Origin: Lewinellaceae bacterium
Lineage (GTDB): Bacteria > Bacteroidota > Bacteroidia > Chitinophagales > Saprospiraceae
Assembly (NCBI GenBank): GCA_029976695.1
Contig: JARQTN010000250.1
Location: forward strand, 48,595 to 91,862
DNA length: 43,268 nt
Reading direction: 5' to 3'
The position numbers were made by a program, and so were the translations under genes. Position 1 is the first letter of the stretch, and each line of letters opens with the position of its first letter. The notes under the pieces are model-generated. The model was not told where the DNA came from. It was given only the letters and a program-made list of their open reading frames with translations, and ran no database searches. This document shows positions 1 to 43,268 of this stretch, piece after piece.

Positions 1-453
1 GACGGGTGGTTCATCGGCATGACACCGAACCTGATTGCGGGCGCATGGGTAGGCGCAAATGACCGCAGAATCCACTTCCAGAACCTTTCCGATGGCCAGG
101 GTGCCAGGACCGCATTGCCAATCTGGGGATCATTCTTTACAAAATTGATGCACGATCCGAAATTCCGAAACCGCATAGATGCCTCATTTACACCCTCCCC
201 TGTTTTTGCCGCGTATGAAATCAACTGTGTTCCGTACAGCGAAGCCTCTGCAGATGAGATGAATGCCCATTACGAGGAAGGATTTGATGTAGGTGATGAA
301 ATCGAGGCTTTATTCAACAAGGATCAGCCTCGCAAGCGGAGACCTCGAAGAAAGGTCAGGAAAGAATCCAAAGGATTGAAAGGGCTCCTGGAGTCCATTT
401 TCGGAAGAAAGGACCCATCCAAAACGCGGAAGAATAGAAAGAAAAACAAATAG
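1..453 (+). CDS. Penicillin-binding protein 1A, C-terminal part (5' end outside window)
   Basis: The frame is open from base 1 and the gene starts before the window; 150 residues are visible. The first residues (DGWFIGMTPNLIAGAWVG) match the stretch that follows the KTGT box in class A bifunctional penicillin-binding proteins, which polymerise and cross-link peptidoglycan on the periplasmic side of the inner membrane. The glycosyltransferase domain and the SxxK and SxN motifs lie upstream, out of view. After the transpeptidase fold (about visible residues 1-95) comes a very basic tail of Lys/Arg clusters, a common but variable ending in this family. Translation ends at TAG 451-453, 26 bases before the next gene on the same strand. 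The family assignment is firm; choosing 1A over 1C rests on the local sequence only. Confidence 0.88.
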   Translation, partial: DGWFIGMTPNLIAGAWVGANDRRIHFQNLSDGQGARTALPIWGSFFTKLMHDPKFRNRIDASFTPSPVFAAYEINCVPYSEASADEMNAHYEEGFDVGDEIEALFNKDQPRKRRPRRKVRKESKGLKGLLESIFGRKDPSKTRKNRKKNK

Positions 454-479
454 GATTGGACATTCCCTAAATTTGACTG

Positions 480-1718
480 ATGAACAGATCCGGATATGCT
501 GACTTGCCGCTCCACCACGGGCGGGTGCCAGACTGGCTTGCACGCAGAATGGCTTTGCTTGGGGGAGCGATCCTGGAAACAGTCGCGATCGAATACGGAA
601 AAAAAGAACTGATCTCGAGGTTCTCAGATCCCTTCTGGTTTCAATCGTTAGGCGCCGTACTTGGCATGGATTGGCATTCCTCGGGAATTACTACATCCGT
701 GATCGGTGCACTGAAGAAAGCATTGAAACCCCTGTCCGATGACCTGGGTATCTATATCTGCGGCGGAAGGGGCCGCCATTCAAGGAATACGCCTGGTGAA
801 CTGATACGCATATCGGACAGAAAAGGGCTTGACGGTGATCAGCTTGTCAGGTCAAGCAGGCTGATTGCAAAAATTGACAATTCGGCCGTGCAGGACGGGT
901 TTCAGATCTACCTGCATGCCTTTGTCCTTTCGGATGAGGGTGACTGGTCCGTGGTGCAGCAAGGGATGAATACCAACTCTTGCTACGCGCGCCGGTACCA
1001 TTGGAGCAGTCTTGAACTTGACTCGTTTATCAGTGACCCGCATGCTTTTGTTTGCGGTGACCCGATGGGAAAGATCCTCAACCTGGTAAACAGGGAGGCG
1101 GCACCGACACAGAAAGGGCTGATCGAGATTTCCCGCTCCCATCCGGAAAAGATGACAGATGAGATCAAAAGGCTGATCCTGCCGGCAAACCACGATGTCC
1201 GCCTTGAAAATGTGGATCTGAAAAGGCTCGGTACCGTCCTGTACCAGGCCCATGAATCTGAAATTACGGCTTTCGATGACCTGCTGCTGACCCCGGGACT
1301 GGGACCCCGCACTCTCCAGTCACTGACACTCGTAAGCGAGGTAATCCATGGGACGCCCAGCCGGTTTGAGGATCCGGCAAGATTCTCTTTTGCCCACGGT
1401 GGTAAGGATGGCCACCCCTTCCCCGTACCACTCAAAGTCTATGACCAGACAATCGCGGTGTTCAGAAAGGCGATTGAAAGGTCAAAACTCGGCTTTAGTG
1501 AAAAGCGTGATGCCTTGAGGAAGCTGCACGAAAATGCGATCCGGCTTGAGCAAAACTTCCAGCCTGATCCGTTAAAATTCAAGAGCGTAATTGAAAAGGA
1601 ATGGCAAAATAAAGGGCTTTACGGAGGGCGGACCGTGATGGATGATCAGAAGGAAAGGCAAAGAAAGCAAGCCAAACGCATGAACAAAGGAAATAATCAG
1701 CTCTCGCTATTTGATTGA
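480..1718 (+). CDS. DUF763 family protein with HhH motif and clamp-binding-like C-terminus
   Basis: A protein of 412 residues whose N-terminus (MNRSGYADLPLHHGRVPDWL) matches the DUF763 family, known from archaea and scattered bacteria and without an assigned function. Seen in the sequence: the conserved GGRGRHSRNTP stretch at about 95-105; a helix-hairpin-helix-like element, TPGLGPRTLQSLTLV, at about 271-285, which in other proteins binds the DNA backbone; and the conserved FSFAHGGKDGHPFPV at about 302-316. The last residues are NNQLSLFD, in which QLSLF (407-411) is an exact match to the QL[S/D]LF pentapeptide used by bacterial proteins to bind the DNA polymerase sliding clamp. A basic, Lys/Arg/Gln-rich linker precedes it. 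This suggests a DNA replication or repair role, which is my inference. It lies 26 bases downstream of the PBP gene on the same strand. Confidence 0.85.
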   Translation: MNRSGYADLPLHHGRVPDWLARRMALLGGAILETVAIEYGKKELISRFSDPFWFQSLGAVLGMDWHSSGITTSVIGALKKALKPLSDDLGIYICGGRGRHSRNTPGELIRISDRKGLDGDQLVRSSRLIAKIDNSAVQDGFQIYLHAFVLSDEGDWSVVQQGMNTNSCYARRYHWSSLELDSFISDPHAFVCGDPMGKILNLVNREAAPTQKGLIEISRSHPEKMTDEIKRLILPANHDVRLENVDLKRLGTVLYQAHESEITAFDDLLLTPGLGPRTLQSLTLVSEVIHGTPSRFEDPARFSFAHGGKDGHPFPVPLKVYDQTIAVFRKAIERSKLGFSEKRDALRKLHENAIRLEQNFQPDPLKFKSVIEKEWQNKGLYGGRTVMDDQKERQRKQAKRMNKGNNQLSLFD

Positions 1719-1733
1719 TCCCTGGACGGAAAA

Positions 1734-4352
1734 TCACCTCAACAGGGTCACATTGCCGGTATAGTTACGGACAAATCCATCCAGAAACCGGATCCTGAAA
1801 TTGTAAAAATAAACACCGGTAAGCGCTGGCTGCCCGGCAAATCTGCCATCCCACCCGGTCTCCGGCTCATTCAGGATCGCCTGGCTGGATGCAAAGACAA
1901 GGTTCCCCCTGCGATCATATATTTCCAGGTTTTCAAGGACTCCAAAATCAGGGCTGAAAATCCCGAAAAAGTCGTTTTTCCCATCACCGTTCGGGGTAAA
2001 GACATTCGGTACAAAGTAATTGCGGGCAAGGTCCACAAACACCTTGATCGTGGCGGAGTCCGAACAGACGCCATTTGTTGTAAACACCTGATAGTATGTT
2101 GATTCCAGTGGCCTGGCTAATGGAGCGATGCAATTACGACAAGACAGCGATGAATCCGGGCCACCGATCCATGAGAGGGACAGTGAATCCAGGGCGTTTG
2201 TGATCAGTGGCTCAAGGCGGATGGAATCACCAAGCCGGATGGCTTCGGTCTCCTTGTCAAACCATACGTCGATCGGGGCACCTGGAACGACCTCAAAGAA
2301 GAGCCAGGATTCCTCGCATCCGTTGAATACCTTGACCTCATAAGTCCCGATTCTATCGACCTCTATTGCCCTGGCTGTCTCACCGCCCATCCATTCAAAC
2401 CTCGTTCCGTAAGGCGAGGCATCCAGTTCGATGGTGTTACCAGCACAGAGCACTCTTTCAAGGTACAGGCTGTCTGCTTCCACGCCGAGCACATGCGTAT
2501 CGGTTGAATCAAAACCTGTCGTGCGCGGATCATCGGATACCCTGAACGTACCCAGCTCAAAAGGAAGGTTATCAAGCCTTGCCTGGTTCGGGTATTTTCC
2601 CGGGTCGATATCTGTCACTTCGACAAGAAAATGGATCGTATCGATGCCCACGGGAATGGTCATCCCGCTGATCTGGATCACCCCGGGCAGGGAACTCTCA
2701 TCAAGGATACCGCCATATGGGTTTTTCAACACATCCAGGTAAAAAATTCCATCAGGTAACGAATCGGTAAAACTGATCCCCCTTTGTTCCACGCCAGTTG
2801 AATTATCAATCACAAACTGGTAAATGATCTCGGAACAGGGAAACGTGGAATCTGGCAAAGGTACATGGTCCATATCCAGACGGAACGGGCAGGAAGCAAC
2901 CGTGACCTCGAATTCCACAAACAACTCTGCACACCCGGTGCGTGCGCGCAACGCATACAAACCGGCTTCGGATACCACAATGGATGGTTCAGCACTTCCG
3001 TTGCTCCATGAAAAGGCAGTACCATAGATACTTCCATCAAGTTCAAGGCTCTGGCCGGAACAGATGAATCTCGTCAAATAAAGGCTGTCACTTTCCAGCC
3101 TCGTGACTGTAACAGGCGTGCGGTCACCTTCTCCCGGGGTTTTCGGGTTGTCAGACTGCACATTCCCGCCAAGTGTTTGAGGCAAGCCCCTGATTTCACC
3201 CTGGCTGAAATATACCCCGCCATCGATATCCTCCTCGATGAAGACACGCACTTCGATCGAATGGATACCCGGCGGGATTACGAAGCTGGAAATCTCGATC
3301 TCGCCCGTACCTGCATCATAGGTATCATTGCCACCTAAGGTCGGGTGCGAAATGCCTTCGAGCCTGAACCCAGGATTCAATCTCGTTCGAAAAATCAGGT
3401 TTGACTGGGTGTTCCCCGTCGCATTCGCAATCGTATAGGTATAGGTCATTTCTTCACACGGAAATACATTCTCCGCCGAGGGCTGATTGCGCATCTTGAC
3501 CGTATAGGGGCATGCCGTCAAATCTTCAATAAAAGCGACCGGGCCTGCAGCCCACGCCATTTCTTCACCGTTCTCCTTGTTGATCCGGAACAACCCGCTG
3601 GCTACCCCAAACTGGGTGGTACCGATCCCGTAGAGATCACCGAAAGCATCGAAATAAAGTGACTGGATCTCCCTGAAATCCTCGATTGGCCAAAGACCGG
3701 TAATGCTGTAATTGGTCAGGTTCAACTTGAGCACATGCCGCTCCCTGCGATCGTACATAAACAAAAAATCGGCATATGGATCAAAGGCAATGTCCTCAAT
3801 GTCAAAAATATTTGAAAAACCGACCTCTGTCACATCGTAATCCCCAGTTAAAAGGTCGATGATAAAAAGAGCCCTGTCCTGCCCGAACCGGGATCCGATC
3901 ACATAGAAGTTGTTCCCGTCCGGTGATATTTCACCCGCTTTATAATCAAGATCCGAGGGAAGTCCGGTGATTGACGGCAAGTTGGTCATCCCGCCATCTG
4001 CATAGTAAAGGTGCAGTAGGTTCGTCCCTGATTCGAGTACATACACTTCACCTGTCGTCCTTCTGAACCCGATGGCAACCGGGGTCGTGAATGATACGGA
4101 ATCCATTTCGGGAAACTGCAGGGCATTGTTTCCGGGATTAATCCGGGCTTCCGCAAAGACCCCGTTCACATGATCGTAGTAAATCCGCTGGCAGGTACAG
4201 TCAAATGCAGACTGTGCCCTGACTGTCATGGAAAAGCCAAAACAGCAGGCAATGAGCCAGGCGATTCTGCATAATTCAATTGTTGGCCGTGAATTCACAG
4301 GTACGAAAATAAAGGATTGCCATGAATCGGATGGTTTACGCTTCCATGACAT
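1734..4352 (-). CDS. Large secreted protein with T9SS type B (gliding-motility) C-terminal domain
   Basis: 872 residues. An N-terminal hydrophobic stretch (about 30-46, ending VRAQS) is a signal peptide preceded by an unusually long polar lead; a GTG codon giving VNSRPTIEL is an alternative start. Residues about 50-290 read like a beta-propeller of the kind that reports values during parsing of surface proteins. Two similar modules of roughly 190 residues follow, each with a FPCxEhxYxhxIxNxTG-type start (about 295 and 500) and a later C(S/A)GxxhELD segment. The last 90 residues (NVFTPNGDGKNDFFGIF ... GWDGRFAGQPALTGVYFY) are the CHU_C/gliding-motility-associated domain that directs export by the type IX system. 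The ATG lies inside the end of the upstream phosphoesterase gene (17-base overlap), implying translational coupling. Likely surface or extracellular; ligand unknown. Confidence 0.88.
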   Translation of the reverse strand: MSWKRKPSDSWQSFIFVPVNSRPTIELCRIAWLIACCFGFSMTVRAQSAFDCTCQRIYYDHVNGVFAEARINPGNNALQFPEMDSVSFTTPVAIGFRRTTGEVYVLESGTNLLHLYYADGGMTNLPSITGLPSDLDYKAGEISPDGNNFYVIGSRFGQDRALFIIDLLTGDYDVTEVGFSNIFDIEDIAFDPYADFLFMYDRRERHVLKLNLTNYSITGLWPIEDFREIQSLYFDAFGDLYGIGTTQFGVASGLFRINKENGEEMAWAAGPVAFIEDLTACPYTVKMRNQPSAENVFPCEEMTYTYTIANATGNTQSNLIFRTRLNPGFRLEGISHPTLGGNDTYDAGTGEIEISSFVIPPGIHSIEVRVFIEEDIDGGVYFSQGEIRGLPQTLGGNVQSDNPKTPGEGDRTPVTVTRLESDSLYLTRFICSGQSLELDGSIYGTAFSWSNGSAEPSIVVSEAGLYALRARTGCAELFVEFEVTVASCPFRLDMDHVPLPDSTFPCSEIIYQFVIDNSTGVEQRGISFTDSLPDGIFYLDVLKNPYGGILDESSLPGVIQISGMTIPVGIDTIHFLVEVTDIDPGKYPNQARLDNLPFELGTFRVSDDPRTTGFDSTDTHVLGVEADSLYLERVLCAGNTIELDASPYGTRFEWMGGETARAIEVDRIGTYEVKVFNGCEESWLFFEVVPGAPIDVWFDKETEAIRLGDSIRLEPLITNALDSLSLSWIGGPDSSLSCRNCIAPLARPLESTYYQVFTTNGVCSDSATIKVFVDLARNYFVPNVFTPNGDGKNDFFGIFSPDFGVLENLEIYDRRGNLVFASSQAILNEPETGWDGRFAGQPALTGVYFYNFRIRFLDGFVRNYTGNVTLLR

Positions 4353-5109
4353 GCAGATGTGTATCGTTCAATACAGATTCACCAGACCAGCTATAGGCTG
4401 ACAAGCGGCCGGTACGATGAACGCAGGAATCCAGGCAGCAAATATTTCCGGGCAGAATCAAGGGACCATCCGACATGCAGTAGTGCCCGAAAAAAAGCAA
4501 TTTCTCCGATGGATCGTATAGCGGGAGATCAAGGTTCCACCACCGGAGCCGCAACAGGGACATTTCGAGGCCATTCTGTAAAATATGCTCATCCGGAGCA
4601 GGGTGGTAATAAGGACCCTTGAGCAATCGGAAAGCAGCCCTTTCCTCCACACTTCCTTCCCCTATTTGCCGCCAGTCCGGATGGATCCTGCGATATGCCT
4701 CCAATATGCTGATTGCCCGCGGGTCCCAGAAGGCATGTACAAGCCGGAAATGTTCGAACTCGATCCAGAGCGGCAGTGTCATCACCCATTCCAGGTCCTC
4801 CTCCATGCGTGGGTAGTCCTCGCCATACGCATCCAGTGTATCCTGGATCGCTGGTCCATTGCCGGTTATCCACGCCCATTCATGATTTCCGATGATGCAG
4901 GCGCAATTGCCTTTTTGAGCCATTTTCCTGACGATGGAGACTGTCCTCCTGATTTCAGGCCCCTTGTTGATCAAGTCACCTAAAAAAAGCGCTTTCCTCA
5001 GGTCATTTCCCCATATGCCATCAGGGTCCTGTTCATAACCAAGTTGCCCAAGCAGGTTTTCCAAAAGTGCTGCCTGCCCGTGCACATCACCGATCACGTC
5101 ATAGGTCAT
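4336..5109 (-). CDS. Calcineurin-like metallophosphoesterase (PrpE/ApaH-like)
   Basis: 257 residues with the full set of metal-binding motifs of serine/threonine phosphatase-like and diadenosine tetraphosphatase-like enzymes: GDVHG at 7-11, GDLINKGP at 44-51, GNHE at 74-77, a histidine in LVHA at about 125 and GHY at about 208-210. The family uses two metal ions to hydrolyse phosphoesters; substrates range from bis-nucleosyl tetraphosphates to phosphoproteins, and the sequence does not decide which. No signal peptide, so cytoplasmic. Start ATG 5109 overlaps the end of the S9 peptidase gene by four bases (ATGA), and its own end overlaps the next gene by 17 bases, so the three genes look like one operon. 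Confidence 0.87.
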   Translation of the reverse strand: MTYDVIGDVHGQAALLENLLGQLGYEQDPDGIWGNDLRKALFLGDLINKGPEIRRTVSIVRKMAQKGNCACIIGNHEWAWITGNGPAIQDTLDAYGEDYPRMEEDLEWVMTLPLWIEFEHFRLVHAFWDPRAISILEAYRRIHPDWRQIGEGSVEERAAFRLLKGPYYHPAPDEHILQNGLEMSLLRLRWWNLDLPLYDPSEKLLFFGHYCMSDGPLILPGNICCLDSCVHRTGRLSAYSWSGESVLNDTHLHVMEA

Positions 5110-7031
5110 GACGCAACCGTGTCGACGTCAACAGTCATTGTTTCAAGGCGCTTCCGGATGTTTGGTGGCATCTCTTCCTGGTACCTGCCATGGAGGTGAC
5201 TGGCAAAAAATGCTTCAATCGCTGCAATCATGGCCATATTGTTCACCGGATCGCGGAAACCGTGCCCCTCATCTCCGGCGAGCAGGTAGGCAACGGGATA
5301 GCCCCGGTCACGAAGTGCGGCAACGATCTGGTCAGCTTCCGCCTTCTTCACGCGCGGGTCATTGGCTCCCTGCACGACCATGAGGGAAGCCTTGATCTTG
5401 TGTGCATGAAAAAGGGGCGAACGTTCTGTCAATAAAGCCCGGCCTTCCTCCGTTTCCGGATTGCCGACCCGCATATATAACATCCTTCTGCCAGACTCCC
5501 AGTAGGCTGGCATTGAATCCAGCAGGGTCATCAGGTTTGAAGGCCCGACAATATCCACACCTGCTGCAAAGACATCAGGCGTAAAGGCAAGGGCCGCAAG
5601 GGTCGCATAACCGCCGTACGATCCACCCATGATCCCGATGCGGTTCATTTCCGCATACTTTTTCTGTGCCAGGTAGTGTGCTGCCATCGTGATATCATCC
5701 TGCATCTTTTTGCCCCATTCGAGGTTGCCAGCATTGAGAAACCTTTTACCAAATCCCGTTGAGGACCGAAAATTGGGTTGCAGGACAGCATATCCCCGGT
5801 TCGCCAGGAATTGTGCATATGGATGATATCCGTAAGAATCCCGTGCCCAGGGACCACCGTGTACAAGCACGATACCGGCGCCGGACCGGATCCCCTCATC
5901 GGGCAGGGTCAGGTATGCCTGGATCTCAAGGCCATCCGTACTCCTGTACCGGATACTTTCCACTGTGGCGAGCTGCTCAACAGGGAGATCGGGGCGCGGA
6001 TGGAAAAGGAATTTCAATTCCCCTGAGCTGCGGTCATACAGGTAGGCAGCACCCGGATCCCTGTCATCATAGGCACGGATGAGCCAGATATCCTCACGGA
6101 GTGTCGCGGATACAATGGATATCATCTTTCCATCGAGCAATTCGCCAATCCTGTTAAAATCGCGTTCAGTCTCGTCGTCAAAAAAGTAATACCTGGGCTT
6201 GTCCGTCTCATACATCGTATACAAGAGCTTTTCAGTCTCATCCGCAAAGTCGATATGTGTCAGGTCAGATTCCCCCAGCGGGTCAGCATGTACATATGTT
6301 TCAGTACCGGTATCCAGATCGTAGAGGATGAGTTCGGTTTTATCCCGTTCACCCTGGTTTGTCATCACATACACCTGGTTTCCGTCAGGATGAAATTTTA
6401 ACGGGGCCACCTGTTCTTCCAGGCTAGATGAAAACAGCAGCGTGAGTTCACCTTCATCGAAAGAGAACACATCACTTCCTCCTGCTGCATTTGGTTTTGA
6501 TACGATCCGGAGCTGGTCGAGCGCATCAAACAGGTAATGCTCGATCTGTTCTTCATTCTGATAGAGCAGCGTCTGTACTCCTGTTGAGATGGACAGTTTG
6601 TAGAGATCATGCCATGCCTGGTCCCTGTGGTTCAGGCCGATGTACATGATGTCCGGGTCAAGCTTGGACCTCCTGTAGATCATGGCCCTGATGCCTTCAT
6701 GTGGAGTGAGATTGACCGCCTCCGGGATTTTTCCTTCCTCCAGATCCTCGATGCAAATCCTGTAGATACAAAAATCCTCATCCCCGTCCTTGTCCTGCAC
6801 ATACAGGATATACCTGGCATCCCGGCTCCAGAAATAGCCCGGGATCGGCCGCCTGTCATCCGAAATGGGCACGGCCTCCTCAAACGGGGCATCTGCCGGC
6901 TTTACCCAGATATTCCGCACGTCATGGTAGGGTTTGATAAAACTCAGCATCCTCCCGTCCGGTGAGATGCGGGCACCTGTAATTTCGGGGTTGCCAAAAA
7001 ATACCTTTCTGTCAATAATGGGGATTTCCAT
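5106..7031 (-). CDS. S9 family prolyl oligopeptidase-type serine peptidase
   Basis: 641 residues from ATG 7031; an in-frame TTG at 7055 adds eight poorly fitting residues, so the ATG is preferred. The N-terminal about 350 residues are a seven-bladed-propeller-type region (repeated D-x-D-G and Y-D-L-D-T-G strands). The C-terminal alpha/beta-hydrolase domain contains the oxyanion segment HGGPWARDSYGY, the nucleophile elbow GGSYGGY (Ser about 471), an acid in QGANDPRV (Asp about 558) and the catalytic His in DEGHGF (about 590). These enzymes cleave short peptides; the propeller gates access. No signal peptide is visible, so probably cytoplasmic. The 5' leader is long and contains an apparent attenuator (7138-7299), so peptide-dependent or translation-dependent control is possible. 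Confidence 0.92.
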   Translation of the reverse strand: MEIPIIDRKVFFGNPEITGARISPDGRMLSFIKPYHDVRNIWVKPADAPFEEAVPISDDRRPIPGYFWSRDARYILYVQDKDGDEDFCIYRICIEDLEEGKIPEAVNLTPHEGIRAMIYRRSKLDPDIMYIGLNHRDQAWHDLYKLSISTGVQTLLYQNEEQIEHYLFDALDQLRIVSKPNAAGGSDVFSFDEGELTLLFSSSLEEQVAPLKFHPDGNQVYVMTNQGERDKTELILYDLDTGTETYVHADPLGESDLTHIDFADETEKLLYTMYETDKPRYYFFDDETERDFNRIGELLDGKMISIVSATLREDIWLIRAYDDRDPGAAYLYDRSSGELKFLFHPRPDLPVEQLATVESIRYRSTDGLEIQAYLTLPDEGIRSGAGIVLVHGGPWARDSYGYHPYAQFLANRGYAVLQPNFRSSTGFGKRFLNAGNLEWGKKMQDDITMAAHYLAQKKYAEMNRIGIMGGSYGGYATLAALAFTPDVFAAGVDIVGPSNLMTLLDSMPAYWESGRRMLYMRVGNPETEEGRALLTERSPLFHAHKIKASLMVVQGANDPRVKKAEADQIVAALRDRGYPVAYLLAGDEGHGFRDPVNNMAMIAAIEAFFASHLHGRYQEEMPPNIRKRLETMTVDVDTVAS

Positions 7032-7137
7032 ACGTTGGTTGATTCTTTGATGCAAAACAAAAGAATCTTCAACGCCCAGAAAAGTTTAATGAAAAGAACC
7101 TTTGCGAATTTTATGCATTTTCCGGGCAGGGTTGGAT

Positions 7138-7176
7138 AAAAAAATGGCCCCGTCATCACTTCTGATGCCCGGGGCC
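7138..7176 (-). terminator. Intrinsic terminator of a leader (attenuator) ahead of the S9 peptidase gene
   Basis: On the minus strand GGCCCCG (7176-7170) pairs with CGGGGCC (7152-7146), and an inner stem TGATG/CATCA caps a four-base loop. Seven U residues (7144-7138) follow after one A, the classical Rho-independent layout. It stands 107 bases before the peptidase start and after a strong promoter-like element, so it would end transcripts before the peptidase unless the competing hairpin at 7171-7196 forms. Confidence 0.8.
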
Positions 7177-7210
7177 TGAGTAATAAGACTCACCCCTATG
7201 ACTTGAGTCT
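7171..7210 (-). promoter_or_regulatory. Mutually exclusive hairpins: anti-antiterminator versus antiterminator
   Basis: Reading the minus strand, AGACTCA (7210-7204) can pair with TGAGTCT (7192-7186). Alternatively GGGGTGAGT (7196-7188) can pair with ACTCA (7181-7177) plus CCCC (7174-7171), with a two-base bulge. The second pairing takes away the CCCC needed for the terminator stem, so the three segments behave like regions 1, 2 and 3/4 of a ribosome-controlled attenuator. Region 1 begins two bases after the stop codon of the leader ORF, so a ribosome paused at the end of that ORF would cover region 1 and favour read-through. Pairings are seen by eye; the switching is inferred. Confidence 0.5.
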
Positions 7211-7211
7211 A

Positions 7212-7232
7212 TCACAATCGAATACTTACCAT
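7212..7232 (-). CDS. Six-residue leader peptide ORF (MVSIRL) with strong Shine-Dalgarno
   Basis: ATG 7232-7230 is followed by five codons and TGA (7214-7212); the next triplet in the same frame is TAG. Eight bases upstream of the ATG sits AGGAGGA (7247-7241), a near-perfect Shine-Dalgarno sequence, which is unusual in this phylum and not seen before the other genes here. The codons are GTA AGT ATT CGA TTG; CGA is usually a rare arginine codon. The peptide is too short for a folded product, so its likely job is to place or stall a ribosome next to the hairpins at 7171-7210. It is not the start of ribosomal protein bS16, although the first residues look similar, because no continuation exists in any frame. 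Confidence 0.5.
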   Translation of the reverse strand: MVSIRL

Positions 7233-7264
7233 TTCTATCTTCCTCCTGATCCGCAATTGCGATA

Positions 7265-7272
7265 CAAATATA
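7265..7272 (-). promoter_or_regulatory. Bacteroidota-type -7 element (TATATTTG) of the leader transcript
   Basis: The minus-strand sequence TATATTTG is a perfect match to the Bacteroidota -7 consensus TAnnTTTG. It lies about 18 bases upstream of the Shine-Dalgarno of the six-codon leader ORF. A clear TTG at -33 is not present; that region is instead filled by a palindrome (7277-7299). The expected transcript would start near 7257 and end near 7138 if terminated. Confidence 0.55.
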
Positions 7273-7276
7273 TGGG

Positions 7277-7299
7277 GTTAGTGTTGTACAGACACTAAC
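7277..7299. promoter_or_regulatory. Perfect 8-bp inverted repeat, operator-like, at the leader promoter
   Basis: GTTAGTGT-N7-ACACTAAC, with perfect arms and a seven-base spacer, ends four bases upstream of the TATATTTG element and covers the -33 region. Position and symmetry are those of an operator for a dimeric repressor or activator. No regulator gene lies next to it, and no second copy was noticed in the window. Confidence 0.45.
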
Positions 7300-7460
7300 T
7301 TTAACGATGATTAACCTATTGCTCAAAATCCTAACTTAACCTTAAGGAAACCAGGGTTTTAGCAAAAGGTAAATAACGGATTTTTAACACCTGAAAGGGA
7401 ACTTCAGGATGCCGGGAAAAATCTCGGGACAAAATCCTGTGAAATGAGTCTTATCCCTTT

Positions 7461-7500
7461 AAATAAATAAAAATCCGGGACGATTCAAATCATACCGGAT
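7461..7500 (-). terminator. Terminator after the lipoprotein gene
   Basis: On the minus strand ATCCGG (7500-7495) pairs with CCGGAT (7478-7473), with a possible inner GATT/AATC stem, followed by a U-rich tail read from 7473 to 7461. It stands 30 bases after the stop of the gene at 7530-8720. The remaining non-coding stretch between this terminator and the palindrome (about 7300-7460) is AT-rich and shows nothing else I can support. Confidence 0.6.
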
Positions 7501-7529
7501 CTTTTACAGGACACATGGGGGCCTGTTTT

Positions 7530-8720
7530 TCATGTCCTGAGCCGCAGTGATTGCAACGCCCTGCTGAACTCTTCCCGCATTGCCTCGACAGCAAGCATGA
7601 TCATATCCCGGTCATTGGGAAAAGGAACCGGGTAGATCACGCGCAAGTCATTTTTCTCAAGCGCGCGTTCATCACCTGAATATCGCTGTGCCAAATGCTC
7701 GAAAACGGCATTCGCACGCAAAGGCCTGGATTCGACCATCGTGGATTCTTTCAGATTGATCAGGTTCATCCGCCCACTGATCGATGCCGTTTTCTCCTGA
7801 TTCGTCTGCAGAATAGTAGCTGTTACATCAATCCATTTCGGCTCCTTGATATCATTCCCAAGACTGTCTTTGGCCACATTTCCGTTTTTGTCCAGCACAT
7901 ATCTCCAGCCGTCTTCAACCTCCTTTGTGCGCACGATCTCGCGCTCATGGATCAGGTCCCTCCCGACCTGGATGTAATCCACTTCCAGGACAACCTTGTA
8001 ATCAAGCTCCAGGTCACCGGGCGGATGGGCAATGAACCGTGTCCACCGGTCGTTCAGCCGTGAAAACTGGATGGCCAGAAGTTCCTCCTCGAAAAAGGCA
8101 GGAGTGAAACGGCTGGAATTATCCTGCACATCAATCCACACGCGGGTAATCCCGAGGTTTTCCGCCTCATCCATCAATCTTTCCTTGTCCTTGTAGGTGG
8201 AATAGTATGTTTCTATGCCGGAAAGGGTCAAATACGCACGGCGGGCAGCAAGCTTGTCCCCTTCCCTGGCCATACTGATTTCATCCAGTGCCCTGCTGTA
8301 CAGCAATTGGGCAGCCTTCTCGCGTGATTTTTCGATATAAACCTCCACCCTGATAAAATTGAACGTAGCCTGGTAACCCGCCTCATCCGTCACCGGCAAA
8401 TAAGGTTCAAGGGCCTCCTGCCTGCTTTCAATCCGCCTGGCAAGGGAGAACATGCCCTCCCAGCCCCTCAGGGTACCATCGCGCTCAAGCTGTTCCATCT
8501 TCTTCAGATCCTTCTCCTGCAACCTGTTAAACGCTTCCTCAAGCGCCACGACATATTTCGTTTTATTCCTGCTGCCCTTGATTTTCCGTTTTGTCAGACT
8601 GATCAGCTGTTCATACTTCCCTTCTTCCAGCATGCGTTCTGTTGACCTGCATGACACCAAGAAAATGATCGCGAACGGGACCAGGATCAAGTGGATGCGT
8701 TGTACGGTTTTTTTCATCAT
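7530..8720 (-). CDS. Lipoprotein of unknown function, helical repeat region
   Basis: 396 residues from ATG 8720; the frame is open further upstream, but only a TTG is available there and the signal peptide begins at this methionine. MMKKTVQRIHLILVPF is followed by a hydrophobic core and the lipobox LVSC (Cys about 24), so the mature protein is probably lipid-anchored. Residues about 30-220 are charged and helical, with spacing that suggests tetratricopeptide-like packing (EEGKYEQLISLTKRK, EKAAQLLYSRALDE). The C-terminal half is a beta-rich region with no motif I know. The function is unknown. The gene follows the polyphosphate kinase gene after 101 bases and ends before a terminator. Confidence 0.75.
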   Translation of the reverse strand: MMKKTVQRIHLILVPFAIIFLVSCRSTERMLEEGKYEQLISLTKRKIKGSRNKTKYVVALEEAFNRLQEKDLKKMEQLERDGTLRGWEGMFSLARRIESRQEALEPYLPVTDEAGYQATFNFIRVEVYIEKSREKAAQLLYSRALDEISMAREGDKLAARRAYLTLSGIETYYSTYKDKERLMDEAENLGITRVWIDVQDNSSRFTPAFFEEELLAIQFSRLNDRWTRFIAHPPGDLELDYKVVLEVDYIQVGRDLIHEREIVRTKEVEDGWRYVLDKNGNVAKDSLGNDIKEPKWIDVTATILQTNQEKTASISGRMNLINLKESTMVESRPLRANAVFEHLAQRYSGDERALEKNDLRVIYPVPFPNDRDMIMLAVEAMREEFSRALQSLRLRT

Positions 8721-8821
8721 CAAAGGTTCTTCCGGTAATCCAAAAATTTCTCCGCTACTCAAAGGACGACTGAAAAATAGTGAAGAGTATGAAAAAGAGG
8801 TTAAGACCAGGGCAATCAATG

Positions 8822-10897
8822 TTAAATCCTCTTAAGACCTTTCCGTACGGATTTCTTTTCCAGAAATGCATAAAAGTCATACTGTGCCCGGCGGCGCGGT
8901 TCGCCTTCAGCCGCCTGGACATATGGGTTTGTTTGTCCGGCATCGATGACCCTTGCCTTTGTGTTGTCAGCCCACTGGATTTCGAGGCCTTTCCTTAACT
9001 CACTGAACACACGTTTGTCCAGGATGGGGGTGATGGTTTCAATGCGCCTGTCCAGGTTTCGTGTCATCCAGTCTGCCGAGCCCATGTATAACTCCTCCTC
9101 GCCGCCATTTGCAAAGAGGTACAGGCGGGCATGTTCAAGGAACCGGTCGATGATGCTCCTGATCTCGATATTTTCGCTCAGGCCCCTGAGCCCCGGCATC
9201 AGGCAACAGATCCCGCGCACGATCATCCTGACCCGGACACCGGCCTGGCTTGCTTCGTAAAGTTTTCGGATGATCCGCCTGTCCTCAAGGCTGTTCATCT
9301 TGATCAACATGGAAGCCTGCCTCCCTTCCCGGGCGTGCTCGATCTCGCGGTCTATGAGGGAGTGAAATTCCTTCCGGAGGTTAAAAGGCGCCACAAGGAG
9401 TTTCCTTGGTTTTGGCACGATGATCTTCCTCTCGAGTACGTGGAATACTTGTGCAACATCTCGGGTGATATGCGGATTTGCCGTAATGAGTGCATGGTCA
9501 CAGTACACACGTGCTGTCCTTTCGTTGAAATTGCCCGTGCCCAGGTATGCAACCGGCAACTTGCCGGATCCGGCATCATATTCAATGAGAAACATTTTTG
9601 AGTGCACTTTAATGCCGGGATAACTGTAGAGCACGGTAGCTCCAGCAGCTTTCAGCTGGTCTCCCCACTTGATGTTGGTTTCTTCATCAAACCTTGCTTT
9701 TACTTCTATGAACACCGTCACTTCCTTCCCGTTCCCCAAAGCCCTTAGGAGGCTGTTCAAAAGCGCGCTTTGTGCTGCTACACGGTACAGGGTCATCCTG
9801 ATCTTGCTTACCTCCCCATCATTGACAGCTTCTTCCATGAGCCTGGTCACATAAGTAAATCGCTGGTATGGAAAATGGAAAAGCAGGTCTCGCCTGTGGA
9901 CTTCGTCCAGCAACGAATCAACCCGGTCAAGGCGGTCGATGGGCAGGGGCGGCATTGGCACATATTCCAGCGCCTCTCCGTGGTCCGGAAACGGAAAGGA
10001 GAAAAAATCATTGAAATTGTGGTATCTACCTCCTTTCACCGTATCACTTCTCCGGATGCCAAAATGGTTCATCAGCATCCGGACAAATTCACCGGGCATG
10101 GTCGGATCATACAAGAACCTTGTGGGCAACCCGCCACTCCTGTCCTTCAACCCCTTTTTGATCTTTTCAAGGAGGTCCCCGTCAAATTCATCATCGATAT
10201 GCAATTCGGCATCCCGGGATAGTTTGATCGCATACGCCTCTACGAAACCGGGAATCATCCCTGGAAGCATCGACCGCACGACATCGTCGATGAAACAGAT
10301 CCTCCGGGTTTTTCCTTCTGAGGGCAAGTCTATAAATCTCCCAAATGATGTGACCGGGATATTCACGATGGCAAAATGCCCTGGCCGATTTTCCAGGCTT
10401 ACTGCAAAATAAAGTGCATGGTTTTCCAGGAAGCATTGGGGCCCTGATTCCGTACAATAGCGGATATCCAGCGTCTCCTTCAGGCTGTGCTCGAAAAAGG
10501 ATCTGGCAAATTCAGTATCCTGCCCGGTAAACTTCCCGTTGGTCAGCAGATCCACCCCATTCCGCCTGAGCCCGGGTATGATTTGCGTCCTGAAGATGCG
10601 GCCAAACTCCTGCTGCTGTTCCTGTACAGTTTGCCGGATCTTTTTCAACACCTTTCTGGGGTTCTCGTCGAGCAACTTTCGCGTATCCTTTTTCAGGTTC
10701 CTGAATTGCTTCAACGCCGTGATGCGGACCCGGAAGAATTCATCAAGGTTATTGGAGAAAATGGCCAAAAAACGGATGCGTTCATACAGGGGCACATCGG
10801 GGTCAGCTGCTTCCTGAAGCACCCGTGCATTGAAGCTGAGCCAGCTCAGGTCGCGTTCGAAAAAGATCTTTTTGTGTATGAGTGTTTCTTCTGTCAA
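8822..10897 (-). CDS. ppk1: Polyphosphate kinase 1
   Basis: 690 residues if translation starts at TTG 10897; there is no ATG in the N-terminal region, and the frame stays open to a TTG at 10981 that would add 28 poorly fitting residues. Seen: the N-terminal ERDLSWLSFNARVLQEA and SNNLDEFFRVR signatures; GIKVHSKM with a histidine at about 432; and FLEHARLYLFANGGEEELYMGSADWMTRNLDRRIE with a histidine at about 589. These positions match the two catalytic histidines of the E. coli enzyme (435 and 592), which also supports the TTG start. PPK1 polymerises the gamma-phosphate of ATP into polyphosphate, reversibly, at the inner face of the membrane; one histidine is autophosphorylated. It is read divergently from the OmpA-domain gene at 11111. 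Confidence 0.96.
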   Translation of the reverse strand: MTEETLIHKKIFFERDLSWLSFNARVLQEAADPDVPLYERIRFLAIFSNNLDEFFRVRITALKQFRNLKKDTRKLLDENPRKVLKKIRQTVQEQQQEFGRIFRTQIIPGLRRNGVDLLTNGKFTGQDTEFARSFFEHSLKETLDIRYCTESGPQCFLENHALYFAVSLENRPGHFAIVNIPVTSFGRFIDLPSEGKTRRICFIDDVVRSMLPGMIPGFVEAYAIKLSRDAELHIDDEFDGDLLEKIKKGLKDRSGGLPTRFLYDPTMPGEFVRMLMNHFGIRRSDTVKGGRYHNFNDFFSFPFPDHGEALEYVPMPPLPIDRLDRVDSLLDEVHRRDLLFHFPYQRFTYVTRLMEEAVNDGEVSKIRMTLYRVAAQSALLNSLLRALGNGKEVTVFIEVKARFDEETNIKWGDQLKAAGATVLYSYPGIKVHSKMFLIEYDAGSGKLPVAYLGTGNFNERTARVYCDHALITANPHITRDVAQVFHVLERKIIVPKPRKLLVAPFNLRKEFHSLIDREIEHAREGRQASMLIKMNSLEDRRIIRKLYEASQAGVRVRMIVRGICCLMPGLRGLSENIEIRSIIDRFLEHARLYLFANGGEEELYMGSADWMTRNLDRRIETITPILDKRVFSELRKGLEIQWADNTKARVIDAGQTNPYVQAAEGEPRRRAQYDFYAFLEKKSVRKGLKRI

Positions 10898-11049
10898 GTT
10901 TTTCCAGGTTTTTGTATTCCGGCCGGGACCTGTGATCTTGACCGATCTTGGGTGGCCGGACTCCCGGGCCGGGCACCACAACCGGTCTTGAGCAGCAGAA
11001 AATAGTGATTATTTATAAAATCTGTGTAAACTCCGCATAACGGGGCATA

Positions 11050-11080
11050 TTGACATACACAAAACTTGTTCGTATCTTGA
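11050..11080 (+). promoter_or_regulatory. Promoter of the OmpA-domain gene (TTG-N20-TATCTTG)
   Basis: TTG at 11050-11052 and TATCTTGA at 11073-11080 are separated by exactly 20 bases, the spacing of Bacteroidota SigABfr promoters (TTTG-N19-21-TAnnTTTG). The -7 element is one T shorter than the consensus. The start codon follows at 11111, giving a short leader of about 25 bases. It lies in the divergent region between ppk1 and this gene. Confidence 0.5.
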
Positions 11081-11110
11081 TCAATAACCGCACAATTCCG
11101 TTTAATTCAT

Positions 11111-11545
11111 ATGCGCATTTGTCTGTACACATTGATCACGGTCTTCCTTTGCTCTGCCCCTTCCCTTATCCCCCTTGCGCATGCACAGGTTTATGAAGAA
11201 CCATACGAGATCAGGAGCATCTACTTTGGCGGGGGGAGTTACTTCATCGACAATAAGCAAAAGAGCGAGATCCTCAACTGGCTGGACAGCTTCCCGAACC
11301 TGAATGAATATGAGATCAAGATCCACGGGCATACGGACAACATTGGAAGCATTGAATACAACAGAAGGCTTTCAAAAATGCGCAGCGGTGCTGTTTTTCG
11401 TATGATCGTTGACCATGATATCCCGGAGGAATGGATCCAGATCAAGAGTTTTGGGGAGGAAAACCCGGTATTCGACAATTCGGACTGGAACGGAAAGCTA
11501 AATAACCGGCGTGTTGACGTGATCCTCGTACCACCCTCTACATAA
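11111..11545 (+). CDS. Small secreted OmpA-domain protein
   Basis: 144 residues. MRICLYTLITVFLCSAPSLIPLAHA is a signal peptide with cleavage likely after AHA. The rest is a single OmpA/MotB C-terminal domain: IYFGGGSYFI, then the helix KQKSEILNWLDSFP, then IHGHTDNIGSIEYNRRLSKMRSGAV, and the closing NRRVDVIL. In this family the conserved Asp and Arg bind meso-diaminopimelate of peptidoglycan. Unlike full OmpA there is no barrel, so this is a free periplasmic wall-binding domain or an adaptor for another envelope protein. The plus-strand neighbour follows after 40 bases. Confidence 0.85.
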   Translation: MRICLYTLITVFLCSAPSLIPLAHAQVYEEPYEIRSIYFGGGSYFIDNKQKSEILNWLDSFPNLNEYEIKIHGHTDNIGSIEYNRRLSKMRSGAVFRMIVDHDIPEEWIQIKSFGEENPVFDNSDWNGKLNNRRVDVILVPPST

Positions 11546-11585
11546 TAAGTATCGGATCCTTGTCACCGGCAAAAACCATCCAGGA

Positions 11586-12275
11586 ATGAAAGTGCATGCC
11601 ATCAGGAAAACCGTGGCTTCCTATGTTGAATTTCTGGAATCCCGTGAGGGACACAGGTGGACGTACCTGTACTCGATCATCAAACATTTTCATATTCACT
11701 GGGACCCCTTATCATCCAGTCTTGCCACTTGTTTTGACCAATCCCTCAAAAGTGATGTCTCCAGGCGTATCTGGAGGAGGGAAAGTTTTGATGCACGTTC
11801 AATGATGTTGAAATTCATTGAAATCGAGCCCGACTATGTCAGGCAGATGTTTCGCGACCTGTACGATGAATCAAAGGCTGTCGATGCACGGATAGACCGC
11901 TTCCGGTTCTATTGTGATGAACTCCTGCAGCTGATCAGGCAACATGAACCGAACAAGTCTATTCCCGGCCATGACCAGGATGCGACCATGATCTCCTTCT
12001 ACCTGTCGGGCAGGTACCCGGACAAATACGCCATTTATCCAGGTTTTGCTGTATTTGAACAGGCCCTCCGGCAATTTGAAAGCCCGAAACAACTCCAATT
12101 TGATGATCTGGATCGTTTTTTCAAGGTATGCAATGCCATAAACACGATTGGGAGAAAGGACCCGGTTCTGCAGGAGATATGGAATAAAAGGTTTGAGGGG
12201 AGTCCGGAATTCGGTCAATACCTTCAATGGACCAGTGAAATGATCCTGGCTACTGGCCGGAACACATTATTCTGA
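11586..12275 (+). CDS. Stand-alone McrB N-terminal-like protein, AAA+ domain absent
   Basis: 229 residues, no signal peptide, cytoplasmic. The sequence resembles the region that precedes the AAA+ GTPase in Bacteroidota McrB-type restriction proteins: a KHFxxxWD stretch (about 34-40), a block with SLKSDVSRRIW and SMMLKFIEIEPDYVRQMFRDLYDES (about 77-100), and the hallmark ISFYLSGRYPDKYAIYPG (about 137-154). In McrB relatives this part precedes the motor domain; here the protein stops soon after, and no Walker-type gene or McrC nuclease is nearby. Possible readings are an orphan remnant, a regulator, or a protein with an independent role. The similarity is recalled from family patterns, not from a search. 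Eight bases separate it from the in-frame upstream extension of the next gene. Confidence 0.6.
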   Translation: MKVHAIRKTVASYVEFLESREGHRWTYLYSIIKHFHIHWDPLSSSLATCFDQSLKSDVSRRIWRRESFDARSMMLKFIEIEPDYVRQMFRDLYDESKAVDARIDRFRFYCDELLQLIRQHEPNKSIPGHDQDATMISFYLSGRYPDKYAIYPGFAVFEQALRQFESPKQLQFDDLDRFFKVCNAINTIGRKDPVLQEIWNKRFEGSPEFGQYLQWTSEMILATGRNTLF

Positions 12276-12408
12276 GCGTGCCATGAATCCTTACGCGTAC
12301 AGGTTCGTCGGCCACCGGCTGGAATCTGCCGGTTTTTCTTATCTTGAGGTTGCTTCCCCTGATTCAAAAATATTCCCGAGAACCACCATTTGGAATTACT
12401 TTAGATCC

Positions 12409-14082
12409 ATGGATATTCAGGTGTTACGATCACAACTTGAGGCGAATCGCAAGAAATTCACAGTTGCTCGGCATACCGGGTCGTTTTCACCCGCCCCAAA
12501 CCGCCAGATCCGTGCCGGCCTTGAGCCTTATTCTGGTGTGTGGTCCAGGAGGGAGGCAGCCCACCTCGCACGCCGGGTATTCTTTGGGGCGACGAAGGAA
12601 GAAATTGACCACATCCATGCATCGGGTATGGAAACTGCCGTTGCTGAAGTCCTGAACATAACGGGGTCTGCCCCGCCCCCGATCAACAATTACAATGACG
12701 TAGGCTATACGGACCCGCGCGTTCCTTTTGGCCAGACCTGGATCCATGACAAATCCGAGGATGTGGACCTGACAAGCAGAAGGGTGATCAGCCTGAAGAC
12801 CTGGATGATTGATCGGATCATTGAACAAGAGAGCACGATAGAGGAAAAGATGATCTTTTTCTGGCACAATCACCTCGTGACCGAAGCATGGGGCGTATTC
12901 TGGCCGAACCTCTCCTATCGCCAGATAGAATTGTTCCGCAAACACGCCCTGGGAGATTTCCGTCAGCTCATTCATGAGATCACCATCGATCCTGCGATGC
13001 TCATTTACCTGAATGGCGTATCCAACAATAAGGAAGCGCCCGACGAAAATTATGCGCGCGAGTTGCAGGAACTTTTTTGCATCGGCAAAGGTCCCAACGC
13101 TGCATTTACGGAAGATGACGTGAAAGCAGCAGCACGTGTGCTCACGGGATGGTCCATCAACTGGGAGACCGGCCAGCAGGTTTTTCACTCCTGGGCTCAT
13201 GATTCAGGAAACAAACAGTTTTCCGGCTTTTACCAAAACAGGTTGATCCAGGGGAGATCCGGATCCGCCGGGCAGGACGAACTGGCAGAGATGCTCGATA
13301 TGATCTTCGGGCAACCTGAATGCGCATTATTCATTTGCCGGAAGATCTATCGCTTCTTTGTCTATCCAGAAATTGACGAGTCAACAGAACTCAATGTGAT
13401 CGGACCGATGGCCCAGATCCTGCGCGACAATGGCTTTCGCATTAAACCCGTTCTTGAAGCCCTGTTTAACAGCCAGCATTTCTATGCGGATGAGAACATT
13501 GGGGCCTGCATCAAATCCCCGCTGGATTTTCTGCCCGGATTCTGGCGATCCATGCATGTCCGGTATCCGGCGACTGACCTCACTTCAAAGGCGCATGTCC
13601 AGAGCAGTTTGCTCTGGAGCATGTCAAACATTGGCCTTGAAATGCTCGATCCGCCCAATGTTGCTGGTTTTCCGGCCTACTACCAGGTTCCGCAATTCGA
13701 CAAATACTGGATCACCACGGATACGATACCCACCCGTGCAATCCATACCGATTCCTTTATCTGGTGGGGATTCTGGTCTGAATCCGTGCTCACAAACGTG
13801 GACGTGCTTGGCTATGTCTCTTCGCTTGAAAACAACGCCGAACCGGAACTGCTCATCGACGAGATCACTGAAAACCTCCTGTCTGTTCCGCTATCCGCAA
13901 AGGGCAGGAATGCCCTCAGGTCGATCCTGCTTTCGGGCCAGATGTCGGATCACTACTGGACAGATGCCTGGCTCAATTACCTGAACGATCCGGGCAATGA
14001 AGTCTTCCGGAACATTGTCGAGGTGCGCCTGAAGAATTTCTTTCAAAGACTCTTCCAAATGTCAGAATACCACCTGACCTGA
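12409..14082 (+). CDS. DUF1800 family protein
   Basis: 557 residues from ATG 12409 (MDIQVLRSQLEANRKKF). An in-frame ATG at 12283 would add 42 residues without recognisable features and cannot be excluded; it lies 8 bases after the previous stop. Family marks are seen throughout: AAHLARRVFFGATKEEID near the start, EKMIFFWHNHLVT, ENYARELQELFCIG, VLTGW, and near the end MLDPPNVAGFPAYY. DUF1800 proteins are of unknown biochemical function and are very often encoded beside a DUF1501 protein, as here (20-base gap). No signal peptide or sorting tail is visible, in contrast to its partner. Confidence 0.9.
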   Translation: MDIQVLRSQLEANRKKFTVARHTGSFSPAPNRQIRAGLEPYSGVWSRREAAHLARRVFFGATKEEIDHIHASGMETAVAEVLNITGSAPPPINNYNDVGYTDPRVPFGQTWIHDKSEDVDLTSRRVISLKTWMIDRIIEQESTIEEKMIFFWHNHLVTEAWGVFWPNLSYRQIELFRKHALGDFRQLIHEITIDPAMLIYLNGVSNNKEAPDENYARELQELFCIGKGPNAAFTEDDVKAAARVLTGWSINWETGQQVFHSWAHDSGNKQFSGFYQNRLIQGRSGSAGQDELAEMLDMIFGQPECALFICRKIYRFFVYPEIDESTELNVIGPMAQILRDNGFRIKPVLEALFNSQHFYADENIGACIKSPLDFLPGFWRSMHVRYPATDLTSKAHVQSSLLWSMSNIGLEMLDPPNVAGFPAYYQVPQFDKYWITTDTIPTRAIHTDSFIWWGFWSESVLTNVDVLGYVSSLENNAEPELLIDEITENLLSVPLSAKGRNALRSILLSGQMSDHYWTDAWLNYLNDPGNEVFRNIVEVRLKNFFQRLFQMSEYHLT

Positions 14083-14101
14083 CCCGTTACAATATTGACC
14101 C

Positions 14102-15682
14102 ATGGATCGCAGAAAGTTCATCGCACACGCAACAAAAGGCATGCTGGTTCCATCCCTGATCAATGGCATCGGGGTCAGTTCGTTTGCTTATTCCCCCATG
14201 ATCAGGGCGCTGTACGACAACCTGGTTGAAACAGATCGTGTCCTTGTCCTCATTTACCTTGGTGGGGGAAACGACGGATTGAACACCGTTGTGCCTGTCG
14301 ATCAGTACGGCAAGCTTTACCAGGCGCGGTCCAATGTGCTCTTGCCGGAAAACAGCCTCCTCTCCCTGGATGGTGCTGACCACATCAAGCTTCACCCGGC
14401 AATGGAAGCTTTCAGGGACCTGTACAATGATGGCAATCTTGGCATCATACAGAGTGTGGGGTATCCAGACCAGGATTTCTCCCATTTCCGGTCCACGGAT
14501 ATCTGGATGACAGGATCGGATGCCGATGTGGTCATTCCGACTGGATGGGCCGGCCGTTACCTTCATGACGAATATCCCAATTACCCGTTTGACTTTCCGA
14601 ATGAGACCATGCCGGATCCGCTTGCCATCGAGTTGGGTTATGACCTTTCTGTGATGTTCCAGGGGCCACAAAGTGCAATGGGGATGGTTGTGGGTGATCC
14701 GACCTGGTTTTATGAGCTCATCAACAATGAATCCGAACCGGCTCCGGATACCAAACCAGGGAGAAAGCTCGAGTATATCAGGCTGATCACAAGGCAATCG
14801 CAGGTATATGGTGAAGTCATTCGCCAGGCAGCCGAAAAGGTACCGACACAGCTGGACTACCCGGAAAACAACGACCTCGCACAGCAACTCAGGGTCGCTG
14901 CCCGTTTGATTGCCGGCGGACTGAAAACACGTCTCTACCTCGTCAGCATCCATGGTTTTGATACGCATGACAACCAGGTCATGTGGAATGACCATACGCA
15001 GGGTGAGCATGCGTACCTGCTCGGCCAATTGTCTGAGGCGATTGGCGCATTTACCAGGGATATGAAATATCTGGGTATAAACGAACGCGTTACAGGTCTG
15101 ACATTCAGCGAGTTCGGTCGAAGGATTAAAAGCAATGCCTCAAATGGGACCGATCATGGTTCAGGAGCCCCCATGTTCATCTTCGGAGATGGGGTTGCGG
15201 GAGGGATCTACGGGCAGAATCCCGAGATCCCGGATATTGTCTCCTGGGACAGCAATATTGAAATGCAATTTGACTTCCGCAGCGTGTACAGCAGCGTGTT
15301 CAGGGATTGGTTCTGCGTAAACGATGTCAACCTTGAAAGCATCTTTTTCCATTCGTTTGAATCCCTGCCGCTCTTCGAAAGTTCTCCGTGCATGTCAACG
15401 AGCATTCACCATGCAAACCAGCAGGCAGGAAAAAGCTATATCCGGATCGTACCAAATCCTTTTGTATCCGATACGGTATTCCAATTTGAATCTGACGGCG
15501 GACCTGTCCGGCTTGACATCCATGATATCCATGGGAGACTGGTCAGGTCAGTCGCAAACGGGAATTACCCCAGGGGAACCCACGAGATCAGCTTCAATGG
15601 CAGTTTCCTTGCTCCCGGGACCTATTATCTCCGTATCCACACAAGGTTCTTCCAGCAGGCCCGGGCTATGGTGAAAGTCTGA
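14102..15682 (+). CDS. DUF1501 family protein with Tat-like signal and T9SS type A sorting domain
   Basis: 526 residues. MDRRKFIAHATKGML is a twin-arginine-type leader, suggesting export of a folded protein. The DUF1501 body (sulfatase-like fold) starts with VLVLIYLGGGNDGLNTVVP (about 43-61) and includes GFDTHDNQ (about 284-291), TFSEFGRRIKSNASNGTDHG (about 334-353) and APMFIFG. The last about 80 residues (RIVPNPFVSDTVFQF ... GTYYLRI) are a Por-secretion-type sorting domain, so the protein is likely passed on to the cell surface by the type IX system. It forms a two-gene unit with the DUF1800 gene. The 3' end overlaps the convergent gene by 17 bases. Confidence 0.92.
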   Translation: MDRRKFIAHATKGMLVPSLINGIGVSSFAYSPMIRALYDNLVETDRVLVLIYLGGGNDGLNTVVPVDQYGKLYQARSNVLLPENSLLSLDGADHIKLHPAMEAFRDLYNDGNLGIIQSVGYPDQDFSHFRSTDIWMTGSDADVVIPTGWAGRYLHDEYPNYPFDFPNETMPDPLAIELGYDLSVMFQGPQSAMGMVVGDPTWFYELINNESEPAPDTKPGRKLEYIRLITRQSQVYGEVIRQAAEKVPTQLDYPENNDLAQQLRVAARLIAGGLKTRLYLVSIHGFDTHDNQVMWNDHTQGEHAYLLGQLSEAIGAFTRDMKYLGINERVTGLTFSEFGRRIKSNASNGTDHGSGAPMFIFGDGVAGGIYGQNPEIPDIVSWDSNIEMQFDFRSVYSSVFRDWFCVNDVNLESIFFHSFESLPLFESSPCMSTSIHHANQQAGKSYIRIVPNPFVSDTVFQFESDGGPVRLDIHDIHGRLVRSVANGNYPRGTHEISFNGSFLAPGTYYLRIHTRFFQQARAMVKV

Positions 15683-16880
15683 CCGACAGCTCTTTCTCCT
15701 GGATCAGGGTACGGTGGACAGGACATTTATTTGCAATCTGGACGAGCCGGTCTTTCTGTTCTTCCGTCAGGTCCCCGTCAAATTCAAGCAGGATCTCGAA
15801 TGCATGGATGAAGGCCCGCGGGTCCTGGGTTTTCTCCACGTCCTTACTGTGCCTTTTGTTGAAATTCAGTTTTACCCGGACCTCCTCGAGCGGCCATTTT
15901 TTCCGGCTTGCGTACATCTGCAATGTGATGGCGGTACAGGCACCCAGTGCTGACTGCAATAACTCATAGGGCGTCGGACCTGCATCAGCACCACCGATAT
16001 CCGTGGGTTCATCCCCCATCAGCTGGTGATTCCGCGCCCTGATGTCACACGTATATTTGTCTGCATGGTTGAGCCTGACAAAAACCTGTGAATCCGGTTT
16101 TTCATAGGCATCGGGGGCAAATTCAATATACCTGCTGGCCCAGGCTGCAATCACCTGTCCGACATAATAACTGTCATTTTTGTCTGATAACAAATGATCC
16201 GCTCCGTCGAGGCTCACGAAACTCTTTGGATGATGTGCTGCACGGTAGATCTTGGCTGCCTCTTCGATCGGGACAACCCTGTCCTGGGGACTGTGCATCA
16301 CAAGCAGGGCTTTGTCCAGTTTCTGAACAGTACTGCTCAGGTCTACGTTCTCAAGGCCCGGCAATACAGCCTCCTGCCCGGATTTCCCCTCTTCATTGCC
16401 ATGCCCGTTGTCCGACATCTCAATGATCTTTGAAAGCTGGGTTGTAAATAGCTGTTGTACCTTTTTTGTCTCTCCTGGTGCAGAAATTGTAGCTACTGCC
16501 TGGACACTTTCAATCCTTTTTGCCACTGAAAGCAAGGAAGCCCCGCCCAGGGAATGGCCGATCAACAGCCTGGGAGAAAGATGTTCACGCTCCAGGTATT
16601 TTGCCGCAGCGACCAGGTCATCGAGGATATCGGGAAAGGCATTCAGCTCATCCCTGACCGGGCTGTTCACCAGGCCGGAAAAGTCAAAACAAAGCACCCC
16701 GATCCCCTTTTTCGTAAGGGCTTTCCGGATTTGCTTGGCAGCCAGGCGGTTGCCATGGCATGAAAAACAATGTGCAAAGATCGCCATTGCCCGCGGTGCC
16801 ATCGCAAGCGGAAGATCAAGTGTGCCCGAAATTTGATCACCAAGGTGATTCGAAAAACGGATACTTGTTTCTTTGATCAT
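15666..16880 (-). CDS. Alpha/beta hydrolase - OsmC fusion protein
   Basis: 404 residues in two domains. Residues about 1-255 are an alpha/beta hydrolase with HCFSCHGN near the oxyanion site, the nucleophile motif GHSLGG (Ser about 109), an acid in MHSPQDRVVP and a histidine in GADHLL. Residues about 265-404 are an OsmC/Ohr-type domain with both redox cysteines in context, SALGACTAITLQMYA and NKCPVHRTL, the pair that reduces organic hydroperoxides. Such fusions are known in several bacteria; joining an esterase to a peroxidase suggests handling of oxidised esters or lipids, which is inference. The gene's start overlaps the end of the acyltransferase gene by four bases, and its end overlaps the convergent DUF1501 gene by 17. 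Confidence 0.92.
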   Translation of the reverse strand: MIKETSIRFSNHLGDQISGTLDLPLAMAPRAMAIFAHCFSCHGNRLAAKQIRKALTKKGIGVLCFDFSGLVNSPVRDELNAFPDILDDLVAAAKYLEREHLSPRLLIGHSLGGASLLSVAKRIESVQAVATISAPGETKKVQQLFTTQLSKIIEMSDNGHGNEEGKSGQEAVLPGLENVDLSSTVQKLDKALLVMHSPQDRVVPIEEAAKIYRAAHHPKSFVSLDGADHLLSDKNDSYYVGQVIAAWASRYIEFAPDAYEKPDSQVFVRLNHADKYTCDIRARNHQLMGDEPTDIGGADAGPTPYELLQSALGACTAITLQMYASRKKWPLEEVRVKLNFNKRHSKDVEKTQDPRAFIHAFEILLEFDGDLTEEQKDRLVQIANKCPVHRTLIQEKELSVRLSP

Positions 16881-17653
16881 AACGAAATCTCTTTTTTATG
16901 GTCTTGAAAGCGTTTGCTATCCAAATTCAGCAACCTGTGCATATCAGGGATCTGTTCATTGATCCAGCTCCTTGATGCATCCATGAGTTCATTCGCGTCC
17001 CGTCCAGTGACCGGCGAACCTACCCGGATCATGGCCTCGGTGCGCCTTCGGGAAAGCATCCGCATGACAATGTCCAGTAACCGGCCGTCGGACCAGTAGT
17101 CATTTTCGTCCCTGTAATCCACTGCAACAGGCACGACAGGTATCTCCAACTGTGCGGCCACCCTGAATGACCCGATCCTGAATTCCCTGGTTGCAGGCAA
17201 ACTCGAGGTTGTCCCTTCCGGATAGATCAGAATGCTGCGCTCATTTTCAAGAGCCTCCATGATTGCTTCAAGGGCAGCGGCACGGCTGCTTTTCTTGTTT
17301 CTTTCCACGTAGATGACACCGGTTTCCCGGGCACCCCGCCCGATCAGCGGGTATTTTGAAACTTCCGCCTTTGACACGATGAAAGCGGGAATATCCCGGA
17401 GCAGGATGACCGGGTCAAACATCGAGCGGTGGTTTGCGACATACAGATACTGCCCGTCAGGGATATCACCTTCCACCCTCAACCGGATCCCCATGATCCT
17501 CATGGCCGCAATAATGAATTTCCGCCTGAACCTGAATCCGCGATCATCTGTCTGGCCAAAAAGCACATTCAGCACGATCAAACGGGACAAATAGAATGCC
17601 AACGCACAAATCGTACCCAGGAGGCGCAGCCATGCTCTTGTTTTCTTCAACAT
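16877..17653 (-). CDS. 1-acyl-glycerol-3-phosphate acyltransferase-like (PlsC family)
   Basis: 258 residues from ATG 17653 (MLKKTRAWLRLLG); the frame extends 59 codons upstream through unrelated sequence overlapping the divergent msrA, so the internal ATG is preferred. An N-terminal membrane segment (about 9-31) is followed by the acyltransferase signature NHRSMFDP (His75, Asp80; HX4D), a central SKAEVSKYPLIGRGARETGVIYVER block, and IYPEGTTS at 143-150. These enzymes transfer an acyl chain to lysophospholipid at the inner membrane. The start codon is 93 bases from msrA, read divergently. The stop overlaps the following hydrolase-OsmC gene by four bases, so the two form an operon. Confidence 0.9.
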   Translation of the reverse strand: MLKKTRAWLRLLGTICALAFYLSRLIVLNVLFGQTDDRGFRFRRKFIIAAMRIMGIRLRVEGDIPDGQYLYVANHRSMFDPVILLRDIPAFIVSKAEVSKYPLIGRGARETGVIYVERNKKSSRAAALEAIMEALENERSILIYPEGTTSSLPATREFRIGSFRVAAQLEIPVVPVAVDYRDENDYWSDGRLLDIVMRMLSRRRTEAMIRVGSPVTGRDANELMDASRSWINEQIPDMHRLLNLDSKRFQDHKKEISL

Positions 17654-17746
17654 CACCGCGAATATAAGCAGGATATTTGCCTTCAAATCCCGGTGCAAAT
17701 AACATTTGCTCTTTCTGGTTGTTATCCTTTTTGTAAAACACTGAGT

Positions 17747-18298
17747 ATGGATAAATATGAAATCGCCACCTTCGGTGCAGGTTGTTTCTGGTGCGTGGAA
17801 GCAGTCTTCCAGGAGCTGGAAGGTATTCACGCTGTCGTTTCAGGCTACATGGGCGGAGCAACTCCGGATCCCACTTACAGGGAGGTGTGCTCAGGTACCA
17901 CAGGGCATGCAGAAGTCGTGCAAATTTCCTTTGACCCGAAGGTCATTACATACGGTGAATTGCTTGAGGTCCTGTGGGCAACGCATGACCCGACAACCCT
18001 GAATCGCCAGGGCGCAGACAAAGGAACGCAATACAGGTCTGTGATCTTCTACCATACTGAAGAACAGAAGCAGATTGCAGCACAATCGAAAGCTGAGGTT
18101 GCACCGACCATGTGGAATGCCCCGATCGTGACTGAAATCTCACCCGCTGCTACCTTTTACAAGGCAGAAGAATACCATCAGAATTATTACCGGGAAAACC
18201 CGACGAGAGGGTATTGCAGTATTGTGATCTCCCCGAAAGTTGCCAAAGTGAGGCAGAAATTTTCCAGCAAATTGAAAAAACACCATGCAGATGAATAA
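17747..18298 (+). CDS. msrA: Peptide-methionine (S)-S-oxide reductase
   Basis: 183 residues from ATG 17747. The frame is open further upstream but is noise there; the protein begins [16 protein letters not shown], with the catalytic Cys13 in the GCFWC motif. Further family marks are [20 protein letters not shown], the [21 protein letters not shown] region and EEYHQNY. It reduces methionine-S-sulfoxide in oxidised proteins using thioredoxin. No signal peptide, so cytoplasmic. The next gene, msrB, overlaps its end by 14 bases, so both stereoisomers are handled by one transcript but in different compartments. Confidence 0.96.
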
Positions 18299-18842
18299 GA
18301 TGAAATATTTGATGCGGTCCGCCAGCTTACTTTTCTTCATGACGCTGCTGCTCTCTTCCTGTGCCCAACAGGATAATCGTGCGCACGCTGATCCGGCCGG
18401 GCAGATCTTTGTCGATGCCTCGGGGGACACCCTGGAAATGATTCACAAAACGGACGAAGAGTGGAAAGCCGCCCTCAGCAAGGAAGCTTACGAAATCCTG
18501 AGGAAAAAAGGGACCGAACGGGCATTTACGGGAGACCTTTGGGATAACAAGAAGAAGGGCGTATACAAATGTGCCGGATGCGGCCTGCCCCTGTTTTCCT
18601 CTGATACAAAATATCGCTCGGGGTCAGGATGGCCCAGTTTCTACCAGCCAATGGATCATGCGTACATCCTGGAAAAAGAAGACCGCATGCTGGGGATGGT
18701 CCGTACCGAGGTGCTCTGCCGGCGGTGCAACGGTCACCTCGGACATGTGTTCAATGATGGTCCGCAACCTACAGGCATGCGCTATTGCATCAACTCGGCT
18801 GCCCTGGATTTCGAGAAAGAAAAGAAGGGGAAAAAGGATTAG
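18285..18842 (+). CDS. msrB: Peptide-methionine (R)-S-oxide reductase, predicted lipoprotein
   Basis: 185 residues; ATG codons at 18285, 18291 and 18300 are all possible. A signal peptide ends in the lipobox LSSC (Cys26), so the mature enzyme is probably lipid-anchored in the periplasm. The MsrB domain (about 55-180) has the four zinc cysteines (C96-A-G-C99 and C145-R-R-C148), [11 protein letters not shown] and the catalytic Cys168 in RYCINSAAL. It reduces methionine-R-sulfoxide. The gene overlaps msrA by 14 bases. A periplasmic reductase needs electrons from across the membrane; no such partner is encoded nearby. Confidence 0.95.
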
Positions 18843-18925
18843 AGCCTTTTTGATTAACTTCACGCCCACCAAAAAAGGTGAATGGCAATACTCCCGCCTA
18901 TTACCTGAAATGCGAAGCGTAAAAT

Positions 18926-19447
18926 ATGAAGTTACAAAACACTGCGTCCCTGTTGCTGAACGACGCAATCACCTATCTGGATCACATATCTCCCGCACAA
19001 TACGGAAACGCAATTGATCTCCTCTCCGGCGCCTCGATCGGACAGCATACACGCCATTTCATAGAATTCTTCCAGTGCCTTATCATGCAAGCTGAAAGAC
19101 CCGATGGTGTCATCGACTATGCCAAAAGGATGCGCGATAAAAGGATTGAAACAAATCCTGAATATGCCATCAGCTGCATTCGGAACGTCCAGGAAAAACT
19201 GGGTCAGCTCGACCTGCGCAAGCCCCTCACACTTGAATGCAGCGAACATATGCCCGGCAGTGAGATGCTCTGGATCTGCACCAACATTGAACGTGAATTA
19301 ATGTACAATATCGAACATACGATCCATCACCTGGCCATCATCAGGATCGGGCTCAACCTGGTCAGCCCGGAAATCCCCCTGCCCAGCCATTTTGGAGTCG
19401 CACCGTCCACGATCCTTCATCGCAAAAAGAGCGCATGTGTACAGTAA
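18926..19447 (+). CDS. DinB-like four-helix-bundle protein
   Basis: 173 residues. The pattern of a histidine-rich first part (ASIGQHTRHFIEFF, about 32-45) and a later HTIHHLAIIRIGL (about 127-139) is that of the DinB/YfiT superfamily, in which three histidines bind a metal ion in a four-helix bundle. Several members are thiol transferases, others have no known role. No signal peptide. The start of the next gene lies inside its end (13-base overlap), so the two are probably translated together. Substrate unknown. Confidence 0.7.
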   Translation: MKLQNTASLLLNDAITYLDHISPAQYGNAIDLLSGASIGQHTRHFIEFFQCLIMQAERPDGVIDYAKRMRDKRIETNPEYAISCIRNVQEKLGQLDLRKPLTLECSEHMPGSEMLWICTNIERELMYNIEHTIHHLAIIRIGLNLVSPEIPLPSHFGVAPSTILHRKKSACVQ

Positions 19448-20166
19448 CTTACCTGCCAGCCGGTGAAAATCGCTTTTTCCTGACCTCAAACAGGGATGAG
19501 TCACCGCTAAGGAGAGCAGAGACCTGGCAAACTGAGAAAACAGGATCGGGTGAAACCATCCATTTCCCGATGGACCCGCTGAAAGGAGGCACATGGTTCG
19601 CAGTCAGTGATCTCGGCCGGGCAGCCTGCCTGCTCAATGGGGCTTCTGTATCCTTCGAGCCGGATCCGCGTTTCACGACCAGCCGGGGGACTGTCATCCC
19701 GGATTATTTTCAGGCCAACCGTCCGGGCCAATGGATCCTCGAAGCAACATTCTCCGGGATAGCTCCGTTCACCCTGATCCTGTTCGATGGAAACGGATTG
19801 ACCGAACTGACCTGGGACGGAAATGAAAAAAACACCCGGGACCTGGAGATAGACAAACCCCGTATCTGGTCATCCGTCACGCTGTACCCGCCCGAAGTGA
19901 GACAATGGCGTCAAATGCTCTTTCAAGAATGGATGGACCAAACCACCAAAATCACGCCAGAAAAGATCATGCAATTTCACCGGAATGGCGGACAGGGTGA
20001 CCATGAAAACGCACTGGTCATGAACCGGGATGAAAGTGTCAAAACACTCAGTATCACAAGTTTTGAATCTGCACAGCATCATGCCGTCGTGCACCATCTG
20101 AACCTGGATACAAAAACGCGTACCACCCGCCGTTTCCAATACCAACCGGTCACCCGACAACCTTGA
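19435..20166 (+). CDS. NRDE family protein (TANGO2-like)
   Basis: 243 residues. It opens with MCTVTYLPAG, and the family's name-giving motif NRDE follows at 19-22 in TSNRDESPLRR; further marks are GGTWFAVSDLGRAACLLNG and SRGTVIPDYF. The N-terminal Cys2 is invariant in this family, which shares the N-terminal nucleophile hydrolase look. The human relative TANGO2 has been linked to haem or lipid handling; the bacterial role is not settled. It sits between a DinB-like gene (13-base overlap) and an ATP-grasp gene (9-base gap), suggesting one transcript. Confidence 0.88.
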   Translation: MCTVTYLPAGENRFFLTSNRDESPLRRAETWQTEKTGSGETIHFPMDPLKGGTWFAVSDLGRAACLLNGASVSFEPDPRFTTSRGTVIPDYFQANRPGQWILEATFSGIAPFTLILFDGNGLTELTWDGNEKNTRDLEIDKPRIWSSVTLYPPEVRQWRQMLFQEWMDQTTKITPEKIMQFHRNGGQGDHENALVMNRDESVKTLSITSFESAQHHAVVHHLNLDTKTRTTRRFQYQPVTRQP

Positions 20167-20175
20167 ATTTCGGCT

Positions 20176-21222
20176 TTGGAAGGAAGATCAAACCTCATCT
20201 ACCGTTTGCGCAACTGGGAATTCTGGCCAGCCTGGCTCACAAATATCCCGGTGGTTGGATTCTGGCTTTTCCAGGCAGTGAAAACCGGTCACCTCTTCTT
20301 TTTTTCTACGGTTAATCCGGGGGCCATGAACGGCGGCTTGCTGGGCAATTCCAAAATGAAGATCCTGGATGCCATCCCGGACAGGTACATCCCGAAATCA
20401 GGCTTGTTCAAAGCCAATGCAGAACGACCCATGATGATCAGGGCTTTCATGCGAAATAACGGCATGGATTTCCCCGTGATTCTCAAACCGGATATTGGTG
20501 AAAGGGGGCTTTTGGTTCAGCGCATCAGGAATTGGGCAGAGCTGGATATTTACCTCAATAAAGCCGGATTTGATGTCATCCTCCAGGAATACGTGGACTA
20601 TGCGCTGGAGGTAACGATCCTTTGTTATACCATTCCCGGAACAGATGAGAAAGGGATCACCTCTGTCTGCGAAAAGGAGTTCCTCCATATTGAAGGGGAC
20701 GGCAGGCGCACGATCCTGCAATTGATCCGGGGGCACGAGCGAGGGCGGCTATATGAACATCTCCTGAAGGCATCATGGCAAGATGACTGGAGCGGTGTTC
20801 CAGGCAAGGGGGAAACGGTGTACCTGCAGCCAATCGGCAATCACTGCAAAGGCACGAAATTCATCAATGCAAACCACCGGATCGACCAGCAACTGGTTGA
20901 TACCTTTACCGGGATACTGGACCAGATGGAGGGCTTTCATTATGGCCGGTTTGACCTACGCTGTGCGAGCTGGGAAAGCCTGCGTGCGGGAAAAGACTTC
21001 AGGATCCTGGAATTCAATGGTGTCAACAGCGAGCCTGCACATGTCTATGATCCGGGATACCCGATCGTGAGAAAATACCGGGATTTTTACAGGCAATGGG
21101 CGCTTATGGCGAGGATCCACCGGGCCCAGGCTACGCAGGGTATCCGGCCCATGAAACTAAGGGATGCAATTCGGCAGGGAAAGAGGTATTTTCAATATCT
21201 TCAGGCCGTCAAATCGATTTAG
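20176..21222 (+). CDS. ATP-grasp protein (D-Ala-D-Ala-ligase-like), substrate unknown
   Basis: 348 residues with a TTG start at 20176; the next methionine falls inside a conserved N-terminal region, so the TTG is needed. Two hydrophobic stretches (about 17-45) precede an ATP-grasp fold: FPVILKPDIGERGLLVQRI (lysine binding ATP), ILQEYVDYALEVTILCY, a central strand with KEFLHIEGDGRRT, GRFDLRC (Mg-binding Asp) and ILEFNGVNSEPAHVYDP at about 275-292. ATP-grasp enzymes join a carboxylate to an amine or thiol through an acyl phosphate. The related membrane-adjacent Bacteroidota proteins have no assigned substrate that I know. It is followed immediately by a LysE-like exporter, so a small amide or peptide product that is exported is a reasonable but unproven idea. 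Confidence 0.75.
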   Translation: MEGRSNLIYRLRNWEFWPAWLTNIPVVGFWLFQAVKTGHLFFFSTVNPGAMNGGLLGNSKMKILDAIPDRYIPKSGLFKANAERPMMIRAFMRNNGMDFPVILKPDIGERGLLVQRIRNWAELDIYLNKAGFDVILQEYVDYALEVTILCYTIPGTDEKGITSVCEKEFLHIEGDGRRTILQLIRGHERGRLYEHLLKASWQDDWSGVPGKGETVYLQPIGNHCKGTKFINANHRIDQQLVDTFTGILDQMEGFHYGRFDLRCASWESLRAGKDFRILEFNGVNSEPAHVYDPGYPIVRKYRDFYRQWALMARIHRAQATQGIRPMKLRDAIRQGKRYFQYLQAVKSI

Positions 21223-21226
21223 CGAC

Positions 21227-21844
21227 TTGAGTTTTGCCCTACATATCGGACTCGGTTACCTGATGAACTTCATGACAACAATTCCATTCGGGACGGTCAA
21301 TATGACAGTCGCAGAAACCGCGGTGAAGAAGAGCAAAAAAATAGCGTTCTGGTTTGCCCTTGGGGCTGCCCTGGTGCAGATCGCACAGATCTTTATCGCC
21401 ATGAAGTTTTCCACCATCCTGAACAGGAATGAAGATTATGCCCAGAATTTCATTTATGCATCTATCCCGATCCTGCTTGGACTTGCTCTTTATTTTTTCC
21501 TGAAAAAGGATAAGCCGATAGAAAGTGACTCTGCGACATCGGACTCGAGAAAGGGTTTTTTCAGGGGTATGTTCATTAGTTCACTGAACATGGTCAACAT
21601 TCCTTTTTATGTTTTTATCGGCGGATACCTTGCCCCTGCAAAATGGTTTCACCTGGATAACACGCATATCCTTCTCTTTTCTATCGGGACATTCTTCGGG
21701 AGCATGACCGTCCTGATGATCTACATCCAGTTGGCTATCTGGATCAGGAAAAGGTCAACCGTGATCAGTAAACATGCCAGCACGATCGTCGCGATCTTGC
21801 TCGTCGTGATCGCGATATGGCAGACGATCAGGTTGTTTGTGTGA
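21227..21844 (+). CDS. LysE/RhtB-like membrane exporter
   Basis: 205 residues from TTG 21227, four bases after the stop of the ATP-grasp gene; an ATG at 21164 inside that gene would add 21 polar residues and is less likely. Six hydrophobic segments are seen, the first with NFMTTIPFGTVNMTVAETA, which corresponds to the family's first helix and its proline/asparagine motif. A charged loop (KKDKPIESDSATSDSRKG) separates the two halves. The LysE superfamily exports amino acids and similar small molecules through the inner membrane. The close coupling to an ATP-grasp ligase suggests it exports that enzyme's product (inference). Confidence 0.7.
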   Translation: MSFALHIGLGYLMNFMTTIPFGTVNMTVAETAVKKSKKIAFWFALGAALVQIAQIFIAMKFSTILNRNEDYAQNFIYASIPILLGLALYFFLKKDKPIESDSATSDSRKGFFRGMFISSLNMVNIPFYVFIGGYLAPAKWFHLDNTHILLFSIGTFFGSMTVLMIYIQLAIWIRKRSTVISKHASTIVAILLVVIAIWQTIRLFV

Positions 21845-21881
21845 ATGATCGCACAGCCACTTGTCACATCCATATTTCATT

Positions 21882-22790
21882 CTACCCTTTGATCATTTCG
21901 ATCGTCTTGATGATCTCGTCAGCCATCAATTCCATTTTTTGCCACAGGATCAAATGCCCATCTCCTTTCAATGTTACAGTTCGTAGGCGTTTCGCATGCA
22001 CAAGCCGTTCCATCGTGCGGGGCAGGTTCTTAAAATTTACGATCCAGTCGCCCGTGCCATGGACAAGGGTTACTGGACACGTCACCCGGTCCCAGAGCGG
22101 GAGCATTTTTTGCAACTCTTGTTTCAGCGGAAGCATCTCGCGGTTGCAGGTCACCAGGGCAACCGGGATCGACCTGCTGATCAGGGGCAGATCGATGATT
22201 TTTCGCCACCAGTTGTGAGGTTCCGCTTCAGGTGCGAGCGTTCCTGCGATCAGGTGGATTCCATCAATCTCTTCCGGATGCTCCATCGCTGCCCGTGCAA
22301 TGACGGCACATCCGAATGAGTGCCCGACGAGCAGGACACGGTTTTCCCTGACCTCCCTCACCACTTCCATGAGTTTCGCGGCCTGCTGCGCCAGGCTGCT
22401 TTCTGGCCGGCCAAAATCCGAATACCCGAAACCCGGCCTGTCCATTGCGTAGAGGACAGCCCTGTTCAGCAACTGATCATTTTTCAGATACGGAAGGAAT
22501 GCATCCTTTGCACCCGGACTGCCATGCACAAACACGATGGCAAACTCCGGATGTGGATCCGGATCCTGCTTCTCTGCAGACAAGTAGGTGATTGCCCCCC
22601 GAACAGGATTGGTTTGATGAAACCGCAAATGCAGCCCGTTTTCCCCAACTGATTGCCTGATCTTCTCCTCGGATTTCCGGAATGTCATCCAGCCTGCGGC
22701 CCTGCAAATGGCAAAAATGCCCCAGATCATGAAGATGACCACCAGCAAAATAAATGCAACCAATTTGAGTACCATCATCAGATTTTCCAT
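21882..22790 (-). CDS. Membrane-anchored alpha/beta hydrolase
   Basis: 302 residues from ATG 22790; a GTG at 22802 would add four. One N-terminal transmembrane segment (about 7-30) is followed by an alpha/beta-hydrolase fold: FVHGSPGAKDAF (oxyanion), MDRPGFGYSDFG, the nucleophile elbow GHSFG, an acid in HGTGDWIV and the histidine in KGDGHLILW. No cap-domain signature points to a substrate. The catalytic part may face either side of the membrane. The gene ends 37 bases from the convergent LysE-like gene, and upstream it is divergent from a possible small membrane peptide at 22867. Confidence 0.87.
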   Translation of the reverse strand: MENLMMVLKLVAFILLVVIFMIWGIFAICRAAGWMTFRKSEEKIRQSVGENGLHLRFHQTNPVRGAITYLSAEKQDPDPHPEFAIVFVHGSPGAKDAFLPYLKNDQLLNRAVLYAMDRPGFGYSDFGRPESSLAQQAAKLMEVVREVRENRVLLVGHSFGCAVIARAAMEHPEEIDGIHLIAGTLAPEAEPHNWWRKIIDLPLISRSIPVALVTCNREMLPLKQELQKMLPLWDRVTCPVTLVHGTGDWIVNFKNLPRTMERLVHAKRLRTVTLKGDGHLILWQKMELMADEIIKTIEMIKG

Positions 22791-22866
22791 ATCTGGTTTC
22801 ACTCCTGTAAAAAGGTCCCTGAACCAGGGAACTTGATGCGGGTTTTACAACCTGTAAAAAAAGAGC

Positions 22867-22938
22867 ATGAGCTATAGAACAACAAGGAGCGTAAGCTGGA
22901 TATCGCTCCTCATTGCCCTCGTGACCTCATTCATGTAA
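22867..22938 (+). CDS. Possible small hydrophobic peptide (23 residues)
   Basis: An ORF of 23 codons from ATG to TAA encodes a basic N-terminus (MSYRTTRSVSW) followed by a hydrophobic run (ISLLIALVTSFM), the make-up of small single-pass membrane peptides. It lies in a gene-free gap of about 300 bases, and a good plus-strand terminator is found 87 bases after its stop. Within the ORF, AGGAGCG and CGCTCCT (22885-22891 and 22904-22910) can form a hairpin, and a short stem TCCCTG-AAC-CAGGGA (22816-22830) precedes it. No clear ribosome site. Coding status is uncertain. Confidence 0.3.
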   Translation: MSYRTTRSVSWISLLIALVTSFM

Positions 22939-23024
22939 ATTTTCTTTGAAAAAAAGTTGGATAGTCAATCCATTTTTAATTAACTTGGTATCGTTTTTAG
23001 GGTGTTCTCATAGTGTGTTCTTTA

Positions 23025-23053
23025 GCCCCCATCTGTTGGGGGCATTTTTTTTT
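23025..23053 (+). terminator. Plus-strand intrinsic terminator in a gap without an assigned plus-strand gene
   Basis: GCCCCC (23025-23030) and GGGGGC (23038-23043) enclose a seven-base loop, followed by A and nine T residues. It faces right, while both flanking long genes are on the minus strand, so it must end a short plus-strand transcript. Upstream, TTG at 22964-22966 and TAACTTG at 22988-22994 are 21 bases apart and could be the promoter of a very short RNA; the peptide ORF at 22867 is the other candidate. Confidence 0.75.
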
Positions 23054-23094
23054 GCCCTTCCACCACCTGCAATTCCGGTCCAAAGAGCTACCTA

Positions 23095-23778
23095 TTATCT
23101 TTTGATTTCCAGGACTTTGCGTTTCGCTTTTTCAGCAAGGTAGGCCTGATATGTTGCCGAGTAGTCCATCCGGTGTTGGATACACTCCTCATGGTTCTCC
23201 CAGGCTGTAAGGAACAACTCGGCAATTTCCCTTACCGCATATGCACCACCAGGATTGGCCGTTTGATAGTCCACGAGTCCTCGCTCTGCTGCAAAACCAT
23301 TGAAGACCGGAGTTGCATCCCTCCTTACCTGGATGCTCACCCCCGCCCATCTTGCCACAGGCAGATCAAGGATGTCATCCCATGCAAAAAGTGATTCACC
23401 GGCCAGCAAATCAAATTTTTCCACGAGCTTTTCCAGGGCTACATTCTTGTTCTTGTAGCCCCTGATCATAAAGTCGAAATATTCACGCCCCGCAAAATAT
23501 TGCGCGCCCTTATTGAGGGCGCCTGTCAGGATCCCCATTCTTGGGATTTCGCCTGTTTTGAGATAAACGGACAGGCGCATCAGGTTTGTCCCCATTGAAT
23601 CGGGTTCAGAAAAAGGGCTGCCAGCCGGATCCATCTTGATTCCCCTGTTGAAGACACCATCCCAGTCGAAAATGAAATTCCTGACGTTTTGCAATTTCAC
23701 CCTGAAATCCGGTACAGGAATGTACAGTTTTGCCCCGTGAGCAAGAAAATACTCCAGTACCTCTTCAAACTGCGTCAT
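23095..23778 (-). CDS. HAD-family phosphatase, KdsC-like (Kdo-8-phosphate phosphatase)
   Basis: 227 residues. After a 30-residue N-terminal extension come the HAD motifs: FIFDWDGVFN (motif I, Asp nucleophile about 38), GILTGAL (motif II), KNKNVALEKLV (motif III lysine) and FAWDDILDLP (motif IV). The C-terminal NPGGAYAVREIAELFL resembles the GGxGAVRE signature of KdsC. KdsC removes phosphate from Kdo-8-phosphate on the way to lipopolysaccharide, which fits the kdsA gene just upstream. Its ATG overlaps the stop of the transaldolase-like remnant (ATGA). The 30-residue extension is not typical of KdsC. Confidence 0.85.
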   Translation of the reverse strand: MTQFEEVLEYFLAHGAKLYIPVPDFRVKLQNVRNFIFDWDGVFNRGIKMDPAGSPFSEPDSMGTNLMRLSVYLKTGEIPRMGILTGALNKGAQYFAGREYFDFMIRGYKNKNVALEKLVEKFDLLAGESLFAWDDILDLPVARWAGVSIQVRRDATPVFNGFAAERGLVDYQTANPGGAYAVREIAELFLTAWENHEECIQHRMDYSATYQAYLAEKAKRKVLEIKR

Positions 23779-23939
23779 GGATCAATCACGTTCCAATAAA
23801 TCCCGGGTATCCTGCATGCAATAGCCTTGATGCCGTCGCAATGCTTGCATGAGGGCGTCGTTGTCAGGCCGCCCGGGAATCCAGGCTTATATGCCTCCCT
23901 GATCTCGTCAAGGTTTGCCGTATCAAGATACAGTTCCAT
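23775..23939 (-). pseudogene. Truncated transaldolase / fructose-6-phosphate aldolase-like gene (54 codons)
   Basis: An ORF too short for usual gene finders starts at ATG 23939, inside the last 17 bases of kdsA, and ends at TGA 23777-23775, overlapping the ATG of the KdsC-like gene. Its N-terminus, MELYLDTANLDEIREAYKPG, is a clear match to the start of small transaldolases (pattern YLDTANLxEI), and GLTTTPS (24-30) matches the next conserved strand (GVTTNPS). Similarity fades after about residue 40, and the remaining about 170 residues, including the Schiff-base lysine, are missing. It therefore looks like a deletion remnant kept as a coupler between two Kdo genes, though a short functional peptide cannot be excluded. 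No frameshift that would restore the rest is visible. Confidence 0.6.
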
Positions 23940-24777
23940 ATGTCCTGTCCCTGTGTTTTACTTCTATCTGATGGATTTCCAGCAATGGTTCGATAAAGGC
24001 TTCCAGGTCATAGACACAGAGCTGGCTGGTGGCATCGCAGAGGGCTTCTTCCGGGTTCGGATGGGTCTCGATGAATATCCCGTCCACCCCGGAGGCCACA
24101 CCTGCACGCGACAAGGTAGGGAGGTAATGCCTGGGACCGCTATCGGGATCTTTGCTCGGGATGCCGTATTTGCGGATCGAATGGGTAATATCAAAAACCA
24201 CCGGGTATCCGGTTTCGCGCAGGTGGTAGAAGCTGCGCGGGTCAACGATGAGGTCATTGTATCCGAAAGTATACCCGCGTTCCGTCAGGATGATCTTCTG
24301 GTTGCCGGCTGACTCAACTTTCTGAACCGGTTTATCCATATTCTCCGGGGCGAGAAACTGACCATGTTTCAGATTGATGGTCTTGCCTGTCTCTGCTGCT
24401 GCCACCACAAGATTCGTCTGCATGCAGAGGTAAGCAGGGATCTGGATGACATCCAGGACTTCACCAGCGAGGGAAACCTGTTCCGGGAAATGGATGTCGC
24501 TCAGAATCGGAAATCCATACTCGCTGCGGATGCGATCGAGGATGCGGAGGCCTCTCTCAAGGCCCGGCCCCATATAATAATCGACCGAACTCCGGTTATC
24601 CTTCATAAAGGAACTTTTGAATATGATTGGCACGCCTGTCCTCTCCTCTACTCCTTTTAAAAATTCTGCGGTGCGCATCATAACCGCCTCTGATTCGATC
24701 ACACAAGGGCCGGAGATCAGGAACAGCTGATCACTGCCGCATTCGACATTTCCCACCTTGACAATTTTCTTCATCAT
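23923..24777 (-). CDS. kdsA: 3-deoxy-8-phosphooctulonate synthase
   Basis: 284 residues (ATG 24777, or 24774 one codon later). The DAHP-synthetase-like barrel is complete: ISGPCVIES (about 20-28), IFKSSFMKDNRSS (phosphoenolpyruvate and arabinose-5-phosphate site), ILSDIHFPEQ, IQIPAYLCMQTNLV, INLKHGQFLAP, ILTERGYTFGYNDLIVD and DITHS. It condenses phosphoenolpyruvate with D-arabinose-5-phosphate to Kdo-8-phosphate, the first committed step to the inner core of lipopolysaccharide. It overlaps the transaldolase-like remnant by 17 bases, then a KdsC-like phosphatase follows, so the three form one transcript. Confidence 0.96.
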   Translation of the reverse strand: MMKKIVKVGNVECGSDQLFLISGPCVIESEAVMMRTAEFLKGVEERTGVPIIFKSSFMKDNRSSVDYYMGPGLERGLRILDRIRSEYGFPILSDIHFPEQVSLAGEVLDVIQIPAYLCMQTNLVVAAAETGKTINLKHGQFLAPENMDKPVQKVESAGNQKIILTERGYTFGYNDLIVDPRSFYHLRETGYPVVFDITHSIRKYGIPSKDPDSGPRHYLPTLSRAGVASGVDGIFIETHPNPEEALCDATSQLCVYDLEAFIEPLLEIHQIEVKHRDRTYGTVS

Positions 24778-24823
24778 CGGGTCAATTTAAGGTGCTCCAA
24801 AGGTAGGAAAAAGCGGATTACGA

Positions 24824-26191
24824 TCAGTATGCGTCACTTGTCGCAAACGTATTCGCTGCGGTTGTCCAGCGCCCCCTTGTAAAGTCCGGAAATGTCACCG
24901 GCATGCTGCCGCCTGCGATAGATGCTTCTGACAGTGGGGTAATGGCGAGCCACGTAGCCGCATCGTACACATCCATGGGCGGCCTTTCATTACGCATCGC
25001 ATGTTCCACGAGGCTGTTGACCAGGAACCAGTCCATGCCGCCGTGTCCTGCGCCCTCGGCTTTATTTGCATGGCGCTTCCATAGCGGGTGGTCGTATTTC
25101 TCAAGGTAGGGTTTTGCTTCTTCCCACCTGTGTGGCGGGCTCATTCCTTCAATGTGCAAGGATTTATTGACATCCATCCACAACCCTTTCGTGCCCTGCA
25201 CGCGAAATCCAAGGGAGTAAGGTCTGGGCAGGTTGGTATCATGATGCAGTACGACCGTTTCCCCGTTGTTGCACCTGATCATGGTCGTGACCAGGTCACC
25301 GAGCTTGAATTCAATATCCGCATTCGGGTGGTTTTCACCGCCCATTGGATGATCCACGATATAATTGTGCAGACCGCGTGCCTTTGAGGCCATGCTGGTC
25401 AGGTGTGTGAAGCGGTTCTTCCGGTTGATGTCCGCATACATGGCCACCGGCCCAATCCCGTGGGTCGGGTACAGATCACCGTTCCTGTGCACGCTGTGGA
25501 TGGTCCGCCATTTTGCCTCGCTGAAGGCATCATCTCCAAACTTCACGCCAGAACCGCCGCCGGGTCCATCATTGAATTTCACCCCCCGGAGATCGTGCTG
25601 GTACCCTCCTTCCAGGTGGAGCAGTTCACCGAAAAGGCCTTGCCGGACCATGTTCAGTATGGCCATGACATCCCGGCGGTAACAGACATTTTCCAGGAAG
25701 AACAGATGTGTGTTCGACCTTTCCTGTGCACGTACCAGTTCCCAGCACTCATCAATGGAAAAAGCGCCACACACTTCCACGCCAACATAGCAGTTCTTCT
25801 CCAGCGCCGCGATGGACATCTCGGTGTGCCAGCGCCAAGGGGAGGCGATGATGACCAGGTCGAGATCCTCCTTGTCCAGCAGATTCAGATAATCTTCATC
25901 CCCGTCCTGGTATACACGGGGTGCGGAAATCCCTCTTTTCCTGAACATTTGCAGTGTGCGGTCCACCATCACCTGGTCAGGATCAGCGATCGCGATGACA
26001 TCGCAATCATCCCGGTCGAGCAACAACCCGATATGGCTCTGGCCCCGCAGGCCTGAACCGAGGATGGCCACGTTCAATCTGGATCTGGGTGCTTTTCGGG
26101 TCGCTTTTCGGGATTGTGCTGCTTGGATGCCCGGAATGGCGACACCTGCGCCGGCCAGGGAGGAAACCTGGATAAATGAGCGTCTCTTCAT
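24824..26191 (-). CDS. Gfo/Idh/MocA-type protein, glycoside hydrolase family 109-like, exported
   Basis: 455 residues from ATG 26191 (a TTG nine bases upstream is also in frame). MKRRSFIQVSSLAGAGVAI is a Tat-type leader, so it is exported folded, as expected for an enzyme that keeps NAD bound. The Rossmann motif is VAILGSGLRGQSH (about 41-53). Later stretches ENVCYRRDVMAILNMVRQG, GHGGMDWFLVN and VYDAATWLAITPLSEASIA match GH109 enzymes, which remove N-acetylgalactosamine by an NAD-dependent redox mechanism. Assignment to GH109 rather than to another exported oxidoreductase rests on these motifs. Spacing to the MATE gene upstream is 52 bases and to kdsA downstream 46 bases, all on the minus strand. 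Confidence 0.85.
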   Translation of the reverse strand: MKRRSFIQVSSLAGAGVAIPGIQAAQSRKATRKAPRSRLNVAILGSGLRGQSHIGLLLDRDDCDVIAIADPDQVMVDRTLQMFRKRGISAPRVYQDGDEDYLNLLDKEDLDLVIIASPWRWHTEMSIAALEKNCYVGVEVCGAFSIDECWELVRAQERSNTHLFFLENVCYRRDVMAILNMVRQGLFGELLHLEGGYQHDLRGVKFNDGPGGGSGVKFGDDAFSEAKWRTIHSVHRNGDLYPTHGIGPVAMYADINRKNRFTHLTSMASKARGLHNYIVDHPMGGENHPNADIEFKLGDLVTTMIRCNNGETVVLHHDTNLPRPYSLGFRVQGTKGLWMDVNKSLHIEGMSPPHRWEEAKPYLEKYDHPLWKRHANKAEGAGHGGMDWFLVNSLVEHAMRNERPPMDVYDAATWLAITPLSEASIAGGSMPVTFPDFTRGRWTTAANTFATSDAY

Positions 26192-26243
26192 TTTCTGCAA
26201 TTCTTTTATTTACTGGTATGAATTTAGTCAATTCGATGAAGTT

Positions 26244-27632
26244 TTAGATCTGCACAAGTTTCCATCTTCCCAACCTGAAGATGTAGACCGCAACCACGGC
26301 CAGCACCGTTTCACTGATCGCAATGGCCCAGTACGTGCCTGTGGCTTCAAGGCCTGCCGGATGTGCCAGGACGTAGGCAAGCGGGATCTGGATCATCCAG
26401 AAGCAAACCAGGTTGATCCACATGGGTGTTTTTGTATCCCCTGCACCATTGAAGGAAGAGCTGACGACCATGCCGTATCCGTAAGCAATATACCCCAGGC
26501 ACATGATGCGCAGGCCGCGCATGCCTTCCGCATGCACGACCTGGTCTTCAGTGAAAAAATGCATGATCCATGGAGCCAGTATAAAGATCAGGATGGAAAC
26601 CGAGGTCAGGAAGACCATATTGTAAAAACCGGTCAGCCAGACAGCTTTCTCTGCACGTTCCGGCTTCCTGGCACCGAGGTTTTGCCCAACAAGCGTGGAT
26701 GCGGCATTCGCCATTCCCCAGGCTGGCAGGATCGTAAAGATGAGGATCCGGATGGCAATGGTATACCCGGCAAGCGGCTGGGAGCCGAATGAGCTGATGA
26801 TCCGAACTAAAAAAAGCCAGCTGGCCACCGCTATGAGAAACTGCCATGCCCCTGTGAAGGCGACCCGGGAGAGCTTCCAGATCGTGGAACTGACCCACTT
26901 GAAATCGGCCCTGCTTAATTTGACAAGGCTCTTTTTTCCATAAAACAGCGCATAAAGCTGATACAAAACTCCTGTTCCCCGGCCAATGCAGGTAGCCACG
27001 GCGGCACCCGTGACACCCAGTTCAGGAAACGGACCGAGCCCGAGGATCAGGCATGGATCAAGTACAATGTTCAGCCCATTGGCCAACCAAAGCACACGCA
27101 TGGCGATCGCCGCATTGCCGGCTCCCCTGAATATCGCATTCAGGATGAAGAGGAAAAACAACAGTCCGTTAAAACTCAAAATGATCCTGGTATACGCTGA
27201 GCCCTGCCGGATCAATTCAGGAGACCCTCCCATAAGTTCAAGGATCCATTCTGCACCAAACCAGCAGCACACACCCAGCGGCACGCTGATCAGCAAACCG
27301 AGAAATATGGTTTGCACTGCTGCCTCACGGGCTCCCCGGCGGTTCTGGGCCCCGATCCGGCGGCTGACCATCGCTGTTGCCGCCATAGCAATACCCAGGG
27401 CCAGCGATTCAATGGTCATCAGGACGACTTCTGTGAGCCCGACGACCGCGATGGCGTCAGTGCCCACGCGGGAGACAAAAAATACATCCACAAGCGCAAA
27501 AAGCGATTCCATCACCATCTCCAGGATCATGGGCACGGCCAGCAGGAAAATGGACCTGCGAATCGGGCCGGAAGTGAAATCTTCCTCCTCACCACGGATC
27601 GCTCTCAGCAGTAATTTAAAAAACCGGCGCAT
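26244..27632 (-). CDS. MATE family efflux transporter
   Basis: 462 residues with about twelve hydrophobic segments in two similar halves. Characteristic stretches are the N-terminal FLLAVPMILEMVMESLFALVD with FFVSRVG, AMAATAMVSRRIGAQNRRGA before the third segment, AIFRGAGNAAIAM, and in the second half ASTLVGQNLGARKPERAEKA. MATE proteins export cationic drugs and metabolites using a sodium or proton gradient in the inner membrane. The substrate cannot be read from the sequence. It is divergent from the ferredoxin gene (99 bases apart) and heads a minus-strand run that ends with the Kdo genes. Confidence 0.93.
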   Translation of the reverse strand: MRRFFKLLLRAIRGEEEDFTSGPIRRSIFLLAVPMILEMVMESLFALVDVFFVSRVGTDAIAVVGLTEVVLMTIESLALGIAMAATAMVSRRIGAQNRRGAREAAVQTIFLGLLISVPLGVCCWFGAEWILELMGGSPELIRQGSAYTRIILSFNGLLFFLFILNAIFRGAGNAAIAMRVLWLANGLNIVLDPCLILGLGPFPELGVTGAAVATCIGRGTGVLYQLYALFYGKKSLVKLSRADFKWVSSTIWKLSRVAFTGAWQFLIAVASWLFLVRIISSFGSQPLAGYTIAIRILIFTILPAWGMANAASTLVGQNLGARKPERAEKAVWLTGFYNMVFLTSVSILIFILAPWIMHFFTEDQVVHAEGMRGLRIMCLGYIAYGYGMVVSSSFNGAGDTKTPMWINLVCFWMIQIPLAYVLAHPAGLEATGTYWAIAISETVLAVVAVYIFRLGRWKLVQI

Positions 27633-27665
27633 CGGGTCTGGCAGGAAGAATGATCAAATTTTGAA

Positions 27666-27673
27666 TAATTTTG
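27666..27673 (+). promoter_or_regulatory. -7 element of the ferredoxin promoter (TAATTTTG)
   Basis: TAATTTTG is a perfect match to the Bacteroidota consensus TAnnTTTG, 58 bases before the ferredoxin start codon, in the divergent region between that gene and the MATE gene. No clear TTG at the -33 position is seen. Confidence 0.4.
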
Positions 27674-27731
27674 CAGGGAAGGGTAAACTGAAAACCTGCT
27701 TTCATGTTGTTGACACAAAGGAATAAATATT

Positions 27732-28085
27732 ATGGCGATTATCATCACTGACGAGTGCATTAATTGCGGGGCTTGTGAACCGGAATGCCCGAATAATGCA
27801 ATTTACGAGGGTGGCATTGACTGGTCGATCAACGAGGGCACGAAAGTGAAAGGGTCCTATACGCTTGAAGACGGATCGGTAGTCGATGCAAATGACATGC
27901 AAAAACCGATTGACGATGATATTTATTATATCGTTCCGGACAAGTGTACCGAGTGCCAGGGATTTCATGAGGAACCCCAATGTGCGGCAGTTTGTCCCGT
28001 CGATTGCTGTGTCCAGGATCCCGACCGGGTAGAGACAGAAGAGGAATTACTCGCACGGCAAGCCAGGCTGCATGGCGGGAGCTGA
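27732..28085 (+). CDS. 2[4Fe-4S] ferredoxin, Allochromatium (Alvin) type
   Basis: 117 residues. First cluster motif: Cys9-x2-Cys12-x2-Cys15-x3-Cys19-Pro. Second: Cys72-x2-Cys75-x8-Cys84-x3-Cys88-Pro, the CX2CX8CX3C spacing that marks the Alvin-type low-potential ferredoxins. About 40 extra residues (about 27-70, with a [10 protein letters not shown] loop) separate the two halves, so it is longer than the usual 80-90 residues; such inserted versions occur in Bacteroidota. Two more cysteines (92, 93) follow the second cluster. It is a soluble cytoplasmic electron carrier; the partner is not encoded nearby. Confidence 0.93.
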
Positions 28086-28154
28086 CAGGTCCCGATCACG
28101 TGCATGATCTCAGCACCATCCGGGGGCCCAGTCTATCCCCGAAGGAAACGGTAT

Positions 28155-29561
28155 TTATACCCTTGAAAGATGATACCTGGCTCCGAGGGTAAACATCCTG
28201 TTTCTCGAATCGGAAACTGAATTATCCCCACCCCTGAAAATGGGCAGCAAGCCATGGTTGTACTCCAGGTGCAACGCCAGTCGTCTCCAGAGGTATATGT
28301 TTGCACCTAATCGCATCGAGACATCATTTTTCCTGACGAAATCGTGTGCGAAGAGTGAATTCCTTGATACACCGGATAGCTGGTTAACATCCTGCTGAAG
28401 CTGGTCTCCATCCACAAGTGCGATCTTTTCCTCTGACGGAGCCCCTAACAGGCGACTGTACCTTGCCCCGAATTCAAGTGAAAATGACCTGCCTAAAAAA
28501 TATTCGACACCTGCGGGTATGTGCAGAAAATGGAAACTGCTGGTCAATGACTCTACACTCCCTGCATCCACGTCCATGGAAACTGCATTTACGACATTGC
28601 CGGATGGCCCGTTGATGATTGTGACTGGTGAACTGGTGAGGCTGGCATCCTCACGATCGGCGAAATTCAGAAAGCCGTTTTTTCGCTGGCTTTCATAAAG
28701 CACCCCTGTGCAAAGGGAAACCTTTCTGGAAATCCGCCACCTGGCCTCAGGGCCGCCCCCCAATCCCTGCATTCCTCCGGCAGCAGCATTTACAGTTCCC
28801 ATGACTCCAAATGCCAGGTGAAACCCGCGGGGTTTTGATCCCAGTGGCCTGATTTCCGGGCGTATGGGTGACAGGAACCTCTCAGGCAGCACTGTCACGT
28901 ATGGTGAGGCGACTGGGAATACCTTTCGGGTCAGCGGCAGCAGGACGTTTGCATTCCTGGCCAAATCGCTGTGCTGGGGAAGGATCACTGATTCCGTCTC
29001 TATCCGTTTTGCCTTGGCAGCAGGCTGCCGGTGATCCGGCTCCTGAATGTAGGGCATGCGTGATTCAACGATTTGCCGGACCTGGCCGGGAATTGACTTC
29101 ACATTTTGTGGTGCACTATCCAAAATATCTCCAAACTCTTTATCCTGCTGCACCGATTGATTGGGCTTGAGGTTGCCGGAAGCCCCGTCCGGATGAGATC
29201 CAGGTCCCTTTGCAGCGGGTGTTAAGGGTGATCCAGGGGACAGGACTTTTGTTGTTTCATCTATTTCCTGCTTTTCTTTTCCTGTGATTTGCAGTTCGGT
29301 GACATCCTTGTCCCGGCCTTCGTTTGCCACGGCCATGGGTTCACTGATTTCAACTGGTTTCTGGAGAGCAGGCGTTGCATCCTGAAGCGACGAAAAATAA
29401 AGCCCGCCTGCCACCAGCAGGACCACTGCTACACCTGTGAGCCAGAGGAACACCGGGACCCTGTCCCTTCTGCCGTCCAGGGGCATTTCCCTGTCCAGAA
29501 TCACTTTCATTCCTTTCCAGCCCTGGCTCGCATATTTTCGTTGTTGATATTTATCCTGCAT
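28155..29561 (-). CDS. Trans-envelope protein: cytoplasmic motif, one membrane helix, linker, outer-membrane barrel
   Basis: 468 residues. A short cytoplasmic part has the GWKGMKVILDREMP motif (about 14-27), then one strong transmembrane segment (about 35-58, FLWLTGVAVVLLVAGGLYF), then a long Pro/Ser/Gln-rich, probably disordered linker (about 60-250), and finally a beta-barrel-like domain (about 253-468) of the porin/PorT kind with the usual alternating strands and a terminal RYHLSRV. This make-up is seen next to ECF sigma factors in Bacteroidota. It overlaps the sigma gene by 11 bases, so it probably reports an envelope state to that sigma factor, in the role of an anti-sigma factor. The role is inferred from gene order and topology. 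Confidence 0.75.
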   Translation of the reverse strand: MQDKYQQRKYASQGWKGMKVILDREMPLDGRRDRVPVFLWLTGVAVVLLVAGGLYFSSLQDATPALQKPVEISEPMAVANEGRDKDVTELQITGKEKQEIDETTKVLSPGSPLTPAAKGPGSHPDGASGNLKPNQSVQQDKEFGDILDSAPQNVKSIPGQVRQIVESRMPYIQEPDHRQPAAKAKRIETESVILPQHSDLARNANVLLPLTRKVFPVASPYVTVLPERFLSPIRPEIRPLGSKPRGFHLAFGVMGTVNAAAGGMQGLGGGPEARWRISRKVSLCTGVLYESQRKNGFLNFADREDASLTSSPVTIINGPSGNVVNAVSMDVDAGSVESLTSSFHFLHIPAGVEYFLGRSFSLEFGARYSRLLGAPSEEKIALVDGDQLQQDVNQLSGVSRNSLFAHDFVRKNDVSMRLGANIYLWRRLALHLEYNHGLLPIFRGGDNSVSDSRNRMFTLGARYHLSRV

Positions 29562-30111
29562 AGCTTGATTTATACCTTTTTGATATCGATTTCTTCAATT
29601 GTGACCTTGCATTTGACAGGTGCCATTTGGATGTGCCGTCACTGATGCCCAATAGCGCCCCGATCTCTTCATGCGTATACCCTTCAATGGCATGCAACTT
29701 GAATACTTCCCGGCTTTTTTCCGGCAGGGCATCCACTAGCTGGATGATGTCATCGTAATACAACTGATCGAGTGCATCCGTCGGCACATCCCGGTCCTTC
29801 TCATCCAGGACAATAAATTTCAGGTACCTGGATTCCTTTTTGTAGTAATCTGAAATCGCATGATAGACGATCCTGCGAATCCACCCCTCAAAGGAACCAA
29901 TGCCCTTGTATTGCTCAAGTTTCTTAAATACCCGCAGGAAACCGTTGTTCAGGATTTCCATCCCTCTTTGCTCATCTTGTGCATAGCGCATGACCATGGA
30001 CATCATTTTCGGGAAAAACCTGCGGTATAGCATCTCCTGGCACCTCCTGTCATTGAGGAGGCAACCTTCGATCAATTCTTCCTCTGTAAATTCACGCTTT
30101 CTGAAAAGCAT
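29551..30111 (-). CDS. ECF-type RNA polymerase sigma factor
   Basis: 186 residues. Sigma region 2 spans about 12-95, with LYRRFFPKMMSMVMRYAQD and NNGFLRVFKKLEQYKGIGSFEGWIRRIVYHAISDYYKK; region 4 spans about 125-180, with LPEKSREVFKLHAIEGYTHEEIGALLGISDGTSKWHLSNARSQLKK as the -35-recognition helix-turn-helix. Regions 1 and 3 are absent, as in extracytoplasmic-function sigma factors. Its start lies 25 bases after the end of the barrel-protein gene and it overlaps the following trans-envelope gene by 11 bases, so sigma and likely sensor/anti-sigma are produced together. Confidence 0.93.
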   Translation of the reverse strand: MLFRKREFTEEELIEGCLLNDRRCQEMLYRRFFPKMMSMVMRYAQDEQRGMEILNNGFLRVFKKLEQYKGIGSFEGWIRRIVYHAISDYYKKESRYLKFIVLDEKDRDVPTDALDQLYYDDIIQLVDALPEKSREVFKLHAIEGYTHEEIGALLGISDGTSKWHLSNARSQLKKSISKRYKSSYAG

Positions 30112-30136
30112 TCAGTCCGTTTGTACGCATTCAACC

Positions 30137-30919
30137 TTAAAAGTCAAGGCCAAACTTGAAATCAAGCCGACGGTATGTCAGGTGATCAACATCAGTCCTG
30201 TTTTCCCACCAGAACGGCTCCACCGTATAGGTAGCTTTTTGCAGTCGATAACCGACACCCATATAAAAGTGAACGTCCCTGCCCCCGAATCTGACGCCGA
30301 CCTCCGGGTTCAGCATGATGCCGGGTTCGGTTGCCACGATGTCATAATTCAAATTTGCAAGGGGGAATCCGAGTCCCGCGCGCAGGTGGTAATAGGGTGC
30401 AATCTTCTTCTTTGTCAGGTAACCCCGGGTTTCCAAAAAGACAGGGATAATCTGCGAGGACCAATTCACCTCAAGGTCCTCATACCCGATCCCCCCACCG
30501 ATACTCAGGTACTGGTTGAACCTGTAGCCCATGGAAAAGGTAGCACTGATTCCCACTTCGGTTCCAACAGGGAAGCTCAGGCCAAACAGGTAATAGAGTC
30601 CCCTCTCTTTAAGCACAAACCTGTGGCCCCTTTTACCGTTATAACTGCCTGCCACTTCCTGCCGCACCTTTTCGATGTCCGCATCCGGTATGGTAATTTC
30701 CTGCCCGCCCAGCATCCTGAGCGTCAGTGGCTGCCCGTATTCCCACTGGATGAGGGTGCCCCGGAGGACACTTCCGTCCCTCAGGTAAACGACATCCTGA
30801 TAAGTCACCTGTTGACGTGTATCCCCGCCGGAAGGATTCTGTGCACCTGCCGGCACTGCCCCGATCAGGGTCAGCAGAGAAAACACAAGGATGTGGATAT
30901 TGTATTTCATCTCATTCAT
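30137..30919 (-). CDS. Outer-membrane beta-barrel-like protein of unknown function
   Basis: 260 residues. A signal peptide (about 1-26, ending PAGAQ) is followed by a short domain (about 38-92) with the pattern VVYLRDGSVLRGTLIQWEYGQPLTLRMLGGQEITIPDADIEKV, seen in many Bacteroidota envelope proteins, and then by a run of amphipathic strands (about 105-260) that fits an eight-stranded outer-membrane barrel ending in F. It is encoded directly before the ECF sigma factor (25 bases), so it may be a member of its regulon or part of the sensing complex; this is inference from order only. Confidence 0.7.
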   Translation of the reverse strand: MNEMKYNIHILVFSLLTLIGAVPAGAQNPSGGDTRQQVTYQDVVYLRDGSVLRGTLIQWEYGQPLTLRMLGGQEITIPDADIEKVRQEVAGSYNGKRGHRFVLKERGLYYLFGLSFPVGTEVGISATFSMGYRFNQYLSIGGGIGYEDLEVNWSSQIIPVFLETRGYLTKKKIAPYYHLRAGLGFPLANLNYDIVATEPGIMLNPEVGVRFGGRDVHFYMGVGYRLQKATYTVEPFWWENRTDVDHLTYRRLDFKFGLDF

Positions 30920-31055
30920 ATTCTAAAAACGGGGGCCACCAGCTTGTTGTGTACGTCCAAATCCGATTGGAGGCCACTGAGCATTCATTGTTTCCAGGAT
31001 TTCCCCAAAGTGCTGATTGATTGGCACTGATGGCTCCCCGTATCCATTCTTCTGA

Positions 31056-32348
31056 TTATTTCCTGTTCACGCGGATGAAACTGATCTCCTTCAGGTCTTC
31101 CGGATCAGAAGCATCGAATTGATAAAACCCGTCCGCCCCGATCATCATGACAAGGTCGCCGGGAGGCAGTACGATCACATCAAATGCCTCATAAGCCGCA
31201 AGGTGATCAAGCATATTTTCATCAATTCTTCTCAGTTTCTCCACATTGAACACCTTGAGGCCGGCACTCCCATCGCACAGGTAAAGAATGTCATTCACGA
31301 CCGACAATCCATGCGGATTGTGCATCGGGTATGATTCGATCAGGGACGGGAAGCGCATATTGCTGACATCGATGACATCCAGCTGGTTGACTGCATTTAC
31401 ACATGCATTGCCTTCCCGCAATGTGACGAAAGCTGTATTGCCAGACACGAAAACCGGATCGCAGGCGGCTGCGTGTTCGAATGTGCTGTAATGGTACGGG
31501 GCGGTCGGATCGGTATTGTCATAGATGATCATCCCTGTCTGCGAACCTATGAACAGGTAATCACCGCTCGGAAACAGGGTCTCGATCGCAGCATTCACCC
31601 CCACTTTATTGATTTGCTGGGGAATTGTGGTCTCGATACTGAACACCTGCATTTGCCATTGATCAAGCGCATAGAGGTGATCCTTGGCGATGGCAAACCT
31701 GGCCATGGAACCGGCGATGCCCACACCTCCGCTTGTCCCAAAGTCAGCATTCTCTGCCGTACTGGAGTTCAACTGGAAATTGGCATCCGCGCTGAGGAAA
31801 ATCGCATCATCCCGCCAGAACCAGCCGCCACTCCAGCGGTCATCCGAGCAATTCACCACTTCCTGCACATCGGTCTCTACATACTCCACCACATAACCGA
31901 ATTCGTCATTGACAGGGTAAAATGACTGAAAGACATCTTCCTCCCGATGCAGGAGTACAGGGTTTCGGGGATCTGAAATACGAATGGACAGCAGGTCCAG
32001 GTAGCTGTCCACGTAAAGGACATCATCCTTCACAGCCATATCCCGGCTGCCCGGGATATCGATGAATGACAGGCTGACCGGATTTTCCGGGTCCCGATTA
32101 TCCACAATGTGGACACCTTCAAGCAATTCATTGATCAGCAGGTAACCATTGTAGTAATAGATATTTCCCGGGTTTTCGAGTTCTTTGGCCGGCTGCACGG
32201 AGATGTCAGTGCGCATATCTTCCAGTGTCTTGAAGACCGGATCCCAGCGCACATAGGTCCTTTCGCTTTCACATGTGTCCTTGAAGCAGGATGAAAGGAT
32301 CAGGGCGCTGAACAGGGAGAACATCAAAATTGGTCGAACGTTTTTCAT
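31056..32348 (-). CDS. LVIVD-repeat lipoprotein
   Basis: 430 residues. The signal peptide ends in the lipobox LSSC (Cys about 21). The remainder is made of repeats in which a short strand reports a named item and then a value, with the LVIVD-type core seen as GVHIVDNRDPENPVSLSFIDIPG (about 78-100), LLSIRISDPRNPVLLHRE, VFSIETTIPQQINKVG, LDVIDVSNMRFPSLIESYPM and LKVFNVEKL. These form a propeller-like fold in surface lipoproteins of the phylum. Function unknown. It is the first gene of a minus-strand group leading to the sigma factor; a -7-like TATCTTTA sits at 32398-32391, 43 bases before the start. Confidence 0.87.
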   Translation of the reverse strand: MKNVRPILMFSLFSALILSSCFKDTCESERTYVRWDPVFKTLEDMRTDISVQPAKELENPGNIYYYNGYLLINELLEGVHIVDNRDPENPVSLSFIDIPGSRDMAVKDDVLYVDSYLDLLSIRISDPRNPVLLHREEDVFQSFYPVNDEFGYVVEYVETDVQEVVNCSDDRWSGGWFWRDDAIFLSADANFQLNSSTAENADFGTSGGVGIAGSMARFAIAKDHLYALDQWQMQVFSIETTIPQQINKVGVNAAIETLFPSGDYLFIGSQTGMIIYDNTDPTAPYHYSTFEHAAACDPVFVSGNTAFVTLREGNACVNAVNQLDVIDVSNMRFPSLIESYPMHNPHGLSVVNDILYLCDGSAGLKVFNVEKLRRIDENMLDHLAAYEAFDVIVLPPGDLVMMIGADGFYQFDASDPEDLKEISFIRVNRK

Positions 32349-32621
32349 ATTCCAGGTTTTAGTTTGGAGAAAGGATCATTTCCTTGTTTGTAAAGATAGA
32401 CCACATTGATGAGTAAAAGGGTTGGGACAGGCCAGAAAAAAATATACCGGGATCAGGCCCGGGTTTTCAACCCGATTCAATATCTTGACCACGGGTGTCC
32501 AATGAAACAGCCACGATGCGCATCCAACCCGGCCGGACAAGCAGAAAAGACATGATCTGTTTTCTGATCATCCTATCCGGACGTTGTATTCCGTGATGAT
32601 ACATCTAAAAGAAAGCAAGCC
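32349..32621. other. Divergent intergenic region between the LVIVD gene and the EAD1 pair
   Basis: About 270 bases without a credible gene. A minus-strand TATCTTTA (32398-32391) may serve the LVIVD gene. A six-base-pair hairpin CGGGTT-TTC-AACCCG (32460-32474) overlaps an alternative CCGGG/CCCGG pairing; neither is followed by a T run. A plus-strand TATCTTGA (32481-32488) is similar to the -7 element of the OmpA-domain gene but lacks a TTG at -33, so no promoter for the EAD1 pair can be named with confidence. Confidence 0.4.
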
Positions 32622-33626
32622 ATGAAACAGGATCAAAAATGGAACCAGAGCCTGACAAATCTCAACACCTTGCTTGCGGGGATGATCCCCTTCAAGGAAG
32701 AAGCCTATTCAATTTCCTCAAGGACCGGGCTTCGGGTAGAAAATATCTCGTTTTCTGACAAGCCGGCTACAAACTGGTTTTATATCATCCAGCAGGCCAT
32801 GCACCAGGAAAAGGTCTCTGACCTGATCGACCAGGTCGCCGTGCAATTTGGAGACAGCCCGGTACTGGCAAGGGCCAAAGCCGATGTACTGACAGGTTTC
32901 CTTGGGCCCGACTCAGGCAAATCCGCCCCCGACTGGCTTGCTGCGCCTGAATCTCCCGAGTCTTATGAGAAGATCATTGGACGGGAAAGCACCCTGCTCC
33001 CCGTGCATTTCCTTGAAGAAGGGGTTGAAAAAGCTAAATCTGTTGCACGGATCGTGACCCCGGAGGGGATCGGCACAGGATTCCTGATTGCCCGCAATTT
33101 GCTCGTCACAAACCACCACGTGATCGACAGCGCGGAAACAGCAGGGGACAGCATCGCTGAATTCAATTACCAAAAAACGTTCAGGGGACTGGACCGCCAG
33201 GTAGCCTCCTTCGGATTCAGGCCTGAATCGCTTTTTTTAACCTCAAGGGAGGAAGACTGGACGGTAGTCAAGGTAGGCGGTGACCCGAATTCGACCTGGG
33301 GTGCCCTGCGACTCAAGAAAGCCGGGATCCTGAAAAACCAGCGTGTTTCCATTATCCAGCATCCCGGGGGCGGAGAAAAGCAGATCGCCATGCACCATAA
33401 TTATATCCGGTATGCCGATGACCGGATCGTACAATACCTGACAGACACCTTGAACGGATCTTCCGGGTCCCCCGTATTCGATGAAAAATGGAATGTTGTG
33501 GCTCTCCACCATGCAGGTGGCTATATCCGGGAGCCGGGTACCAAAAGAATCGTGTTCCGGAACGAGGGTATCCGGATAAACCTCATCATCGACGGGCTCG
33601 AAGCAGGGGGGATTTCAGTATCATAA
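32622..33626 (+). CDS. EAD1-like domain fused to trypsin-like serine protease
   Basis: 334 residues, no signal peptide, so cytoplasmic. Residues about 8-88 form an effector-associated domain of the EAD1 kind: a helical region with TGLRVENISFSDKPATNWFYI and QQAMHQEKVSDLIDQVA. A linker leads to a chymotrypsin-fold protease (about 135-330) with a complete triad: His166 in LLVTNHHVID, Asp212 in EEDWTVVKV and Ser281 in NGSSGSPVF, followed by VVALHHAGG. EADs were described (Kaur, Burroughs, Iyer and Aravind) as homotypic adaptor modules in bacterial conflict systems that connect sensors with effectors such as trypsin-like proteases. The next gene carries the same domain, so the two products probably bind through it. 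The protease would cut a host-cell target on activation; target and trigger are unknown. Confidence 0.85.
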   Translation: MKQDQKWNQSLTNLNTLLAGMIPFKEEAYSISSRTGLRVENISFSDKPATNWFYIIQQAMHQEKVSDLIDQVAVQFGDSPVLARAKADVLTGFLGPDSGKSAPDWLAAPESPESYEKIIGRESTLLPVHFLEEGVEKAKSVARIVTPEGIGTGFLIARNLLVTNHHVIDSAETAGDSIAEFNYQKTFRGLDRQVASFGFRPESLFLTSREEDWTVVKVGGDPNSTWGALRLKKAGILKNQRVSIIQHPGGGEKQIAMHHNYIRYADDRIVQYLTDTLNGSSGSPVFDEKWNVVALHHAGGYIREPGTKRIVFRNEGIRINLIIDGLEAGGISVS

Positions 33627-33661
33627 GACTGAGCAGGCATCATCATTGCAATCAGTAGCAC

Positions 33662-34435
33662 ATGAATTTCAGACAATACCAGGGGTTGATCAGCAGGCTT
33701 TGCCGTGAGTTGGCAAGATTCTATGTAACGCGGGAGGAAATCATCGCATTTGCCATAAAAACAGGCCTTGATGTGACTGAATTATCCATTTCAAGCCGGG
33801 CGATCGATACGTGGCGTTCCATCATCATGCATGCACTCGAGGAGGAGAAACTGCACGACCTCATCCAGCTGGCCCAGCGTGACAATCCCGAAAGCCATAT
33901 CATCATTGAAGCGGTCCACTATTTCTATCTGGAAAAGGACCCGCAAATCCTTGAAAAGAAAATTAACAAGCGTGCAGAGAAAAAATCATTGCGGCAGCTG
34001 CTGGAGTACCTCGACAACAGCTGGGCGGGTTTCCAGGCACAGAATGAAAACCGCGACAAACTCATGGATCGGATGGTCCGGCGGCTGGATATCCTGGAAG
34101 AACACCCGATCGAAGAGTTCTTTGAATTGTATTTCGATCAGATGAATAAGTTTGAGCGGCGCATCCACCGGGTCATTCGGGAGTATACGGATTATATCAA
34201 GGTAAATAATGAAAAGGCCCTGGAGATCATTGAGTTATTACCCGGAATCGAGGGAAAGATCGGCAAACTGAAGAAACTCAAACGGCATCTCCGGGTGTGG
34301 CTCCACAAGTACGATAAGGTATTCCTGAATGACCCGGAAATGTGCCTGCTGTACACGAATTTATATGATGGCACACCTTTTCCACGCGGTGTGGAAAAAG
34401 AGATCAGGAAATACCTCGAGCCAAAAAAGCAGTGA
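33662..34435 (+). CDS. EAD1-like domain protein with long helical C-terminus (protease partner)
   Basis: 257 residues, cytoplasmic. Residues about 5-85 are a second EAD1-like copy; against the protease's copy the shared positions include TGL-V, S-S, A, W, II, A, EK and DLI-A over about 45 residues (roughly one third identical). The rest (about 90-257) is entirely helical and highly charged, with a segment LEYLDNSWAGF, heptad-like stretches (RMVRRLDILEEHPIEEFF, ERRIHRVIREYTDYI) and a basic patch KLKKLKRHLRVWLHK. No hydrophobic segment, catalytic motif or NTPase signature is seen. It starts 35 bases after the protease gene. It could be the sensor, an inhibitor or a scaffold for the protease; I do not recognise the C-terminal part. 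Confidence 0.75.
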   Translation: MNFRQYQGLISRLCRELARFYVTREEIIAFAIKTGLDVTELSISSRAIDTWRSIIMHALEEEKLHDLIQLAQRDNPESHIIIEAVHYFYLEKDPQILEKKINKRAEKKSLRQLLEYLDNSWAGFQAQNENRDKLMDRMVRRLDILEEHPIEEFFELYFDQMNKFERRIHRVIREYTDYIKVNNEKALEIIELLPGIEGKIGKLKKLKRHLRVWLHKYDKVFLNDPEMCLLYTNLYDGTPFPRGVEKEIRKYLEPKKQ

Positions 34436-34486
34436 ATTCCATTGCCCTGTTGCAGACTTGACATCCAGCCAGGACCGACCAGGATC

Positions 34487-35488
34487 TCAGGCTTTGCATG
34501 TCACCATCGGCACATCCGCCATAGTGCGCAACCCGGGACTGGCCCTGAGCACAGAGTGGATGGCATTCAGCGTGATCGCACAAGTCCCGACATCCCCGTT
34601 GATTCCCCCAGCTATCCTGCTATAGACATTCGGCGTTCCGGTGATCAATACTTCGTCGTAGCTGTCCCGCTCCCCGATTGCTGCCTGGAAGGTCAGCTTG
34701 ATCCTGAGCGTACCATTGACATAACCGTTACCGACCTGGTTTACGCCGGTAGCTTGTCCCGGCCGGATGGTCAATTGATCCGTTTCGATCTGGCGTTGGG
34801 CAACGACAGGCGAAATGATATCTTCTGTTTTATCCAGCTTCCATCCCAATTGAGCCGCAATGAAATGGAGGCTTTCTGTGAGACCGACATGACGCAGCGT
34901 ACCGACCAGTTTTTTCTCTTCAAAACCTTTCATGTTCAGGCCCGCACCAATCTTTTGCTGGAACGGCAGACGCCGGTACTGGGCATCCTGATAGCGGTTG
35001 ACCTCGACTTTCTCCACATGCCGGCAAACACCTGTCAGGAAAGAAGGAAGTGCATCCATCAGGAATCCGGGATTGATGCCGGTCCCCAGCACAGCAAGGC
35101 CCTTCTCCCGCGCGAGAGTGTCTATCTCCCTCGCCTTTTCCGGTGCCGTTTCATAGGGATAGGACAACTCTTCACATGTGGATACAACCGGAAGACCGGC
35201 GTTGAGGATTTCCATGATCTGGGGTGTCGCCCTTTCCAGGTCCGAAACGGTTGTCAGCAGCGCAATATCTGCCCGGGTATGGTCAAGGACATCCGCAAGC
35301 GAGGAGGAGATCCTGACCCCGGCTTCCTCCCTGCCGCAGAATTTTCCAATATCCTGCCCTGCGATCGCATCATCCAGGTCGACGGCACCGACGACCCGGA
35401 GGTGTGGTTTGTCCAGTGCATCCTGGTACATTTTAATACCAAGGGGGCCCATTCCTACCTGGAGCACCCTGATCCTTTCATTTCCCAT
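34487..35488 (-). CDS. DapB-like NAD(P)-dependent dehydrogenase (2,4-diaminopentanoate dehydrogenase type)
   Basis: 333 residues from ATG 35488 (MGNERIRVLQVGMGPLG); the frame runs further upstream without likeness to the family. The Rossmann motif VGMGPLG stands at about 10-16, followed by VVGAVDLDD and ALLTTVSDL; a second part contains STCEELSYPY and GTGINPGFLMDALPSFL (about 155-171), as in enzymes related to dihydrodipicolinate reductase that act on diamino acids (ornithine/lysine breakdown). The true DapB in lysine synthesis is shorter, so a catabolic dehydrogenase is more likely. It is convergent with the EAD1 pair (51 bases) and unrelated to it. Confidence 0.8.
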   Translation of the reverse strand: MGNERIRVLQVGMGPLGIKMYQDALDKPHLRVVGAVDLDDAIAGQDIGKFCGREEAGVRISSSLADVLDHTRADIALLTTVSDLERATPQIMEILNAGLPVVSTCEELSYPYETAPEKAREIDTLAREKGLAVLGTGINPGFLMDALPSFLTGVCRHVEKVEVNRYQDAQYRRLPFQQKIGAGLNMKGFEEKKLVGTLRHVGLTESLHFIAAQLGWKLDKTEDIISPVVAQRQIETDQLTIRPGQATGVNQVGNGYVNGTLRIKLTFQAAIGERDSYDEVLITGTPNVYSRIAGGINGDVGTCAITLNAIHSVLRASPGLRTMADVPMVTCKA

Positions 35489-35636
35489 ATCCTTGATCGA
35501 TTTGTACGAGGAACTAAAATAAGGGGTATGGAGCAGATGGATGTTGACCGTGGACAATCGCTGAGATGATTTCAGTGCGCATGATCAGCGGATTGTCGCA
35601 GGAAGACCGGTCACGATTTGCTGTTTTGAAGTTCAT

Positions 35637-36725
35637 TTACTGGTCAGCCGCAGCACCTTCGCCATTCCCGTCCAGGGTCTTTACCGCTTTCTCGTTCAAC
35701 AATTGCCAGCAGGTGATGAACAGTGCTGCAATGACGGGGCCGATGATAAACCCCGTGAGGCCAAACCAGGTGAGTCCGCCTAACGTCGCTACGAGCACCA
35801 GGTAATCAGGCATTTTCGTATCCCGGCCCACAAGCAGCGGTCGCAACAGGTTGTCAATCAATCCGATGATCAGGCTACCGACAATAATGATGATGACCGC
35901 CTTGGTCACTTCTCCCTGGATGATCAGCAGGATCGACATCGGGATCCAGACAAAACCACTCCCCCCGACCGGCAGCAGCGACAGGAGGGTCATGATCACG
36001 CCCCAAAATATCGCCCCCTGGATGCCAAGGGCAGCAAACAGCACCCCGCCGATCGTTCCCTGCACGACAGCCACGATCAGGGTACCTTTCATCGTAGCGC
36101 GGGCCACAGAGGCAAACCGGTCAAGCAGGATATTTTCAGTCTCATCCCGCAACGGGAACGTCTCAATAAATACCTTCCTGATATTCTGGCCGTCCCTCAG
36201 GAAAAAGAAGAGCAGGTAGAGCATGAGACTGAACTGGATCACAAAATTGATCGTCGATCGAGTATAAGTGATCGCACGCGAACCGATCGCACCTGTCACA
36301 TTGACAATAAATTGATTCACCTTTTCGTGGATATCTTCTGTCGTGACACCGAAATTTTCGAGCATTTGTGTCAGCCTTGGGAGCCTGGCTTCTACAGATT
36401 CAATGATAGAGGCCACACTGGTATTCCCGGACGTATAGCTTTCATAAAGCTGCCTGCTTTCATTGACCATGGCGATGGATATAAACCCCACCGGGATGAC
36501 AACACAAAACAGGATGATCAGGGTTGTAATGAAAGCTGCAAGATTCCGCCGGCCATGGGTGATCTTTGTAAACCACTTGAATATGGAAAAGAAAATGACG
36601 GAAAGTACCGTTGCCCAGAAAGCTGTCATGATAAAATCCCAGATCAGGCCGATAAAAGCTGCAGTCACACCCAAAAGGATGGTCATGAATGTGATCTTCC
36701 GGATCGTTGTATCTCTGGGTACCAT
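35637..36725 (-). CDS. AI-2E family transporter (PerM/UPF0118)
   Basis: 362 residues with about eight hydrophobic segments. Family marks are the N-terminal pair of helices (IRKITFMTILLGVTAAF, FWATVLSVIFFSIF), the central loop with VSSLIES-like polar helix (about 95-150), the LLFFFLRDG stretch at about 173-181, and the C-terminal GSLIIGLIDNLLRPLLVGRDTKMPDYLVLVATLGGL (about 280-315). Some members export the signal AI-2 or act as sodium/proton antiporters; others have unknown substrates. It is encoded 148 bases upstream of the DapB-like gene on the same strand and divergent from the secreted protein at 36869. Confidence 0.92.
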   Translation of the reverse strand: MVPRDTTIRKITFMTILLGVTAAFIGLIWDFIMTAFWATVLSVIFFSIFKWFTKITHGRRNLAAFITTLIILFCVVIPVGFISIAMVNESRQLYESYTSGNTSVASIIESVEARLPRLTQMLENFGVTTEDIHEKVNQFIVNVTGAIGSRAITYTRSTINFVIQFSLMLYLLFFFLRDGQNIRKVFIETFPLRDETENILLDRFASVARATMKGTLIVAVVQGTIGGVLFAALGIQGAIFWGVIMTLLSLLPVGGSGFVWIPMSILLIIQGEVTKAVIIIIVGSLIIGLIDNLLRPLLVGRDTKMPDYLVLVATLGGLTWFGLTGFIIGPVIAALFITCWQLLNEKAVKTLDGNGEGAAADQ

Positions 36726-36868
36726 GAAACCACTGATTTAATGCCAAACTGAGGACTTACGTCATGACATCTTCAAAAAATAATCGTAATTTAATTCGTG
36801 AAAATACAAACCGATGCGGTTTTGTAAACATTTATGCAATCTAAATATTCTGATAAATTTCTTGGGTT

Positions 36869-37714
36869 ATGAATCACTTTTCTACACGCTTATGGACTTT
36901 TGTCATTTTATGTACGCTCGGACTCCCTGCCATGACCATCACCGCACAGGATGATGCCTCCATGTTTATGCAGGTCGATTACCTGAAAGTCAGGACAGGA
37001 GAAGAAAACGAATTTGAAGTATATCAATCCAGGTACTGGAAGCCCATCCAGGCACAGCGCATCATGTCAGGTGAGATCCTTTCCTGGAAACTCTACCGCG
37101 TGCAATTCCCTTCCGGCGAGAATTCGGAATACAATTACGTGATCATGACGACGTTTTCCGATTTCGGAACGGTCGATATTGAACATGACCTGCTTTCCGA
37201 TATCGTGGAACGGGTCCACCCGGACATGACGTATAGCGACCTTGTCAGCAAGGGAAGGGATCTCAGGACACTTGTAAAGTCTGAAGTATTCCGGACCGAG
37301 GACCACCTCAATTTCCAGTTCGGTGCGAATGATCCTCCCCAATTCCTGAGTATGGACTACATGAAAGTGAAGCCATCTCATGAGGCACAATACGTGAAAC
37401 TTGAGAAAGAGATCTGGAAAGAGATCCACAGGCACCGCATTGCGGAAAAGGAAATGGACAGCTGGGTGCTGTACTTCCTCCAGTTCCCGGGCGGAACGAC
37501 CTATCCTTACAATTACGCGACTGCGAACTACTTCAAGGACTGGGAATCAGTTGTCAACGGATGGCCTGAGGAATACTGGGAGATCGTACACCCTGGCGCA
37601 GACCACGATGCACTGGTCAATATGACCCTTGAAACCCGCGAACTGGTGAGCAGTCAGATCTGGCGGCTTGTGGACCATGAGGAGATCAAAGCAGTGCTGT
37701 ATAGAGAGGATTGA
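36869..37714 (+). CDS. Secreted protein with two similar alpha/beta modules
   Basis: 281 residues. Signal peptide (about 1-27, ending TITAQ). Two tandem modules of about 115 residues follow: MQVDYLKVRTGEENEFEV ... ILSWKLYRVQFPSGENSEYNYVIMTTF (about 33-96) and LSMDYMKVKPSHEAQYVK ... MDSWVLYFLQFPGGTTYPYNYATANYF (about 155-220). The pattern of a strand with D-Y-(L/M)-K-V, a helix, and a W-x-L-Y-x-x-Q-F-P-(S/G)-G strand resembles a dimeric alpha/beta (ferredoxin-like) barrel folded as a tandem. No catalytic motif is known to me. A weak promoter, TTTG 36821 and TATTCTG 36846, precedes it. Probably periplasmic; function unknown. Confidence 0.75.
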   Translation: MNHFSTRLWTFVILCTLGLPAMTITAQDDASMFMQVDYLKVRTGEENEFEVYQSRYWKPIQAQRIMSGEILSWKLYRVQFPSGENSEYNYVIMTTFSDFGTVDIEHDLLSDIVERVHPDMTYSDLVSKGRDLRTLVKSEVFRTEDHLNFQFGANDPPQFLSMDYMKVKPSHEAQYVKLEKEIWKEIHRHRIAEKEMDSWVLYFLQFPGGTTYPYNYATANYFKDWESVVNGWPEEYWEIVHPGADHDALVNMTLETRELVSSQIWRLVDHEEIKAVLYRED

Positions 37715-37777
37715 ATGTAAATTTTCTTTACATACACATAAAATTCCGTTTACATTCGGATCACTTATTCTATATTG
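37715..37777 (+). promoter_or_regulatory. Repeated TTTACAT sites and promoter-like element before the aldehyde dehydrogenase
   Basis: ATGTAAA-N5-TTTACAT (37715-37733) is a perfect seven-base inverted repeat, and a third half-site TTTACAT lies at 37749-37755, exactly 22 bases (two helical turns) from the second. TATATTG at 37771-37777 fits the -7 element seen elsewhere here (TAnnTTG), 31 bases before the start codon. Together they look like a small operator-promoter region for the gene at 37808. AT-richness makes chance repeats possible. Confidence 0.35.
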
Positions 37778-37807
37778 CGCCAGCGATATCAATTATGATT
37801 TTAGTTT

Positions 37808-39169
37808 ATGAAGTCCATCAATCCCGCCACGGGGAAGGAATATCTGAGTTACAAAAACCTGAAACCATCCATGATCGAAGGCCGCATCGAGGCCTCCACG
37901 CGCGCATTTGAAAAATGGAGACAGTATCCGTTTGAAGGGCGTGCGTTCAAAATGCGGGAACTTGCCGGACTGCTCGAGGAAAGAAAAGAGGACATCGCAG
38001 CCCTGATTACCGGGGAAATGGGAAAACTGATCAGGGAATCCAGGTCTGAGGTTGAAAAATGTGCCTGGGTGTGCCGTTACTATGCCGATCATGCGCAAGG
38101 TTTCCTTGAGGATGAAGCAATCAGTTCGGATGCGAGCAAGAGTTTTGTCACCTACCAGCCACTTGGCGTGATCCTGGGGGTAATGCCCTGGAATTTTCCA
38201 TTCTGGCAGGTATTCAGGTATGCCGTTCCCACCTTGATGGCTGGAAACAGCGCGTTGCTCAAGCATGCCTCAAACGTACCGGGTTGCGCTGTTGCCATCG
38301 AGCAATTATTCGTCGATGCAGGATTCCCGGAAAACACATTCCAGACACTCCTCATCAATTCAGAAGATGTGCGTACCATCATCCGGAACAAACACGTCAA
38401 AGCGGTGACGCTGACCGGAAGCGAATTTGCAGGGAGCAGTGTCGCCACCATCGCAGGAGAACAGATCAAGAAGACAGTCATGGAACTCGGTGGCAATGAT
38501 CCCTATCTGGTCCTTGCGGATGCGAAAATCAAGGACGCTGTTGATGCATGCGTGACCGGCAGGATGATCAACGCGGGCCAAAGCTGTATTGCCGCAAAAC
38601 GTTTTATCGTTGATTCGGCTGTATACGATGACTTTGTCGCGGCCGTCGAAAAGAAGATGAAAAAATACGAGCCTGGAGACCCGATGGATGAAAAGACCAC
38701 CCTCGCCCCGATCGCCCGGAAAGACCTGCGCAAGCAGGTCCACAAGCAGGTCAAGAAGAGCATGTCGATGGGGGCTAAATTGCGCATGGGGGGCAAGAAA
38801 CATGCAGGCGATGGATACTTCTACAAGCCAACCATCCTCCTCAATGTAAGGCCCGGTATGCCTGCCTTTGAAGAGGAGATCTTCGGGCCGGTTGCAAGCA
38901 TTACCAAAGTCAGATCAGAAGAAGAAGCGATCAAAATGGCAAATATGAGCAAATATGGCCTCGGCGCTGCAGTCTTCACGTCGGATGTGGAAAAAGGAAT
39001 CCGGATCGCCCGGAACCGGCTCAATGCAGGCTCATGTTTCGTCAATGGCTTCGTACGATCCGACCCGCGGCTGCCATTCGGCGGTGTCGGACTGAGCGGT
39101 TATGGCAGGGAATTGTCCAGCCATGGCATCCGGGAATTCGTCAATGCAAAAACGGTTTGGGTACAATGA
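37808..39169 (+). CDS. NAD(P)-dependent aldehyde dehydrogenase, succinate-semialdehyde dehydrogenase-like
   Basis: 453 residues, complete. It contains the cofactor stretch LGVILGVMPWNFPFWQ (about 119-134), LTGSEFAGSSVA, the general base Glu226 in MELGGNDP and the catalytic Cys260 in NAGQSCIAAKRF, then EEIFGPVASI and FGGVGLSGYGRELSSHG near the end. The short length (about 450) and MELGGNDPYLVL / GQSCIAAKR sequences point to the succinate-semialdehyde dehydrogenase branch of Bacteroidota and Actinobacteria, which oxidises aldehydes to acids. The exact substrate cannot be stated. Cytoplasmic. It is transcribed alone and convergent with the TspO-like gene. Confidence 0.94.
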   Translation: MKSINPATGKEYLSYKNLKPSMIEGRIEASTRAFEKWRQYPFEGRAFKMRELAGLLEERKEDIAALITGEMGKLIRESRSEVEKCAWVCRYYADHAQGFLEDEAISSDASKSFVTYQPLGVILGVMPWNFPFWQVFRYAVPTLMAGNSALLKHASNVPGCAVAIEQLFVDAGFPENTFQTLLINSEDVRTIIRNKHVKAVTLTGSEFAGSSVATIAGEQIKKTVMELGGNDPYLVLADAKIKDAVDACVTGRMINAGQSCIAAKRFIVDSAVYDDFVAAVEKKMKKYEPGDPMDEKTTLAPIARKDLRKQVHKQVKKSMSMGAKLRMGGKKHAGDGYFYKPTILLNVRPGMPAFEEEIFGPVASITKVRSEEEAIKMANMSKYGLGAAVFTSDVEKGIRIARNRLNAGSCFVNGFVRSDPRLPFGGVGLSGYGRELSSHGIREFVNAKTVWVQ

Positions 39170-39182
39170 TCTGAACAGGTTC

Positions 39183-39974
39183 TCAACCGACCACCTTTTT
39201 CCGGATCGTAAATACAGCAAGTACAAGCGCGACTATGGACAAAAGGATTGCTGGCGCGCCAATCCATACGGTCTCCCGGATATCATCCAGGTATTTCATC
39301 CCGATACCGAAAAGTGCCCAGGAAATGACAATCGCATAAATGGCATCCCGCCTTGCTCTTGACATCCGGTTTGCAAGATACAGCACGACGATCATCAGGA
39401 TGCCCGCTATGGTTTGTTGCAGGGTATTCGTCATCACCAGGCCAATTGAAATGAAGAATGCAGACAGGTTTGCGACGGTGGCCACGCTGATCCAGCCAAG
39501 GTAAAACTGGAACGGCGCGTGCACAAAGAGCTTTCTTTTCCAGCTCACATGCTGATGTTTCCCGATCTCCAGCTTTTGATAGATCCTGATGAGTACATAC
39601 AGCAATGAGAGCATGATCAGCACGGACAGCCAGATCACGTTGTAATGCCATGCGAAAAGCCAGCCTGCATTCAGCAGGCAACTCAGGGCAAAAAGCCAAC
39701 CGATCCCGGGGATAAAATGTGCCGCCCCGAACTCCCCTTTGCTGCGGTCGAGGAAACTGTGCAGGACGAATGCAAGCAAACCCAGATAAATGATATTCCA
39801 GATCATGAATGTAAAGCCTGCGGGGGTAAAAAACGATACATACATGTCGGACAATTCGGCGGTGGTCCGCCCGCCAAGCGGAAGGGCCAGGGAAAGGTAG
39901 GTGACATAAAACATGATGGCCAGTGCAATTGCATTGCCCCATTTGAAGATCCGGTTTTTCATTTTATGGTTCAT
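39183..39974 (-). CDS. TspO/MBR-like tryptophan-rich membrane protein
   Basis: 263 residues with about seven or eight hydrophobic segments and many tryptophans (FMIWNIIYLGLLAF, NAGWLFAWHYNVIW, FYLGWISVATVAN). The first helices carry TPAGFTFMIWNIIY, which fits TspO relatives (P-x-x-x-F-x-x-x-W), and the order of helices matches the longer membrane proteins annotated as tryptophan-rich sensory protein in Bacteroidota. Classical TspO has five helices and about 160 residues, so this is the longer branch. TspO binds porphyrins or lipids; whether this branch does is unknown. Start ATG 39974 (39962 possible). It is divergent from the DUF1761 gene. Confidence 0.65.
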   Translation of the reverse strand: MNHKMKNRIFKWGNAIALAIMFYVTYLSLALPLGGRTTAELSDMYVSFFTPAGFTFMIWNIIYLGLLAFVLHSFLDRSKGEFGAAHFIPGIGWLFALSCLLNAGWLFAWHYNVIWLSVLIMLSLLYVLIRIYQKLEIGKHQHVSWKRKLFVHAPFQFYLGWISVATVANLSAFFISIGLVMTNTLQQTIAGILMIVVLYLANRMSRARRDAIYAIVISWALFGIGMKYLDDIRETVWIGAPAILLSIVALVLAVFTIRKKVVG

Positions 39975-40057
39975 TATTGTGTAGATAAAAGTAATCGATG
40001 ATCATAATGTTCAAAAAATACTTCGTACCTTTTACCGTATCTAAACATCATACACAC

Positions 40058-40480
40058 ATGGATAACCTCAAAATCAACCACCTGGCGTGTATCGCCGCGA
40101 TCGTCATGATCACAATCCTCGGTTTTCTCTGGTACGGTCCGTTTTTTGGAGACAGGTGGCTTCCGCTTGTCGGTTTGACAAGGGAAGGCATTGAAAACAA
40201 CCCGCCGGACGCCGGTGTCTGGATCTCCAATATCATTGCCACTGTCATCCCGGTGTATTTTTTGGCCTGGCTTTACGTCAAATTGAATGTGGAGTCAGGG
40301 GCAAGGGGTGCCCTGATCGGATTCGGGATCGCATTCAGTTTCGTTTTCCTCTCGGAAATGACACAGAACATGTTTTCCATGCGACCGTATGTCCTGACAT
40401 GGATCGAAGGCGGTTATAGCCTGGCAGCTTTGACGCTGACCGGGTTCCTGTTGGGTACATGGAGAAAATATTCGGGTTGA
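40058..40480 (+). CDS. DUF1761 family membrane protein
   Basis: 140 residues from ATG 40058 (MDNLKINHLACIAA); the frame opens 20 codons earlier but has no reason to start there. Four hydrophobic segments are seen, the first with GFLWYGPFFGDRW, the family hallmark (LWYxxxFxxxW), then WISNIIATVIPVYFLAWLY, ALIGFGIAFSFVFLSEM and SLAALTLTGFLLGTW. DUF1761 proteins are small inner-membrane proteins of unknown function. It is convergent with the gene at 40530 (49 bases). Confidence 0.85.
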   Translation: MDNLKINHLACIAAIVMITILGFLWYGPFFGDRWLPLVGLTREGIENNPPDAGVWISNIIATVIPVYFLAWLYVKLNVESGARGALIGFGIAFSFVFLSEMTQNMFSMRPYVLTWIEGGYSLAALTLTGFLLGTWRKYSG

Positions 40481-40529
40481 AAACCGGGTGTTGAAGTCGT
40501 GGAAAATAAAATCGGGTTTTCACCAGAAG

Positions 40530-41180
40530 TCATTTCGCCCATGGTTTTGAAGGGTGCGTAAGGGATATATGCAGGTGATCAGCCGTGCCCATATGCCTGA
40601 GCGTATTGAATCCCATCAGCCTGAAGTAGAGCCTTGTCAAATGGTTCTGCCATTCGCTGCGCCCCTTGGTTCTCAGGTCAATGGCATATACATATCCGTC
40701 CGCCTGCCGGAAATGCAGGGAATTCCTTTTTTCTGACAGCCCCATCCGGATATAGTCCTCTGGCACACGCTGGGCATCGGTCATGACGCCCCCCCGGTCG
40801 AAAATGAAAATGGTAGAAACTCCCAATCGAAGGATGGGGTGCAATTCGCGAAACTCTTTTTGTAAACTTGTCTGCTTTACATTCCGTGCCGAGATATAGA
40901 TCAATCCCTGGAATGCAAAACCTCCCACCAGGATCAGGGCCAGGATCAGCCTCAGTTTCCTGCTCCTCGCATTGGAGCGTTTTTTTGTCAACTTCCTCCT
41001 GAAAAAAGAGAGGTACAGAAAGACCAGAAAGCCAGTTAGCAAACCGCCTCCAAGGACGGAAATCCAGGCATTGGCCTGATATTGTGTGTGCAGCATGACT
41101 GCCCCCCTGATCATCAGGATAAAGGGAGCGATCAAAATGAGGATCACCTGGATGACTCTCCAGATCAGGATCATCGGCAT
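40530..41180 (-). CDS. Membrane protein with M15-peptidase-like soluble end
   Basis: 216 residues from ATG 41180 (MPMILIW); a TTG two codons upstream is also open. Three hydrophobic segments (about 4-28, 38-60, 78-98) are followed by a soluble C-terminal part (about 100-216). That part has two stretches that look like metal sites of D-Ala-D-Ala carboxypeptidase-type (M15) proteins: SLHFRQADGYVYAIDLRT and ADHLHISL, fitting H-x(n)-A-x-D and H-x-H. If so, it would act on peptidoglycan from a membrane anchor. The match is weak and the assignment is a suggestion only. Encoded minus strand, before the convergent DUF1761 gene. Confidence 0.45.
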   Translation of the reverse strand: MPMILIWRVIQVILILIAPFILMIRGAVMLHTQYQANAWISVLGGGLLTGFLVFLYLSFFRRKLTKKRSNARSRKLRLILALILVGGFAFQGLIYISARNVKQTSLQKEFRELHPILRLGVSTIFIFDRGGVMTDAQRVPEDYIRMGLSEKRNSLHFRQADGYVYAIDLRTKGRSEWQNHLTRLYFRLMGFNTLRHMGTADHLHISLTHPSKPWAK

Positions 41181-41262
41181 GTCCAAAGGTTCATGCCCGA
41201 ATGTATGGAAAACAAAGGATATCTATGCGTTTGTTCGACGGAGGGGGGAAATGGATCGAAAA

Positions 41263-41973
41263 TCAAAACAGGAAGCTGCCTCCGATGTGTATAAAGATCA
41301 GTGAAAATGGAGCATTCTGTTCTTCGAACTGGTCAATCGGGACCGTGTTGAATGAGTCCCTGTCGAGTGCGAAAAAATCCACGGCTGGATTGCGCAAATA
41401 GCTGACCCGGATATCGGCTCTGGCATACCAGAAATTGGGTACGATCTGGATGCCGGCCTGGATGCCATACCCGATGCTGTGCGCATTTTTTTCATTGATG
41501 ATGTCAATTTGTTCATTCTCATCGCGGTCCCAGAACTTTGTGTTTGTGTAGACATAATGCCACCCGACCTGACCCTGCACATAGGGCTGGAGGACCCAAT
41601 TGATTTCGGGCTGAAAGCGGACATTCAGCGCCGCACTTGAAAATCGTGAAGCTGTTTTCTCCCTGATCCGCACTGTGAATCCGTCGATCAGATCTTCATA
41701 CCTGATCACTTTCTTCTGGAATGTCGTCCTGGTCGTACTGAGCCCGATAAACACCGGCTGGTTTTCTTTTACCCGGTAGAGCCCCTCAAGGTGCCAGGCA
41801 AAGCTCGGATCCCCGATGTACCGGGTCATATAGCCTTCCGGCACGACAACACCAGCACTGGCATGAACCATCCACCGGGGAAGCTCCGTGATGACGTGGT
41901 CCTGCCCAATAGCAAGCGAATGCAGCAGGAAGCACAAACCGGCAAGGAATATTTTTGGAATCCGCACGCTCAA
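41263..41973 (-). CDS. Outer-membrane beta-barrel-like protein
   Basis: 236 residues; the first codon is TTG 41973 or GTG 41967, as no ATG is available before the signal peptide. Signal peptide about 3-23 (FLAGLCFLLHSLAIGQ). The mature part has about ten amphipathic strands with aromatic girdles (SFAWHLEGLYRV, FIGLSTTRTTF, PYVQGQVGWHYVYTN, YGIQAGIQIVPNFWYARADIRVSYL) and ends in SLIFIHIGGSFLF, the terminal aromatic typical for barrel insertion. Function unknown. Divergent from the PLP enzyme gene, 86 bases between starts. Confidence 0.72.
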   Translation of the reverse strand: MSVRIPKIFLAGLCFLLHSLAIGQDHVITELPRWMVHASAGVVVPEGYMTRYIGDPSFAWHLEGLYRVKENQPVFIGLSTTRTTFQKKVIRYEDLIDGFTVRIREKTASRFSSAALNVRFQPEINWVLQPYVQGQVGWHYVYTNTKFWDRDENEQIDIINEKNAHSIGYGIQAGIQIVPNFWYARADIRVSYLRNPAVDFFALDRDSFNTVPIDQFEEQNAPFSLIFIHIGGSFLF

Positions 41974-42059
41974 AGGATTTCTTTAAAATTAAAGGATGAA
42001 TTGCAAAAGAATCCAATATTTTCGGGGCTTTAATGATTCGTTAACGCAAGCAAACCGGC

Positions 42060-43244
42060 ATGACAAAATTCTCTTCAATTTGTGCAAAGGAATGGCATGA
42101 CCCCAGGACGACAAAACCGCATGTGCTCCCGATCTATGCGACCTCGAGTTTCGCTTTCGACGACATCGACCAGGGGATGCGTATCTTCCAGAAGGAAGAA
42201 AAAGGGCATGTCTACGGACGGTACGGGAATCCGACCATCGAAGCCGTGGCTGAAAAGGTCGCTGCCCTCGAGACCCACGGACTGGACGTGGAAGCCCATG
42301 CCATCATGTTCAGCAGCGGGATGTCCGCGATCCACTGCCTTCTGTCCACCCACCTGAAACCCGGAGGCAAGATCCTCACACAGGGCAACCTGTACGGCGG
42401 GACCACGGAACAGTTCAAGAAGGTATTCGGCTCCATGGGCATCGAAATGGTTCTGGTCGACCTGAACGACCTGAGCAAGGTGGAAGAAGTATTGTCTGCT
42501 GACCCGGCAATCCAAATGGTCTACTTCGAAACCCCGGCCAACCCGACGCTTGCATGCGTGGATATCGAAAAGCTAGCCACTTTGGCACACACATACAACT
42601 GTATCGCAGCGATCGATAACACCTTCCCTACCCCCTACCTGCAGCAGCCATTCAGGTTTGGCGTGGATTACATCGTGCATAGCACGACAAAATACCTGAA
42701 CGGGCACGGCAACGGGATCTCCGGCGTGCTGGTCGGCAGGGATGTGGAATTCATGAAAACCAGGATGTGGGAAATGATGAAGCTGATCGGCAGCAACGCC
42801 AACCCTTTCGATGCCTGGCTGACCCATAACGGGATGAAGACCCTTGCCCTGCGCATGGACAGGCACTGCGCCAATGCGATGGCGCTGGCCCGGTTTCTCG
42901 AAGGTCAGCCCGCCGTATCCCGAGTGAACTATATCGGCCTTGAAAGCCATCCCCACCATGCAATTGCAAAACGGCAGATGCGCGACTTCGGCGGCATGCT
43001 CAGTTTTGAGCTCAAGGGCGGCCTTGAAGCCGGTGTGGAGATGATGCGCCGCATCAAATTCTGCACGCTGGCGCCTACACTTGGCGATGTGGACACGCTG
43101 ATCCTGCATCCGGCCTCCATGTCCCACATCAACATCGACCGGGAGATCCGCCTGCGGAACGGCATCACGGACGGGTTGATCCGCATCAGTGTGGGTATCG
43201 AGGATTCGGAGGATATTATTAGGGATGTCGCGCAAGCGCTTTAA
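42060..43244 (+). CDS. Cys/Met metabolism PLP-dependent enzyme (cystathionine gamma-synthase / lyase family)
   Basis: 394 residues, complete. Fold-type I marks: VYGRYGNPT (52-60), SSGMSAIHCLL, YFETPANPTL, AAIDNTF (Asp186 to the pyridine ring), HSTTKYLNGHGN with the Schiff-base Lys211, and RISVGIEDSEDI at the end. Family members make or split thioethers of homocysteine and cysteine. At the site where methionine gamma-lyase has a reactive cysteine (LYGCT), this protein has glycine (LYGGT, Gly114), which argues against that lyase. Synthase and lyase cannot be separated further by eye. GC-rich compared with its neighbours, but in the range of conserved genes. Confidence 0.93.
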   Translation: MTKFSSICAKEWHDPRTTKPHVLPIYATSSFAFDDIDQGMRIFQKEEKGHVYGRYGNPTIEAVAEKVAALETHGLDVEAHAIMFSSGMSAIHCLLSTHLKPGGKILTQGNLYGGTTEQFKKVFGSMGIEMVLVDLNDLSKVEEVLSADPAIQMVYFETPANPTLACVDIEKLATLAHTYNCIAAIDNTFPTPYLQQPFRFGVDYIVHSTTKYLNGHGNGISGVLVGRDVEFMKTRMWEMMKLIGSNANPFDAWLTHNGMKTLALRMDRHCANAMALARFLEGQPAVSRVNYIGLESHPHHAIAKRQMRDFGGMLSFELKGGLEAGVEMMRRIKFCTLAPTLGDVDTLILHPASMSHINIDREIRLRNGITDGLIRISVGIEDSEDIIRDVAQAL

Positions 43245-43268
43245 GTTTCGGGTTCCGGGTTTCGGGTT
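43245..43268. repeat. Short GGGTTTC-type tandem repeat at the window edge
   Basis: After the last stop codon the sequence repeats TTTCGGGTT, once with TTCC in place of TTTC, and runs off the window end. It is an imperfect simple repeat; whether it extends further cannot be seen. Confidence 0.5.

Follow-up and report, generated by a model that had tools for sequence, protein, structure and literature searches.

In the window, that is, the whole 43,268-nucleotide stretch of DNA that was analysed, an intrinsic terminator lies on the minus strand just ahead of an S9 family peptidase gene and is itself preceded by a promoter element, a strong Shine–Dalgarno (SD) sequence and an ORF of only six codons. 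The question raised by this locus was what such an arrangement does in front of a peptidase. According to the analysis, the best single reading was that the S9 peptidase operon has its transcribed leader at positions 7265–7138, which act as a ribosome-mediated transcription attenuator. This reading is plausible and unproven, and its probability was put at roughly 45%. A plain small RNA and an insulating terminator were credible alternatives.

All elements named by the first-pass annotation were found on the minus strand, in the order that it gave. The promoter -7 element TATATTTG at 7272–7265, just outside the start at 7257 given by that annotation, was a perfect match to TANNTTTG, which we take to be the Bacteroidota -7 consensus. 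The promoter scan found this single perfect occurrence of TANNTTTG on the leader strand of the intergenic region. The leader -33 box was weak, and the best candidates, AGTG or TGTC, had 2 of 4 matches. The SD sequence AGGAGGA occupied 7247–7241, with 9 bases between AGGAGG and the ATG of the predicted leader ORF (7232–7212; AUG GUA AGU AUU CGA UUG UGA), which encoded MVSIRL and was followed in frame by UAG. A leader ORF with an initiation signal lay between the promoter and the terminator. A GTG overlapping the leader UGA (GTGA) opened a 19-codon frame that extended into the terminator (7156–7215, minus strand), possibly as a coupled second short ORF.

Three pairings were available downstream of this ORF, all on the minus strand. 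Hairpin 1:2 (AGACUCA/UGAGUCU; 7210–7186), the candidate anti-antiterminator, had 7 bp and an energy of -7.5 kcal/mol alone, and it began at the second base past the leader stop, with one base between. The alternative hairpin 2:3 (7196–7171; -10.4 kcal/mol alone), the candidate antiterminator, was formed by GGGGUGAGU (7196–7188) with ACUCAGGCCCC (7181–7171) through 9 bp and a two-base bulge. The intrinsic terminator 3:4 (GGCCCCG..CGGGGCC) had its stem at 7176–7146 and an energy of -21.1 to -22.8 kcal/mol; the stem was followed by an A and seven T (7144–7138), with which the terminator ended at 7138. The CCCC of the 5' arm of the terminator was common to 2:3 and 3:4, so that the antiterminator and the terminator were mutually exclusive.

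The S9 peptidase gene (5106..7031, minus strand; PF00326, E 8.7e-45) was the first gene past the leader terminator and was separated from it by 106 bases. The solved structure nearest to its product by sequence was 5l8s, an amino acyl peptidase (PDB; E 6.1e-52). On the same strand, a metallophosphatase gene (4336..5109; PF00149) and a gene for a protein with a type IX secretion signal (1734..4352; PF13585, TIGR04131) came next. The phosphatase gene overlapped the S9 gene by 4 bases and the type IX-signal gene overlapped the phosphatase gene by 17 bases, and the three genes are, judging from their arrangement, likely one operon. Because of these overlaps, the leader would govern three genes. 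The upstream operon, on the same strand, consisted of a polyphosphate kinase gene and, directly after it, a gene that matched nothing in Pfam or NCBIfam and ended at 7530. An intrinsic terminator (approximately 7504–7468, minus strand; ATCCGG..CCGGAT with TTTTTATTTATTT; -14.5 to -16.4 kcal/mol) began 25 bases past this stop. Since the upstream operon had its own terminator, the second terminator at 7145 had no obvious duty to it, and the stretch between the two terminators formed a separate unit. This arrangement bears on an alternative in which the hairpin at 7176–7146 merely backs up the upstream terminator as an insulator, and the SD sequence, the ORF and the alternative pairing are products of chance. 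Such an explanation appears unlikely; the upstream operon was already terminated about 330 bases earlier.

Control of the unit may begin at its promoter. A perfect inverted repeat, GTTAGTGT-N7-ACACTAAC (7277..7299; 8-bp arms, 23 bp in all), was taken as a candidate operator. Four bases separated it from the -7 element downstream, and it spanned the weak -33 region, a position which suggests that the leader promoter is also regulated. It was the sole perfect copy in the 4.12-Mb assembly. Five other sites were found there, each with 3 mismatches; a reversed control pattern gave more, at 21 per strand. The frames neighbouring these sites, compared by eye, had no common gene, and the operator idea was dropped.

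In the attenuator reading, the promoter at about 7300–7265, with a protein on the inverted repeat as its probable gate, would initiate RNA synthesis near 7260. Hairpin 1:2 would by default form first, segment 3 would stay free, and RNA polymerase would halt at about 7138 and leave an RNA of about 120 nt. A ribosome that lingers while its P site holds MVSIRL codon 4, 5 or 6 would cover segment 1. Such a pause could be caused by slow decoding of Arg CGA or Leu UUG, by slow termination at UGA-UAG, or by a drug- or peptide-bound ribosome. With segment 1 covered, segment 2 would be held by segment 3 and the CCCC would be withheld from the terminator. The antiterminated transcript would then continue through the genes for the peptidase, the phosphatase and the secreted protein.

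The masking step was modelled with the leading edge of the ribosome 16 nt from the P-site codon, the value given for the start codon of the vmlR uORF in the available text of PMC9226507. Of the 7 nt of segment 1, 3 were masked when codon 4 was in the P site, 6 at codon 5 and all 7 at codon 6, whereas none were masked at codons 1–3. According to equilibrium folding of RNA ending at or just past segment 2, the probability of hairpin 1:2 was 0.87–0.93 without a ribosome. For RNA ending near segment 2, it dropped to 0.12–0.30 when the P site held codon 4 and to 0 when it held codon 5 or 6. Once segment 3 was out, however, the antiterminator 2:3 reached 0.86–0.87 without a ribosome, versus 0.01–0.04 for hairpin 1:2, and once segment 4 was out, the terminator was favoured in every ribosome state tested. 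Because 2:3 outcompetes 1:2 even with no ribosome present and the completed terminator prevails in all states tested, the switch could work only kinetically. In this folding model, hairpin 1:2 would need to persist while about 30 nt are copied, which is a real weakness of the attenuator reading; the probability given above was held at that level because equilibrium folding leaves only the kinetic route. The first-pass annotation had proposed that a ribosome held at the end of the ORF would mask the first segment and allow read-through. The order of the segments and the geometry of codons 4–6 fit this logic, but equilibrium folding gave no separation between the ribosome-on and ribosome-off states.

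The weakness of the first hairpin also bears on another possibility, namely, a conditional terminator in which the short ORF plays no part and a protein or ligand on the leader RNA is in control. For such control, the alternative pairings would be enough by themselves, and hairpin 1:2 is too weak to be the sole gate. However, the strong SD sequence and the stop codon one base before segment 1 would be left unexplained, and no Rfam family matched the region: Rfam 15 had no gathering-level match in the window, and the matches near the leader, three in number (E 0.5 to 2.1), were far below the gathering scores. This possibility was considered improbable.

How often such parts would arise by chance was evaluated at several levels. 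The fold of the whole 120-nt leader had a z of -3.0 and was equalled by 1 of 200 shuffles, a figure to which the terminator contributed much. When only the 35 nt between the leader stop and the terminator were shuffled (n = 2000), a hairpin 1:2 at least as stable was found in 168 shuffles, an antiterminator at least as stable in 85, and both in 17. The leader SD duplex (-10.0 kcal/mol) was the strongest found in the window, the best of the 36 window ORFs of at least 150 codons reaching -7.2 kcal/mol; the most upstream ATG was used for each of these ORFs, and some of these starts may be wrong. Same-strand terminators of -12 kcal/mol or lower within 190 nt upstream of the start were present for 2 of the 36 window ORFs, one being the leader terminator and the other lying at 20326. 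The combination of an SD sequence, an ORF of 2–30 codons and a hairpin of -12 kcal/mol or lower with a U tract was surveyed in 1,263,538 bases from 170 sources, which included the window and excluded other loci of its own genome. This gave 157 candidates with an SD sequence and a short ORF, against a rough background, as the sources had been fetched around other matches, came from mixed phyla and were unsorted into coding and non-coding DNA. Five rows had a terminator, and two of these were the leader site itself. The other three had weaker hairpins (-13.2 to -13.9 kcal/mol), two were on or opposite long frames, and none had a -7 element; only the leader site also had TANNTTTG upstream. The leader site was picked after the sequence had been read, and these rarity figures are therefore overstated.

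The insulating-terminator explanation draws on the same counts, in that both pairings did arise by chance in the 17 shuffles and the initiation string is common. AGGAGGA-N5-10-ATG with a nearby TGA occurred in 49 rows in the genome itself, versus 5 for a reversed control. Besides the row of the window, this survey covered 48 rows, 30 of them as loci and 18 within 16 further stretches, and the sites inspected among these were the 27 distinct ones with an in-frame ORF of up to 45 codons. Twenty-six coincided with an open frame longer than 120 codons on one strand or the other, although the smallest of these frames (L176, 126 codons) may not be a gene; the one site off long frames, L172, had no terminator.

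The reach from promoter to strong terminator, with its seven U, is also what would be expected of an independent small RNA of about 120 nt acting elsewhere. MVSIRL would then be a chance ORF, and the peptidase would have a promoter of its own between 7138 and 7031. A weak candidate for such a promoter, TTGTTTTG, was located at 7060 with TTTT or TTTC upstream, and its score of 8/10 equalled that of the leader promoter. However, little weight attaches to this score, which was common to 10 of the 12 promoter candidates listed. Moreover, this explanation does not account for the strongest SD sequence of the window and its suitable spacing from an AUG, and neither Rfam nor the 398 family genomes, searched with strict filters, yielded a convincing related RNA. 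The small RNA was judged possible and somewhat doubtful.

Conservation of the leader in relatives had been proposed as the check on the first-pass idea, and none was found by three approaches, among genomes that included no member of the same genus. In the first, 7100–7330 was compared by blastn with 59 relatives and the genome itself. Some match at E ≤ 1 occurred in 44 of the 60 genomes, the genome itself included; the foreign matches were at most 35 nt long, with a best E of 0.0027. They were treated as chance, as the part of them that was inspected held no promoter–leader–terminator unit. In the second, a single-sequence covariance model (R1) was run with the stricter filters of Infernal on 398 family genomes, again including the genome itself. 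Matches at E ≤ 1 were obtained in 33 genomes, its own among them, and its own locus scored E 7e-31. The 397 other family genomes yielded no convincing leader, the next best E of 0.04 being at chance level over that many genomes.

The third approach was to examine the DNA upstream of S9 orthologues. An S9 match at E ≤ 1e-100 was present in 93 of 199 family genomes, its own included, with a best foreign identity of 57% there, and 80 of 92 orthologue loci were kept from the contigs of the relatives. The scan took loci with a full-length match at E ≤ 1e-100. The 87 rows included two for the own locus and one, L038, without upstream sequence, so that 84 remained; 83 of these were distinct. The upstream sequences of L125 (genome G004, same family) and L035 were identical. 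A hairpin of -15 kcal/mol or lower with a U-rich tail was found within 120 nt of the S9 start in 4 of the 84 (L120, L123, L065 and L074), and none of the four resembled the leader in sequence. An SD-like hexamer 4–10 nt before an ATG, within 400 nt of the S9 gene, was found in one of the 84, the acidobacterial L034. In six further orthologue upstreams, no terminator of -15 kcal/mol or lower was found within 120 nt of the S9 gene.

Two of the four hairpins belonged to the two species of genus g65 (L120/L147 and L123/L148), whose terminators lay 82 and 53 nt before the S9 gene and were unrelated in sequence. The S9 proteins of L120 and L123 had just 2 extra N-terminal residues. These terminators were rejected as homologues of the leader, since their sequence was unrelated and neither an AUG short ORF nor an antiterminator was found in the 120–130 nt folded. 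That S9 genes elsewhere carry unrelated terminators is in keeping with a plain insulating role. However, the nearest upstream frames of the g65 loci were divergent, and their read-through therefore cannot explain a same-strand terminator there. The g65 terminators before S9 genes give a hint, no more. The g65 intergenic stretches (L147 2070–2440 and L148 1870–2245, in reverse-complemented coordinates) shared a 21-nt block, TCATACGTCAACCCAAAAATA, which, when the opposite strand is read, has the form of a -7 element. At another locus, L206, a near-palindrome, GTTATTGTAATATCTACAATAAG, was observed around 1501, with a hairpin and T tract about 30 bases further on, between divergent frames.

The leader may be compared with known attenuators. 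Like the trp and his amino-acid leaders, it had the 1:2, 2:3, 3:4 layout, and the hairpins of the trp leader rank similarly in energy. It differed from them in that it had no run of regulatory codons, was only six codons long and preceded a peptidase operon. The first-pass annotation had rightly remarked on this lack of a run of one amino acid in the peptide. The lack excludes the classical amino-acid type only, as the vmlR uORF, MIN, likewise has no run. As described in the available part of PMC9226507, the vmlR leader of Bacillus subtilis contains a three-codon uORF, an anti-antiterminator, an antiterminator and a terminator, and thus resembles the present leader in having a very short uORF with an SD sequence and three alternative structures. 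By the same account, however, the vmlR uORF lies inside the anti-antiterminator, whereas the present ORF stops immediately ahead of the hairpin. The vmlR gene encodes an antibiotic-resistance ABCF protein rather than a peptidase, and other Bacillus species have variants of the uORF, whereas none of the relatives searched here had the leader. Within the phylum, the tetQ leader of Bacteroides is likewise under attenuator control, but the available text of PMC5418344 describes attenuation of translation, whereas the control proposed here is of transcription termination. For Flavobacterium psychrophilum, the excerpted text of PMC9723704 infers leader-peptide attenuation ahead of amino-acid operons and counts those of peptidase mRNAs among the structured 5'UTRs. 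Short ORFs in long 5'UTRs were noted for Bacteroides thetaiotaomicron in the portion of PMC7366714 available. A literature search, in which few subscription papers were covered, found nothing on Saprospir leader peptides, on uORF transcription attenuation in Bacteroidota or on leader-peptide attenuation with prolyl oligopeptidase.

For the leader SD sequence, in addition to the -10.0 kcal/mol obtained against the core, a gapped duplex with a longer 16S tail gave -12.0 kcal/mol, for which the letters of the tail were assumed by us and may differ from those of the organism itself. The 16S rRNA was not found in its own assembly or in 40 relatives (41 of 41, near-complete ones included), whereas the same search succeeded in 9 of 14 control genomes; rRNA genes may be absent from the genome collection. 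According to the available part of PMC9976891, Bacteroidia ribosomes do not recognise SD sequences and ribosomes without bS21 gain that ability, which agrees with the first-pass remark that strong SD sites are rare in this phylum. In the same source, the known bS21-responsive gene rpsU has an SD pairing below -13 kcal/mol. The leader SD did not reach that value with either tail. The extended SD of rpsU, which serves bS21 autoregulation, resembles the leader SD as a strong SD used as a regulatory signal in a phylum that normally ignores SD sequences, but it drives the regulated gene itself, whereas the leader SD precedes a six-codon ORF and pairs more weakly. Two bS21 paralogues were present (G000:C250:42909-43067 and G000:C24:7799-7957; L199 and L200), and no strong SD was found near the starts inspected, in contrast to what has been reported for rpsU in the phylum. 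It is conceivable, and very improbable, that in this phylum, where the anti-SD tail of the ribosome is normally hidden, the strong leader SD selects ribosomes with an exposed tail, such as those without bS21, so that the attenuator would report the state of the ribosome instead of an amino acid and couple it to the peptidase–phosphatase operon. If that were true, the operon would perhaps destroy peptides that stall ribosomes soon after initiation.

If the attenuator is functional, Bacteroidota, a phylum in which few strong SD sites occur, would have a ribosome-sensing attenuator of very small size. Furthermore, this attenuator would be placed before a peptidase, unlike attenuators whose targets are biosynthetic or resistance genes. 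It would also offer a simple test of whether an SD sequence can single out a class of ribosomes in Bacteroidota.
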